DNA of 37,858 bases, taken from positions 1-37,858 of the IMG/VR virus record IMGVR_UViG_3300050821_001591; one strand, given 5' to 3'. The position numbers were made by a program, and so were the translations under genes. Source of the DNA: a virus. The notes under the pieces were generated by a model that had not been told where the DNA came from, made no database searches, and was given only the letters and a program-made list of their open reading frames with translations. Positions within the stretch are counted from its first letter, which is position 1. Each line of letters opens with the position of its first letter. Shown here piece by piece: positions 1-37,858 of the stretch.

Positions 1-98
1 TGGCCCATGAATTTGGCGCGGCGCTCATTCCACACATTATTCCGCCGCCAGTGTCCCAAGAGCCCGATAATTCGCCTCCGGGTGGTGAACCCGCCCAA
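1..98. repeat. Terminal direct repeat, left copy
   Basis: The first 98 bases are identical to the last 98 (37761-37858). The portal reading frame passes through the right copy without a stop and ends at 99-101 on the left. This is what overlap of a circular or circularly permuted genome looks like after assembly. A biological direct terminal repeat is possible but would cut the portal gene. Confidence 0.95.
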
Positions 99-101
99 TG
101 A
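1..101 (+). CDS. Portal protein, 3' end (continues from 35699)
   Basis: This is the C-terminal tail of the portal gene that starts at 35699. The frame reads a Pro-rich end (IPPPVSQEPDNSPPGGEPAQ) and stops at TGA 99-101. That stop overlaps the ATG at 98 of the next gene (ATGA), the usual coupled junction in this genome. The piece looks like an orphan fragment only because the circular genome was cut here. Confidence 0.93.
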   Translation, partial: AHEFGAALIPHIIPPPVSQEPDNSPPGGEPAQ

Positions 102-475
102 GTAGGGAGAAGCTAATCTATGACCTTCACGGCCTAAAAGCACATTATGTTGATGATGCGCTAATATGGTTGCGCCCGGAACAAAATACGGGTAATAAAA
201 TGTCCGAATTGCCATCTCCGATGGTTATGCGGGACATTGAGCCTTACAAAAACATGATCGACGGACGGATTATCACCAGCCGGTCAGAGCATAAGGCGCT
301 CCTAAAGCAACATAATTGCGTGGAAGTCGGGAATGATACCTCGCATATGAAGCCCAAACCTGTGAAATACAATTTCGAAAGCCGGAAGAAAGTTCTGGCC
401 TCTCAGCTTGCCGATATGTCGGATAAGCAGGTTAAATCCTTGATTACAAACGAAATTAAGGCGCGGAAGCACTGA
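98..475 (+). CDS. Conserved small protein between portal and scaffold (125 aa)
   Basis: The ATG overlaps the portal stop (ATGA) and the stop TGA overlaps the ATG of the scaffold gene (TGATG), so it is translationally coupled inside the head operon. The middle of the protein reads MVMRDIEPYKNMIDG, then ITSRSEHKALLKQHNCVEVGN. I know this arrangement from small proteins of unknown function that sit between portal and scaffold genes of many short-tailed phages. The C-terminal third is Lys/Arg-rich. A role in head assembly is inferred from position only; no catalytic motif is seen. Confidence 0.85.
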   Translation: MSREKLIYDLHGLKAHYVDDALIWLRPEQNTGNKMSELPSPMVMRDIEPYKNMIDGRIITSRSEHKALLKQHNCVEVGNDTSHMKPKPVKYNFESRKKVLASQLADMSDKQVKSLITNEIKARKH

Positions 476-1497
476 TGGCTGATGGCGAACAGGAAGAAAA
501 AATCACCCGGCGCGAGCTTCTGGGCCAGCAAGTTGAGGCCGAGATTGAGGAAGCCGAGCACGGTCCTGATCCAGAGCTAAATATCCATCCCGATTCCTAT
601 GAACGTGGCCGGGACGAACATGGCAAGTTTGTTTCACGTGAAACAAAGCCAGCGCAAGAAAAGACCGCTTCCCAAGAAACCACGCCAACTCAGGAAGCGG
701 CCCCAGAGCCCAAGGTCTGGGAACGCGCCCCAAAGTCCTGGAAGAAAGAATATCACGAAATCTGGCCCACGATTACTGAACGTGGCCGTCAATACATCGT
801 CCAGCGCGAAAACGAGATGCTTGCCCGCTATAGCGAACTCGGCCCCAAGGCCAAACTGGCGGACTCAATCAGCCAAGTAGCCGAGCCCTACATGAATACC
901 ATTCGGGGCCTTGGTGTTGACCTTCCTAGAGCTGTTAAAGGCCTGATGGAAGCGGATAACGCTCTCAGGACCTTGCCCCCCGATCAGAAGCAAGCCTATT
1001 TCCTCCGGCTTGGACAACAATACGGCATCAATCTGAACGGTGCGCAACAGCCCCAACAGGGTCAGGCGCAACCTATGACTGACCCTCAATTATTTGCCCT
1101 TCAAAACCAACTGAACGAACTACGCGGCCAGTGGACTGCTACACAGGAAGCTGAGGCGGTAGCTCACGTTCAGGAATTCGCCAGAACTCACGAATATTTC
1201 GAGGAACTGCGTCCCACTATCACCAAGTTCATTGAAAAGGGGATAGAGACGAATCTAGAAGATGCCTACAATCACGCATTGAAAATCAACGATGAACTCC
1301 GCGATCAGATTGCTTCCGCCCAACAGGCTCAGGAGCAAACTTCTCAAAGAGAGACGGCCAATCGGGCTGCGAAAGCAGCTAGGGCAGCAGCGGTAAGTGT
1401 CCGTGGCTCCTCACCAGGCGCCAGACCGGCTTCCAAAGCGCAAGACAGACGTTCAATGCTGCGCGAACAACTCGACAGCATGGATGAACGTCTTTAA
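475..1497 (+). CDS. Capsid scaffolding protein
   Basis: 340 aa, highly charged, predicted almost wholly helical. It has an acidic N-terminus with repeated Gln/Glu/Pro/Thr stretches (residues about 50-80). A core begins with a W-x-R-A-P-x-S-W segment (about 82-89), and a Gln-rich middle precedes an Arg/Lys-rich C-terminus (about 290-340), the usual place where scaffolds bind coat protein. It sits between portal and coat genes, as expected. Known role of such proteins: they template procapsid assembly inside the shell and leave before or during DNA packaging. Family assignment rests on composition, position and the Trp-containing core motif; no protease domain is visible. Confidence 0.85.
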   Translation: MADGEQEEKITRRELLGQQVEAEIEEAEHGPDPELNIHPDSYERGRDEHGKFVSRETKPAQEKTASQETTPTQEAAPEPKVWERAPKSWKKEYHEIWPTITERGRQYIVQRENEMLARYSELGPKAKLADSISQVAEPYMNTIRGLGVDLPRAVKGLMEADNALRTLPPDQKQAYFLRLGQQYGINLNGAQQPQQGQAQPMTDPQLFALQNQLNELRGQWTATQEAEAVAHVQEFARTHEYFEELRPTITKFIEKGIETNLEDAYNHALKINDELRDQIASAQQAQEQTSQRETANRAAKAARAAAVSVRGSSPGARPASKAQDRRSMLREQLDSMDERL

Positions 1498-1518
1498 CGC
1501 TTAATTTGGAGAAGCCAC

Positions 1519-3222
1519 ATGGCTTTCGCAAATAGCTCAATTTCGGATATCATCGCGACCAATATCCAGAGCAGAACTGGAGAGTTGGCCGACAACGTTT
1601 AATTGGACGTTGTAAAACTGGGTGAATTCGGTGAACGCTGAGATGCCAATACCGAGCCAAGCCAGAGACGGAGATAACATCAAGGGCTTTGGAAGGTGTA
1701 ACGACTAGATGGTGACGAAAGAATAACCCATCCACGAGCGCCCGGAGTTTGTTTCAACCAGCTAGAGAGGGGAATCCCGAATGGCAATTATCTACGCGAT
1801 AGAATGCATAAAGAACGGCAAAGCATATGTGGGATGTACGCAGAAGATAAAGAAGCGGATGCGCGAGCATTTGTGCCTTCTGCGAAACGGAAAGCATGCG
1901 GAACCGTCCTTTCAGGCGGACTTCAACCTTTATTCGGAATCGGACTTTCGCATTTTTGCGCTCCAGGAAGTGGAAAATACGCTGGAGCAAAAGAGAGGGC
2001 GGGAGCTGTATTGGATGGGGCGGTACGACTGCAAGGGTCTTTTGTACAACCGCAACAAGACATCGTTTCAACCGACCGAGAAAGCGTGGAAGAAGGGACA
2101 ACCCAGAGCCACAGCGGTCGAAGGAAAGAAGCGATCTCCAGAAGCGAATCTAAAGCGCAGATTGGCTCAACTTGGTATCCCAAAAGGGCACGGCGCGAAG
2201 ATCAGCGCAACCAAGCAGGCGAAACGGACTATGAGATAGTCTCCTCTGCATCGAATAAAAGATGTAGGCTGCGGATAAAGAGCTGCGGCACTAAGGCCAG
2301 GACTTACAACAACGCTCTTCTCACGCGTCTCAAAAAGCGCGGGAATCACAAGCCCTTTAGTGGGGGCAATGTGATCCTCGAAGAGATTATGTATAATGAT
2401 AGTACCACGAACAACACGAACTCCTATGCGGGTTACGAAGTGTTGAACGTGTCTCAGAATTCGCCCATCAGTGCTGCTCAGTTCAATATCAGCCAGTACG
2501 CTTCCGCTATCTCCATTTCCGGCCTGGAAATGATCCAGAATAGCGGCAAGGAGGCCATTATTGACCTTCTTGATGGGCGTATGAATGTTGCTGAGGCACA
2601 GTTGGCGAACCGTATCGCTGGCGATCTGTATCTCGACGGCACGGGCAACAGCGGTAAGAACCTCACAGGTCTTGCGGCTGCTGTTTCAACCACGCCGACT
2701 TCTGGAACCTATGGTGGCATCAATCGCGCCACATGGACCTTCTGGAATAACGTCGCATATTCTGGCGTGACGAATGGTAGTTCCACTGTTTCAGGGTCCA
2801 ATATCCAATCGTATATGGATTCTGTGGCTGTTCAGTTGATCCGTGGCACTGATAAGCCGGACTTAATTACGGCTGATAACAATTACTACCGCTTTTATCT
2901 ACAATCACTCCAAGCTATCCAACGTGTTCAAAGCGAAGGCGATGAAATGGCCGGCATTGGCTTTTCCTCGCTCAAGTATTTCGGCGCTGGTATGGCTTCG
3001 GATGTGATCTTGGATGGCGGTATCGGTTCGGATCAGACCGCGAATACGATGTTCTTCCTGAATACGAAGTACATCTTTTTCCGGCCTCATGCGGATCGTA
3101 ACTTTGTGCCGATTGGCGGCGAGCGCCAGGCCATCAACCAAGATGCCATCGTGAAATTGATCGGCTGGGCGGGGAATCTGACCTCCTCTGGCGTTCAATT
3201 TCAAGGCGTCCTTTCGGCCTGA
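1519..3222 (+). CDS. Major capsid protein, interrupted by a group I intron (exons 1519-1599 and 2302-3222)
   Basis: Exon 1 has a good ribosome site (GGAGAA) and encodes 27 residues ending LADNV, then runs into a TAA stop. After 702 bases the same frame resumes with TYNNALLTRLKKRGN and continues through GGNVILEEIMYNDST to the stop at 3220-3222. Joining GTT (1597-1599) to ACT (2302-2304) restores a 333-aa coat protein of a family common in short-tailed phages, whose members read continuously across this junction (DNV-x-x-NNALL). The second exon holds the HK97-like core segments, including GLEMIQNSGKEAIIDLLDGR. The exact splice bases are inferred from the P1 pairing and from frame. The 166 residues preceding exon 2 in the same open frame are intron sequence, not protein. 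Confidence 0.9.
1600..2301 (+). ncRNA. Group I self-splicing intron in the coat gene
   Basis: The 702-base insertion splits the coat gene in frame. Its 5' end can form P1: exon bases 1592-1599 (ACAACGTT) pair with 1606-1613 (GACGTTGT), giving seven Watson-Crick pairs and a U-G pair at the splice site, as group I introns require. A P7-like pairing joins GACTA (1703-1707) with TAGTC (2237-2241), embedded in the usual conserved contexts (AAGGTGTAACGACTAGA and GAGATAGTC). The intron would end at G2301. An endonuclease ORF sits between the two P7 strands, and its stop codon lies within the 3' strand. Intron class and folding were judged by eye. Confidence 0.85.
1781..2239 (+). CDS. GIY-YIG homing endonuclease (intron-encoded)
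   Basis: 152 aa with the GIY-YIG fold at the N-terminus: IIYAIECIKNGKAYVG (residues 3-18) carries the two signature strands, KKRMREH supplies the conserved Arg and His, and GRELYWMG then LLYNRN supply the catalytic Glu and the late Asn. The C-terminal 60 residues are Lys/Arg-rich and likely bind DNA (NUMOD-like or unstructured). Known role: it cleaves intron-less copies of the coat gene so that repair copies the intron in. It has its own ribosome site (GAGAGGGG, 1764-1772). Its last codons overlap the 3' P7 strand of the intron core, a constraint seen in other intron-encoded nucleases. Confidence 0.92.
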   Translation: MAIIYAIECIKNGKAYVGCTQKIKKRMREHLCLLRNGKHAEPSFQADFNLYSESDFRIFALQEVENTLEQKRGRELYWMGRYDCKGLLYNRNKTSFQPTEKAWKKGQPRATAVEGKKRSPEANLKRRLAQLGIPKGHGAKISATKQAKRTMR

Positions 3223-3235
3223 TAGGGAGAAACAC

Positions 3236-3766
3236 ATGACCTACGTAATTGTTGAAAATACTGCCGCTTATCTCCCCATCGCCAATACGGATTCTGGGTT
3301 TTCGGATGCTGGTGGCACTACCATTGTCACCCCGCCGAATCGGTTGGGAGCGGTTGTTCGCGCCAATGATCCTACTTACGGCGGGGGCGAATTCATTTTC
3401 CTCCAGGGCGTCGCCAGCACTGTTGTTGGTTCCGTGGTGGAATATGACGGCACGACGTATGCCACTACGCTTTGTCCTGCGACGGCCAATCTGGCACGGC
3501 CTATTGCCGTTGCCATGGCGGCTTGTAATACGACCACGCTCTACGGTTGGTATCAGATCGGCGGGACTGCCGTCGCTTTGAAAGGGACGGCTTCTATCCA
3601 GCCAAAGGTGGCCGTGGCAGTCACGACCACGGGTAAGATTGGTAATACGGCGACAGGCAAGGAAATCGAGTCTTGCCGCTCTGCCAATGCTGCTACTCTT
3701 ACTAGCGCAATTACTTCGATTACGCTGATTCTTGATCGCCCACACATGCAGGGTCGTATTACTTGA
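3236..3766 (+). CDS. Putative head decoration protein
   Basis: 176 aa, small residues and beta-rich, following the coat gene after 13 bases with ribosome site AGGGAG. The segment FIFLQGVASTVVGSVVEYD, then RPIAVAMAAC and LYGWYQIGGTAVALK, matches a family I know directly downstream of coat genes in related short-tailed phages. The alternation of Gly/Thr/Val is typical of capsid-surface decoration or head-fibre proteins. Function is inferred from position and family resemblance; no experiment-backed homologue is recalled. Confidence 0.75.
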   Translation: MTYVIVENTAAYLPIANTDSGFSDAGGTTIVTPPNRLGAVVRANDPTYGGGEFIFLQGVASTVVGSVVEYDGTTYATTLCPATANLARPIAVAMAACNTTTLYGWYQIGGTAVALKGTASIQPKVAVAVTTTGKIGNTATGKEIESCRSANAATLTSAITSITLILDRPHMQGRIT

Positions 3767-3804
3767 TCTAGTGGACGAATAACATAGAACTGGGAAACTA
3801 CCTG

Positions 3805-4617
3805 ATGAATATCGAGGTCACTTGTGCCTATCCCGATTCGCTCATCTGGGCGAATGTGGAGAAAAATTCGCGCTCTTGCTCGAATTGGCTCAAGACAGTT
3901 CCGGCTCACGATGGGCATGCCGTCATAGTAGGCGGCGGTCCATCATTGACGGACAAGATGCAGCTTATCAAGAACAGGGTCAGCCTCGGTCAGACAGTTT
4001 TTGCCTTGAACGGTGCTGGCCCTTTCTTGAACAAGCATGACATAATCCCGGATTATCAAGTGTTCCTGGATTGCTTGCCGACTATGACGGAACGCATTGG
4101 CGAAGCGAAAAATTATCTTATCGGGTCGCAATGCGATCCCGTGATGCTGACAGCGGTACCTAATCCAATTCTATGGCATACCGCTATTGAGCATATGGAA
4201 GATCATCTCCCGGAAGATCGGAAATCGAGCGACAGTTATTGCTTGGTAGGTGGGGGTGGGGCCACCGTAGGTTTATCTACTTTGGCGCTTGTCTATGCCC
4301 TCGGCTATCGCAAGATTCACCTATTTGGGTATGACTCTTCCGCAAAAAATGGCAATGGTCATGCCTATGAAGTCCCTAGCGAAATCCCTGGTGTCCAGGA
4401 ATATATCGGGGGCGTCCCGATTGGATATGTGGATGTTGAGCTGAATGGAAAACATTTCCAATCCACGCTATCCATGACCCGACAAGCTGAATTGTTCCCG
4501 GAAGTGTGTCAGGCCCTCCATTTGCGTGGCTGTGCCGTGACCGTGGATGTTCACGAAGATTCAATGATGGCGGAAGTGCTGCACATGATGAACGCAACGC
4601 AGCCCATGGCTGCCTAG
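3805..4617 (+). CDS. DUF115 / Maf-like glycosyltransferase-fold protein
   Basis: 270 aa. A nucleotide-binding style strand-loop, AVIVGGGPSLTDK (about 39-51), is followed by VFALNGAGPFL, a G-rich turn VGGGGATVGLSTLALVYALG (about 148-167) and IHLFGYDSS. This order resembles the DUF115 family (archaeal MptE-like pyrophosphokinases and the bacterial motility accessory factors Maf that glycosylate flagellin). Such genes occur between virion genes in several short-tailed phages. The substrate is unknown; modification of a virion or host surface component is a guess. The start lacks a strong ribosome site (weak TGGGAAAC). Confidence 0.65.
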   Translation: MNIEVTCAYPDSLIWANVEKNSRSCSNWLKTVPAHDGHAVIVGGGPSLTDKMQLIKNRVSLGQTVFALNGAGPFLNKHDIIPDYQVFLDCLPTMTERIGEAKNYLIGSQCDPVMLTAVPNPILWHTAIEHMEDHLPEDRKSSDSYCLVGGGGATVGLSTLALVYALGYRKIHLFGYDSSAKNGNGHAYEVPSEIPGVQEYIGGVPIGYVDVELNGKHFQSTLSMTRQAELFPEVCQALHLRGCAVTVDVHEDSMMAEVLHMMNATQPMAA

Positions 4618-4629
4618 AAAGGAAAAACA

Positions 4630-5013
4630 ATGCCGTTTCGTGGAAAGCTTTTAGCTGCAGGCAACGCGCCAGAAAATGCGCGTCAGATATCCGGTACAGG
4701 CAAGACTGCGCTGGTTGCAGTCGGTTCTAATCAATCCGGTGCTCTCCAGCTTGCGGATACATATAATACGATCACGACATCTAGTGCTTCTACTGGTGTC
4801 AAGCTGCCTCCTGCTGAGGAAGGCAATCTGATATTCATTTATAACCTGAGCGGCCAGACGCTCACGATCTATACCAATGAGACAACCGGCGTGACGATGA
4901 ATAACGCTGTTGCTGGTTCGACAGGTGTATCTCTAGGCAATACCAAGACGGCGATTTGTTTTTGCCCCTCTTATAATACTTGGGCAGTCACCTGCGCCCT
5001 GACTAGCACATAA
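4630..5013 (+). CDS. Small beta-rich virion-type protein (127 aa)
   Basis: It follows the DUF115-like gene after 12 bases with ribosome site AAAGGA. The protein is rich in Thr, Ser, Gly and Asn. The pattern TGVKLPPAEEGNLIFIYNLS, then LTIYTNETTGV, resembles short structural proteins of tailed phages that form beta-sandwich capsid or tail decorations. There are no catalytic motifs, signal peptide or membrane segment. The virion role is inferred from position between coat and tail genes. Confidence 0.7.
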   Translation: MPFRGKLLAAGNAPENARQISGTGKTALVAVGSNQSGALQLADTYNTITTSSASTGVKLPPAEEGNLIFIYNLSGQTLTIYTNETTGVTMNNAVAGSTGVSLGNTKTAICFCPSYNTWAVTCALTST

Positions 5014-5022
5014 GGAGTATTC

Positions 5023-5655
5023 ATGGCTTTGGATAGCGATGTGAGAGGCGGCGATAGCCAGCTTCTGGTAAAGTTCTACGAGAAGGAATTTGGTCCGCAT
5101 AAGGGGAAGGATTTCATCGAAATTCTCATCCCTGGTAACCAGAATTTGGTGATTGATACGCTGGCGACGGAACACCACAAGAAGCGGTTTCCGCACCATT
5201 GGCTCCGTTACCAGATGGATCATAGCGGTGCTCCTGTCATGTCAGGTATTCGGCTTGAAGATTGGATGGCTGAGAAGCCTGACGATCTGAACCCGGATCA
5301 GTTGGCCGAGCTTCATCACTTCAAGTTCCAGACGGTCGAACAACTTTCAATGGCTGCTGCTCAGTCCATCCAGCGCATTGGTATGGGAGGCGAAGGGTTG
5401 CAGGCTAAGGCCGCGATGTTCCTCAAGAGCAAGAACAAGGCCGCGTCCGATACGGAACTAGCAGCGACCAAGAACGAGCTTGCGGAATTACAGAAACAAG
5501 TTGCGCTTCTGATGAGCGCGAAAGCGGAAACACCGGCTGCAACACAGCCCCAAAAGAAGCGGCGCGGCTGCCCGCCTGGCGGCTGGCCCAAGAAAGACAA
5601 GGTTATAGCCGATGGGCAGCACACTCCTGCAACTAGTCCAGCAGGTCACGAATGA
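5023..5655 (+). CDS. Conserved virion-cluster protein, Lys-rich C-terminus (210 aa)
   Basis: A strong ribosome site (AAGGAG) precedes the ATG. Residues about 20-75 look globular (FGPHKGKDFIEILIPGNQN; RFPHHWLRYQ). The stretch LADLHHFKF-like then TVEQLSMAAAQSIQRIGMGG is followed by a coiled coil (about 140-170) and a basic tail (KKRRGCPPGGWPKK). The TVEQL segment before a coiled coil is familiar from conserved proteins just ahead of the head-tail adaptor gene in related phages; their function is unknown to me. The 3' end overlaps the next gene by 44 bases. Confidence 0.75.
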   Translation: MALDSDVRGGDSQLLVKFYEKEFGPHKGKDFIEILIPGNQNLVIDTLATEHHKKRFPHHWLRYQMDHSGAPVMSGIRLEDWMAEKPDDLNPDQLAELHHFKFQTVEQLSMAAAQSIQRIGMGGEGLQAKAAMFLKSKNKAASDTELAATKNELAELQKQVALLMSAKAETPAATQPQKKRRGCPPGGWPKKDKVIADGQHTPATSPAGHE

Positions 5656-6529
5656 AATAGGGGTCAGTCAACCTACTTTTGTAGTGACTAATCCCAATGC
5701 GGATGTGATCCAAATCTATGCGCTAATGAATGCGTGTGGATACGAGCTTCTGCGCAAGGCAGATTGGACGCAGCTAACGCAGCCCTATACTTTCTTCACG
5801 AATTATCTCACCACGACTGGCACATACTCGACCAACTCGTTGACGATAAGCGCGCTTGCCTCCACCTCAGGGCTTTCGACGCAATATATGTTGGGGTCTG
5901 GAAATTTCCCGAATGGTACATTCGTTACGGGCGTGAATTCCGGCGCTGGTACATGCACGATCAACAATTACCCAACCGCGAATGCTACCAATGGCACGAT
6001 CTATTTCCAGCAGGTCCAGTATTCCTATCCTGCCGGGTATGACTCTATCGTTCCGCGCACTCAATGGGACAAGTCAAAGCATTGGGAGATGTTAGGACCA
6101 GAAAGCGCCCAGCAATGGGAATGGCTGCTATCGGGCTATATTTCGACAGGGCCGCGCGTTCGGTGGAGACTGTTTCAAGGCTATTTCCAGATATGGCCAG
6201 GATTCTCGAACAACGAATTCTTGGGCTTCGAATATCGCTCGAATGCATGGGCGATGTCTGCTGGCGGTACGGCGCAAACCAGTTTCTTGGCCGATACGGA
6301 TACTTGCATCTACAAAGACCGGCTTATGGTCAATATGTGCAAGTATAAATACTTTTCCGCGAAGGGCCTGCCAACACAAGATATGTACCGCAACTATCTA
6401 ACCGAACTTGAAACGGATATTGCACAGGATACATCAGGCGCAAATCTTTCGTTTGCTCCGCGTCCTGGATCAATTTTGATCGGTTACGATAATATCCCTG
6501 ATAGCGGCTATGGACCGGCTGGCTCATGA
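5612..6529 (+). CDS. Head-to-tail adaptor, P22 gp4-like
   Basis: 305 aa. The N-terminus TLLQLVQQVTNEIGVSQP, then NADVIQIYALMNACGYELL and DWTQLTQ, has the arrangement of the P22 tail accessory factor gp4 family, which binds under the portal and closes the DNA channel. A Ser/Thr/Gly-rich insertion (about 70-135) makes it longer than P22 gp4 (166 aa). The N-terminal motif supports this start even though the ribosome site is weak. Its stop overlaps the next start by ATGA. The exact family match is from memory of motifs. Confidence 0.7.
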   Translation: MGSTLLQLVQQVTNEIGVSQPTFVVTNPNADVIQIYALMNACGYELLRKADWTQLTQPYTFFTNYLTTTGTYSTNSLTISALASTSGLSTQYMLGSGNFPNGTFVTGVNSGAGTCTINNYPTANATNGTIYFQQVQYSYPAGYDSIVPRTQWDKSKHWEMLGPESAQQWEWLLSGYISTGPRVRWRLFQGYFQIWPGFSNNEFLGFEYRSNAWAMSAGGTAQTSFLADTDTCIYKDRLMVNMCKYKYFSAKGLPTQDMYRNYLTELETDIAQDTSGANLSFAPRPGSILIGYDNIPDSGYGPAGS

Positions 6530-8112
6530 GCGGAATGGGATTACCATCGCCACTTCGCGGCTGGACGCCTCCAGGCTTAAATGCTCGCGCCGATAGCCTT
6601 CCAGCTCCCATTGGAGGTTGGAATGCGCGCGACGCTCTGGCGAACATGGACCCGATGGATGCGGTCATTCTCCAGAATTTCTATCCCACGCCAAGCAATG
6701 TAGTGCTACGTGGCGGCTCAACCCCCTACGCCACCGGCATGACTGGTCAGATCGGTACGCTACTGAATTACAATTCAGGCTCTACGGAAAAATTCTTCGC
6801 TATTGATAGTTCTTATGGAATTTTCGACATTAGTTCCGGTGGGGCAGTTGGATCGGCTGTCGTTAGCGGGCTGTCAAACAACTATTGGGAATACACCAAT
6901 ATCACGACGCCGGGCGGTGGCTACATGCTGCTCTGTAATGGTGTGGATTCCATTCGCCGCTTTGATGGTACGACTTGGCTTACTATCACAGGAACCGGAA
7001 CTGGGGCAATTACCGGCGTTACGACTTCCACAATAGATAACATCATCCTATTTCAGAATCGTATCTGGATGGTGCAGAAGAACACGCTTGTCGCTTGGTA
7101 TCTTGGTACATCATCCGTCGCTGGTGCTGCATCGACATGGGATTTGACGGGCATAGCTCGCAGAGGCGGCTATATCGTTGATGTTGGCGTATGGACGATT
7201 GATGCAGGTTATGGCGTCAATGACAACCTCGTATTCATCACCAGCAACGGCGAAGTGATTGTTTACCAGGGAACTGACCCATCTAGTGCGTCCACATTTG
7301 CACTCATCGGTGTCTGGCAATTAGGTTCTCCCATCGGCCATCGCTGCATGATAAAATACGGCGGCGACATCCTGATCCTGAATTATGATGGGCTTCTCCC
7401 ACTGGCTGAGGCTCTACAATCATCGCGTCTTGATCCTCGCGTGGCGCTTACGAATAAAATTCAGGGCGCCATTACCAATGCGTTGCAGAGTTATAGCACA
7501 GGGCCGACATCTCTCTATTGGCAGATTTTCTACTACCCACTCCAGAACGCCATTATCCTCAATGTCCCAATCTCCGCCAGTGGGCAACAGCAATACGTGA
7601 TGAACACGATTACTAAAAGCTGGTGCAACTTCACCAACTGGCAAGCCAATGTATTCGAGCTTTACCAGGATCAGGCGTATTTCGGGGCCAATGGTATGGT
7701 GTTTACGGCATGGGATGGGACATATGCCGATAGCGGCGTTTCTACTCTGGCGCTTGGCCTCCAAGCCTTCAATTATTTTGGCGAGCGGGGGACGATAAAA
7801 TACTTCACTCGAATGCGGCCGAATATTTCAACCAATGGGCAGCCCATTATCTATGCGAACATGAACACGGACTTCAATATCGTCTGCGATTACAATCCAA
7901 TCTCCTACTATCCGCAGACTTCAGGCGAATGGGGAAGCGCACTTTGGGGTAGTGGCATGTGGGGTTCAGGTCTAATCAACCAAGCAAATTGGCAGGGTGT
8001 GAACGGCATTGGGTATTGTGGAGCGGTTCAGTTCAAAACTCAAACGGCTGGGATACAGATTCAATGGGCAGCAACTGACATCGTGTTTCAAAACGGATGG
8101 CAAGGGATATGA
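6526..8112 (+). CDS. Tail hub / DNA stabilization protein, P22 gp10-like
   Basis: 528 aa, beta-rich, with APIGGWNARDALANMDPMDA near the N-terminus (about 27-46), then PSNVVLRGGSTPYATG. This opening is characteristic of the large tail-hub proteins that replace P22 gp10 in many Proteobacteria phages. Repeated Trp/Tyr/Gly strands and GSALWGSGMWGSG near residue 475 suggest a propeller-type body. P22 gp10 (472 aa) joins gp4 to the needle. Coupled by ATGA to the genes on both sides. Tail location is inferred from order and motif. Confidence 0.7.
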   Translation: MSGMGLPSPLRGWTPPGLNARADSLPAPIGGWNARDALANMDPMDAVILQNFYPTPSNVVLRGGSTPYATGMTGQIGTLLNYNSGSTEKFFAIDSSYGIFDISSGGAVGSAVVSGLSNNYWEYTNITTPGGGYMLLCNGVDSIRRFDGTTWLTITGTGTGAITGVTTSTIDNIILFQNRIWMVQKNTLVAWYLGTSSVAGAASTWDLTGIARRGGYIVDVGVWTIDAGYGVNDNLVFITSNGEVIVYQGTDPSSASTFALIGVWQLGSPIGHRCMIKYGGDILILNYDGLLPLAEALQSSRLDPRVALTNKIQGAITNALQSYSTGPTSLYWQIFYYPLQNAIILNVPISASGQQQYVMNTITKSWCNFTNWQANVFELYQDQAYFGANGMVFTAWDGTYADSGVSTLALGLQAFNYFGERGTIKYFTRMRPNISTNGQPIIYANMNTDFNIVCDYNPISYYPQTSGEWGSALWGSGMWGSGLINQANWQGVNGIGYCGAVQFKTQTAGIQIQWAATDIVFQNGWQGI

Positions 8113-8573
8113 GCTACACGATTGCCCAAGAAAGATTGCCTGATGTTTACCCAGAACTGGAGCATCTTTTCCGCGCCCATTACGCAGAAATGTGTGCTCG
8201 TTTAGAGAAATTATTCGGGACGAAATGCTCTCAATATAACCCGAATTTGGATGGCTATTTTCGTGCTGATCGAGATGGAAAGCTACTCACATTTGTAGCC
8301 CGCTGTGATGGCATTCCAGTTGGGTACGCAACCGTCTATGTCGTCCGTGACATGCACAACGGAGATATCATTGCCCAAGAAGATGTTTTGTATGTAACGC
8401 CAAACCACAGGAATGGTCTAGGCCGCAAGTTGGTCAAGTTTGGCTTGGAGGAATTGAGAAAACGGAACGTGAAGAAATTGAATGTGGTGGCTATGACTGA
8501 TTTGCGTGTTGTGCCTTTGTGGAAGCGCATGGGCTTCACGGAAATGGCTACCCAGATGACTTACTCGTTCTAA
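8109..8573 (+). CDS. GNAT-family N-acetyltransferase
   Basis: 154 aa (an upstream ATG at 8097 would add four residues; 8109 is preferred because it overlaps the previous stop as ATGA). The acetyl-CoA pyrophosphate-binding motif is visible as VTPNHRNGLGRKLVKFG (V-x-P-x-x-R-x-x-G-x-G-x-x-L), followed by KLNVVAMTDLRVVPLWKRMGF, the usual last GNAT helix and strand. Such single GNAT genes recur between tail genes of related short-tailed phages. The substrate is unknown; a virion or host target is possible. Confidence 0.85.
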   Translation: MSYTIAQERLPDVYPELEHLFRAHYAEMCARLEKLFGTKCSQYNPNLDGYFRADRDGKLLTFVARCDGIPVGYATVYVVRDMHNGDIIAQEDVLYVTPNHRNGLGRKLVKFGLEELRKRNVKKLNVVAMTDLRVVPLWKRMGFTEMATQMTYSF

Positions 8574-8583
8574 GGATAGGATC

Positions 8584-9573
8584 ATGTGCCAACCCGCTGC
8601 CCCTGATTATGCTGCCGCCGCAACTGCGCAAGGCGCTGCCAATGTCACGGCTGCTCAGAATCAAGCCACGCTCAATAACCCGAATATCACAAGCCCCTAT
8701 GGGACGCAGACGGTCAATTATACGACCGGCCCAAATGGGATGATGCAACCCGACATTACCCAGCAACTTACGCCAGCGGGCCAACAGGATGTAACGGCTC
8801 AACAGCAGGTTCAGCTAGGCGAGGCCAATCTCGCCAACCAGGGCTTGGGTACCGCCCAAAGCATCATGGGTTCGCCGTTCCAATATAATGGGCCTGGAAT
8901 TCAGACAGGACTGCCGAGCGTAGGCCAAGCGCAAACGAGTGCGGATATGTCTGGAGTTGCACCCGCTGCGATCAATCCGGGTACGACTGCGTATCAGGCT
9001 CAGATGAATTTGTTGCAGCCTCAGATTACACAGCAGCAAAATGCGCTGACGCAACAGTTACAGAACCAGGGCATTCCCATCGGTTCGGATGCTTATAACA
9101 ATGCCATGCGCGCCGAAGGAAATCAGATTGGCTCGCTCGAAGATCAAGCTGCGGTTCAGGGTGTTGGCCTCCAGCAATCGGCCAATCAACAAGGCTATCA
9201 GCAAGCCTTGGGCAATGCCGGACTTTACAACAGCGGTGTAGCACAAAACTACCAGCAGGCACTTGGTAGTGGTCAATTCGGCAATACCGCTGCACAACAG
9301 GCCCTATCTCAGCAACTTGGCCTCTATAATCAGCCGCTGAACGAGATTACAGCTTTGATGAGCGGGTCGCAGATTCAAAGCCCACAATTCCAGCAATATA
9401 CAGGTGGGGGCACGATTGGAGCCGCTCCCGTCATGCAAGCGGCGGTCAATCAAGGTAACTATAACACGGCAGCTTACAATTCTCAGATGTCTGGGCTAGG
9501 CGGTCTGTTTGGTGGCGCGGGCGATATTTTGGGCGGGACGAATCCTCTAACAACTGCTCTATTCGGAGCGTAA
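8584..9573 (+). CDS. Gln/Ala-rich internal virion (ejection) protein 1
   Basis: 329 aa opening MCQPAAPDYAAAATAQG, then TLNNPNITSPYGTQTV, an N-terminal pattern shared by a family encoded downstream of the tail hub in many short-tailed phages. Composition is dominated by Gln, Ala, Asn and Gly, with a Gly-rich C-terminus. Gene order (hub, then three long low-complexity proteins, then fibre) matches the position of P22 gp7/gp20/gp16, which are ejected with DNA and form a channel across the cell envelope. Sequence alone does not prove that role. Ribosome site AGGATAGGA. Confidence 0.65.
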   Translation: MCQPAAPDYAAAATAQGAANVTAAQNQATLNNPNITSPYGTQTVNYTTGPNGMMQPDITQQLTPAGQQDVTAQQQVQLGEANLANQGLGTAQSIMGSPFQYNGPGIQTGLPSVGQAQTSADMSGVAPAAINPGTTAYQAQMNLLQPQITQQQNALTQQLQNQGIPIGSDAYNNAMRAEGNQIGSLEDQAAVQGVGLQQSANQQGYQQALGNAGLYNSGVAQNYQQALGSGQFGNTAAQQALSQQLGLYNQPLNEITALMSGSQIQSPQFQQYTGGGTIGAAPVMQAAVNQGNYNTAAYNSQMSGLGGLFGGAGDILGGTNPLTTALFGA

Positions 9574-11223
9574 ATGAGCAATCCCGGCATTAGTCTTACC
9601 GCACCTGATGACCCCCTGCTTTTGCAGGCTCAAGCGCAACGCCAACAGCAGTTGGCGCAGGCTCTTAATCAGATGGGCGAAGCACCTATCCAAGCCCAAA
9701 GCGCTGGCGGCATTACTGCGCCGATCTCGCCCCTATCTGTGCTCGCCAAGGCCCTCAACAGTTTCGGCGGTACATATGAATCCGGCCAAGCCCTACAGAG
9801 CCAGTTAGGAGCGCAACAAGCCTACCGGCAGCAGGCTCAAGACTGGCTGGCTCAGACCATGCAGCCAAGCCAGACTGTGGCTCCACAAGCCCCACAGATG
9901 GCCGCGCCACAGGTTCAAGGGCCAAACGTCCAAGCGTTGCCAGGGGGTGCTCCACAACAGGGTGCACAGGCTCAGTTATCAGCGCCTCAGATGCAAATGC
10001 CCGCGCCAATCGCTCCCACGCCACCCTCATACGGCGATATCTGGAAAAGCGCGATGCAGGGCATGGCGATGAATAACCCGATCATTGACAAGATCGCGCC
10101 GGAAGTGATTGCGGCGAATAAACCTATCATGGGCTTTGGACAGCCTGGGGAAGTGCCAACTTCCATCAATCCAATAACGCAGCAAGTTACCGTTGGCGCT
10201 CCAATCGGCGGTATGGCGCAGATTATCCCGCGCTCGGATTGGGCGAAATATGGAATTGATCCGAACAATGTGCCACCGGGGGATCAGTTCTTCCTAAAGC
10301 CTGGGTCATCTATCCCGGTTGAGGAAAAATATGGGGATGTCAAATCTCCTGGTGCTCAGGCACAAGCTATCAATCAAGCGGTTGCCCAGCGTACAGCAAT
10401 AAATAATATCGGTATGCCACCAGCTGGTGGGCCAATCCCAGGTGTAACAGGTGATCCGATACCGCATCCTGAAAAACAGGGATATGCGACTGTCCCTGTG
10501 CCAAATTCTGGTGGTCTAACTCAAGCGGCGATTGACCAAGCAGCAATGAACTTTGCACTCACAGGCCAAATGCCAAGCATGGGTATGGGGTCTACTGGTA
10601 TAGCTGGACTGCGCCGTACTGCCATTCAGAACCGTGCCGGCGAAATGAACGCAGGTGGCAATATCCAAGCCAATAAAGCGCAAGTCATGGCGATTGACAC
10701 GGCCCTTAAGAATAACGTGAATCAGGGTACGCAGATCGCCACGAACCTTGCTAATGCCACTAACGAAGGCAATCAGGTTATCAGTGCGTTCAATGGCAAG
10801 ATCAATAATTCTGTGCCACTAGTGAACGTGCTCAAGAATGCCGCGCAGTATAATCTCGATCCTAAGACCGTTTCAGCATATCGCGCGAGTTTGGCTGATC
10901 TGGCTGCGACGTATAGCCAAGTCTTTGGCCGTGGCGGCGTCGTCACGGATCAGGTTCGCTCTATGGCGAAGGATATTGCAGACGGCAATATCAGCGTCAG
11001 CGCTTTGCAGAACGTGCTCAATCAAGTCAATACGCAGGGCCAGATCATCGTCAAGGGCTATGAAAGCAAGCGGCAGGAATTGCAGGGCCAATACGGCAAT
11101 ATTCTGACTGGTCAGACACCGACCGTTTCCGCTCCCGCGCCAGGCGGTACAGTCCCCATAACGAAGATCATTGGGGGCGTGACCTATACTAGCCCTGATG
11201 GCGGCAAGACGTGGTTCCAATGA
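9574..11223 (+). CDS. Internal virion (ejection) protein 2
   Basis: 549 aa with a low-complexity N-terminal half (Gln/Ala/Pro). A motif AAMNFALTGQMPSMGMG and TAIQNRAGEM (about 330-360) is one I associate with internal or tape-measure-like proteins of short-tailed phages. A helical C-terminal half ends in a small beta tail (GGVTYTSPDGGKTW). It starts immediately after the previous stop with GGAG five bases upstream, and its stop overlaps the next ATG. Probable function: DNA ejection apparatus; inferred from order. Confidence 0.65.
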   Translation: MSNPGISLTAPDDPLLLQAQAQRQQQLAQALNQMGEAPIQAQSAGGITAPISPLSVLAKALNSFGGTYESGQALQSQLGAQQAYRQQAQDWLAQTMQPSQTVAPQAPQMAAPQVQGPNVQALPGGAPQQGAQAQLSAPQMQMPAPIAPTPPSYGDIWKSAMQGMAMNNPIIDKIAPEVIAANKPIMGFGQPGEVPTSINPITQQVTVGAPIGGMAQIIPRSDWAKYGIDPNNVPPGDQFFLKPGSSIPVEEKYGDVKSPGAQAQAINQAVAQRTAINNIGMPPAGGPIPGVTGDPIPHPEKQGYATVPVPNSGGLTQAAIDQAAMNFALTGQMPSMGMGSTGIAGLRRTAIQNRAGEMNAGGNIQANKAQVMAIDTALKNNVNQGTQIATNLANATNEGNQVISAFNGKINNSVPLVNVLKNAAQYNLDPKTVSAYRASLADLAATYSQVFGRGGVVTDQVRSMAKDIADGNISVSALQNVLNQVNTQGQIIVKGYESKRQELQGQYGNILTGQTPTVSAPAPGGTVPITKIIGGVTYTSPDGGKTWFQ

Positions 11224-12668
11224 CGCCCGTTACTGATCCCACAATCTTGGCTCAGCTTAATGGTGGCGGCGCTCAAGCTGTTACTGATCCGGCGATACTG
11301 GCACAGTTAAGCGGTCAATCCGCGCCGGCAGCGCAACAGCCTTCGTCTATCATGGATACGATAAAAGGGTTTGGATCAGGCATTCTACAAAATCTCAATC
11401 CGTTCCTTGGAAATAGCGGCCCGCTTCAGACAAATGAAAATGACCCGCAATATGCCGCATCTCATTTGCCGCAAGCTGAAACCATGTCAGCCGTTCCTGG
11501 CTCTACATATCAGCCACAAACTACAGCGGGAAAATATGCCAAGACCATAGGGCAGATGGCCCCCACCGCTGCCGTTCCAGGTAGCCCACTAGTTAGGGCA
11601 TTGCGCGTTGTTGTACCTGGAATAATGTCAGAGGCCGCTGGTGAAGCTACGCAGGGGACGAGCATAGAGCCATATGCTCGCGCTGCTGGCGCGTTGGCCG
11701 GTGGTGTTGGAACTGGGCTTGGTGAAACACTAGTGGCTGGCGTTCCAGACGATAGCATTGCAGCAGTAAAACAAGCGGCTTCGGATGCCTTCCAGACTGT
11801 TGACAATTCTGGATTGAGGGTGAAACCAGAGGCCCTCCAGACGTTGGTTTCCAATATTAAGTCCGATCTAGATGATATGGGACTGAACGAAAAAACTATG
11901 CCAGTCATGGCTAAGAAAACATTCACAGCATTGAATTATCTTCAAGAGGCTGCACAACAGCCACTTTCCTTGCAAGACCTACAGATGCAACGGCGCATTG
12001 CTGACCTAGCCTACGACCCTCTCAATAAAACGGATACCGCTGGTGGGTATGTCATCAAAGATAATATCGACAATTTCATAAAGAATAATCTGATGGACCC
12101 AAGCAATCTACAAGGGGTACCGGATACTGCTGCCATCAATGCACTCTCAGATGCGCGCGGTTTATGGTCCAAAGCAGCGCAGGCGCAAACAATACAGGAC
12201 ACGATAAACAAGGCCGCAGCTCAGTCTAAGGTGGGCGGATCGAGTGTTTTTTCTCCGACATTTGAGCAATCACTTAGAACAAAATTCGGCGCGCTCGCGG
12301 CTAACCAGCGCGGGATGGCGCAGTTCCCTTCAGACGTGCAGGATGCAATTAAAGATGTTGCTACAGGCGGAGACATAATTTCAGCACGCAACGTGCTTAG
12401 GCAGATCGGACAGTTCGCGCCTAGCAATGTGGTTCCTGGGGTAGCCGGGGCATATGAATTAACATCGCATCCCGAATATGCCCTCCCATTAATGATCGGA
12501 GCACAGGGAGCAAAAATTGGTGCAACGGCGCTAACAAAACAAGCCGCTCAGAATGCCTTGGTAACAGCCCTGCGTGGTCAAGCGTTACCCGCTTCAACGT
12601 CTCAGCCTGGAAGCGCGGCAATGTTAGCCACCCTGCTTTCACAAAATAATCAAGGAGCACAACCGTGA
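11220..12668 (+). CDS. Internal virion (ejection) protein 3
   Basis: 482 aa from the ATG that overlaps the previous stop (a GTG at 11211 is the alternative). Two tandem N-terminal repeats read VTDPTILAQLNGG and VTDPAILAQLSGQ, short motifs often present once or twice at the start of large phage internal proteins. Gly/Ala-rich hydrophobic helices (about 105-190) could insert in membranes, followed by a long helical domain. The last of three consecutive large proteins before the fibre gene. Role inferred from position; no lytic transglycosylase motif is seen. Confidence 0.65.
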   Translation: MTPVTDPTILAQLNGGGAQAVTDPAILAQLSGQSAPAAQQPSSIMDTIKGFGSGILQNLNPFLGNSGPLQTNENDPQYAASHLPQAETMSAVPGSTYQPQTTAGKYAKTIGQMAPTAAVPGSPLVRALRVVVPGIMSEAAGEATQGTSIEPYARAAGALAGGVGTGLGETLVAGVPDDSIAAVKQAASDAFQTVDNSGLRVKPEALQTLVSNIKSDLDDMGLNEKTMPVMAKKTFTALNYLQEAAQQPLSLQDLQMQRRIADLAYDPLNKTDTAGGYVIKDNIDNFIKNNLMDPSNLQGVPDTAAINALSDARGLWSKAAQAQTIQDTINKAAAQSKVGGSSVFSPTFEQSLRTKFGALAANQRGMAQFPSDVQDAIKDVATGGDIISARNVLRQIGQFAPSNVVPGVAGAYELTSHPEYALPLMIGAQGAKIGATALTKQAAQNALVTALRGQALPASTSQPGSAAMLATLLSQNNQGAQP

Positions 12669-13288
12669 GCGGTTATAACGGCAGCGGCACTTACGTCATA
12701 AGCGGAACAGGGCTCCCATATGTATCTGGCACCGTAATCAGCGCAACTGTTGCCAATCAACTGAATACCGATCTGGCTACTGGTTTATCAAATTGCATCA
12801 CCAAAGACGGCCAGCAAACGGTCACAGCCAATATCCCGTGGAACGGCAACAAGATCACTGGGCTTGGCGCGCCAACCACAACTGGAGATGCCCTTTCTTG
12901 GGGCAGAATTGCGACATTGGGAGCTACCACGTTTAGTGGAACGACTACATTTCCAGATGGTGGTACGTGGTCAACCACTGGAATTGCAGCAACTGTAGTC
13001 AATACCGGAAGCGGTACACAGTCCTGTCTCAACAATACTGCGACGACTTTATTTGCTGTGCCAACGACGACTGCCGCAATGTTTTTAGTCACTTGCGGAT
13101 TTGGTGTGAGCGATCCCAGTGATTATACAACTGTAGCATTGGTAACCGTTGATAACGCGGCAAGAAGGATTGTTTCTATTCAAACCGCTACTGATTCAAC
13201 TCTGAGCATGTCAGGCGCAAATGTCCAAGTAACGCAAACTCAGGGCGGAACACAAACCGCTAATTGGGCATATCTGAGGATACAATGA
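12665..13288 (+). CDS. Short tail fibre / spike-like protein
   Basis: 207 aa, GTG start overlapping the previous stop (GTGA), with AAGGAG seven bases upstream. The N-terminus contains GTVISATVANQLNTDLATGL, then TKDGQQTVTANIPWNGNKIT and LGAPTTTGDALS, the typical neck-to-shaft module of phage tail fibres (DGQ-x-x-x-x-NIP-x-x-G-x-x-ITG). The C-terminal half is a Thr/Ser-rich beta domain that may bind the receptor. It is short for a fibre, so the receptor-binding tip is small or partly supplied by another protein. Confidence 0.8.
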   Translation: MSGYNGSGTYVISGTGLPYVSGTVISATVANQLNTDLATGLSNCITKDGQQTVTANIPWNGNKITGLGAPTTTGDALSWGRIATLGATTFSGTTTFPDGGTWSTTGIAATVVNTGSGTQSCLNNTATTLFAVPTTTAAMFLVTCGFGVSDPSDYTTVALVTVDNAARRIVSIQTATDSTLSMSGANVQVTQTQGGTQTANWAYLRIQ

Positions 13289-13458
13289 GCATTATGATTC
13301 CATTGATCCTATCTCGAATGCTGAACGAAGAATATGAGAAAGCGCGCGCTGAAGCGAAAAACTGGCCTGACGAAGATGCTGTGACGTACATTCGCGCCAA
13401 GATGGATGGTGCATATATGGCTGCTAGGATTATTATGGAACGAAAAAATGGTGATTGA
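13285..13458 (+). CDS. Small hydrophilic protein after tail fibre (57 aa)
   Basis: ATG overlaps the fibre stop (ATGA) with GAGGA upstream. A hydrophobic N-terminus (MSIMIPLILSRML) is followed by a charged helix (YEKARAEAKNWPDEDA) and a second helix. It overlaps the lysozyme start by 11 bases. Unknown; possibly a fibre chaperone or a small lysis-timing protein, judged only from its place between fibre and lysis genes. Confidence 0.6.
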   Translation: MSIMIPLILSRMLNEEYEKARAEAKNWPDEDAVTYIRAKMDGAYMAARIIMERKNGD

Positions 13459-13882
13459 TTCAGGCGAGAGTTTAACCAAGGCCAATGAGGGTTGCATTCT
13501 TACCGCGCGGCCAGATTCAAAAGGCTTTTGGGAGATCGGGTGGGGGCACGATATCCCGCCCTCTCCAGGCTTAACTTGGACGCAAGAGGAAGCGGACACA
13601 CAATTTAACGTGGACTATCCTCAAGCGATCTCCCGCGCCATAGAGGACTTGGGCCACACGGCTTATGATGCCATGAACGCACAGCGCCAAGCTGTATTCC
13701 ATGATATAGCTTATGAGATTGGTGGTGCTGGCCTAGCGCAGTTCAGGAACATGATCGCAGCGGCCCAAACTGGTAATTGGCAACTCGCAGCAAGCGCTTT
13801 GAAAGACAGCTTACTATTTTCCGAAGTGCCGGTAAGAGAAGGACGCAACATTCGCATTCTACAGACAGGAGAATGGCCATGA
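13448..13882 (+). CDS. Endolysin: GH24 (T4-type) lysozyme with Glu at the catalytic Thr position
   Basis: 144 aa from ATG 13448 (an upstream in-frame start at 13406 would lie inside the previous gene). The T4-lysozyme active-site layout is present: E14 and D23 nine apart as in E11/D20 of T4 (NEGCILTARPD), then GFWEIGWGHD. The residue equivalent to T4 Thr26 is Glu29. The C-terminal signature VPVREGRNIRILQTGEW agrees with the family. It hydrolyses the MurNAc-GlcNAc bond of peptidoglycan. There is no signal peptide or SAR domain, so it should depend on a holin. First gene of the lysis block. Confidence 0.88.
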   Translation: MVIDSGESLTKANEGCILTARPDSKGFWEIGWGHDIPPSPGLTWTQEEADTQFNVDYPQAISRAIEDLGHTAYDAMNAQRQAVFHDIAYEIGGAGLAQFRNMIAAAQTGNWQLAASALKDSLLFSEVPVREGRNIRILQTGEWP

Positions 13883-14031
13883 CAATTTCAGTTACTTCGG
13901 TTGAGACACGTATCAAAGAGGATTGGAGTTTAGTGCGAGCGTTCTTCGCGCTCCATCCTTGGGCTACCCATATCGTCGCTATCGTGGGCGCGTATTTGGC
14001 CGGATGGCTATTCAAAGGCTGGCCTCTATAA
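13879..14031 (+). CDS. Small single-span membrane protein, lysis cluster (50 aa)
   Basis: ATG 13879 overlaps the lysozyme stop (ATGA), and AGGAG lies seven bases upstream. A basic-acidic N-terminus of about 25 residues leads to one hydrophobic span (HIVAIVGAYLAGWLF) and a short tail. Possible holin or holin partner from position and topology; no family recognised. Confidence 0.6.
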   Translation: MTISVTSVETRIKEDWSLVRAFFALHPWATHIVAIVGAYLAGWLFKGWPL

Positions 14032-14268
14032 ATGTTCGCTGGGCTGGGAAAATTCTGGCGGGATATAATGACGGAAAGTGATGGAACAACTTACTGCCCC
14101 GTTCGCATTTTCGGTACTGGACTGATTACTACCCATGTGGGGGCTACGGTATGGCAGGTTATCCAGCATGGCACATTTGATGCGGTAGCGTTCGGAACTG
14201 GATCAGCGGCTTTGATTGCTGGTCTAGGTGGGGCTATCGGAGCCAAGGCAAAGCTAGGAGCGGGCTGA
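14032..14268 (+). CDS. Two-span membrane protein, holin candidate (78 aa)
   Basis: Begins right after the preceding stop. A polar N-terminus (about 1-24) precedes two hydrophobic segments, GTGLITTHVGATVWQVI and AVAFGTGSAALIAGLGGAIG, with a short basic C-terminus. Similar small proteins (polar start, VWQV helix, FD-A-x-AFG turn, Gly/Ala-rich helix) are common in lysis modules of Proteobacteria phages and are usually labelled holin. The stop overlaps the start of the spanin gene by one base. Confidence 0.65.
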   Translation: MFAGLGKFWRDIMTESDGTTYCPVRIFGTGLITTHVGATVWQVIQHGTFDAVAFGTGSAALIAGLGGAIGAKAKLGAG

Positions 14269-14810
14269 TGTTCTCATTCCTCACAGGCTGGCAGGGCTAT
14301 CTCATCGGCGGTGCGTTGGTAGCGTTACTGGCTGGTGCTGGAACTGGCTATGTCGTTCACAAGATGGACTCAGCCACAATCGCCCAGATGAAACTAGACG
14401 ATGCCAACGCTGAGAAAGTGGCTCTGAATAAGGCGCTATCTGAGCAGCAAGCGATTGACCAATCTAATCAGGAAGCAGCTGTAAAAGAGGCCTCAGCTCA
14501 GACGAAGATCATTACCCAAACCCAAACCATAACCAAGACGGTGACCCTCCATGTCCATGACAAAATCCTGTGCCCTGGTGGCATTACTTTCGGGATTGTG
14601 CGGGTGCTCTACGCCGCCGAAAACGGTCTTGATCCCGCAACCGTCCCTCTTGCCAGCGGCCAATCTGATGACTCCTGCGCGGCCTATGAACCATCTCAGT
14701 TCACCAGCGACATTGCAGCCGATTTCGGCGCAGCCCGCGCTAACGCAGAGCAATTAAACTCGCTGATCGCAAGCATCACAAATAATAATGCCACGGCTAA
14801 GGGGAATTGA
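14268..14810 (+). CDS. Inner-membrane spanin (Rz-like)
   Basis: 180 aa. An N-terminal membrane anchor (GYLIGGALVALLAGAGTGYVV, residues about 10-30) precedes a long coiled coil (about 35-95). A periplasmic domain then reads CPGGITFGIVRVLYAAENG and DSCAAYEPSQF, and NAEQLNSL lies near the end. Rz-like spanins have this layout and pair with an outer-membrane lipoprotein to fuse the two membranes in the last step of lysis. The partner is encoded inside this gene in another frame. Confidence 0.8.
   Translation: MFSFLTGWQGYLIGGALVALLAGAGTGYVVHKMDSATIAQMKLDDANAEKVALNKALSEQQAIDQSNQEAAVKEASAQTKIITQTQTITKTVTLHVHDKILCPGGITFGIVRVLYAAENGLDPATVPLASGQSDDSCAAYEPSQFTSDIAADFGAARANAEQLNSLIASITNNNATAKGN
14551..14757 (+). 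CDS. Outer-membrane spanin (Rz1-like lipoprotein), nested in Rz
   Basis: 68 aa, wholly inside the Rz-like gene in a different frame. Lys near the N-terminus, a short hydrophobic run and a lipobox (LLSGLCGC, cleavage before Cys19) are followed by a Pro-rich mature part (STPPKTVLIPQPSLLPAANL). Nested, Pro-rich small lipoproteins are the hallmark of Rz1. A second ATG two codons in (MTKSC) is an alternative start. Mature protein would be anchored to the outer membrane and reach the Rz coiled coil. Confidence 0.8.
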   Translation: MSMTKSCALVALLSGLCGCSTPPKTVLIPQPSLLPAANLMTPARPMNHLSSPATLQPISAQPALTQSN

Positions 14811-14814
14811 GACT

Positions 14815-15234
14815 ATGGTTGATACGGCTGGGGAAATAGCCAAAGGACTCATCCCGCCCCGTGGCGGAACGTCTGCTCAGAGATTTCGTTATGATTTAAC
14901 CGTCTCCTGTGTGCTTTTAGGAGTAACGCTTATGAGTGGAATTCACATTGCATGGGCTTGCGGCTATCTGTCATTTATTGGGCTTACTGGCTTTGCTAAT
15001 GCAGCCGATCTAAAGCTTTCCCAGCAAGCCATTGTGAGCATACAAAGTTCCCAACTCTTGCGCGATATTAGAGAAGACCAGACGAAACTTTGCCAAGCAG
15101 AACAGGCCCGGAATGGTCTAGCTCTTGGTTCATGGCAAAATCTGTTGGCTCAGGCGCAGGACCAATATTACAGAATCACCGGAAGAACAGCACCAACTAT
15201 GACTTGCGATGAATTGCTGATCCCGCCGCAGTAA
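14815..15234 (+). CDS. Membrane protein of unknown function (139 aa)
   Basis: ATG 14815 with AAGGGG upstream; the longer form starting at 14788 lacks a ribosome site. Residues about 35-68 are hydrophobic (SCVLLGVTLMSGIHIAWACG and LSFIGLTGFA) and could make one or two spans. The C-terminal part is a helix with Gln/Lys (DIREDQTKLCQAEQ). Last plus-strand gene of the late operon; its end overlaps the convergent HNH gene by 38 bases. A regulator of lysis is possible, not shown. Confidence 0.7.
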   Translation: MVDTAGEIAKGLIPPRGGTSAQRFRYDLTVSCVLLGVTLMSGIHIAWACGYLSFIGLTGFANAADLKLSQQAIVSIQSSQLLRDIREDQTKLCQAEQARNGLALGSWQNLLAQAQDQYYRITGRTAPTMTCDELLIPPQ

Positions 15235-15598
15235 AGAGCCGCGATTGCATCTTGCGACTTGCCCAGACACGCTTAGGTCGGCCTTTAGTCTCGCCGCGAA
15301 GGCGTTTCACCTTAGCGTTAGCTTTAATGTCCTTCGCAGTCTTATTCTTGTGGCATGGATCATAATGGACAGGGCGTAGGTTCTGATATTCGTGCGGACC
15401 TTCGTGGACATCGGCGTGAACGTGGTCGAATTGAATCTTCTGTCCAGGTAGAAGCTGCTCGCCACAGATGTAACATTTGAAATATGGCGTGAAAGAGTTG
15501 TTGACCTCGTCCGTTTTCACCAAGATCGTGCCGCCCGGCTGCTGGACAAGCCAGCAGAGGCAATCGACTGCGAGCTTACGGGTGACAGGCTTTGTCAC
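15197..15598 (-). CDS. HNH endonuclease
   Basis: 133 aa from a GTG start with a strong AGGAGG three bases upstream; the 73 further upstream codons of the open frame overlap the next gene and are rejected. The HNH fold is clear: CYICGEQLLPGQKIQFDHVHA (C-x2-C, then the DH pair), followed by HEYQNLRPVHYDPCHKNKT with the Asn, late His and second Cys/His zinc site. Arg/Lys-rich C-terminus. It may be a free-standing homing nuclease or a phage nuclease acting in packaging or genome mobility; its place at the end of the accessory cluster favours the former. Confidence 0.85.
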   Translation of the reverse strand: MTKPVTRKLAVDCLCWLVQQPGGTILVKTDEVNNSFTPYFKCYICGEQLLPGQKIQFDHVHADVHEGPHEYQNLRPVHYDPCHKNKTAKDIKANAKVKRLRGETKGRPKRVWASRKMQSRLFTAAGSAIHRKS

Positions 15599-15605
15599 GT
15601 GCCTC

Positions 15606-15836
15606 CTATTTGAACGCGTCGTTATGCGCCGCCGCGATATGTTCGGCCAATTCGATTGGCATGTCATCGAGAATGCAGACGTAGGTTTCCTTCTGCACGC
15701 CCTCGACCGGCAAGACAACGGTACAGAGAATTGACGCCTTCGCGGTCGCGCGGTCCCTGATTTCCATATCGGGGCCAAGATCGCAGAAGCGTGGAATTGC
15801 CCGCCATGGCACTTCAAGGAAATTCGCTAGGCGCAT
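15606..15836 (-). CDS. Small protein of unknown function (76 aa)
   Basis: ATG 15836 with GGGGAG upstream; that Shine-Dalgarno overlaps the upstream gene's stop (TAGGGGAG). The protein has a short polar head, then a beta-looking core (KASILCTVVLPVEG, ETYVCILDDMP) and a helical end (IELAEHIAAAHND). No family recognised. Its own stop TAG is part of the ribosome site of the HNH gene, so it is translated as part of the same polycistronic message. Confidence 0.7.
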   Translation of the reverse strand: MRLANFLEVPWRAIPRFCDLGPDMEIRDRATAKASILCTVVLPVEGVQKETYVCILDDMPIELAEHIAAAHNDAFK

Positions 15837-15847
15837 TAAAAACTCCC

Positions 15848-16045
15848 CTACTGTTGATCCTGATGCCCGTATCCACCAACGAGCGGCCCATGAAACTCCA
15901 TGATGAGATCGGGGCCGACTTTGATCCGCAGGCTCTTGTGGTAGAAGCCGCCAGTGCTTTTGTGTGTCGTCTCTTTGAACTCGCGGCACTGGCGCTCAAA
16001 CTCTTTGAAGCCTTCGTAGTCGAGGTGGATGTATTGGACCGTCAC
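15848..16045 (-). CDS. Small protein of unknown function (65 aa)
   Basis: GTG start with GAGGAG upstream embedded in the previous stop (TGAGGAG). Charged N-terminal half (YEGFKEFERQCREFKETTHK) predicted helical, then a short beta region (LRIKVGPDLIMEFHGPL). No recognised domain. Confidence 0.7.
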   Translation of the reverse strand: MTVQYIHLDYEGFKEFERQCREFKETTHKSTGGFYHKSLRIKVGPDLIMEFHGPLVGGYGHQDQQ

Positions 16046-16056
16046 GCTTTGTCTCC

Positions 16057-16365
16057 TCAGTTAATCTTCTCAAATTCGCCGCGCTTATGCGCTTCGACAA
16101 TCTTAATCAAAGCCTCCGCCTGTTTCACGGTTCGACATTGTTCTGGCATCAAGTTCACGTCTATGATGTTCCACAGAAGCCATGGAGTACCATTGATGTA
16201 GTCCAAGTGCGGGCGAAGCATCTCGAAAGCAACGTCGCGCTCGCCAATGTTTATGGTGCCATACTTGTTGGCAGGACACCCAAACCGTTCACATGCCATC
16301 CCAGCATATACGCCATTGCGGTCATAACTATGAAGGCCGATGCGACACAGTAGTTTTCCAAACAC
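16057..16365 (-). CDS. Cys/His-containing small protein (102 aa)
   Basis: GTG start, GAGGAG eight bases upstream overlapping the previous stop (TAGAGGAG). The N-terminus CRIGLHSYDRNGVYAGMACE then RFGC has three Cys and a His that could bind a metal; the short form CRIGLH-x-Y appears at the start of several small phage and bacterial proteins of unknown function. The remainder is mixed helix and strand. No enzyme motif seen. Confidence 0.7.
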   Translation of the reverse strand: MFGKLLCRIGLHSYDRNGVYAGMACERFGCPANKYGTINIGERDVAFEMLRPHLDYINGTPWLLWNIIDVNLMPEQCRTVKQAEALIKIVEAHKRGEFEKIN

Positions 16366-16377
16366 CAGTTCACTCCT

Positions 16378-16509
16378 CTATTGTGGCTGTTGCGTTGCAA
16401 ACAATTCGTCACAAGCCGCGCACCATTCTTTGAATGTCGGGAGCGGTATGACGCCTCTGAGCATCTGAGCGATCACGACTTTAAGTAGCTTGCGTTCTCG
16501 TGCGGTCAT
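16378..16509 (-). CDS. Very small protein (43 aa)
   Basis: The ATG at 16509 shares its A with the upstream stop (TGATG), so translation is coupled. A basic N-terminal helix (MTARERKLLKVVIAQML) leads to a short C-terminal helix with two Cys (WCAACDELF). Found on the minus-strand accessory message; function unknown. A longer open frame exists but would run inside the upstream gene. Confidence 0.55.
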   Translation of the reverse strand: MTARERKLLKVVIAQMLRGVIPLPTFKEWCAACDELFATQQPQ

Positions 16510-16688
16510 CAGAAGTCGTCCCGGCCATCTTCGCGAGCGCGCTTTATCGCCGCTTCCCAAGTGGAGACAATCCGGCTTCCGTATGGCTCACCAATGCAAC
16601 GGCAATCAATCGTAGAGCCGTCAGCCAGTAAAAAGAATAGATGGCCACCAACAACGTGTGGCCCGGTTCGCTTCGCGCTTTCTGACAT
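16509..16688 (-). CDS. Small beta-rich protein (59 aa)
   Basis: ATG 16688 is preceded by AAGGAGCCGGCC, one of the repeated intercistronic elements of this cluster, which fixes the start. The protein reads HVVGGHLFFLLADGSTIDC with alternating strands, then a helix (WEAAIKRARED). It could be a small beta-barrel or winged fold; no family recognised. Confidence 0.7.
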   Translation of the reverse strand: MSESAKRTGPHVVGGHLFFLLADGSTIDCRCIGEPYGSRIVSTWEAAIKRAREDGRDDF

Positions 16689-16702
16689 GGCCGGCTCCTT
16701 AA

Positions 16703-17062
16703 TTATTTGACGGGTTCGACGGCGGTTGCCCATTCGTCTTGCCAGCACCACGCAACGCGCGGGGTATCATAAGTGATCTTGACCGGAGCGCCAGTCGCGG
16801 CATTCGCTTCCATCGCCGTCACCATGTCACCATCCGGCACGCTGAGCCAAATATCCTGAGTGGACATAGAACCGACTCCATTCCGCATGATACCGAGAGA
16901 GACATCGACATCGACTCGATTGTTGCAAAAGATCGGCGTGACACGTTTGACCTTCTTGATTTGACCGATGAGCGTGTTGTCAGTGGCGCTATTGCCGAAG
17001 CACCCAGCAAGCGGCAGACACAAGAGGGCGGCGGCAATATATTTCTTCATAGATTTCTCCAT
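16703..17062 (-). CDS. Putative lipoprotein (119 aa)
   Basis: Starts MEKSMKKYIAAALLCLPLAGC: two Lys, a hydrophobic run and a lipobox (LAGC), so export and lipid attachment at Cys21 are likely. The mature part is soluble, with QDIWLSVPDGDMVTAMEANA and a Trp/Cys-containing end (WCWQDEW). An internal ATG at 17050 has its own GGAGAAA site. Phage lipoproteins outside lysis modules often act in superinfection exclusion; that role here is only a possibility. Confidence 0.75.
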   Translation of the reverse strand: MEKSMKKYIAAALLCLPLAGCFGNSATDNTLIGQIKKVKRVTPIFCNNRVDVDVSLGIMRNGVGSMSTQDIWLSVPDGDMVTAMEANAATGAPVKITYDTPRVAWCWQDEWATAVEPVK

Positions 17063-17077
17063 TGGCTAAAGTCTCCC

Positions 17078-17440
17078 TTATTGTGGCAGAGGCGAATGCT
17101 TCGGCTTCGCCGCTTGCTTCGCTCTGATCTTTTCGACGTTGTCCCAAATGCGCTCCACTTCTCGGTCGCCCTCTCGTTCCATGTCAATCGCCTGAGCGAG
17201 ACATAAGGCGGCAAGTGTCACCAGCACGCCGCCAACTTCTTGCCCGCGCTGACCAACCGGACGGTCAAAGACATAATCCACAAGCTGGTGAGCCTCGCTG
17301 CGAGTGCAGCCGCAGGACTGGACAAGCTCCAAGGCTTCTTCGATGAAGCGATGGTTGCGCTCCGTCTTGTCAGCCGCAATCTCGCTACCGAAGCAGACCA
17401 TCATCCACTCGTTGACGCGGGACTGGAAATTCTCTCGCAC
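17078..17440 (-). CDS. MazG-like nucleotide pyrophosphohydrolase
   Basis: 120 aa, GTG start after a TTAAGGAGCCGG element. The core ERNHRFIEEALELVQSCGC (EExxE-type metal site) then LVDYVFDRPVGQRGQEVGGV with a late E and nearby D (QEVGGVLVTLAALC) matches the all-alpha NTP-PPase (MazG-like) proteins seen in many Proteobacteria phages. Such enzymes hydrolyse NTPs or dNTPs to monophosphates; phage versions may adjust nucleotide pools, remove modified nucleotides or lower ppGpp. Family assignment by motif; the substrate is not predictable here. Confidence 0.8.
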   Translation of the reverse strand: MRENFQSRVNEWMMVCFGSEIAADKTERNHRFIEEALELVQSCGCTRSEAHQLVDYVFDRPVGQRGQEVGGVLVTLAALCLAQAIDMEREGDREVERIWDNVEKIRAKQAAKPKHSPLPQ

Positions 17441-17451
17441 GATCCGGCTCC

Positions 17452-17706
17452 TTAAAAAGCTGGTTCAGTTTGCGAAGATTTCCGCATGAGATCATATTCG
17501 CCAGGATCATAGCGAACGCCGTTAATATAAACTTCGTTGTGCAGCACAAGTTTTCCATTCCAGACGGCAACAGGAGGTGTCTGGTTTTTATAGGCTTCAA
17601 GATGTGCGATCACGTCCTCTGCCACCTTCCGCTCAAGCGCGACATAACTGGTCGTGCCCGACAGGGAGCGCATAGCGTGAAGGCAATCATCAAGAGTTCG
17701 CACCAT
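17452..17706 (-). CDS. Small protein of unknown function (84 aa)
   Basis: ATG 17706 with GAGGAGGA directly upstream, overlapping the previous stop (TGAGGAGG). Helical N-terminal half (CLHAMRSLSG, KVAEDVIAHLEAYK), then a beta hairpin (VAVWNGKLVLHNEVYINGVR). No family recognised. Confidence 0.7.
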   Translation of the reverse strand: MVRTLDDCLHAMRSLSGTTSYVALERKVAEDVIAHLEAYKNQTPPVAVWNGKLVLHNEVYINGVRYDPGEYDLMRKSSQTEPAF

Positions 17707-17712
17707 TCCTCC

Positions 17713-17931
17713 TCAATAAAAGTTTCCACAGCACTGGCACCGATTATCTTGCGCCAACGCGACATTCAAAGCGTCGCGGCCTTTCTGAGTAATCTTCTCA
17801 GTATGGTCCGCGACGAACTCTGTCCAGCCTTTCCGATTACAGGTGAGCATTGGGTATGACCCATGACGCGGACGCGCTTTCGGGCCATGCGCGGCTAGCT
17901 TACTTAACCAGCGGAATTGTCCTGGCGTCAC
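17713..17931 (-). CDS. Small basic protein with C-terminal Cys cluster (72 aa)
   Basis: GTG start after an AATAAGGGAGCCGGGC element. It reads MTPGQFRWLSKLAAHGPK, then a winged-helix-like helix and strand pattern (NRKGWTEFVADHTEKITQKGRDAL), ending CQCCGNFY. The ITQKGRDAL segment is typical of small winged helix domains (I-T-x-x-G-x-x-x-L). DNA or RNA binding is a reasonable guess, not shown. Confidence 0.7.
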   Translation of the reverse strand: MTPGQFRWLSKLAAHGPKARPRHGSYPMLTCNRKGWTEFVADHTEKITQKGRDALNVALAQDNRCQCCGNFY

Positions 17932-17949
17932 GCCCGGCTCCCTTATTCG

Positions 17950-18471
17950 TCACAGTGTTTTGAGGAAGATTATCTTCCCCGGCACAATAACCCTTGTTGC
18001 TTCGCCGGTCGCCAGCGCGGCTCGTATCTCTTTGTGGAATGGGAAATTGACCTGATGGATATTCCGATCAGGGTACTTCTTGCCCTTCCACACGACATGC
18101 TTCCGTGTCGTGGTCACGCCCATGCGCTTGAATCCGGTGGCAGCGTAGATCGTTCCTTGGTGTCCGAAGGACGGATCGGCGTAGCTTAAAATCCGCCTGA
18201 TGCCCTTCCGCTTCAAGTCTCGAAACATCACGGCCAGATATCTACTCTCGCTGTTGGGTGGCAGATGATCCTCAAGGACAAACCGGCGCAGTTCGAGCAG
18301 AGGTTGGCCATCATCATATTTCCGGCTTACGTTAAAAGCCGCGGGCAGGCCGAAGATGGCACCCCCGACAACTGTAAAGCCATCCATGACGGCATAACAG
18401 TGCGTGGTTGTGACTCCGAATATCGAATGGGAATAGTGGACGCGCTCTATGATCTCTTGGATGCGCGACAC
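17950..18471 (-). CDS. Mom-like DNA adenine modification protein (GNAT fold)
   Basis: 173 aa from GTG 18471; the open frame extends to 18606 but that part is the tRNA-like gene read as protein. Motifs in order: IIERVHYSHS; VVGGAIFGLPA; LLELRRFVLED with PPNSESRYLA; ILSYADPSFGHQGTIYAATG with F and G-V-T. The N-S-E-S plus SYAD-x-x-x-GH-x-G-x-IY-x-A-x-x-F pattern is that of phage Mu Mom and relatives, which add a methylcarbamoyl group to adenine and block many restriction enzymes. Residue-level recall of Mom is from memory, so the subfamily is probable, not certain. It lies in the early-type accessory cluster, apart from the virion genes. Confidence 0.72.
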   Translation of the reverse strand: MSRIQEIIERVHYSHSIFGVTTTHCYAVMDGFTVVGGAIFGLPAAFNVSRKYDDGQPLLELRRFVLEDHLPPNSESRYLAVMFRDLKRKGIRRILSYADPSFGHQGTIYAATGFKRMGVTTTRKHVVWKGKKYPDRNIHQVNFPFHKEIRAALATGEATRVIVPGKIIFLKTL

Positions 18472-18487
18472 TTCGCATTCTTCAACA

Positions 18488-18560
18488 TGGAGCGGTGAGG
18501 TCGGAATTGAACCGCCTTCTCTCGGAAGGACCGAGCGCACTACCAATGTGCTATCCCCGC
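18488..18560 (-). tRNA. tRNA-Gly-like gene with a shortened anticodon loop (possibly defective)
   Basis: 73 bases with encoded TCCA tail. Acceptor GCGGGGA pairs with TCACCGC (one G-A mismatch); D stem GCAC/GTGC with a GGTA loop; T arm GGCGG-TTCAATT-CCGAC (one mismatch). The anticodon arm is CTCGG/CCGAG, leaving only a five-base loop, TCCTT, where seven are needed; the alternative four-pair stem gives a GTCCTTC loop. U73 and the acceptor resemble Gly tRNAs. Either a decayed tRNA or an unusual one. Confidence 0.6.
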
Positions 18561-18569
18561 AAAACATTT

Positions 18570-18848
18570 CTACACCTTCACCAAATCGCGCGGACCATTC
18601 CAGCAATTCGTGCCATCGACGGAGCGGTCAAGAACAACGCCGCCAGGAATGTCCGATATGAAATTCTGCACCCTTGCGCGCGGACTACCGCGCATGACGA
18701 TGCGGACCTGATCGCCAATCTTGAGCGGGACATTGTTCTTGTCTACTGCGCCGCTTGCGCCATGGTCCACCTCAAGATGCATTCTCATAGGAGCGCCACC
18801 AGTGATCCGAAGCTGGCAGTGGGGGCATCTCTCAAGTTTCTTTGTCAT
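18570..18848 (-). CDS. Zinc-finger-like small protein (92 aa)
   Basis: ATG 18848 after an AATAAGGGAGCGGG element. A C2H2-like knuckle occupies residues about 8-30 (CPHCQLRITGG then MHLEVDHG). A basic beta domain follows (LKIGDQVRIVMRG; GPRDLVKV) that resembles a KOW/SH3-type RNA- or protein-binding barrel. No known family named. Confidence 0.7.
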   Translation of the reverse strand: MTKKLERCPHCQLRITGGAPMRMHLEVDHGASGAVDKNNVPLKIGDQVRIVMRGSPRARVQNFISDIPGGVVLDRSVDGTNCWNGPRDLVKV

Positions 18849-18864
18849 GGCGTTACCCGCTCCC

Positions 18865-19176
18865 TTATTCTGTGATGGTTGTTGCGATCATATCTCGTAC
18901 TTTATTGCCAGCCCTCATAAGATCACCCGCGTTGATAGTTTCTCTAGGCCGCGCTCTGGCCCACACTTCCGCGGCGATATGAGCCGCAAGACGTTCAAGC
19001 TTTGCGCCGTTTATCGCCGGGGAAAGGCGGACGTGAGGCCATTTGCACGCTACCGCCCGCATGATTCGCAATTTCATCCCGTCATCAGCATGAACGTCGC
19101 GGTGCATTCGTGCCGCGCCCGTGGCAACATCGGCGATCTTCGCGTGGGCTGTGGTCGGTTCGCGTTTACGTGCCAT
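18865..19176 (-). CDS. Small basic helical protein (103 aa)
   Basis: ATG 19176 lies inside the last codons of the upstream gene (11-base overlap) with AAGGTG upstream; the longer frame to 19374 is a shadow of that gene. Arg/Ala/His-rich (MARKREPTTAHAKIADVATG; LAAHIAAEVWARARPRETI), predicted mostly helical and probably nucleic-acid binding. No family recognised. Confidence 0.65.
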   Translation of the reverse strand: MARKREPTTAHAKIADVATGAARMHRDVHADDGMKLRIMRAVACKWPHVRLSPAINGAKLERLAAHIAAEVWARARPRETINAGDLMRAGNKVRDMIATTITE

Positions 19177-19417
19177 CGGACACCTTGATACCTTCCTTGC
19201 GAAGCGCCTCATCAAAGTCGGCAACTGTTCCGGGAGAGCCAGTGTAGATAGCGTCATCAACATGCCCGCCAGGATATTGTTCCGGTTCGACCATGATAAG
19301 GCGATTGAGGGCGAGTGCAAATTCTCCCGCCTGGGCATAACGCTCGCTTGCCATCGTAAAGAGTGCGAGGCCATGGAGATATTCGTCGCGGCTGATCTCA
19401 GTTTTGAACTCGGCCAT
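19166..19417 (-). CDS. Small acidic protein (83 aa)
   Basis: ATG 19417 follows a GAATAGAGGAGCG element. Helical N-terminal half (EYLHGLALFTMASERYAQAG, FALALNRLIMVEPEQ), then an acidic end (DDAIYTG, DFDEALRKEG). Coupled to the next gene by overlap. An acidic small protein in an early-type cluster could be an antirestriction or inhibitor protein; no evidence beyond composition. Confidence 0.68.
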   Translation of the reverse strand: MAEFKTEISRDEYLHGLALFTMASERYAQAGEFALALNRLIMVEPEQYPGGHVDDAIYTGSPGTVADFDEALRKEGIKVSDGT

Positions 19418-19439
19418 AGTTCGCTCGCTCCTCTATTCG

Positions 19440-19658
19440 TTACGTTGCTTTGAGAACATTACGCTCGCGCACCGAGATCACCCATGCGTGGAATCCAAAT
19501 TTCCACACCCGAATGGTGATGCCGTTTCTATAGCGCGCAAAGAAACGACCTGGAGGATGATAGTTCCAGATGAACCGCATCCTAAACCAACGCAGCCTAT
19601 CCAAGACTTCGGACTGCGACACGGTGCCTTTCTGTCGATTGGTTTGCTCTTGGGCCAT
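19440..19658 (-). CDS. Small basic protein (72 aa)
   Basis: Two in-frame ATGs: 19664 overlaps the upstream stop (ATGA), 19658 has AAGGA at ideal spacing and is preferred. Rich in Arg and aromatic residues (WFRMRFIWNYHPPG; RYRNGITIRVWKFGFHAWV), probably beta with a nucleic-acid or membrane surface role. Unrecognised. Confidence 0.62.
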   Translation of the reverse strand: MAQEQTNRQKGTVSQSEVLDRLRWFRMRFIWNYHPPGRFFARYRNGITIRVWKFGFHAWVISVRERNVLKAT

Positions 19659-19660
19659 GT

Positions 19661-20044
19661 TCATTCCTTCGCAGAATCCATTGCGGCGACCAATAATTGA
19701 GCTTCGCCTTGATAATCCCACCAATTCGCGCCCCCCACTGTCGGGCCTTTCACCTTGAACAGTGCTTTCGCAAGCGGCTGCCATGGCGCGTGAACTGCCT
19801 TTACGGCATATCGTGCTTCAAACTCGCGTTGAATCGCCCTAAGCGCAATCAGAAGATTGTTGGTCAAGACGATCTCATAAGTGCTGCGATGAACGGCACT
19901 AGTCATCACATCATTTATTCGCTCGATTGCATATTTGAGTTCATACGCACTCAATGGTCTTGGTTCTTCATGCCCGCATGGCCGCGGATCAGAGGCACCA
20001 GCAAGAGATTCCCGTCGTAAGCCACGTTCCGTTTTCTCGTCCAT
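19661..20044 (-). CDS. Protein of unknown function (127 aa)
   Basis: ATG 20044 with GAGGAG upstream. A polar N-terminal 30 residues with an HEEPRPLS patch precede a long helix (AYELKYAIERINDVMTS; IVLTNNLLIALRAIQREFEAR) and a C-terminal mixed region (FKVKGPTVGG; EAQLLVAAMD). The stop overlaps the next start. No family recognised. Confidence 0.68.
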   Translation of the reverse strand: MDEKTERGLRRESLAGASDPRPCGHEEPRPLSAYELKYAIERINDVMTSAVHRSTYEIVLTNNLLIALRAIQREFEARYAVKAVHAPWQPLAKALFKVKGPTVGGANWWDYQGEAQLLVAAMDSAKE

Positions 20045-20083
20045 GAAAAGTCTCCTCAGTTCTTGGGTATGCGATTGCGAAGA

Positions 20084-20362
20084 TTAAGGCTGCTGTTGGG
20101 CGAGCCAAAATAGAACGTGCCGTCCTCGCCATAAGTTTGCAGATCGTCCACCAAGCGGGTCAATCGGTGACGGATGCTGCTCGTAGGCCATGCCAGCAAG
20201 AATGCGCTGGCACTTTGGGCAGGTTACGGCAGTTCGCCTATACGTCCACGACGCGACCGCGAGATTGATTGGCTTCAATTTCTTAAAACAGAGTGCAGAC
20301 ACGCCCCCGTCTTGGTTGATCTTGTGCGCCATGTGATAAATCTTCGGATTCGGATATGCCAC
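20084..20362 (-). CDS. Zinc-ribbon-like small protein (92 aa)
   Basis: GTG start after a TTTAAGGAGCGGGCC element. A first Cys in SALCFKKLKPINL and a later CPKC knuckle (VTCPKCQRILAGM) are spaced like a split zinc ribbon. A basic, Trp-containing C-terminus follows. Similar short zinc-ribbon proteins (KxC...CPxC) are common in phage accessory regions, with unknown roles. Confidence 0.65.
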   Translation of the reverse strand: MAYPNPKIYHMAHKINQDGGVSALCFKKLKPINLAVASWTYRRTAVTCPKCQRILAGMAYEQHPSPIDPLGGRSANLWRGRHVLFWLAQQQP

Positions 20363-20372
20363 GGCCCGCTCC

Positions 20373-20612
20373 TTAAATATTGTTCCAGAATTTTACCACG
20401 GCCTTCATCGCATTTTCTTTGGTCTTGTAGCGACGGATAACGCCATCGCGCCGCATCGTGTTGAAGTCATCGCCGCCCACCTTGTAATCGGCCAACCACA
20501 TACCCGGACGGACTGGGCTCTTACGGACTACTAACCGCCCCAGGTTAGCAGTCCAGCAGCCGCCATGTTTGTGGCGCTCAAATCTGAAATTGTATTTCCC
20601 GACCAAGATCAC
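20373..20612 (-). CDS. Small basic beta-rich protein (79 aa)
   Basis: GTG start after an AAATAGGGAGCGGG element. Strands with Arg/Lys and aromatic residues (KYNFRFERHKHGGCWTANLG; GMWLADYKVGG) end in a helix (TKENAMKAVVKFWNN). Could be a small DNA-mimic-binding or DNA-binding fold; unrecognised. Confidence 0.66.
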   Translation of the reverse strand: MILVGKYNFRFERHKHGGCWTANLGRLVVRKSPVRPGMWLADYKVGGDDFNTMRRDGVIRRYKTKENAMKAVVKFWNNI

Positions 20613-20623
20613 GGTCCCGCTCC

Positions 20624-20890
20624 CTATTTATTGCGTCTGCGTTGCGGAGGAAGATGGTCGCCATCGTATTCCTCCGATGTATTGGGCTGCCACCAATCTG
20701 GAAATTTCCCGCGACCAGCGCAGAGGTCGTTAAACTGCTTTAATGCGTCAGCGCGTTGCTTCGGCGTGGTGGTGGCAAGAAGCACAAAAGCAAATTCTTC
20801 AATCGCCTCTATATCGTCACGCCGGTTATCGAGATGCCACCAGCCATGATAAACGCCGTCGTTGATTACATGCCCGATTGAGCCGGCCAT
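20624..20890 (-). CDS. Small protein of unknown function (88 aa)
   Basis: ATG 20890 has GAGGAG at ideal spacing, fused to the upstream stop (TGAGGAG); the open frame to 20986 overlaps the upstream gene and is rejected. Core IEAIEEFAFVLLATTTPKQRADALKQF is helical, the C-terminus is polar and Arg-rich. No family recognised. Confidence 0.65.
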   Translation of the reverse strand: MAGSIGHVINDGVYHGWWHLDNRRDDIEAIEEFAFVLLATTTPKQRADALKQFNDLCAGRGKFPDWWQPNTSEEYDGDHLPPQRRRNK

Positions 20891-20900
20891 CTGAAACTCC

Positions 20901-21449
20901 TCACAAAACAGTTGCAGCGCGGCTTGCGCTGGGACGCCCGACAAGAGCGCCACGTGGTTTGCCGAAATGTCGGCGCATTGTGTCATAGCTCATTGGTGTG
21001 AAGCCTTTCGACACGGCGCGCACCAGTTCAGCGTTGCTCATTGTCGGGTTGTTGAAATAAAGCGGGGCAACCTGATCCCATGGCATCCGGCGATCTTTCT
21101 TGGTGCGCTTGCGTGGACCACGCCGTTCGTTCGCCAAATCGCGCACCGCCTCGTCCACCAGCGCCTTGCGATGCTTTCCTAGCGTGGTGCGCTTTGTCTT
21201 GGCGTCCATGACCGCAGCGCCCTTGGCCTTGGCATGGACCTCATCAATCTTGGCCTCGATCTCTTCCCGGCTTTTTCCCAGCGCCCGCAGGCCGCACACG
21301 ACGAGACGATTATCAGCGCGCACGGACTTGATCGCGCCCATCGGGTCATCATCGTAAATCGCGCCTTCGGGAACGCCAGCGGCCAGCAGAATCGCTTTCT
21401 GCTCTTTGGCCGGGAAACGCGGGGTATCTCTGGTAAGACCTCGAAACAT
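20901..21449 (-). CDS. Degenerate serine-recombinase-like protein with C-terminal helix-turn-helix, putative regulator
   Basis: 182 aa, first gene of the minus accessory operon. Residues about 1-85 align by eye with a resolvase catalytic domain: AAGVPEGAIYDDD (like the x-G-x-x-I-x-x-D strand), then NRLVVCGLRALGKSREEIE against D-x-LVV-x-x-LDRLGRS. The nucleophile Ser region has Thr and the RLDRLGRS arginines are lost, so strand cleavage is unlikely. The C-terminal 60 residues (TMSNAELVRAVSKGFTPMSYDTMRRHFG) look like a helix-turn-helix. I infer a transcription regulator derived from a recombinase. Its promoter would give a leaderless mRNA starting at the ATG. Confidence 0.6.
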   Translation of the reverse strand: MFRGLTRDTPRFPAKEQKAILLAAGVPEGAIYDDDPMGAIKSVRADNRLVVCGLRALGKSREEIEAKIDEVHAKAKGAAVMDAKTKRTTLGKHRKALVDEAVRDLANERRGPRKRTKKDRRMPWDQVAPLYFNNPTMSNAELVRAVSKGFTPMSYDTMRRHFGKPRGALVGRPSASRAATVL

Positions 21450-21455
21450 GGTCGC

Positions 21456-21483
21456 ACTGTACCAGTTTTACAAACATTTGCAA
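21456..21483 (-). promoter_or_regulatory. Promoter for the minus accessory operon (leaderless)
   Basis: On the minus strand TTGCAA (21483-21478), a 16-base spacer and TACAGT (21461-21456) form a sigma-70-like promoter. The -10 ends six bases before the ATG at 21449, so transcription should begin at or next to the start codon. No ribosome site precedes that ATG. Confidence 0.6.
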
Positions 21484-21506
21484 TTAGGCATTTGTGGGCG
21501 TATATT
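21478..21506 (+). promoter_or_regulatory. Divergent promoter for the RtcB region
   Basis: TTGCAA (21478-21483), exactly 17 bases, then TATATT (21501-21506). TTGCAA is its own reverse complement, so the same hexamer serves as -35 for both directions. Two CATTTG repeats 15 bases apart (CATTTGC and CATTTGT) flank it and could be operator half-sites. Confidence 0.65.
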
Positions 21507-21532
21507 GGCTCCAAGATCGGAAGAAAACACAA

Positions 21533-21640
21533 ATGGCAGAGCAAAGCGCAATTTCCTGGACTGACGGCACGTTCAACCCGTGGATCGGCTGCACCCGCGT
21601 TTCCCCCGGCTGTGACCACTGCTACGCGCGGCACTTTTAG
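21533..21640 (+). pseudogene. Truncated DUF5131 (phage Gp37/Gp68-like radical-SAM) remnant, 35 codons
   Basis: A complete-looking start (GGAAGAAAACACAA then ATG) leads to ISWTDGTFNPWIGCTRVSPG, then CDHCYA, the signature opening of DUF5131 proteins, which are normally a few hundred residues long with a C-x6-C-x2-C cluster. Three residues after the last Cys the frame ends in TAG, which is itself part of the ribosome site (AGGAGAT) for the next gene. The rest of the gene is missing, so this looks like a deletion that joined its 5' end to the RtcB gene. A functional micropeptide cannot be ruled out. Confidence 0.8.
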
Positions 21641-21648
21641 GAGATGAC

Positions 21649-22872
21649 ATGTCAGACTTTGAGTTTCACCAGGCCGAAGGCGAGGCACCAATCAAGACCT
21701 GGACAAAGGGCGTCCAGATCGAGCCCCAGGCCATGGCGCAACTCCACAACGTCGCCAAGCTACCATTCATCCACAAGCACATTGCGGCGATGCCGGATGT
21801 GCATTGGGGCATGGGTGCCACCATCGGCAGCGTGATTGCCAGCAAGGGTGCCATCGTGCCAGCGGCGGTCGGCGTGGACATCGGCTGCGGGATGATGGCG
21901 GTGAAGACCACCCTGCGGGCTGAACAGCTTCCCGACAATCTTCACCAGACCAGGCTGGATATCGAGGCGGCAGTCCCGCATGGCCGCACGGACAACGGCG
22001 GGGCCAATGACCGGGGCGCATGGCATGACCTACCGGCTGAGAGCGTCGAGCGGTATGCCCCTCTGTCGGCCCGCTATGACGCCATAATCGGCAAACATCC
22101 CAAGGCCAAAGCCTACAATTCCGCACGCCACCTTGGCACGCTGGGAACCGGGAACCACTTCATAGAGCTTTGCCTTGATGAAATCGGCGCGGTTTGGGTG
22201 ATGCTGCACAGCGGTTCGCGCGGTGCAGGCAACAAAATCGGCATGTATTTTATCGAGAAAGCCAAGGAGGAAATGCGCCGGTATTACATCGACAAATTCC
22301 TACCCGATCAAGACTTGGCCTATCTGGTGGATCATACCGAAATCTTTGATGACTATGTGGAGGCGGTCCATTGGGCGCAAGACTTCGCCTGGGAGAACCG
22401 TCACGCCATGATGGACGCGGTGCTGCGCGCTATGCGCCTAACGCTTCCACCTTTCGAGGCAACTGACATGGCCGTGAACTGCCATCACAATTATGTGGCG
22501 CGCGAAAACCACTTCGGCGCCAACGTGCTAGTGACCCGCAAGGGGGCCGTCCGGGCGCGCGAGGGTGATCTCGGTATCATCCCTGGCAGCATGGGGACGG
22601 GCAGCTTCATCGTGCGCGGCAAGGGCAACGCCGAGTCGTTTCATTCCTGCTCGCACGGTGCTGGACGGGCCATGTCGCGTGGCGCGGCCAAGAAGATGAT
22701 TACGCTGGAACAGCACGCCGAGGCCATGAAGGGTATTGAGGCGCGGCTTGACGCCGATGTGATCGACGAGAGCCCTGCGGCCTACAAGAACATTAACGCC
22801 GTCATGGCGGCTCAGACGAGCCTTGTGGACATCGTGCATCGTCTGCACCAAGTCCTAAACGTGAAGGGCTGA
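21649..22872 (+). CDS. rtcB: RtcB RNA-splicing ligase
   Basis: 407 aa, the same length as E. coli RtcB (408). Key motifs are intact: AAVGVDIGCGMMAV (metal-binding Asp and Cys), LGTLGTGNHFIEL, MLHSGSRGAG, AVNCHHNYV, IIPGSMGTGS and SFHSCSHGAGRAMSR with the His that takes GMP. RtcB joins RNA 2',3'-cyclic phosphate or 3'-phosphate ends to 5'-OH ends using GTP and Mn. In phages it is thought to repair tRNAs cut by host anticodon nucleases. It starts eight bases after the DUF5131 remnant and is followed by a phage tRNA-Pro on the other strand. Base composition looks richer in G+C than the virion genes, suggesting recent acquisition. Confidence 0.95.
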   Translation: MSDFEFHQAEGEAPIKTWTKGVQIEPQAMAQLHNVAKLPFIHKHIAAMPDVHWGMGATIGSVIASKGAIVPAAVGVDIGCGMMAVKTTLRAEQLPDNLHQTRLDIEAAVPHGRTDNGGANDRGAWHDLPAESVERYAPLSARYDAIIGKHPKAKAYNSARHLGTLGTGNHFIELCLDEIGAVWVMLHSGSRGAGNKIGMYFIEKAKEEMRRYYIDKFLPDQDLAYLVDHTEIFDDYVEAVHWAQDFAWENRHAMMDAVLRAMRLTLPPFEATDMAVNCHHNYVARENHFGANVLVTRKGAVRAREGDLGIIPGSMGTGSFIVRGKGNAESFHSCSHGAGRAMSRGAAKKMITLEQHAEAMKGIEARLDADVIDESPAAYKNINAVMAAQTSLVDIVHRLHQVLNVKG

Positions 22873-22877
22873 GAAAA

Positions 22878-22954
22878 TGGTCGGGAGAGCAGGATTTGAA
22901 CCTACGGCCTTCCGGTTCCGGGCCGGAAGCTCTACCAGGCTGAGCTATCTCCCG
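22878..22954 (-). tRNA. tRNA-Pro (anticodon CGG), C at position 33
   Basis: 77 bases with CCA encoded. Acceptor CGGGAGA/TCTCCCG (C1-G72 as in bacterial tRNA-Pro), D stem GCTC/GAGC with AGCCTGGTA loop, anticodon stem TCCGG/CCGGA with loop CCCGGAA, T arm GTAGG-TTCAAAT-CCTGC. All stems pair. The base before the anticodon is C instead of the almost universal U33. It lies eight bases beyond the RtcB stop codon, on the opposite strand. Confidence 0.92.
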
Positions 22955-23053
22955 CCAATAGGTGGCGGAAGGTGCGTCATGGTCGCTGGTCGAGCCGGTT
23001 GTTCATTCGCGTTTCATAACCATGTTTTCCAAACAATACAATAGAGGCCGGAA

Positions 23054-23308
23054 ATGGTGCAGCAAGGCACTTTAGACGCAAGCCCAACGCCAGCGGAGGA
23101 AATGATCCGGCGCGCTGAGTTGGCGTATCTAACCTATGACCGCCTTCGGTATCTTGAGGGCGTGGAGCGGCTAGCGCGCGAGCTTGTCACTTCCGGGCTT
23201 GAGCTTCGCGGTAATCCCCCGGCGCTGACGGTGATCGAGCGTGAGGACCACATGGACCCCCATTGGCTACTCTGCACAATTCTTCACAGTTTCCCGAAAC
23301 CACAATAA
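23054..23308 (+). CDS. Small protein of unknown function (84 aa)
   Basis: The ATG directly follows an AATAGAGGCCGGAA element. Helical, charged (PAEEMIRRAELAYLTYDRLR; VERLARELVTSGLELRG), ending in HWLLCTILHSFPKP. First of six small plus-strand genes joined by the same element. No family recognised. Confidence 0.7.
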   Translation: MVQQGTLDASPTPAEEMIRRAELAYLTYDRLRYLEGVERLARELVTSGLELRGNPPALTVIEREDHMDPHWLLCTILHSFPKPQ

Positions 23309-23322
23309 GGGCCGATTTGAAC

Positions 23323-23481
23323 ATGAAGCGTCCACCCGACCACGACTTCGTTAGGCCGACCTGGGATTACCGGGCCAATGCGCCTTTGAAAGCGTCGGGT
23401 TGCCACCAGGCTGCGCAGGGGTCTGGCTCAAGGGAAACTGGTCGCCTATGCGTCCGGTTAGCCTGCGCCACATTCAACTAA
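23323..23481 (+). CDS. Very small protein (52 aa)
   Basis: ATG 23323 after an AATAAGGGCCG element whose TAA is the upstream stop. Reads MKRPPDHDFVRPTWDYRANA then a Gly/Ser-rich end with three Cys. The longer open frame from 23263 overlaps the previous gene. Function unknown. Confidence 0.55.
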   Translation: MKRPPDHDFVRPTWDYRANAPLKASGCHQAAQGSGSRETGRLCVRLACATFN

Positions 23482-23494
23482 ATAAGGGCCGGAA

Positions 23495-24109
23495 ATGAGC
23501 AGCGACGAGCAATGGGGCGCGGGCGACCGCACAAAGTGGAGCGACCATGGCTCAGTTATGGTGGGAAAGCAGCGTTACCCGCTGGTCTATGGCGAGCACC
23601 CCCACAGCCGCCAGGACAACCGCCATTACGTGGATATGGGCGGCAAAGAACCGGAAGGCTTTGACGGCCACCGCATCCTGATCGGCGTGAATATCGAGTG
23701 CAGCAATTACCTTAAGGACAGCAACTATTCTGGCAGAGAGGTTCGCAAGGGCGGCTCTGCCACTATCACAGCCGACGGGGTTGTCGTCTGGGAGTTTTTC
23801 TTCCGCGATCCGCAATGGGCGCTTTTGAAAGCCCACCAACTCGTCGGCGAGTTATCCGAGCATTCCTCTGGCTGGCTGATGAAGCGCGAGCGTGACCGGC
23901 TTGTTGGCCGCAAGATTTTCTATGACCGGACGCCGGCCATAATCACCAGTCTGATCGAGGATCAAGGCTGTATGATGATTCAACCTGATGGGGTAGATCG
24001 CTTTCCCCCTCCGGTTTATGCCAAAAGCGAGAACGATGACTACGAGGACCCAGACAGGTTGAAGGTCGCAGTTACAGACCCGAAAATCTGGTGGTTCCGC
24101 GATAACTAA
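23495..24109 (+). CDS. Protein of unknown function (204 aa)
   Basis: Start set by the AATAAGGGCCGGAA element. Mixed alpha/beta with conserved-looking polar patches (QRYPLVYGEHPHSRQDNRHY; EGFDGHRILIGVNIECSNY) and two Trp-rich segments (VVVWEFFFRDPQWALLKAHQ; KIWWFRDN). No motif I can name. Length and composition suggest a folded single-domain protein; its surroundings suggest an early accessory role. Confidence 0.72.
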   Translation: MSSDEQWGAGDRTKWSDHGSVMVGKQRYPLVYGEHPHSRQDNRHYVDMGGKEPEGFDGHRILIGVNIECSNYLKDSNYSGREVRKGGSATITADGVVVWEFFFRDPQWALLKAHQLVGELSEHSSGWLMKRERDRLVGRKIFYDRTPAIITSLIEDQGCMMIQPDGVDRFPPPVYAKSENDDYEDPDRLKVAVTDPKIWWFRDN

Positions 24110-24120
24110 TAAAGGCCGAT

Positions 24121-24351
24121 ATGGCGAAGCGAAAACAGAAACCGTTGAAGTGTGTCGCGCCGTATTGCACGAAGGACGCAGATCACCATGTCAGCGCCAG
24201 CGGCGACTCATGCGGTTTCTATGGCCCGCTCTGCGATGAACACTACGAGCTTCTCAAAAAGTGCTTTCCAGCGACCGTTTGGAACGTGGCATTCCTGCAT
24301 ATCATCACCCGCGAAGCACTAGATGCGGCGCTTGCCGAACAGACCAGCTAA
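24121..24351 (+). CDS. Zinc-finger-like small protein (76 aa)
   Basis: ATG after an AATAAAGGCCG element. Two Cys/His pairs: CVAPYCTKDADHHV and CGFYGPLCDEHYELLKKC, spaced like a treble-clef or B-box style zinc site. Basic N-terminus (MAKRKQKPLK). Helical C-terminus. Binding partner unknown. Confidence 0.7.
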   Translation: MAKRKQKPLKCVAPYCTKDADHHVSASGDSCGFYGPLCDEHYELLKKCFPATVWNVAFLHIITREALDAALAEQTS

Positions 24352-24363
24352 GAAGGGCCCGAA

Positions 24364-24960
24364 ATGCCAACCGGATATACTCACAAGGTTCAAGACGGAA
24401 AAATTACCAGTCTCCGCGACTTCGCCATGGAATGCGTGCGCGGCATGGGCGTCTGCATTTCAATGCGGGATGATCCACACGACAAGCCCATCCCAGAACG
24501 GTTTGAACCGGAAGCATCGTATCATGACGAGCATATCGCCACGGCCAGGAATGTGCTGGATAAGACGCCCGGCCTGACGCCGCAGGAATGCGATGTGTTG
24601 GCGCAAGCTGACTTCGAAGCTGAAATGGAAAGCCACATCAAATACGCGAACAACCGGCAACAGGCGAAGGCGAACTATCAGAACATGATCGCCAAAGTCG
24701 AGGCATGGAAGCCGCATGAGGATGTCGTCGGCCTCAAGGACTTCATGCTCCAGCAGCTTCGCGAATCCATCAAGTTCGATTGCAGCGATAGCTACCGACC
24801 GGAGCCGCCAATCCGTCTCACGGGCGAGCAATGGCGGCAGAAACAGCTTGAGCGCGCATCTCGCGATCTGGCTTACCATGAGAAAAAACGCGCTGCTGAA
24901 ATCCGCCGCGTCGAAGACCGCAACCGCTATCTCGTCGCTCTGCGCGAGAGTCTACAATAA
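24364..24960 (+). CDS. Conserved phage protein, coiled-coil (198 aa)
   Basis: ATG after an AAGAAGGGCCCGAA element. Opens MPTGYTHKVQDGKITSLRDF, then CVRGMGVCISMRDDP and IPERFEP, a start I know from conserved hypothetical proteins in many tailed phages (M-P-T-G-Y-T, later MRD). The rest is a long charged helix region (about 70-198). Function unknown in the family. Confidence 0.8.
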   Translation: MPTGYTHKVQDGKITSLRDFAMECVRGMGVCISMRDDPHDKPIPERFEPEASYHDEHIATARNVLDKTPGLTPQECDVLAQADFEAEMESHIKYANNRQQAKANYQNMIAKVEAWKPHEDVVGLKDFMLQQLRESIKFDCSDSYRPEPPIRLTGEQWRQKQLERASRDLAYHEKKRAAEIRRVEDRNRYLVALRESLQ

Positions 24961-24972
24961 AGGCAGATAGCT

Positions 24973-25137
24973 ATGGGCGATGTAGCAGATGATGCGGAGC
25001 AGCGGCGCGAACATGATGACAAGGGCGATTACTACGAGCCCCATAAGTGTCCGCACTGCCATGGGACAGGCTTTGTGCGCCGCTATATTGGACATCCTGG
25101 GCGCGGCGCTATTTTCCCCTGTAACCACGAAGTCTGA
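24973..25137 (+). CDS. Mini zinc-knuckle protein (54 aa)
   Basis: ATG 24973 follows an AATAAAGGC element. An acidic N-terminus (MGDVADDAEQRREHDDKGDYY) leads to KCPHCHGTGFVRRY and a late CNH, like half of a DnaJ-type C-x2-C-x-G-x-G zinc module. Too short to be DnaJ. Likely a protein- or nucleic-acid-binding micro-domain. Confidence 0.6.
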   Translation: MGDVADDAEQRREHDDKGDYYEPHKCPHCHGTGFVRRYIGHPGRGAIFPCNHEV

Positions 25138-25148
25138 TAGAGGCCGCA

Positions 25149-25535
25149 CTATGGCTTATCGTGGAATACGACGCCGTTCTGTGCGCCCCATGCATGGATA
25201 AAATCAATCAACGAGCTCATTTCTGATTTGCTTAGATCGGATGAGGATTGTCCGAGCGGCAAGAATGCTCTATTATCAAGTGTGGGGACAAATTCAGTCT
25301 CATAGCCTAACGCATGGAGAAATATTGCCTTCCACGAATCAGGCGTATATTTCCGTCCGTTGTGCTCTTTCTGGATAGCTACATCTGAAAGCGCGGCCCA
25401 CATGGCATCGTTCTGAGGAAGTGTGCGTTTAGCTGCCTTGAATTCGAGGCGCGTTCCTTCGGGAGCTTCTGCGATATAGCGCCAAGCGCGTTTGCGATCA
25501 GCAGCGTTCCATAGAACCAATAGATGGCGACTCAT
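25149..25535 (-). CDS. NinB-like recombination protein
   Basis: 128 aa from the ATG at 25535 that overlaps the upstream stop (ATGA). Core LWNAADRKRAWRYIAEAPEG, then AAKRTLPQNDAMWAALSDV, KYTPDSWKAIFLHALG and SSLIDFIHAWGAQNGV is the NinB (lambda Orf) arrangement: RT-x-x-QN-x-x-x-W and PD-x-WK. Lambda Orf binds single-stranded DNA and SSB and replaces RecFOR functions. Directly behind the Rad52-like gene, as in many phage recombination operons. Confidence 0.88.
   Translation of the reverse strand: MSRHLLVLWNAADRKRAWRYIAEAPEGTRLEFKAAKRTLPQNDAMWAALSDVAIQKEHNGRKYTPDSWKAIFLHALGYETEFVPTLDNRAFLPLGQSSSDLSKSEMSSLIDFIHAWGAQNGVVFHDKP
25152..25202 (+). pseudogene. 16-codon ORF after the last intercistronic element, probable gene remnant
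   Basis: The seventh plus-strand element (TAGAGGCCGCACT, 25138-25150) is followed by an ATG and only 16 codons (MAYRGIRRRSVRPMHG). The stop codon of the convergent NinB-like gene lies across the junction. It looks like the truncated first codons of a small gene lost when the minus-strand recombination block was joined. Confidence 0.4.
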
Positions 25536-26218
25536 TGCCGTTTGCTTAGAGCCTCGAACTTGGCCTGATAGTATTGCATCAGGGAATTCCAGGCTGATGG
25601 ATGTTTGGCATGGAGGCGGGACAAAGCTACATCGTGGGTTTCTTTCCATGCGTAGAGATCGGGGAGGGCCTTAGCTTCATCAATCTCGGCCCGGCGCTGG
25701 TTTCCCCAATTCCTAACACCATCCTCAACGTCTTGGTCTGGAGCGGGCTTTGAAACGGTCTTAGACAGGAGGGCCTCAAGCCGGGCATATTCATGCCCCG
25801 CGATCTTAAATGACTTTCCAGCGGCTTCTAAAGCCACCCAAGGGCTATCCAGATCGTAGAGATAGCGCCCCACCCCCCAACGAACTGCAGCGCGTTTGAA
25901 AGCATCGGATAGTGCACCCTTCTCGGCCTCGATATCGCTATCCCCAGCGCCGTCAGATTTCCAGACCCATTCTGCCGGCTGGTTTGGGTCAGAGGATAAT
26001 ATCCGAATTCCAATTTCGCAGACCGTTTTTGTCCCTGGCATAGGGAGATACCGGCATTGCCAGCTTTCGACGCCACAAACTGCATCTAAACGGTCCTGTA
26101 CATCTCTGGCGTCAATGTACGCGAGCGCCATGCCCTTGGTCTTATCGTGGTTGGTCGAGCCAACTCTCCAGCTTATGCGGTCTGGCGGGAAAGGCTTGCG
26201 AAGATCAGCGAGATTCAT
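25532..26218 (-). CDS. Rad52-like single-strand annealing protein
   Basis: 228 aa. The N-terminal 160 residues carry the Rad52/22 core: LRKPFPPDRISWRVGSTNHD, LAYIDARDVQDRLDAVCG, VCEIGIRI, then WKSDGAGDSDIEAEKGALSD and FKRAAVRWGVGRYLYDL. This double-psi-like DGAG-x-x-D/E-x-E-KG-x-x-SDAFKRAA signature is the single-strand annealing fold. The C-terminal 60 residues are charged and variable. It anneals complementary strands during phage recombination and concatemer formation. Coupled to NinB and RusA functions elsewhere in this genome. Confidence 0.9.
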   Translation of the reverse strand: MNLADLRKPFPPDRISWRVGSTNHDKTKGMALAYIDARDVQDRLDAVCGVESWQCRYLPMPGTKTVCEIGIRILSSDPNQPAEWVWKSDGAGDSDIEAEKGALSDAFKRAAVRWGVGRYLYDLDSPWVALEAAGKSFKIAGHEYARLEALLSKTVSKPAPDQDVEDGVRNWGNQRRAEIDEAKALPDLYAWKETHDVALSRLHAKHPSAWNSLMQYYQAKFEALSKRQ

Positions 26219-26357
26219 GTCTGATCGTCTCCGAAGCTGCAGCTTTCTCGTACTCTAGCCGCGCTTCTGCTAGTTCCAAACGTTGCATAAGGGTAGGTCG
26301 CAATGGCGTCGATTGCAGGAGCGCCATGTACCGCTCATGTGCTTCGCGCGATGTCAT
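26205..26357 (-). CDS. Very small helical protein (50 aa)
   Basis: ATG 26357 overlaps the upstream stop (ATGA), and its end overlaps the Rad52-like start by 14 bases. Single charged helix (MTSREAHERYMALLQ; MQRLELAEARLEYEKAAASE). Unknown; perhaps a coupling or helper peptide of the recombination operon. Confidence 0.5.
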   Translation of the reverse strand: MTSREAHERYMALLQSTPLRPTLMQRLELAEARLEYEKAAASETIRHESR

Positions 26358-26596
26358 ATAAACGCAATCGCCACGATGATGCAGAACCCGATAAATAGCG
26401 CGATATCCCGACATATCGAGCGCAGTTTTGGCTCACGCTTTTCCCATCGAAGCGCAGCCATCTTCGTAGATTGTGTACGCCGGAAAACGCGATCATGTTC
26501 AGCGGAATTGATGGACATGACATAGGGCCGACCCTTTGGCGCGACGGGGATTTTATCAGCACGGCGCTTGTATTCCAGAAGCCTAGCGGACGCCAT
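26354..26596 (-). CDS. Small C-terminally anchored membrane protein (80 aa)
   Basis: Basic, soluble N-terminal 60 residues (YKRRADKIPVAPKG; RRTQSTKMAALRWEKREPK) end in a hydrophobic tail (IALFIGFCIIVAIAFI), giving a tail-anchored topology. It overlaps both neighbours by a few bases. No family recognised. Confidence 0.6.
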   Translation of the reverse strand: MASARLLEYKRRADKIPVAPKGRPYVMSINSAEHDRVFRRTQSTKMAALRWEKREPKLRSICRDIALFIGFCIIVAIAFI

Positions 26597-27017
26597 TCAG
26601 CCTCTCCATATTGATGTGGATGCAGTTGGACATTTCGATCTCGATTAGCTGTCGCGCATCATGGCCGTCAGTGTACCAGATTTTGCAGGTATAATGATCG
26701 GGCCAGTCGCGTGTGAGCTTGCTGCAAGCCATCGCAAAGCGGCCAGGAATGTCCCAAGTGTTCGCGCATGAGACATGAACTTGCTCTAGCGTTTCAGGCT
26801 GATAGACCATGCGAATGATTGGCTCATCTGCTTTCGCATAAACTATGAGCATTGAGAGCAAAAGAATTATAATCGCTAAGCCGATAGCGAGCCGCGTTAC
26901 TATGCGCTGAGATTGGACGCCGATATCATGGCGGATATTTGCGGCGAATTCGTCTATGATCGCATCAGTACGCCGTTTGTGGTCATCAAAGATGCGGTCT
27001 AGCTCGCTTTGCGTCAT
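26583..27017 (-). CDS. Membrane protein with periplasmic domain (144 aa)
   Basis: Cytoplasmic helical N-terminus (MTQSELDRIFDDHKRR), one strong span (LAIGLAIIILLLSMLIVYA, about 44-62), then an outside domain with four Cys (VSCAN, MACSK, YTCKIW, MSNC) that could form disulphides. ATGA overlap with the upstream gene. A superinfection-exclusion or envelope role is possible from topology only. Confidence 0.7.
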   Translation of the reverse strand: MTQSELDRIFDDHKRRTDAIIDEFAANIRHDIGVQSQRIVTRLAIGLAIIILLLSMLIVYAKADEPIIRMVYQPETLEQVHVSCANTWDIPGRFAMACSKLTRDWPDHYTCKIWYTDGHDARQLIEIEMSNCIHINMERLNGVR

Positions 27018-27196
27018 ATTGCCCCCCGCTCATTTAGCCTCCTAAGCTGCTTCACAGCATAGATAACATGCCAGCCGCGTTCCATCTGTCCGCGCAGGAA
27101 AGCAAATGCTGCTCTAATATCGCGTGATTTGGCGACGGCTTCCTGGATGTAATAACGTTCTTCTTTGGAAAGACCGAAGCGGGGATGGCCGATCAT
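27014..27196 (-). CDS. Small basic protein, first gene of the recombination operon (60 aa)
   Basis: AGGAG precedes two in-frame ATGs (27202 and 27196); the second has correct spacing (six bases). Reads MIGHPRFGLSKEERYYIQEA, then a helix-rich basic region (RDIRAAFAFLRGQMERGW; AVKQLRRLNERG). Possibly DNA binding. Preceded by a leader with a ten-pair hairpin. Confidence 0.6.
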   Translation of the reverse strand: MIGHPRFGLSKEERYYIQEAVAKSRDIRAAFAFLRGQMERGWHVIYAVKQLRRLNERGAI

Positions 27197-27217
27197 CTGC
27201 ATCTCCTGATTTGAGGT

Positions 27218-27257
27218 CCTCCGGGCTGGGCTAGCGTTCTGGGGTTTAGCCCGGAGG
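27218..27257 (-). promoter_or_regulatory. Leader hairpin upstream of the recombination operon
   Basis: Perfect ten-base inverted repeat CCTCCGGGCT (27218-27227) and AGCCCGGAGG (27248-27257) with a 20-base loop, ending about 12 bases before the AGGAG of the first minus gene. It has no U-run, so an attenuator or translational control hairpin is likelier than a simple terminator. Confidence 0.6.
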
Positions 27258-27291
27258 GTTACTCAATACGGCTCAAGGCCGCGAGTTGATA

Positions 27292-27317
27292 TTGACATCC
27301 GCTCCGGTACCTGTCAA
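27292..27317. promoter_or_regulatory. Divergent promoter/operator palindrome
   Basis: TTGACA (27292-27297) and TGTCAA (27312-27317) are perfect reverse complements with a 14-base centre, so each strand carries a consensus -35. On the minus strand a 17-base spacer leads to CAATAT as a weak -10; on the plus strand no good -10 is evident. It lies between divergent genes at 27196 (-) and 27351 (+) and could also be an operator. Confidence 0.5.
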
Positions 27318-27350
27318 CACTAAAGTCACCGAATTATTAAGGCATAGCTA

Positions 27351-27575
27351 ATGCAGCTTGTAAGAATAGAAAAGGGTGTAAAAGGCAAGAAATACCATGG
27401 GAAATCTAAATACCCCTTCGCTGACATGAAGGTCGGAGACAGTGTTCTTTCACTTGGCCGCACTTATTCCGCGCCTTATGTTCTTGCCAAAGCTGCATCG
27501 AAGCGGCTTGCGCCCAAGAAGTTTCGCGGCGGCAAGGACGAAAAGGGCAAATATCGGATTTGGCGGATCGCATGA
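27351..27575 (+). CDS. Conserved small phage protein (74 aa)
   Basis: Reads KSKYPFADMKVGDSVLSLG, ends KDEKGKYRIWRIA. The pattern PF-x-DMKVGDS, then a Lys/Arg-rich middle and R-x-WRI end is common in small proteins near replication genes of tailed phages; function unknown. First gene of a run with ATGA overlaps (27351 to 28654). Confidence 0.75.
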   Translation: MQLVRIEKGVKGKKYHGKSKYPFADMKVGDSVLSLGRTYSAPYVLAKAASKRLAPKKFRGGKDEKGKYRIWRIA

Positions 27576-27736
27576 CAAAAAGATGGATTAGCGACGATCG
27601 CCAGCGCCGTTCCCGCAAATTCCGCGAGCTTCACGCTCAACTCAAAGCAGAGATGCAACGCGAACTTGCCCCACAGCCAGACAAGCGCGAGCGCAAGCGG
27701 GCTAAGTCAGCAGAATTCCGGGCGCATGGAGAATGA
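27572..27736 (+). CDS. Very small basic protein (54 aa)
   Basis: ATG overlaps the preceding stop and its stop overlaps the RusA ATG (both ATGA). Extremely basic and helical (DDRQRRSRKFRELHAQLKAE; DKRERKRAKSAEFR), so nucleic-acid binding is likely. Not otherwise recognised. Confidence 0.6.
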   Translation: MTKRWISDDRQRRSRKFRELHAQLKAEMQRELAPQPDKRERKRAKSAEFRAHGE

Positions 27737-28074
27737 CAACTTACATTCTCCAACAGCCGCCTAGTCTCAATGCAATGTATTACAATGTCGCTGGTAAAGG
27801 CCGGCGCAAATCGCATCAATATATTTCGTGGATACGTGGCGAGCTAAAGGCACTGATCGCACAGCGCGCGAAACCATTTGAAGGACCAGCCAAGGTCATT
27901 ATCACGTGCCCGAAAACTCGCGGCGATATCGACAACCGCATCAAGCCTACATTGGACTTGCTTGTACGCGCTGGAGTATTGCGCGATGATCGTTCGGACT
28001 ATGTGCGTCTGGTCGAGATCAAATGGGCGAGCGATATTCAAATTATGCATGTTGAACTGTTGCCATGCAAATAG
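27733..28074 (+). CDS. rusA: RusA-family Holliday junction resolvase
   Basis: 113 aa, close to the usual 120. N-terminal PPSLNAMYYNVAGKGRRKSH matches the RusA start (P-P-S-x-N-x-x-Y). The catalytic Asp cluster is RGDIDNRIKPTLDLLVRAGV then LRDD. It cuts four-way junctions symmetrically as a dimer, clearing branched DNA before packaging. It belongs functionally with the Rad52-like and NinB-like genes on the other strand. Its 3' end overlaps the next ATG. Confidence 0.92.
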   Translation: MTTYILQQPPSLNAMYYNVAGKGRRKSHQYISWIRGELKALIAQRAKPFEGPAKVIITCPKTRGDIDNRIKPTLDLLVRAGVLRDDRSDYVRLVEIKWASDIQIMHVELLPCK

Positions 28075-28262
28075 GTGGCGACATTCCGAGGCCATGGGTT
28101 TTTCCCGCTTGGATTTGGGACCGTCGCTTGATGATGTGGGAATACTGTCATTTCGTAACTGATCCGCGCACTGGCGAGAGAATATTCGATAGCTGGATCG
28201 CGCCCCCGATTTATTGCGATTGGGGCCATGATCATGCCGGCGTCAAATGGTGGAGCGCATGA
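28065..28262 (+). CDS. Trp-rich small protein (65 aa)
   Basis: ATG lies within the last codons of RusA (10-base overlap) and the stop overlaps the next ATG (ATGA). Contains many Trp and aromatic residues (PRPWVFPAWIWDRRLMMWEY; YCDWGHDHAGVKWWSA). No family recognised; compact coupling makes it credible as a gene. Confidence 0.55.
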   Translation: MQIGGDIPRPWVFPAWIWDRRLMMWEYCHFVTDPRTGERIFDSWIAPPIYCDWGHDHAGVKWWSA

Positions 28263-28654
28263 GGATCACAATCCGCGATATCGAATGGGTTGTTTGTGCA
28301 AAGTTCAAGCTCTCGTCATCTGAGATTCGTGGGCCGCGCCGGTTCAGGCGGATCACCGGCCCTCGCCACATTGTCATGTTCCTAGCCAGAGAACTGGCCG
28401 GCGCGTCCTACCCAAAGCTTGGGCTCTATTTTCATTGTGATCATACCACGGCTATGCAGGGCGTCAGGCGCGTTCAGAGCCTCATACAGACCAATCCTAA
28501 GGTCGCCGCCTATGTGGATGAGTGTCGGGCTGCGTTTGCTCCTGTAATAGCCCGTAGAGCGCAGGAGAATGCATTGGTCGAGGGATTGCTTCGAGGTGAA
28601 GTGTCGTGGCCCCGGCAATCACAAAAGTTATCCACAGGCCAAGAATCCGCTTGA
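28259..28654 (+). CDS. DnaA domain IV-like DNA-binding protein
   Basis: 131 aa from ATG 28259. ITIRDIEWVVCAKFKLSSSE, then RRITGPRHIVMFLARELAG, SYPKLGLYF and CDHTTAMQGVRRVQSLI reproduce the helix-turn-helix and the DHTT signature of the C-terminal domain of DnaA, which reads the DnaA box. No AAA+ ATPase domain is present. Phages carry such stand-alone domains near replication genes. A perfect DnaA box lies in the last codons of the gene. It may steer host initiation to phage DNA or block host origins. Confidence 0.85.
   Translation: MRITIRDIEWVVCAKFKLSSSEIRGPRRFRRITGPRHIVMFLARELAGASYPKLGLYFHCDHTTAMQGVRRVQSLIQTNPKVAAYVDECRAAFAPVIARRAQENALVEGLLRGEVSWPRQSQKLSTGQESA
28628..28636 (+). promoter_or_regulatory. 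DnaA box, perfect consensus
   Basis: TTATCCACA (28628-28636) is the high-affinity DnaA box, here overlapping the end of the DnaA-domain-IV-like gene and bordering the structured noncoding region. No second perfect box was seen nearby. Confidence 0.7.
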
Positions 28655-28791
28655 CGCTTGGAACCTTCGGCGTAGTCTCAGAAACAGCAAAGCCACCCCG
28701 TCGAAAAGGTGGCCTTGTGTCCGAAGGGTAAGCTTCGGGAATTGGTTCGCGCAACCAAGACCTATTTTAGCGCGACCAATCCCAAAATCAA

Positions 28792-28811
28792 CCCCTAGGA
28801 CGAAATAGGGG
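28792..28811 (+). terminator. Possible terminator hairpin
   Basis: CCCCTA and TAGGGG form a six-pair stem with an eight-base loop, followed by CTTT. A modest intrinsic terminator for the operon ending at 28654, or part of the larger structured region. Confidence 0.35.
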
Positions 28812-28865
28812 CTTTAACTACCACGACTTGAGCCTGTGGGTAGTTCCACCGGCAGACCTGTCGCG

Positions 28866-28921
28866 CTCCAAACATTTGAAATGTAACCATATTTGTCATA
28901 TGGGCGCGTTGGAGGCTTTTT
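28866..28921 (+). terminator. Branched hairpin followed by T-run
   Basis: CTCCAA (28866-28871) pairs with TTGGAG (28909-28914), enclosing CATTT-G-AAATG and CCATAT-TTGTC-ATATGG hairpins; GCTTTTTGC follows. The T5 run suggests a transcript end for a structured RNA. Confidence 0.4.
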
Positions 28922-29207
28922 GCATGGCTGAAACGCGCGTAGATCACCCGCCAGGAAGGAATTAGCGAGTAATTGGTACAGCCTGACCGCCAGCCGATAT
29001 ATATCGGTCGTTATGCAAGACGTTCTAAGCTACCGGAAACCTCAAATGTACCGTGAGTTTAGGCTGTAATTTCCCCACAGCGGGGGAATTACGCCCATCG
29101 CATCCGTTGCCTAAATGCCCGTAAGCGTCAGTGAGCAGCAAGCCAATTAAAAGGCTTGCGTTGCGAACTGGCGTGATAGTGAAAACTACTACCGAGCGAA
29201 GCGAGGA

Positions 29208-29236
29208 TTGCAGAACTAGATTTAATATGTTAATAT
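29208..29236 (+). promoter_or_regulatory. Promoter for genes from 29261
   Basis: TTGCAG (29208-29213), exactly 17 bases of A/T-rich spacer, then TAATAT (29231-29236), 25 bases ahead of the ATG at 29261, with GAGG just before it. A convincing sigma-70-like promoter by eye. Confidence 0.6.
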
Positions 29237-29260
29237 CAAAAATCGTCTGCGCGAGGTAAA

Positions 29261-29503
29261 ATGGTGACGCTTCAAGGCGAAATACGCCAAATCATCGAAG
29301 AAATGAAAGCCAAGGCGCTGGAATCCGGCGATCCAGACAAAGAGCGCGAGACAACCGAAATAGCCACTATCGTCCTAGCCCAATCATTACCGGAAGTTAC
29401 CGACGATATGCCAGCCGCTCTTCTTTCCTGCCACGCTAGAAGCGCTGTAGCGCGTGCCTGGATGGCTTACGCGACCAAGATGCTCCAGACTGCTCACTCA
29501 TGA
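29261..29503 (+). CDS. Small acidic helical protein (80 aa)
   Basis: Ribosome site GCGAGG before ATG 29261, downstream of a good promoter. Two charged helices (GEIRQIIEEMKAKALESGD; ETTEIATIVLAQSLPE) and an Ala-rich third helix (SAVARAWMAYATKMLQ). The stop overlaps the next start. Unknown. Confidence 0.68.
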   Translation: MVTLQGEIRQIIEEMKAKALESGDPDKERETTEIATIVLAQSLPEVTDDMPAALLSCHARSAVARAWMAYATKMLQTAHS

Positions 29504-29649
29504 GCCAATTGCCGTCAGAAGCTATCTTACGCGATCTGGTGGCAAAATTGCCGAAGGGCAAACAACGCAAGAAGCTTATGGTGTTTTTGCCGCTTCTGGC
29601 AGAGATACACGAAATGAACGTCAAGGCTGCCAAATATGATCGAGATTGA
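29500..29649 (+). CDS. Very small helical protein (49 aa)
   Basis: ATG overlaps the previous stop (ATGA). Basic helix (DLVAKLPKGKQRKKLMVFL) then an amphipathic helix (LLAEIHEMNVKAAKYD). Overlaps the next mini-gene by 14 bases. Unknown. Confidence 0.5.
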   Translation: MSQLPSEAILRDLVAKLPKGKQRKKLMVFLPLLAEIHEMNVKAAKYDRD

Positions 29650-29728
29650 TCTGGCAAATGGCGGTCAACTCGCAGCGATATTCCTCGGCTGCATTCTAGC
29701 GCTATACGCTGTGTTCGCTGCGCGCTAA
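29636..29728 (+). CDS. Membrane micropeptide (30 aa)
   Basis: ATG inside the end of the previous gene. Short acidic start (MIEIDLANGG), one hydrophobic span (LAAIFLGCILALYAVFA) and stop after AR. A classic single-span micropeptide; function unknown. Confidence 0.45.
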   Translation: MIEIDLANGGQLAAIFLGCILALYAVFAAR

Positions 29729-29799
29729 ACGCAATAATCTGTTAAAACAATTCCAATGTGCAAACAAAACCTAACCAGAACATCACGCTATAACCCCAC

Positions 29800-29828
29800 T
29801 TGACGCCTCGTAGAGTTCCAAGCAAAAT
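29800..29828 (+). promoter_or_regulatory. Promoter for the packaging operon
   Basis: TTGACG (29800-29805), 17 bases, CAAAAT (29823-29828), about 44 bases before the ATG at 29872. It is the last good promoter seen before the terminase and virion genes, so it could drive late transcription. Confidence 0.55.
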
Positions 29829-29871
29829 CGTCCACAACGCATCGTGCGCGCGTAACCTCAATGGTCGCTAG

Positions 29872-30048
29872 ATGAACAGATTCCTCCGCCAAAAACCCAA
29901 GCTCATCCAAACACCTCATCCAACTGGCGGCACAACCATGAATGCTCCTCCGCCCAAGGTCGTCAAACTCGACCCAAACTCCCAACTCGCTAAAGCCTTC
30001 CAAGCAGCTCACGCAAAACTCAATCCTGATACACCGGACGCAGCGTAA
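29872..30048 (+). CDS. Small Pro/Gln/Lys protein (58 aa)
   Basis: Open frame 29872-30048 with an internal alternative ATG at 29938. Reads NRFLRQKPKLIQTPHPTGG, then PPPKVVKLDPNSQLAKAFQ and AHAKLNPDTPDAA. Little structure is predicted; no strong ribosome site at either start. It ends three bases before the putative small terminase gene, which supports it as a real gene. Confidence 0.5.
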   Translation: MNRFLRQKPKLIQTPHPTGGTTMNAPPPKVVKLDPNSQLAKAFQAAHAKLNPDTPDAA

Positions 30049-30051
30049 TCC

Positions 30052-30294
30052 ATGCCAGCGCGTAAGAACCGTGGCTTAGGCGAACTAGACAATCACTGGA
30101 AACAGAAAATCCAGAAGAGTGTCTTGGTAACTCGCTTACATGACAATGCCTTAGGCAAAATAGAAATGAGCCGAGGCCAGATTGAAAGCGCAAAGATATT
30201 GCTGCGCAAGGTCGCTCCCGATCTCACCACGGTCGCTGTCGGCCAGGAAGAGACGCTTGGTCCAGTCCAAATCACATGGAAATCAAAGCCTTAG
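30052..30294 (+). CDS. Putative small terminase subunit or terminase-associated protein (80 aa)
   Basis: Reads IQKSVLVTRLHDNALGKIEM, then SRGQIESAKILLRKVAPDLTTV. The pattern R-L-x-x-x-x-x-G-x-x-x-M-S-x-x-Q-x-x-A-x-x-LL-x-K-x-x-PDL resembles the middle region of small proteins encoded before large terminases in short-tailed phages, several annotated as small terminase. It is shorter than a typical small subunit and lacks a visible N-terminal helix-turn-helix. The large subunit lies about 2 kb downstream. Confidence 0.55.
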   Translation: MPARKNRGLGELDNHWKQKIQKSVLVTRLHDNALGKIEMSRGQIESAKILLRKVAPDLTTVAVGQEETLGPVQITWKSKP

Positions 30295-30623
30295 CTTTGT
30301 GATGACCATGCCTGCTACGCTCACACGCCAAGCCAATCCCAGCTCATTTAGCTCCGATCCATCCCTACACAGCCATAGTTGCAACGCGCTCATTGCTATG
30401 CAGCATGTGATTGCGTTAAGATGTTGTTTGCGTTATGTGTTTGCGCAGCATTTGACGTAATAGTTCTTATACGAAATCCCATTCCTCACTGCCACGGGCT
30501 AGGACAGACCCCCCACCGGCATCAATCCCGGTGGCCGGGGGGTCGGATACTGATCCGGTCCTTCCCACAAACTTTTTCTCAGTAGGGCTTGTAACGTTAC
30601 TACGGTATGTGTAGCGTTACGGG
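30295..30623. other. Mostly noncoding interval with hairpin and repeats
   Basis: Contains a weak 53-codon frame (30301-30462) without ribosome site, a strong GC hairpin (30507-30544) and, just before the next gene, a perfect palindrome GTAACGTTAC (30591-30600) followed by a related GCGTTACGGG. It may hold a terminator, the packaging start, and an operator or promoter for the gene at 30624. Confidence 0.5.
30507..30544 (+). terminator. GC-rich hairpin
   Basis: GACCCC(CC) pairs with GGGGGGTC around an inner CCACCGG/CCGGTGG stem with an eight-base loop, giving about 14 pairs with one bulge. No T-run follows, so it may be a terminator needing help, or a structural site near packaging genes. Confidence 0.45.
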
Positions 30624-31148
30624 ATGACCAAACGCGATATTGCCGGCTGGGAAACCGAGGCACCCGAACTTGACGCCTTTCTTGCTGACTATGCTGCCAT
30701 TTGTAGGAAGCACGGCATGGAGTTTGAGCAGGGATATTATGACTGTGATGGTGGAGGGGGGTACGTCACCCTAAGCCGCTATAGTGGTGGTGATGGGCCA
30801 TATCTTGCTCTTGACAAAGCTGATCCTGAGTTGCCTTTTGTGAAGCGTGCTAAGGCGGAACGGGAGGCGAAACGGGAAGCGGACCGCAGGAAGGAAAAAA
30901 ATAAGAAGGATCCGCTCCATGCCATCGTCTCTGAGATCGCAAAATATCCACAGGCGCATATTGTTGGGACAGATGGGTGCGATTCAGGCCTCGTTATAAT
31001 TGTTCGGCCTGAGAATATGAGCCCCGCCAATCCGCTTTACGGATATATTCCACTTAGCGGGCTTGAGATGCTTAGGGATGCTCAGAGCATGAGGGATTTG
31101 GCGGAAGGGCGGGTGCGCCGCGCTATGTCTACTATAGGGTTGGTATGA
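30624..31148 (+). CDS. Protein of unknown function (174 aa)
   Basis: N-terminal half ELDAFLADYAAICRKHGMEFE, then YYDCDGGGGYVTLSRYSGGD; a very basic helix (KRAKAEREAKREADRRKEKN, about 75-94); C-terminal half with VGTDGCDSGLVIIVRPENM and LEMLRDAQSM. It lies between packaging genes. Stop overlaps the next ATG (ATGA). No family recognised. Confidence 0.72.
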   Translation: MTKRDIAGWETEAPELDAFLADYAAICRKHGMEFEQGYYDCDGGGGYVTLSRYSGGDGPYLALDKADPELPFVKRAKAEREAKREADRRKEKNKKDPLHAIVSEIAKYPQAHIVGTDGCDSGLVIIVRPENMSPANPLYGYIPLSGLEMLRDAQSMRDLAEGRVRRAMSTIGLV

Positions 31149-31336
31149 AGCCGCCCATCGAATACCGACAACCTCGTCCTGCCTCGTCTAGCGGTAGGAC
31201 ATCTGACTTTGGATCAGGGAAGCCGGGTTCGAATCCTGGGGCGGGAACCAATGCAGAAAAGCGGCTTGAGGAGATCAAAGCACAAACCAGTGCTAGGGTC
31301 CGCAAGTACCGCGCGAAGAAGCAGGAGGGGAAATGA
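31145..31336 (+). CDS. 63-codon frame that contains the tRNA-Gln gene
   Basis: ATG overlaps the previous stop and the TGA overlaps the next ATG (ATGA at both ends), so it sits in the operon like a normal cistron. Codons 12-35 are the tRNA-Gln read as protein. The last 28 codons (NAEKRLEEIKAQTSARVRKY, then a basic end) look like genuine coding sequence. Either a gene into which a tRNA was inserted in frame, or a chance open frame. Peptide evidence would decide. Confidence 0.45.
   Translation: MKPPIEYRQPRPASSSGRTSDFGSGKPGSNPGAGTNAEKRLEEIKAQTSARVRKYRAKKQEGK
31177..31250 (+). tRNA. tRNA-Gln (anticodon TTG)
   Basis: 74 bases with CCA encoded. Acceptor TCCTGCC/GGCGGGA, D arm GTCT-AGCGGTA-GGAC, anticodon stem TCTGA/TCAGG with loop CTTTGGA, T arm CCGGG-TTCGAAT-CCTGG. 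All stems pair (with G-T pairs). It lies on the coding strand inside the late operon, so it must be cut from an mRNA or have its own promoter. Confidence 0.95.
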
Positions 31337-31605
31337 GCGGGACGGTTCATCTTTCAGGCACATTCACAGCCACTTTGGCCCAATCTCCGTCTGCGACGGA
31401 TGCGGCCACTCTGTCTACAGCTACGGCAAATGCCGTATCGGCGGGGCAGGCTCAGTTCAATGTGACTGGTATTACCTATCTCATCACGTGTGATGACGGA
31501 ACGGTCGCCAATGTCACGCAATCGGTTTTCGATACATACATGGCAGCTTGTACTCAGATAGCTACGCCTCCAAGTCCCGCACAGCCAGCACCAGCCCAGA
31601 CATGA
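31333..31605 (+). CDS. Small Ala/Thr-rich protein (90 aa)
   Basis: Strong site AGGAGGGG before the ATG. Beta-rich, Thr/Ala/Ser composition (TATLAQSPSATDAATLS; NVTGITYLITCDDGTVANVT), Pro-rich end. Looks like a small virion or fibre-associated protein; no family recognised. Stop overlaps the next start. Confidence 0.68.
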   Translation: MSGTVHLSGTFTATLAQSPSATDAATLSTATANAVSAGQAQFNVTGITYLITCDDGTVANVTQSVFDTYMAACTQIATPPSPAQPAPAQT

Positions 31606-31994
31606 CGATAAAGCTCCAGCTTGTCGCTAACGGCGTTCCTCCACGAATGGCTGGGGTGATTGGAGGGACGGTAGCGGCGGTTCTAACGGCGGCTGGCCTC
31701 ACAGTTGGCGCTGCCAAGCTTATGAGCACGGATGTATTCCAGGTCTTTGCTACGGTAGCGAGCGGGGCGGGCGCAAGATTCAGACCGCCCTATTCGACAG
31801 GCCCTTATTCCCCTGGCGACAGCGTGGCTATAGCGAATGGTGGCGCGCATACCATGAAGGTCTATCCGGCGAGTGGAGGGTCATTCCGGGGTGGTGGAAT
31901 TAATGCTGGGACGGCCACTATTCCCATGACCATAGCTTCAAATAAAATGACACTCCTGATAACCTATGACGGTCTGAATTGGTGGTACGACTGA
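31602..31994 (+). CDS. Putative small virion protein (130 aa)
   Basis: ATG overlaps the previous stop (ATGA). Hydrophobic Ala/Gly-rich segment (MAGVIGGTVAAVLTAAGL), then a beta region with Gly/Ser/Thr (SVAIANGGAHTMKVYPASGG) ending ITYDGLNWWY. The end resembles beta-sandwich virion proteins (fluid, Gly-rich strands, terminal Trp/Tyr). Function unknown. Confidence 0.65.
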   Translation: MTIKLQLVANGVPPRMAGVIGGTVAAVLTAAGLTVGAAKLMSTDVFQVFATVASGAGARFRPPYSTGPYSPGDSVAIANGGAHTMKVYPASGGSFRGGGINAGTATIPMTIASNKMTLLITYDGLNWWYD

Positions 31995-32161
31995 TGCCTT
32001 GGACACAAGCACAGCATCGCTTGGTCGAATGGGTTGCCCACGATCCTAAAGCCGCCCATGCCGCTGGCTACAAAATCCCTGTCTCCGCAGCCAAGAAGAT
32101 GGCGAGTGAAGGCGTGAAGCCCTCCAAGGAGCATTTGGTGAAGGCGCTCAAGAACCACTAG
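31994..32161 (+). CDS. Conserved small protein before large terminase (55 aa)
   Basis: TGATG overlap with the previous gene. MPWTQAQHRLVEWVAHDPKA, then GYKIPVSAAKKMASEGVKPS: the P-W-x-x-x-QH start and A-x-x-MA-x-EG-x-K end are familiar from short conserved proteins near terminase or portal genes of short-tailed phages. Function unknown. Confidence 0.7.
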   Translation: MPWTQAQHRLVEWVAHDPKAAHAAGYKIPVSAAKKMASEGVKPSKEHLVKALKNH

Positions 32162-32231
32162 ACCTTGCGTCTAAGCCATTTTCTGGTAGTTTGAGCCAAG
32201 ATTTCGGCAATTTTCTTCCAAACCTGGAAGG

Positions 32232-33599
32232 ATGGGCGGGGATTTGGCTAAGATCATTGAGCTTCCCTACGCGCCCCGTGAGGCTTTCCAGCCGTTCCAC
32301 GATAGAACGAGCCGCTGGGGGTGCCTGGTGGCCCATAGAAGGGCCGGGAAGTCTACAGCCGCCATCAATGATCTGATCCGCGCTGCTCTAACCTATCCTA
32401 TCCATAAGATCGGGGATGGTTACTGCCCAGCCTATAGTTACTTCGCTCCCTTCCGATCTCAAGCCAAAGCTGTGATCTGGGACAGGCTGAAATGGCATTC
32501 CGCGCCCGTGCTCAAAGCCTCGAATGAGGCCGAGCTCAAGGTCACGTTGATGAACAACGCGACCGTGAGCCTATTCGGTGCCGATAATGCCGATGCCGCA
32601 CGCGGCTTAGGCTTCGATGGAATGCTCTGCGACGAATACGGAGATTTTCGTCCGTCCATCTGGGGCAATGTTCTCAGGCCCACTCTTTCAGATCGCCAAG
32701 GCTGGGCCGTATTCATGGGCACTCCAAAAGGTAAGAACCAGTTCTTCGATATATACGACATGGCACGTTCGAACCCGCGTGAATGGTTCTGCCTCACCCT
32801 CAAAGCCAGCCAATCCGGCATCTTGCCACAGGAGGAAATTGATGCCGTCAGGGCGCAACTCTCGGAAGATCAATTCCTCCAAGAATATGAATGCAGTTTC
32901 GAAGCTGCCATCCTCGGTGCCTTTTACGGTACAGAGTTGCGGGAGCTTGATGAACGCGGACGAATTCGAGATGTTCAATATGATCCTGCACTGTCAACTT
33001 TCACCGCGTGGGATATTGGACATTCTGACGACACTTCAATCTGGTGGTTCCAGCCTCACGGAAACGAACTTCGGATAATCGACTTCTACAGCGTCTCAGG
33101 TTCCGGCGTCGAGGATGTTGCTAACTTTGTTGCTTCCAAGCCGTATCACTACGAGAAGCATTATCTTCCCCACGACGCAGTAGCCAAGACATTTGCTGCG
33201 AACGGCAAATCAACCATCGAGCAAGTCGTGGCGGTTCTCGGATTCGGCAATGTCGGGATCGTGCCAAAACTATCCGTGCAGGATGGTATCCAGGCTGTGC
33301 GTGCTACGCTTCCATTCTGCTATTTCGACGCCAAGAAGTGCAAGCAAGGTATTGAGGCACTACGCCAATACGAGCGGGAATATGATGAGGATACGAAAGC
33401 ATTCCGTCTCTCTCCCAAACATAATTGGGCCTCGAATCCTGCCGACGCTTTCCGCTACCTCTCTCTTTCCTGGCGAGAACAGCCCGCCAAACGCAAGATC
33501 AATCCCGAACCTATCCTCATGGTCGGTAAGGGAGGTACGGCCACCATGGATGACATGTGGGCTGCAAACAAACACCGCAACCGTTATCAGAGGATTTAA
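32232..33599 (+). CDS. Terminase large subunit
   Basis: 455 aa. ATPase domain: Walker A in AHRRAGKST (residues 34-42) and Walker B with acidic pair in GMLCDEY (D134, E135), followed by a coupling MGTPKGKNQF motif. The RNase H-like nuclease domain begins near FTAWDIGHSDDTSIWW with its first catalytic Asp, and continues with IIDFYSVSGSG and the late ASNPADAFRY Asp. It packages DNA into procapsids and cuts concatemers. The ribosome site is GGAAGG close to the ATG. Confidence 0.96.
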   Translation: MGGDLAKIIELPYAPREAFQPFHDRTSRWGCLVAHRRAGKSTAAINDLIRAALTYPIHKIGDGYCPAYSYFAPFRSQAKAVIWDRLKWHSAPVLKASNEAELKVTLMNNATVSLFGADNADAARGLGFDGMLCDEYGDFRPSIWGNVLRPTLSDRQGWAVFMGTPKGKNQFFDIYDMARSNPREWFCLTLKASQSGILPQEEIDAVRAQLSEDQFLQEYECSFEAAILGAFYGTELRELDERGRIRDVQYDPALSTFTAWDIGHSDDTSIWWFQPHGNELRIIDFYSVSGSGVEDVANFVASKPYHYEKHYLPHDAVAKTFAANGKSTIEQVVAVLGFGNVGIVPKLSVQDGIQAVRATLPFCYFDAKKCKQGIEALRQYEREYDEDTKAFRLSPKHNWASNPADAFRYLSLSWREQPAKRKINPEPILMVGKGGTATMDDMWAANKHRNRYQRI

Positions 33600-33601
33600 T
33601 C

Positions 33602-33976
33602 ATGGCTCTTGGACCTTCAAAAGTACCGGGCGAGAAAGCCGGACCGAACGGCTCATTCCCTGTGGGCGATAAAAAACACGCACGGCTTGCAATTGGGGGT
33701 GCCACTCACAGCTACAACGCTGGCAACATCTCAAAATCCACAGAGGAAAATATCAAAGGAAAGGCACGGGCCAAATTGGGCAAGACAGGAACGGAACACC
33801 GCGAGAAGCTGATGAAAACTTTGGCCAAGCATATCAAGGGCGGCGGCAAAGTGGAAATCCACATGCACGAGCATCATCATGGGCACATGCACAATGAGGA
33901 TCACGAGCATAAGCTAGAAGATGCTGCGGAATCCAACGAACATATCGAGCGCGGTTTCCACAGGGGCGGGAAGTAA
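33602..33976 (+). CDS. Conserved protein with histidine-rich tail (124 aa)
   Basis: Opens MALGPSKVPGEKAGPNGSFP, then GDKKHARLAIGGATHSYNAG and NIS. The motif FP-x-x-D-x-x-HARLAI-x-GA and GN-I is one I know from small conserved proteins between terminase and portal in many short-tailed phages. The C-terminal third is unusual: VEIHMHEHHHGHMHNEDHEH, a His/Met/acid stretch able to bind divalent metals. Role unknown. Confidence 0.75.
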   Translation: MALGPSKVPGEKAGPNGSFPVGDKKHARLAIGGATHSYNAGNISKSTEENIKGKARAKLGKTGTEHREKLMKTLAKHIKGGGKVEIHMHEHHHGHMHNEDHEHKLEDAAESNEHIERGFHRGGK

Positions 33977-33977
33977 C

Positions 33978-34331
33978 ATGGGCACTTCACTCAATGCCTT
34001 CATGCCGAACTCCAAGAAAACCCAAACGCTTTCCGCGACGAGTACGACAGGAAGCGCCACGCTTGACGCCACTGATGTAAGCTCATCCACGACCATCACC
34101 TCCGCCATGACATCCTATGGCAAGGATACCATGCGGATTGTAAACGCGGGGCCTAATATCGTGTTTCTTGTGTGGGGTACGGGCGCACAAACAGCAACGA
34201 CTGGCTGTATGCCCATGTTGCCGAATACAATCGAGTTATTCTCGAAGGCCTGGAGCGATAATACGGTTGCGGGAATTTGTGCATCAGGCCAGACGGCAAC
34301 AGTCTATGTTACTTGCGGGGAGGGTTCCTGA
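33978..34331 (+). CDS. Small beta-rich virion-type protein (117 aa)
   Basis: ATG 33978 two bases after the previous stop. Thr/Ser/Ala-rich strands (TLSATSTTGSATLDATDVSS; MRIVNAGPNIVFLVWGTG; TVYVTCGEGS). The I-x-N-x-G-x-N-x-x-F-x-x-WG pattern is typical of small capsid-surface proteins. TGATG overlap with the next gene. Confidence 0.65.
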   Translation: MGTSLNAFMPNSKKTQTLSATSTTGSATLDATDVSSSTTITSAMTSYGKDTMRIVNAGPNIVFLVWGTGAQTATTGCMPMLPNTIELFSKAWSDNTVAGICASGQTATVYVTCGEGS

Positions 34332-35083
34332 TGTTACGCGCGGTAGCCATATCGCCAGGACAGATTTCAGCGGAAGGGGGCACCATAGTTCTCGGCAACC
34401 AAGGTGTGCCGATGGTCATGCCGGGGTCTGGGCTTATGGTAGCGAATGGAGTGGGAACGCTTACTACCGCACTCGCGGCCACTCCTGCTATAACAAGTTG
34501 CTATGCTTATTTTGCCCTGAACGCCATTGCGACTGGGGTGGCTGCGGGGTGGTACTACACTGTTTTTTCCACAACGACAGCGTTCATCGTTTACAATAAC
34601 ACCTATACGAGCGGGACGCCGATAATCCCAGCATCTCCTACGGCGTTCGTGACGACAAGTCCTACTTCATATACCGGCGCGAGCACCGCAATCACAGCTT
34701 ATCAGCTTTCTGTTCCTGGCAACACTCTGGGAATCAATGGCGGATTACGTGTCAGCTCGTCATTTTCATACACAAATTCTGCCGCTACAAAGACAATGAC
34801 ACTATCATATGGAACTTTATTGTTGCTTTCGTTCGGTGGCACAACTTCCGCAACTCTAACGGCGGTATCTAGTTTTAAAAACCAGGGCGTTACAGGACTT
34901 CAAATGTCTAATACATTGCAGGGAGCAACATCTTATACTGCAGCTACCAACGCACTTGTTTCTGGCACTGTTGATACTACTGCTACGCAGACGCTTTCAA
35001 GTACTATGACCAATGCCACACCAGCAACTAATAACATGGTGCAAGCAAGTATGACCGTCGAACTTCTGCCGAGCGTGACCTGA
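34331..35083 (+). CDS. Ser/Thr-rich virion or fibre-like protein (250 aa)
   Basis: Start ATG 34331 (TGATG) with GGAGGG upstream. Nearly all small beta-forming residues (GGTIVLGNQGVPMVMPGSG; SPTAFVTTSPTSYTGASTAI; SATLTAVSSFKNQGVTGL). No coiled coil. Likely a head fibre or decoration protein. Function inferred from composition and place. Confidence 0.62.
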   Translation: MLRAVAISPGQISAEGGTIVLGNQGVPMVMPGSGLMVANGVGTLTTALAATPAITSCYAYFALNAIATGVAAGWYYTVFSTTTAFIVYNNTYTSGTPIIPASPTAFVTTSPTSYTGASTAITAYQLSVPGNTLGINGGLRVSSSFSYTNSAATKTMTLSYGTLLLLSFGGTTSATLTAVSSFKNQGVTGLQMSNTLQGATSYTAATNALVSGTVDTTATQTLSSTMTNATPATNNMVQASMTVELLPSVT

Positions 35084-35262
35084 TGGACAAGCAAACTGAA
35101 TTTGAGATTCGCGCCCAATCCACGATCAAGACACTCAGGGCACATATGGCTGATGCCATGGAAGGCTGTATCCATCTACAAACGGAAATTGCCGTTCGAG
35201 ACGCCAGAATCATCGAATTACAGAACGAACTTGAGAGCATGAAAAATGCCGCGCCAACCTAA
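35083..35262 (+). CDS. Small coiled-coil protein (59 aa)
   Basis: TGATG overlap with the previous gene. Mostly one helix with heptads (MDKQTEFEIRAQSTIKTLRA; ETEIA-type HLQTEIAVRDARIIELQNEL). Possibly a structural adaptor or chaperone of the neighbouring proteins. Overlaps the next gene by 17 bases. Confidence 0.6.
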   Translation: MDKQTEFEIRAQSTIKTLRAHMADAMEGCIHLQTEIAVRDARIIELQNELESMKNAAPT

Positions 35263-35503
35263 CCCCGCCAATCTAGTTGCCGCACTCAAACTCGCGCCTG
35301 TAGCGCAGGATCAATTTGGGGGATCGAATTTCCCGGGCTCATATCTATGGCAGCGCGGCGGTATGCCAGCTGAGGAATTCAAGTCCATCAAGCAATCGAA
35401 ATATGACGAAGCCGCGATTCCAAAACTACGAGCGCCAGCACTCGTTCGCCCTGGTTTTGCTATCCATATTCCAACTGGAGGAATAAAATTTCATGCCCGT
35501 TGA
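35246..35503 (+). CDS. Small protein of unknown function (85 aa)
   Basis: MPRQPNPANLVAALKLAPVA, then GSNFPGSYLWQRGGMPAEEF and a basic region. It overlaps both neighbours slightly, as in a compact head operon. No family recognised. Confidence 0.62.
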   Translation: MPRQPNPANLVAALKLAPVAQDQFGGSNFPGSYLWQRGGMPAEEFKSIKQSKYDEAAIPKLRAPALVRPGFAIHIPTGGIKFHAR

Positions 35504-35696
35504 TCCAAGAATTCTCGCTGCTGTTCTACAGCGCGCACAAATGGCCCAGCCGGGCGGGAATACCCCTTCACTGGCTATGCCTGGAGGTCCCATGCCTGTG
35601 AGTCCAACTCCTCCTGGCATGGGGCAACCTCCAATGCCTATGGCTCCTGTACCCATGCCGATTCGCCGTCCAATAATGCCGCATCATAAGAGATAA
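35493..35696 (+). CDS. Pro/Met-rich small protein (67 aa)
   Basis: Ribosome site GGAGGA, 10 bases upstream. Residues 15-60 are mostly Pro, Met, Gly (AQPGGNTPSLAMPGGPMPVS; PMPMAPVPMPI), an unfolded linker-like chain, ending in a basic His patch (PHHKR). Directly before the portal gene; role unknown. Confidence 0.6.
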   Translation: MPVDPRILAAVLQRAQMAQPGGNTPSLAMPGGPMPVSPTPPGMGQPPMPMAPVPMPIRRPIMPHHKR

Positions 35697-35698
35697 GA

Positions 35699-37858
35699 AT
35701 GGCGACCAAGCCGGATGATGATGTTCAGAAATATCTAGAGATCATAAGCTCGTACGAAACCGAGTTTAAGAAATGGGAAGGCCGTGTCACTAAGATACTC
35801 AAGCGGTATCGTGATGATACGCGCTCTGCCTCAGGCAACGAAACCGCCAAGTATAACATTCTTTGGGCCAACGTCCAGACATTAAAACCTGCAGTCTATG
35901 CGCGGATGCCAAAAGCTGATGTTTCACGGCGCTTTGTGGATAACGATCCTGTCGGGCGCGTAGCAGCCCTACTTCTAGAACGGACGCTCGATTATGAGAT
36001 CGAGCATTACACCGATTTTCGTTCGTGCATGGATCATTCCGTCGAAGATCGCTTCCTTGGTGGCCGCGGTGTCGGTTGGATCAGATATGAGCCCAAGATC
36101 GAAGCAGCGGAGGACGAGCCGGAGGATGGAATTGAGATCAGCGATGTCGCGGAAGTTGAAGGACCCGAAGAAGCCAACGGTGGTGATGCTGAAAAAGAGA
36201 AAATGGAGCGCATCGAATCTGAGTGTTCGCCCACCGATTATGTCCATTGGAAAGAGTTCGGACATGAATGCGCCCGCACATGGGAAGAAGTAACTAAAGT
36301 CTGGCGCTGGGTTTATCTCACGGAGGAACAATTCGCGGGACGTTTTGGCAAGGAATTAGCCAAGAAAGTCTCGTTCGATCAAGCGCCCGACGCTCTCAAC
36401 AAATATACACAGCAATCGACGGCAAAGAACCGCGCCCGTATCTGCGAGCTTTGGGACATGGACACCGAATGTGTTTATTGGCTTTCTAAGCACTATCCTC
36501 ACATGATCGACGAGAAGGATGATCCTCTCGAATTGGAGGGATTTTTCCCGTGTGGAAAGCCGCTCTATGCGACCACGACCTCAGACACACTCGTTCCCGT
36601 CCCTGATTTTGTCCTTTATCAAGACCAGGCCAATGAACTTGATATTCTCGCTGACCGGATTGATGGTTTGGTCAAGGCGCTCAGAGTCCGAGGCGTTTAC
36701 GATCAATCCGTGCCGGCCCTCCAGCGGCTTCTCACGGAAGGCGAAAATAACACCCTAATCCCGGTCGATAAGTGGCTGGCATTCGCTGAAAAGGGTGGGC
36801 TCAAGGGAGCGATTGACCTTCTCCCGATTGATACGCTGGCCGCGTGCCTACTCCAGTGCTATCAAGCACAATCCAACGTCAAGCAGCAGATTTATGAGAT
36901 TACTGGCATATCGGATATTATCCGGGGCCAAGGCGCTGCTTCTGAAACGGCTACAGCACAGCAAATCAAAGGCAACTACGCTAATCTGCGTCTTAAGACG
37001 ATGCAGGATAGTGTGGCGTTATTTGCCTCGGACCTTTTGAAGCTCAAGGCCCAGATCATTTGCTCGAAGTATCAGCCCAAGACGATTCTTGAATATGCGG
37101 CTGCGGATCAGATGAGCCCGGCTGACAAAGCTGTAATTCCCCAAGCCATGCAGCTTTTGCAATCAAACCCACTCCGCAAGTTCAGGATTGAGGTCGAAGC
37201 CGATAGCCTTGTCATGCTGGACGAACAGCAGAACAAGGAAGATCGGGTAGAATTCATCAAAGCCGCTTCCATGTTCATTCCTCAAGCTGTATCTGCCGCC
37301 AGCCAAATCCCCGAAATGGCTTCTACCATGATGCAGATGATCCAGTTCTTTGTGGGAGCTTACCCGCAGGCACGGCCTATTGAAGGCACCATTGACCAAG
37401 CCCTACAGCAGCTACAGGCCAAAGCTGCCAAGATGGCCGCTAATCCGCAGCCTACCGAGGAACAGCAGAAGGCCCAAGCGGCTGCTCAGAATATCCAGGC
37501 TCAGGGCCAAGTGGATCAGGCAATCGAGCAGATAAAGACCCAGGCACAAGAGGCTGTGGCTCAAACCCAAGCCAACGCGCAAATTCAGATCGAAAACATG
37601 CGAATTAACCATCAGGCGCAGATGAAAGCCCAGGAAACGGCTGCGCAGCAAGCATTTGACCGCTGGGAGGCATTACTCAAGGCCAAAACCCAAGTTGACG
37701 TTGCGATAATTACCGCTAACAAGCAGGCCAACCTATCTTCCCAAGAAGCCGACCAAGACTTGGCCCATGAATTTGGCGCGGCGCTCATTCCACACATTAT
37801 TCCGCCGCCAGTGTCCCAAGAGCCCGATAATTCGCCTCCGGGTGGTGAACCCGCCCAA
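35699..37858 (+). CDS. Portal protein, P22-type (720 aa; continues at 1-101)
   Basis: The frame is open to the right end and ends at 99-101 after circularisation, 720 aa, nearly the size of the P22 portal (725). Helical N-terminal clip (ISSYETEFKKWEGRVTKILK), YNILWANVQTLKPAVYARMP, the central EITGISDIIRGQGAASETAT and QQIKGNYANLRLK segment that is a hallmark of portals, and a long C-terminal Ala/Gln coiled region (about 580-690) like the P22 barrel. It forms the dodecameric DNA entry ring and docks the terminase and gp4-like adaptor. Confidence 0.93.
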   Translation, partial: MATKPDDDVQKYLEIISSYETEFKKWEGRVTKILKRYRDDTRSASGNETAKYNILWANVQTLKPAVYARMPKADVSRRFVDNDPVGRVAALLLERTLDYEIEHYTDFRSCMDHSVEDRFLGGRGVGWIRYEPKIEAAEDEPEDGIEISDVAEVEGPEEANGGDAEKEKMERIESECSPTDYVHWKEFGHECARTWEEVTKVWRWVYLTEEQFAGRFGKELAKKVSFDQAPDALNKYTQQSTAKNRARICELWDMDTECVYWLSKHYPHMIDEKDDPLELEGFFPCGKPLYATTTSDTLVPVPDFVLYQDQANELDILADRIDGLVKALRVRGVYDQSVPALQRLLTEGENNTLIPVDKWLAFAEKGGLKGAIDLLPIDTLAACLLQCYQAQSNVKQQIYEITGISDIIRGQGAASETATAQQIKGNYANLRLKTMQDSVALFASDLLKLKAQIICSKYQPKTILEYAAADQMSPADKAVIPQAMQLLQSNPLRKFRIEVEADSLVMLDEQQNKEDRVEFIKAASMFIPQAVSAASQIPEMASTMMQMIQFFVGAYPQARPIEGTIDQALQQLQAKAAKMAANPQPTEEQQKAQAAAQNIQAQGQVDQAIEQIKTQAQEAVAQTQANAQIQIENMRINHQAQMKAQETAAQQAFDRWEALLKAKTQVDVAIITANKQANLSSQEADQDLAHEFGAALIPHIIPPPVSQEPDNSPPGGEPAQ
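37761..37858. repeat. Terminal direct repeat, right copy
   Basis: Exact copy of bases 1-98, lying inside the 3' part of the portal gene. Joining the two copies gives a closed genome of 37,760 bp with an uninterrupted portal gene. The short length is typical of an assembler k-mer overlap. Confidence 0.95.

Follow-up and report, generated by a model that had tools for sequence, protein, structure and literature searches.

The major coat gene of an environmental virus record of 37,858 bases, analyzed here in full as the window, almost certainly carries a mobile group I intron that would splice itself from the transcript and that encodes an I-TevI-type endonuclease predicted to cut DNA. The coat frame opens at 1519 and runs for 27 codons to ...GELADNV before a TAA stop. 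From 2302 (TYNNALL...), the coat protein continues as TYNNALLTRLKKRG... to a stop at 3222, and joining 1599 to 2302 yields an open 333-aa coat frame with no break. The early stop and the resumption 702 bases on, both anticipated in the original prediction, are correct to the base, and its proposal of a group I intron carrying a GIY-YIG homing endonuclease holds with coordinates unchanged. The coding parts of the locus, together with a small hairpin inside the intron, are as follows.

1519-1599, + strand: coat gene exon 1, 27 codons, MAFANSSISDIIATNIQSRTGELADNV; most relatives have the same N-terminus without interruption
1600-2301, + strand: group I intron, 702 nt, final base G
1769-1778, + strand: small hairpin GGG-GAAU-CCC over the endonuclease Shine-Dalgarno; third pair never mismatched, being G-C in 15 introns and A-U in 16
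1781-2239, + strand: GIY-YIG homing endonuclease ORF, 152 aa, in the P8 loop; PF01541, 1.1e-9
2302-3222, + strand: coat gene exon 2, 306 codons plus stop

Exon 2 alone matches PHROG 9953 "major head protein" (4.7e-94), and once the exons are joined the homology to this phage major capsid protein family is full length. The joined 333-aa protein aligns in one piece, over 99-100% of its length, with the intact coats of Bradyrhizobium phage ppBjS10J-1 (52% identity), Myxococcus phage Mx8 (51%), and Stenotrophomonas phage BUCT555 (51%), within an overall range of 48-52% for cultured phages. Across 74 intronless relatives, phage records included, the coat frame runs uninterrupted through the intron site. 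The coat gene is split, and its exact empty site exists in these relatives. A neighboring virion structural gene, together with genes for tail proteins, an amidase, and a terminase, supports a tailed-phage genome.

Judged by covariation, the insertion folds as a group I core. Pairing was scored with strands at fixed registers in 17 introns, against 1000 strand shuffles per helix; the shuffles ignore relatedness, and the sequences span several distant lineages. The predicted helices, all on the + strand, are listed below.

P1: 1592-1599 (5' exon) with 1606-1613, ACAACGUU/GACGUUGU; U1599-G1606 at the splice site, identified by sequence
P3: 1618-1623 (CUGGGU) with 1740-1745 (GCCCGG); 101/102 pairs in 17 introns, shuffle mean 76%, 0/1000 as high
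P4: 1628-1632 with 1651-1655; 93% paired, 0/1000 shuffles as high
P6a: 1662-1667 with 1687-1692; 102/102 pairs, double changes at 6/6 positions, 0/1000 shuffles as high
P7: 1703-1707 (GACUA) with 2237-2241 (UAGUC); invariant
P7.1: 1708-1712 with 1728-1732; 74/85 pairs (87%), 0/1000 shuffles as high
P8: 1746-1755 with 2221-2230; 110/119 pairs, double changes at 7/7 positions, 0/1000 shuffles as high
P9: 2246-2252 with 2261-2267; 119/119 pairs, 0/1000 shuffles as high, 3' strand taken at whichever of up to eight offsets paired best
P9.1: 2269-2274 with 2283-2288, loop AUAAAGAG; 102/102 pairs, 0/1000 shuffles as high

Compensatory changes occur in P3, P4, P6a, P7.1, P8, P9, and P9.1, and the conserved P3-P4-P6-P7-P8 core is present with covarying helices. 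The perfect P9 count leans upward because of the choice among offsets, and P7, being invariant, is uninformative by itself on pairing; its strands are the GACTA/TAGTC pair that had been proposed as P7-like. At the 5' splice site, the predicted U-G pair of P1 was found as U1599-G1606, and the last intron base is G, both features of group I introns. The U-G pair occurs in 17/17 introns, a conservation that is partly by construction since most of them were gathered with a pattern that contains P1. An outer P1 pair, intact in the window, is lost in several relatives (L012, L087, and L093), and inspection by eye revealed no evident P10 pairing. The extra P7.1 helix, the one subgroup feature considered, might point to subgroup IA.

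Covariance models locate the same core. The Rfam Intron_gpI model (RF00028) aligns to 1590-2267 of the window with 22.5 bits (E 0.003), the right place, although below the gathering score of 50, which is a library cut-off and no biological feature. This low score is most likely due to the long (~460-nt) ORF insert. Introns at the same site without such an endonuclease ORF pass the cut-off (L113, 72 bits; L121 and L137, 61 bits each), whereas none of the ten ORF-bearing introns scanned at the DNV site (window, L009, L012, L087-L090, L101, L119, and L150) scores above it. A custom model spanning P3 to P3', built from 13 relatives with the window left out, gives a single match in the window (1613-1747, 139.4 bits, E 1.8e-36) and none in nine intronless loci of the same search. 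The covariance-model check suggested with the original prediction thus supports a group I intron. The Rfam cut-off can miss introns with long ORFs, and automated annotation may label such intron-split coat genes as truncated.

The endonuclease ORF is intact, as had been predicted; its position, given earlier as between the P7 strands, is more exactly the P8 loop, with the 3' end encoding P8' and P7'. Pfam detects GIY-YIG and no other domain in this ORF, and among solved structures only the I-TevI catalytic domain (1MK0, 2e-4) is matched significantly. The motif residues of an I-TevI-like catalytic domain (Y, Y-V/I-G, R, H, E, and N) are present: Y5, Y16, R26, H30, E75, and N90 correspond to Y6, Y17, R27, H31, E75, and N90 of I-TevI and are kept in the aligned endonuclease relatives. 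A dN/dS of ~0.1-0.16 in the computable pairs (~0.16 versus L086), with dS near saturation, indicates constraint. The last ORF codons double as the 3' strand of P8 and that of P7, and the UAG stop, correctly placed in a P7 strand beforehand, is the first three bases of UAGUC. A different arrangement is seen in the L150 intron at the same coat site (reverse-complement 8187-9052), in which a diverged 227-aa GIY-YIG protein is present and the usual 152-aa type and its hairpin are absent, suggesting endonuclease exchange within the intron.

An intron that no longer splices, or a dead endonuclease, would point to a defective phage genome in which the insertion is decaying. Derivation from an environmental virus record is in keeping with that reading, but the core helices of the window are all intact, as are the catalytic residues of an endonuclease under the constraint noted above, and the coat exons are open and conserved. 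A coat gene left unspliced would moreover be lethal, and we consider decay very unlikely. The earlier argument that, in an essential coat gene, splicing would have to be efficient is a sound one.

The coat protein might instead be produced with no splicing at all, by internal initiation in a 472-aa open frame (1804-3222), which begins within the intron and continues through exon 2; in the window, the exon 2 frame is indeed open for 200 codons into the intron. This openness is not conserved, however, ranging from 3 to 237 codons in the relatives checked (several only 3-14), so the overlapping ORF is probably due to chance. The frame also overlaps the endonuclease ORF, and its product would be without the conserved coat N-terminus, which leaves internal initiation extremely improbable. 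Inteins, group II introns, ribosome-bypass elements, and free-standing endonuclease insertions interrupt phage genes too, but the probability that the insertion is one of these is equally minute: they are refuted by the group I core, recognized by both the Rfam and the custom model, and by its covariation, and the only Pfam match in the ORF is GIY-YIG. An intein is further contradicted by the immediate stop after exon 1 and by the lack of any frame in phase with both exons.

For the self-splicing, mobile group I intron favored here, we propose that the ribozyme folds in the transcript, where P1 would bring the last base of exon 1, the U of GUU, opposite a G. Two transesterifications would then join GUU to ACU, release the 702 nt, and restore the 333-aa coat frame. 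Unspliced RNA would yield the I-TevI-type GIY-YIG endonuclease from the P8 loop. In co-infecting phages whose coat allele lacks the intron, this enzyme would cleave the conserved ADNV/TNNNALL sequence. Repair templated by the occupied allele would then place the intron there by homing, the spread itself being visible by comparison. The small covarying hairpin and the ORF end in P8/P7 may together hold endonuclease translation down. Control by the hairpin over the ribosome-binding site is suggestive only, since T4 intron endonucleases are held back by much stabler structures of this kind (PMC2988022). The ORF end that builds P8 and P7 would fit a restrained endonuclease, as a ribosome there would, by analogy to T4 td, disturb folding. 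Any advantage in competition is likewise only proposed.

Comparison of empty and occupied alleles places the intron boundaries. An intron-bearing allele (L010) and an intronless one (L016) are identical over the first 100 nt downstream, and the 305 nt upstream contain a single difference, at the -1 base, which is T with the intron and A without. The other three allele pairs compared repeat this contrast. Among alleles not picked by sequence pattern, T occupies -1 in 11/11 intron-bearing genes (window included) versus 7/74 empty alleles, a comparison whose p-value is inflated by near-copies. GTA and GTT both encode valine, which makes the change synonymous, and the U is the base of the splice-site U-G pair, required by the splice site. 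The -1 contrast fixes the intron boundaries, and it fits homing that brings the exon end along. A co-conversion tract was sought by comparing the window with L006, the closest relative lacking the intron, and was rejected, as flank identity is a mosaic with no clean signal.

The introns so compared make up a one-site family with a patchy, non-vertical distribution. The insertion is present in 5/80 coat relatives from viral contigs; an endonuclease-based scan added five more loci, all coat genes interrupted at the same codon boundary, with coats 34-50% identical to that of the window. Once a search with the P1 DNA pattern was included, 34 distinct introns of 233 to 865 nt could be delimited at both ends, all at one codon boundary and with the same core, in coats reaching down to ~35% identity. 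Shared boundary and core in 34 distinct insertions lie far beyond chance. The P1 pattern also located the intron in four MAG contigs (L153, L161, L163, and L164), one of them Caulobacterales, and a protein search of genome contigs with the endonuclease returned no relative. On the coat tree, intron presence changes 13 times, at least seven of them forced by starred branches, counts to be taken as "several" given a quick tree, a simple model, and long branches. Such patchiness at a single site is an indirect pointer, and no more, to the predicted cutting of the intronless allele. The coat of the window is nearest to that of intronless L006 (93%), whereas its endonuclease most resembles the L086 protein (61%), even though the L086 coat shares only 35% identity; with L009, whose coat is 84% identical, the endonuclease shares 49%. 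Intron and coat histories therefore differ, a mismatch that would be expected of lateral spread. Two coat genes, L119 (minus strand; reverse-complement ~2155-3165) and L163 (~940-1800), contain two group I introns each, the DNV-site GIY-YIG intron and a second ~40 codons on, whose HNH-like endonuclease ORF is encoded antisense and measures 268 and 200 aa, respectively.

A bolder reading, advanced tentatively and which we regard as rather doubtful, is that this codon boundary, in the N-terminal part of the coat family, has long been a hot spot that related group I introns entered again and again in very divergent phages. On that view, the endonuclease may serve as a weapon against co-infecting rivals by cutting their coat gene, and the intron keeps its own nuclease in check through the covarying hairpin over the ribosome-binding site. 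In PhiPA3, an intron endonuclease acts in competition between co-infecting phages (PMC11620839). The one-site family provides a large natural set of empty and occupied alleles in an essential, highly expressed gene, which opens a direct way to test homing, lateral transfer among distantly related phages, and the need for a particular -1 base.

Several known introns resemble that of the window. In T4 td, the I-TevI ORF is located in P6a. The window intron shares with T4 td/I-TevI the GIY-YIG class, the catalytic residues, an ORF end in the ribozyme core, and a ribosome-binding site in RNA structure, and in td translation into the core harms splicing (PMC2988022). It differs in having its ORF in P8, a hairpin of only ~3 bp, and a coat gene as host instead of thymidylate synthase. 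Splicing of the capsid intron of LittleE, a Cluster J mycobacteriophage, was shown by RT-PCR and N-terminal sequencing, and a capsid intron in lactococcal phage Tuc2009 is cited in the same report (PMC3706429). The LittleE intron likewise interrupts a major capsid gene, with U ending exon 1, G ending the intron, and a homing endonuclease carried; its type is given no more firmly than "most likely group I," and its endonuclease is LAGLIDADG-like on the opposite strand (PMC3706429). The window intron, in contrast, has a sense-strand GIY-YIG endonuclease in P8 and belongs to the coat gene of what is probably a different phage group. Capsid group I introns are already known from LittleE and Tuc2009, and it is the breadth of the one-site family that is notable; the open-access literature searched yielded no report of introns in the coat family of the window.

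At the DNA level, the DNA polymerase intron of K1F (DQ111067, annotated with an endonuclease) is 80% identical over 55 nt in the 5' core of the window intron. T7-like DNA polymerase introns, however, occupy another host gene and carry HNH-type endonucleases in P6a (PMC3428280), where self-splicing of K1F/T7-like relatives is cited from Bonocora and Shub 2004. The best DNA match of the core is in Bacillus phage SP-15 (KT624200, ~93078-93208; 77% over 114 nt), in another gene and host, an endonuclease ORF being absent from that core. This SP-15 segment (L001, 2488-2618) is an unannotated group I core, scoring 69.5 bits with the custom model, just after an annotated recA ORF; SP15_094 and SP15_095 may be two recA exons.

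Two other genes of the window were recorded. An MptE-like domain protein (3805-4617; PF01973, 2.7e-17) lies within the virion structural gene cluster, and an RtcB-type RNA ligase gene (21649-22954; phrog_1075, 1.2e-143) adjoins a tRNA-Pro gene on the other strand, a neighborhood possibly involved in tRNA repair.

Follow-up and report, generated by a model that had tools for sequence, protein, structure and literature searches.

A dense array of hairpins in a noncoding gap of an uncultivated phage, possibly an early/late junction

In lambdoid phages, the junction between early and late genes carries terminators, a late promoter and a leader. Phage lambda makes oop, a leftward RNA with a hairpin terminator at its end that shares 52 bases with the end of cII, as described in the part of the source available to us (PMC5869508). 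ROOL and GOLLD are large phage RNAs that often lie near tRNA islands, according to the portion of the account at hand (PMC12286853). Our literature search, which says little about what is in print, found no paper on hairpin-dense early/late junctions or on phage DnaA domain IV origins.

The gap described here lies in IMG/VR record IMGVR_UViG_3300050821_001591, a viral record of 37,858 bases from an uncultivated phage, the whole of which is called the window below. The original prediction reported a dense array of hairpins in it and offered a replication origin, a conserved structured RNA or a protein-binding RNA as candidates. The plainest reading is one that this prediction did not consider. 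The gap may well be the junction at which an early operon with RusA and the DnaA domain IV protein gives way to a late operon (packaging and head genes), with the hairpins serving mainly in transcription control. Of the explanations weighed here this is the likeliest, and we hold it tentatively.

The gap and its neighbours

The noncoding gap spans 606 bases (28655-29260) between an ORF of 135 aa and an ORF of 80 aa, and is the largest gap of the record as judged by eye from the ORF list. All the flanking genes are on the plus strand, so the predicted location between two plus-strand operons holds. The 135-aa protein has the Bac_DnaA_C domain and keeps DHTT, the marks of the DnaA domain IV family, and the RusA gene lies just upstream of it; the closest named matches of two early genes of this phage are in rhizobial phages. 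An Erf/Rad52-type protein and NinB are encoded on the opposite strand further left of the gap, and a strong hairpin (CCTCCGGGCT...AGCCCGGAGG, 27218-27257) was noted in the gap that separates the leftward Erf operon from the rightward RusA operon. On the other side, the terminase gene is at 32232-33599 and the portal gene starts at 35699. The major head protein is encoded within 1804-3222. The ORF at 30052-30294, about 0.8 kb after the gap, is likely the small terminase subunit; its end resembles by eye that of an ORF at 3789-4172 of locus L003, and it has no PHROGs match.

No coding signal and no tRNA were found in the gap, where the ORFs of at least 12 codons with a purine-rich upstream stretch are 13-32 codons long, the 80-aa gene aside. 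The Rfam release 15 covariance models gave no match to 28600-29300 at E ≤5. As predicted, then, no gene explains the hairpins, and neither a tRNA nor an Rfam family accounts for the gap. The features of the locus are as follows.

28247-28654, plus: small protein of DnaA domain IV only, 135 aa (PF08299, E 7e-18; phmmer matches to the solved DnaA domain IV chains 1j1v and 3pvp)
28628-28636, plus: perfect DnaA box TTATCCACA, within the 3'-terminal part of the DnaA domain IV gene
28678-28757, minus: candidate leftward RNA of about 80 nt with three successive hairpins (z -3.47 minus, -1.48 plus)
28688-28717, minus: hairpin CAAAGCCACC/GGTGGCCTTG, terminator-like, 12 pairs, weak T-rich tail
28721-28738, no strand assigned: hairpin CCGAAG/CTTCGG; alternatively 28664-28670 pairs with 28721-28727
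28737-28783, no strand assigned: long inverted repeat GGGAATTGGTTCGCGC / GCGCGACCAATCCC
28792-28811, no strand assigned: hairpin CCCCTA/TAGGGG, with TTGATTTT after it on the minus strand
28816-28845, no strand assigned: hairpin AACTACC/GGGTAGTT
28863-28921, plus: branched unit CTCCAA...TTGGAG, followed by GCTTTTT (z -1.97; T5 by eye)
28994-29007, no strand assigned: perfect palindrome CCGATATATATCGG
29066-29092, plus: 11-pair hairpin GTAATTTCCCC/GGGGGAATTAC, with the plus-strand RNA the more stable form
29125-29174, plus: long hairpin with internal loops, apex GCAAGCC/GGCTTGC, from folding of 29115-29180
29214-29243, no strand assigned: 30-base stretch with the highest AT content of the record, 13% GC; candidate unwinding element or late promoter
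29261-29503, plus: first ORF downstream of the gap, 80 aa, no family match

The 11-pair hairpin, the perfect palindrome and the branched unit ending in T5 had been named in the original prediction and all were found at these positions. Five CGCGC/GCGCG sites, three of them followed by CCAA, lie within 200 bases at 28740-28945, the densest such cluster of the window.

Two further loci of the window were noted. The RtcB RNA ligase gene (21649-22872, plus; PF01139, E 3.5e-124) lies a few bases away from a tRNA-Pro gene on the opposite strand (22878-22954, minus), and the pair may counter a host anticodon nuclease by tRNA repair. The ORF of a Mom-type DNA modification protein (17950-18606, minus; PF25680) overlaps at its 5' end a predicted tRNA-Arg on the same strand (18488-18560, minus), so the protein probably starts further inside the ORF; this tRNA-Arg was not among the Rfam matches at the cut-off.

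Hairpin excess and strand preference

Hairpins were counted as non-overlapping stems at one fixed score and compared with dinucleotide-preserving shuffles. Nine stems were found in 28655-29260 versus 3.45 ± 1.54 in 1000 shuffles; nine or more were reached by 1 of the 1000, and none matched the summed score of 154. Among 185 tiles of the window, nine or more stems occurred in five, and only the tile at 28685 reached the score of 154. The dense array is thus real. It does occupy 28690-29160, the extent first given to it, and the actual feature is somewhat larger. Raw hairpin density across loci was left out of the evidence, its GC content being uncorrected, and so was a count of GANTC, a palindromic pattern which seems to be counted differently in shuffles.

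The folding z of 28660-29240 was -3.1 on the plus strand and -4.45 on the minus strand, and on either strand none of 100 shuffles was as stable. In 120-base tiles, the most extreme of 1258 tile-strands was the minus strand at 28681 (z -5.94), with coding tiles nearly as extreme (-5.5 at 1441 and -5.3 at 3961). When the z was averaged over about 600 bases, the gap ranked first on the minus strand (-2.29), and on the plus strand a coding stretch at 3.6-3.9 kb exceeded it (-2.3 versus -2.05). The hairpin cluster is real and statistically clear for the gap as a whole, and ordinary in kind.

The two parts of the gap differ in the strand they prefer. At the left, 28678-28757 folds to -32.7 kcal/mol on the minus strand versus -25.5 kcal/mol on the plus strand (z -3.47 versus -1.48), and a G-U pair of the minus strand in the hairpin at 28688-28717 becomes an A-C mismatch on the plus strand. 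At the right, the plus strand is the more stable one for both 29020-29096 (-27.5 versus -22.4 kcal/mol; z -3.52 versus -0.88) and 29115-29180 (-28.7 versus -21.4 kcal/mol; z -3.97 versus -3.40), and the hairpin at 29066-29092 has ten Watson-Crick pairs and one G-U pair on the plus strand and an A-C on the minus strand. The difference between plus and minus z at tile 28621 was reached by 0.3% of 629 tiles, and values for the other gap tiles ranged from 2.7% to common. This modest evidence suggests a leftward RNA from the left part and a rightward RNA from the right part.

Transcription signals are near chance frequency. Two terminator-like sites were found in 28000-30100 versus 2.5 expected, the sole one in the gap being the minus-strand site at 28717-28688 with its weak tail, and among the plus-strand hairpins only the branched unit has a T-run. 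Promoter-like sites numbered 4 versus 2.1 expected and reached 8.8 per kb per strand at a loose setting, too frequent to be of help. One of them, TTGATT-16-TAAAAT at 28791-28764 (9 of 12 positions matching, such sites being near chance frequency), precedes the candidate leftward RNA.

If the gap is an early/late junction, terminator-like hairpins at its left would halt RNA polymerase or regulate it, and the left part would probably give rise to a short leftward RNA, about 80 nt long. A structured leader would lie at the right, where late transcription, from a presumed promoter, would enter 29261 and continue to the terminase gene. Direct observation covers where the gap lies, its hairpins and how far they exceed chance, and the strand bias. 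Counted for the junction are the place of the gap between recombination/replication-type genes (RusA, DnaA domain IV) and the terminase and portal genes, its lack of coding signal, the minus-strand terminator-like hairpin at 28717-28688, the branched unit with T5, the strand-specific stability, and the hairpin-rich gaps at the matching place in two other phage groups, one of them with a shared motif (see below). Counted against it are the near-chance frequency of terminator-like and promoter-like sites, the lack of T-runs in all plus-strand hairpins but the branched unit, the after-the-fact discovery of the shared motif and the lack of a detectable homologue of the gap.

Relatives and competing explanations

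No homologue of the gap was found by blastn in phages or plasmids, and a search of viral contigs with one hairpin pattern found none either. Among 102 loci, the sole matches to the gap were L001 and L016, both copies of the window itself, and two at E 0.39. Nothing therefore supports the word 'conserved' in the proposed conserved structured RNA. As single queries, the DnaA domain IV protein found no close relatives in viral contigs or genomes, the 80-aa protein and the Erf protein found none in viral contigs, and the terminase found none in genomes. Terminase and portal queries gave 15 viral loci. The terminase has 14 viral relatives, the closest of which is 80% identical and 4.4 kb long and ends before the position of the gap; besides the window, none of the 14 terminase/portal records (L017 left out) has a DnaA domain IV gene. 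An alignment of three DnaA domain IV proteins yielded the best 80 of 85 viral loci, the closest being 43% identical and having no such gap. For 77 of these best 80 the sequence runs on for at least 700 bases after the gene, and in them the distance from the DnaA domain IV gene to the next plus-strand ORF was <100 bases in 56, 100-300 in 15, 300-500 in 3 and >500 in 3, which makes the 606 bases of the window unusual. Six relatives have more than 300 bases before that ORF; their hairpin z was -1.8 to 2.3, and all but one of them have minus-strand ORFs in this stretch.

Two other phage groups show hairpin enrichment at the matching place: a terminase-related contig, L004 (z 3.0, 0 of 300 shuffles), where the stretch includes a small possible ORF, and the Bradyrhizobium phage OP596615 (z 2.7, 3 of 300). 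Among further phage gaps, enrichment was lacking in one of L019 and two of L021. Directly after its last early gene OP596615 has GCCACC...GGTGGC followed by TTGTGTCC, as in the window, a likeness noticed after the fact. The pattern GTGGC-N1-4-TGTGTCC occurs among the 102 loci only in OP596615 and the window's own copies, and the shared motif was not found in further phages by similarity. In L004, repeated TTTTGTCC/TTGTCC elements, iteron-like by eye, lie at about 6790-7000 in the gap before the late genes.

A phage replication origin, one of the original candidates and the chief competitor of the junction reading, is possible but doubtful. The DnaA domain IV protein would bind near its own gene, the AT stretch at 29214 would melt, and the palindromes would serve as protein-binding sites or as hairpins for single-strand initiation. 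The support for it is circumstantial. The DnaA domain IV gene is directly upstream of the gap, and no replicative helicase, primase or polymerase was found among the 20 window proteins scanned with Pfam. A perfect DnaA box lies at 28628, the second of the two window copies being at 35935 in a structural gene, and the 30-mer of lowest GC in the record (29214-29243, 13%) is the AT-rich stretch expected of an unwinding element. A gap of 606 bases is exceeded in only 3 of the 77 relatives (from the best 80 of 85). However, the gap has no iterons, its direct repeats amounting to one 10-base pair, and DnaA boxes are not clustered (TTNTNCACA occurs 5 times in the window versus 4.3 expected). The cumulative GC skew, which had been suggested as a check, turns near 15 kb and at 21-22 kb and does not turn at the gap. 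DnaA-type boxes are not enriched around the best 80 of 85 relatives (5 in all), and an ORF starts within 100 bases after the DnaA domain IV gene in 56 of the 77. The protein also lacks the Arg that precedes Pro-Arg in E. coli 1j1v, having Gly instead; this Arg has a role in reading the TTAT half of the box. None of the three IHF-type matches of the window is inside the gap.

The junction and the origin may both be true of one stretch. A combined scheme, in which leftward and rightward RNAs diverge, the DnaA domain IV protein binds, and both the start of replication and the early-to-late change are governed by one 600-base element of a type undescribed before, is improbable.

It is also unlikely that the gap encodes a single noncoding RNA, large and structured, some 600 nt long and of an ornate phage kind like ROOL or GOLLD though unrelated to them. 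The length, the phage setting and the whole-gap z (-3.1 plus, -4.45 minus) would fit. However, there is no Rfam match even at E 5, the lack of relatives leaves no covariation, the left and right parts differ in which strand folds better, a split that does not suit one RNA, and the predicted helices are mostly local hairpins. Nothing yet shows a new kind of RNA here, or a replication origin.

We see little chance that the gap is a packaging or recombination site whose palindromes are recognised as DNA by a terminase or recombinase. The likely small terminase gene follows about 0.8 kb further on, and the gap contains several DNA palindromes and has clustered CGCGC/GCGCG sites (6 versus 1.8 ± 1.2; 5 of 1000 shuffles), but that cluster partly restates the hairpins, and the strand-particular G-U pairs point to RNA and not to DNA symmetry.

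Chance or neutral build-up, such as remains of a lost gene or palindromic repeats, is hardly likely given nine hairpins versus 3.5 and no repeat common to them (no direct repeat in the gap beyond the one 10-base pair), even though some coding tiles fold nearly as unusually and the closest DnaA domain IV relative (L023, among the best 80 of 85) has a gene directly after the DnaA domain IV gene, where the window has the gap. That gene encodes 254 aa and is presumably replisome-organiser-like (DUF1376), judging from similar annotated genes. A tblastx comparison showed no trace of such a gene in the gap (the best non-self match, E 0.086, fell at an unrelated position), and its remains were rejected as a source of the gap.

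Comparison with known systems

The gap is locally interesting and ordinary in kind. If it is an early/late junction, it adds a case of unusual hairpin density from an uncultivated phage. If it is an origin, it would show a phage role of stand-alone DnaA domain IV proteins, which have relatives in at least 80 viral loci.

Compared with DnaA-dependent origins, the window likewise has a DnaA domain, one perfect box and an AT-rich stretch nearby, but its gap has no box cluster, no iterons and no skew turn. Like ROOL and GOLLD, as far as the available part of the source describes them, the gap is a large structured noncoding stretch in a phage, and this phage too has tRNAs. Unlike them, it has no Rfam match or covariation evidence, its nearest tRNA is 1.9 kb away, and its parts prefer opposite strands (PMC12286853).

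The candidate RNA at 28678-28757 resembles lambda oop, in the portion of the source at hand, as a short leftward RNA near a replication gene that would end in a hairpin terminator (PMC5869508). Unlike oop, this putative RNA stops about 24 bases short of the stop codon of the DnaA domain IV gene (28654). It is therefore not antisense to that gene, and an oop-like antisense role, which would need overlap with the gene end, was rejected.

The lambdoid early/late junction is like the gap in being noncoding, in following recombination/replication-type genes and preceding late genes on the same strand, and in having hairpins and an AT-rich end. It differs in that no Q-type antiterminator or lambda-like sequence was recognised in the window, where the promoter is a candidate only.
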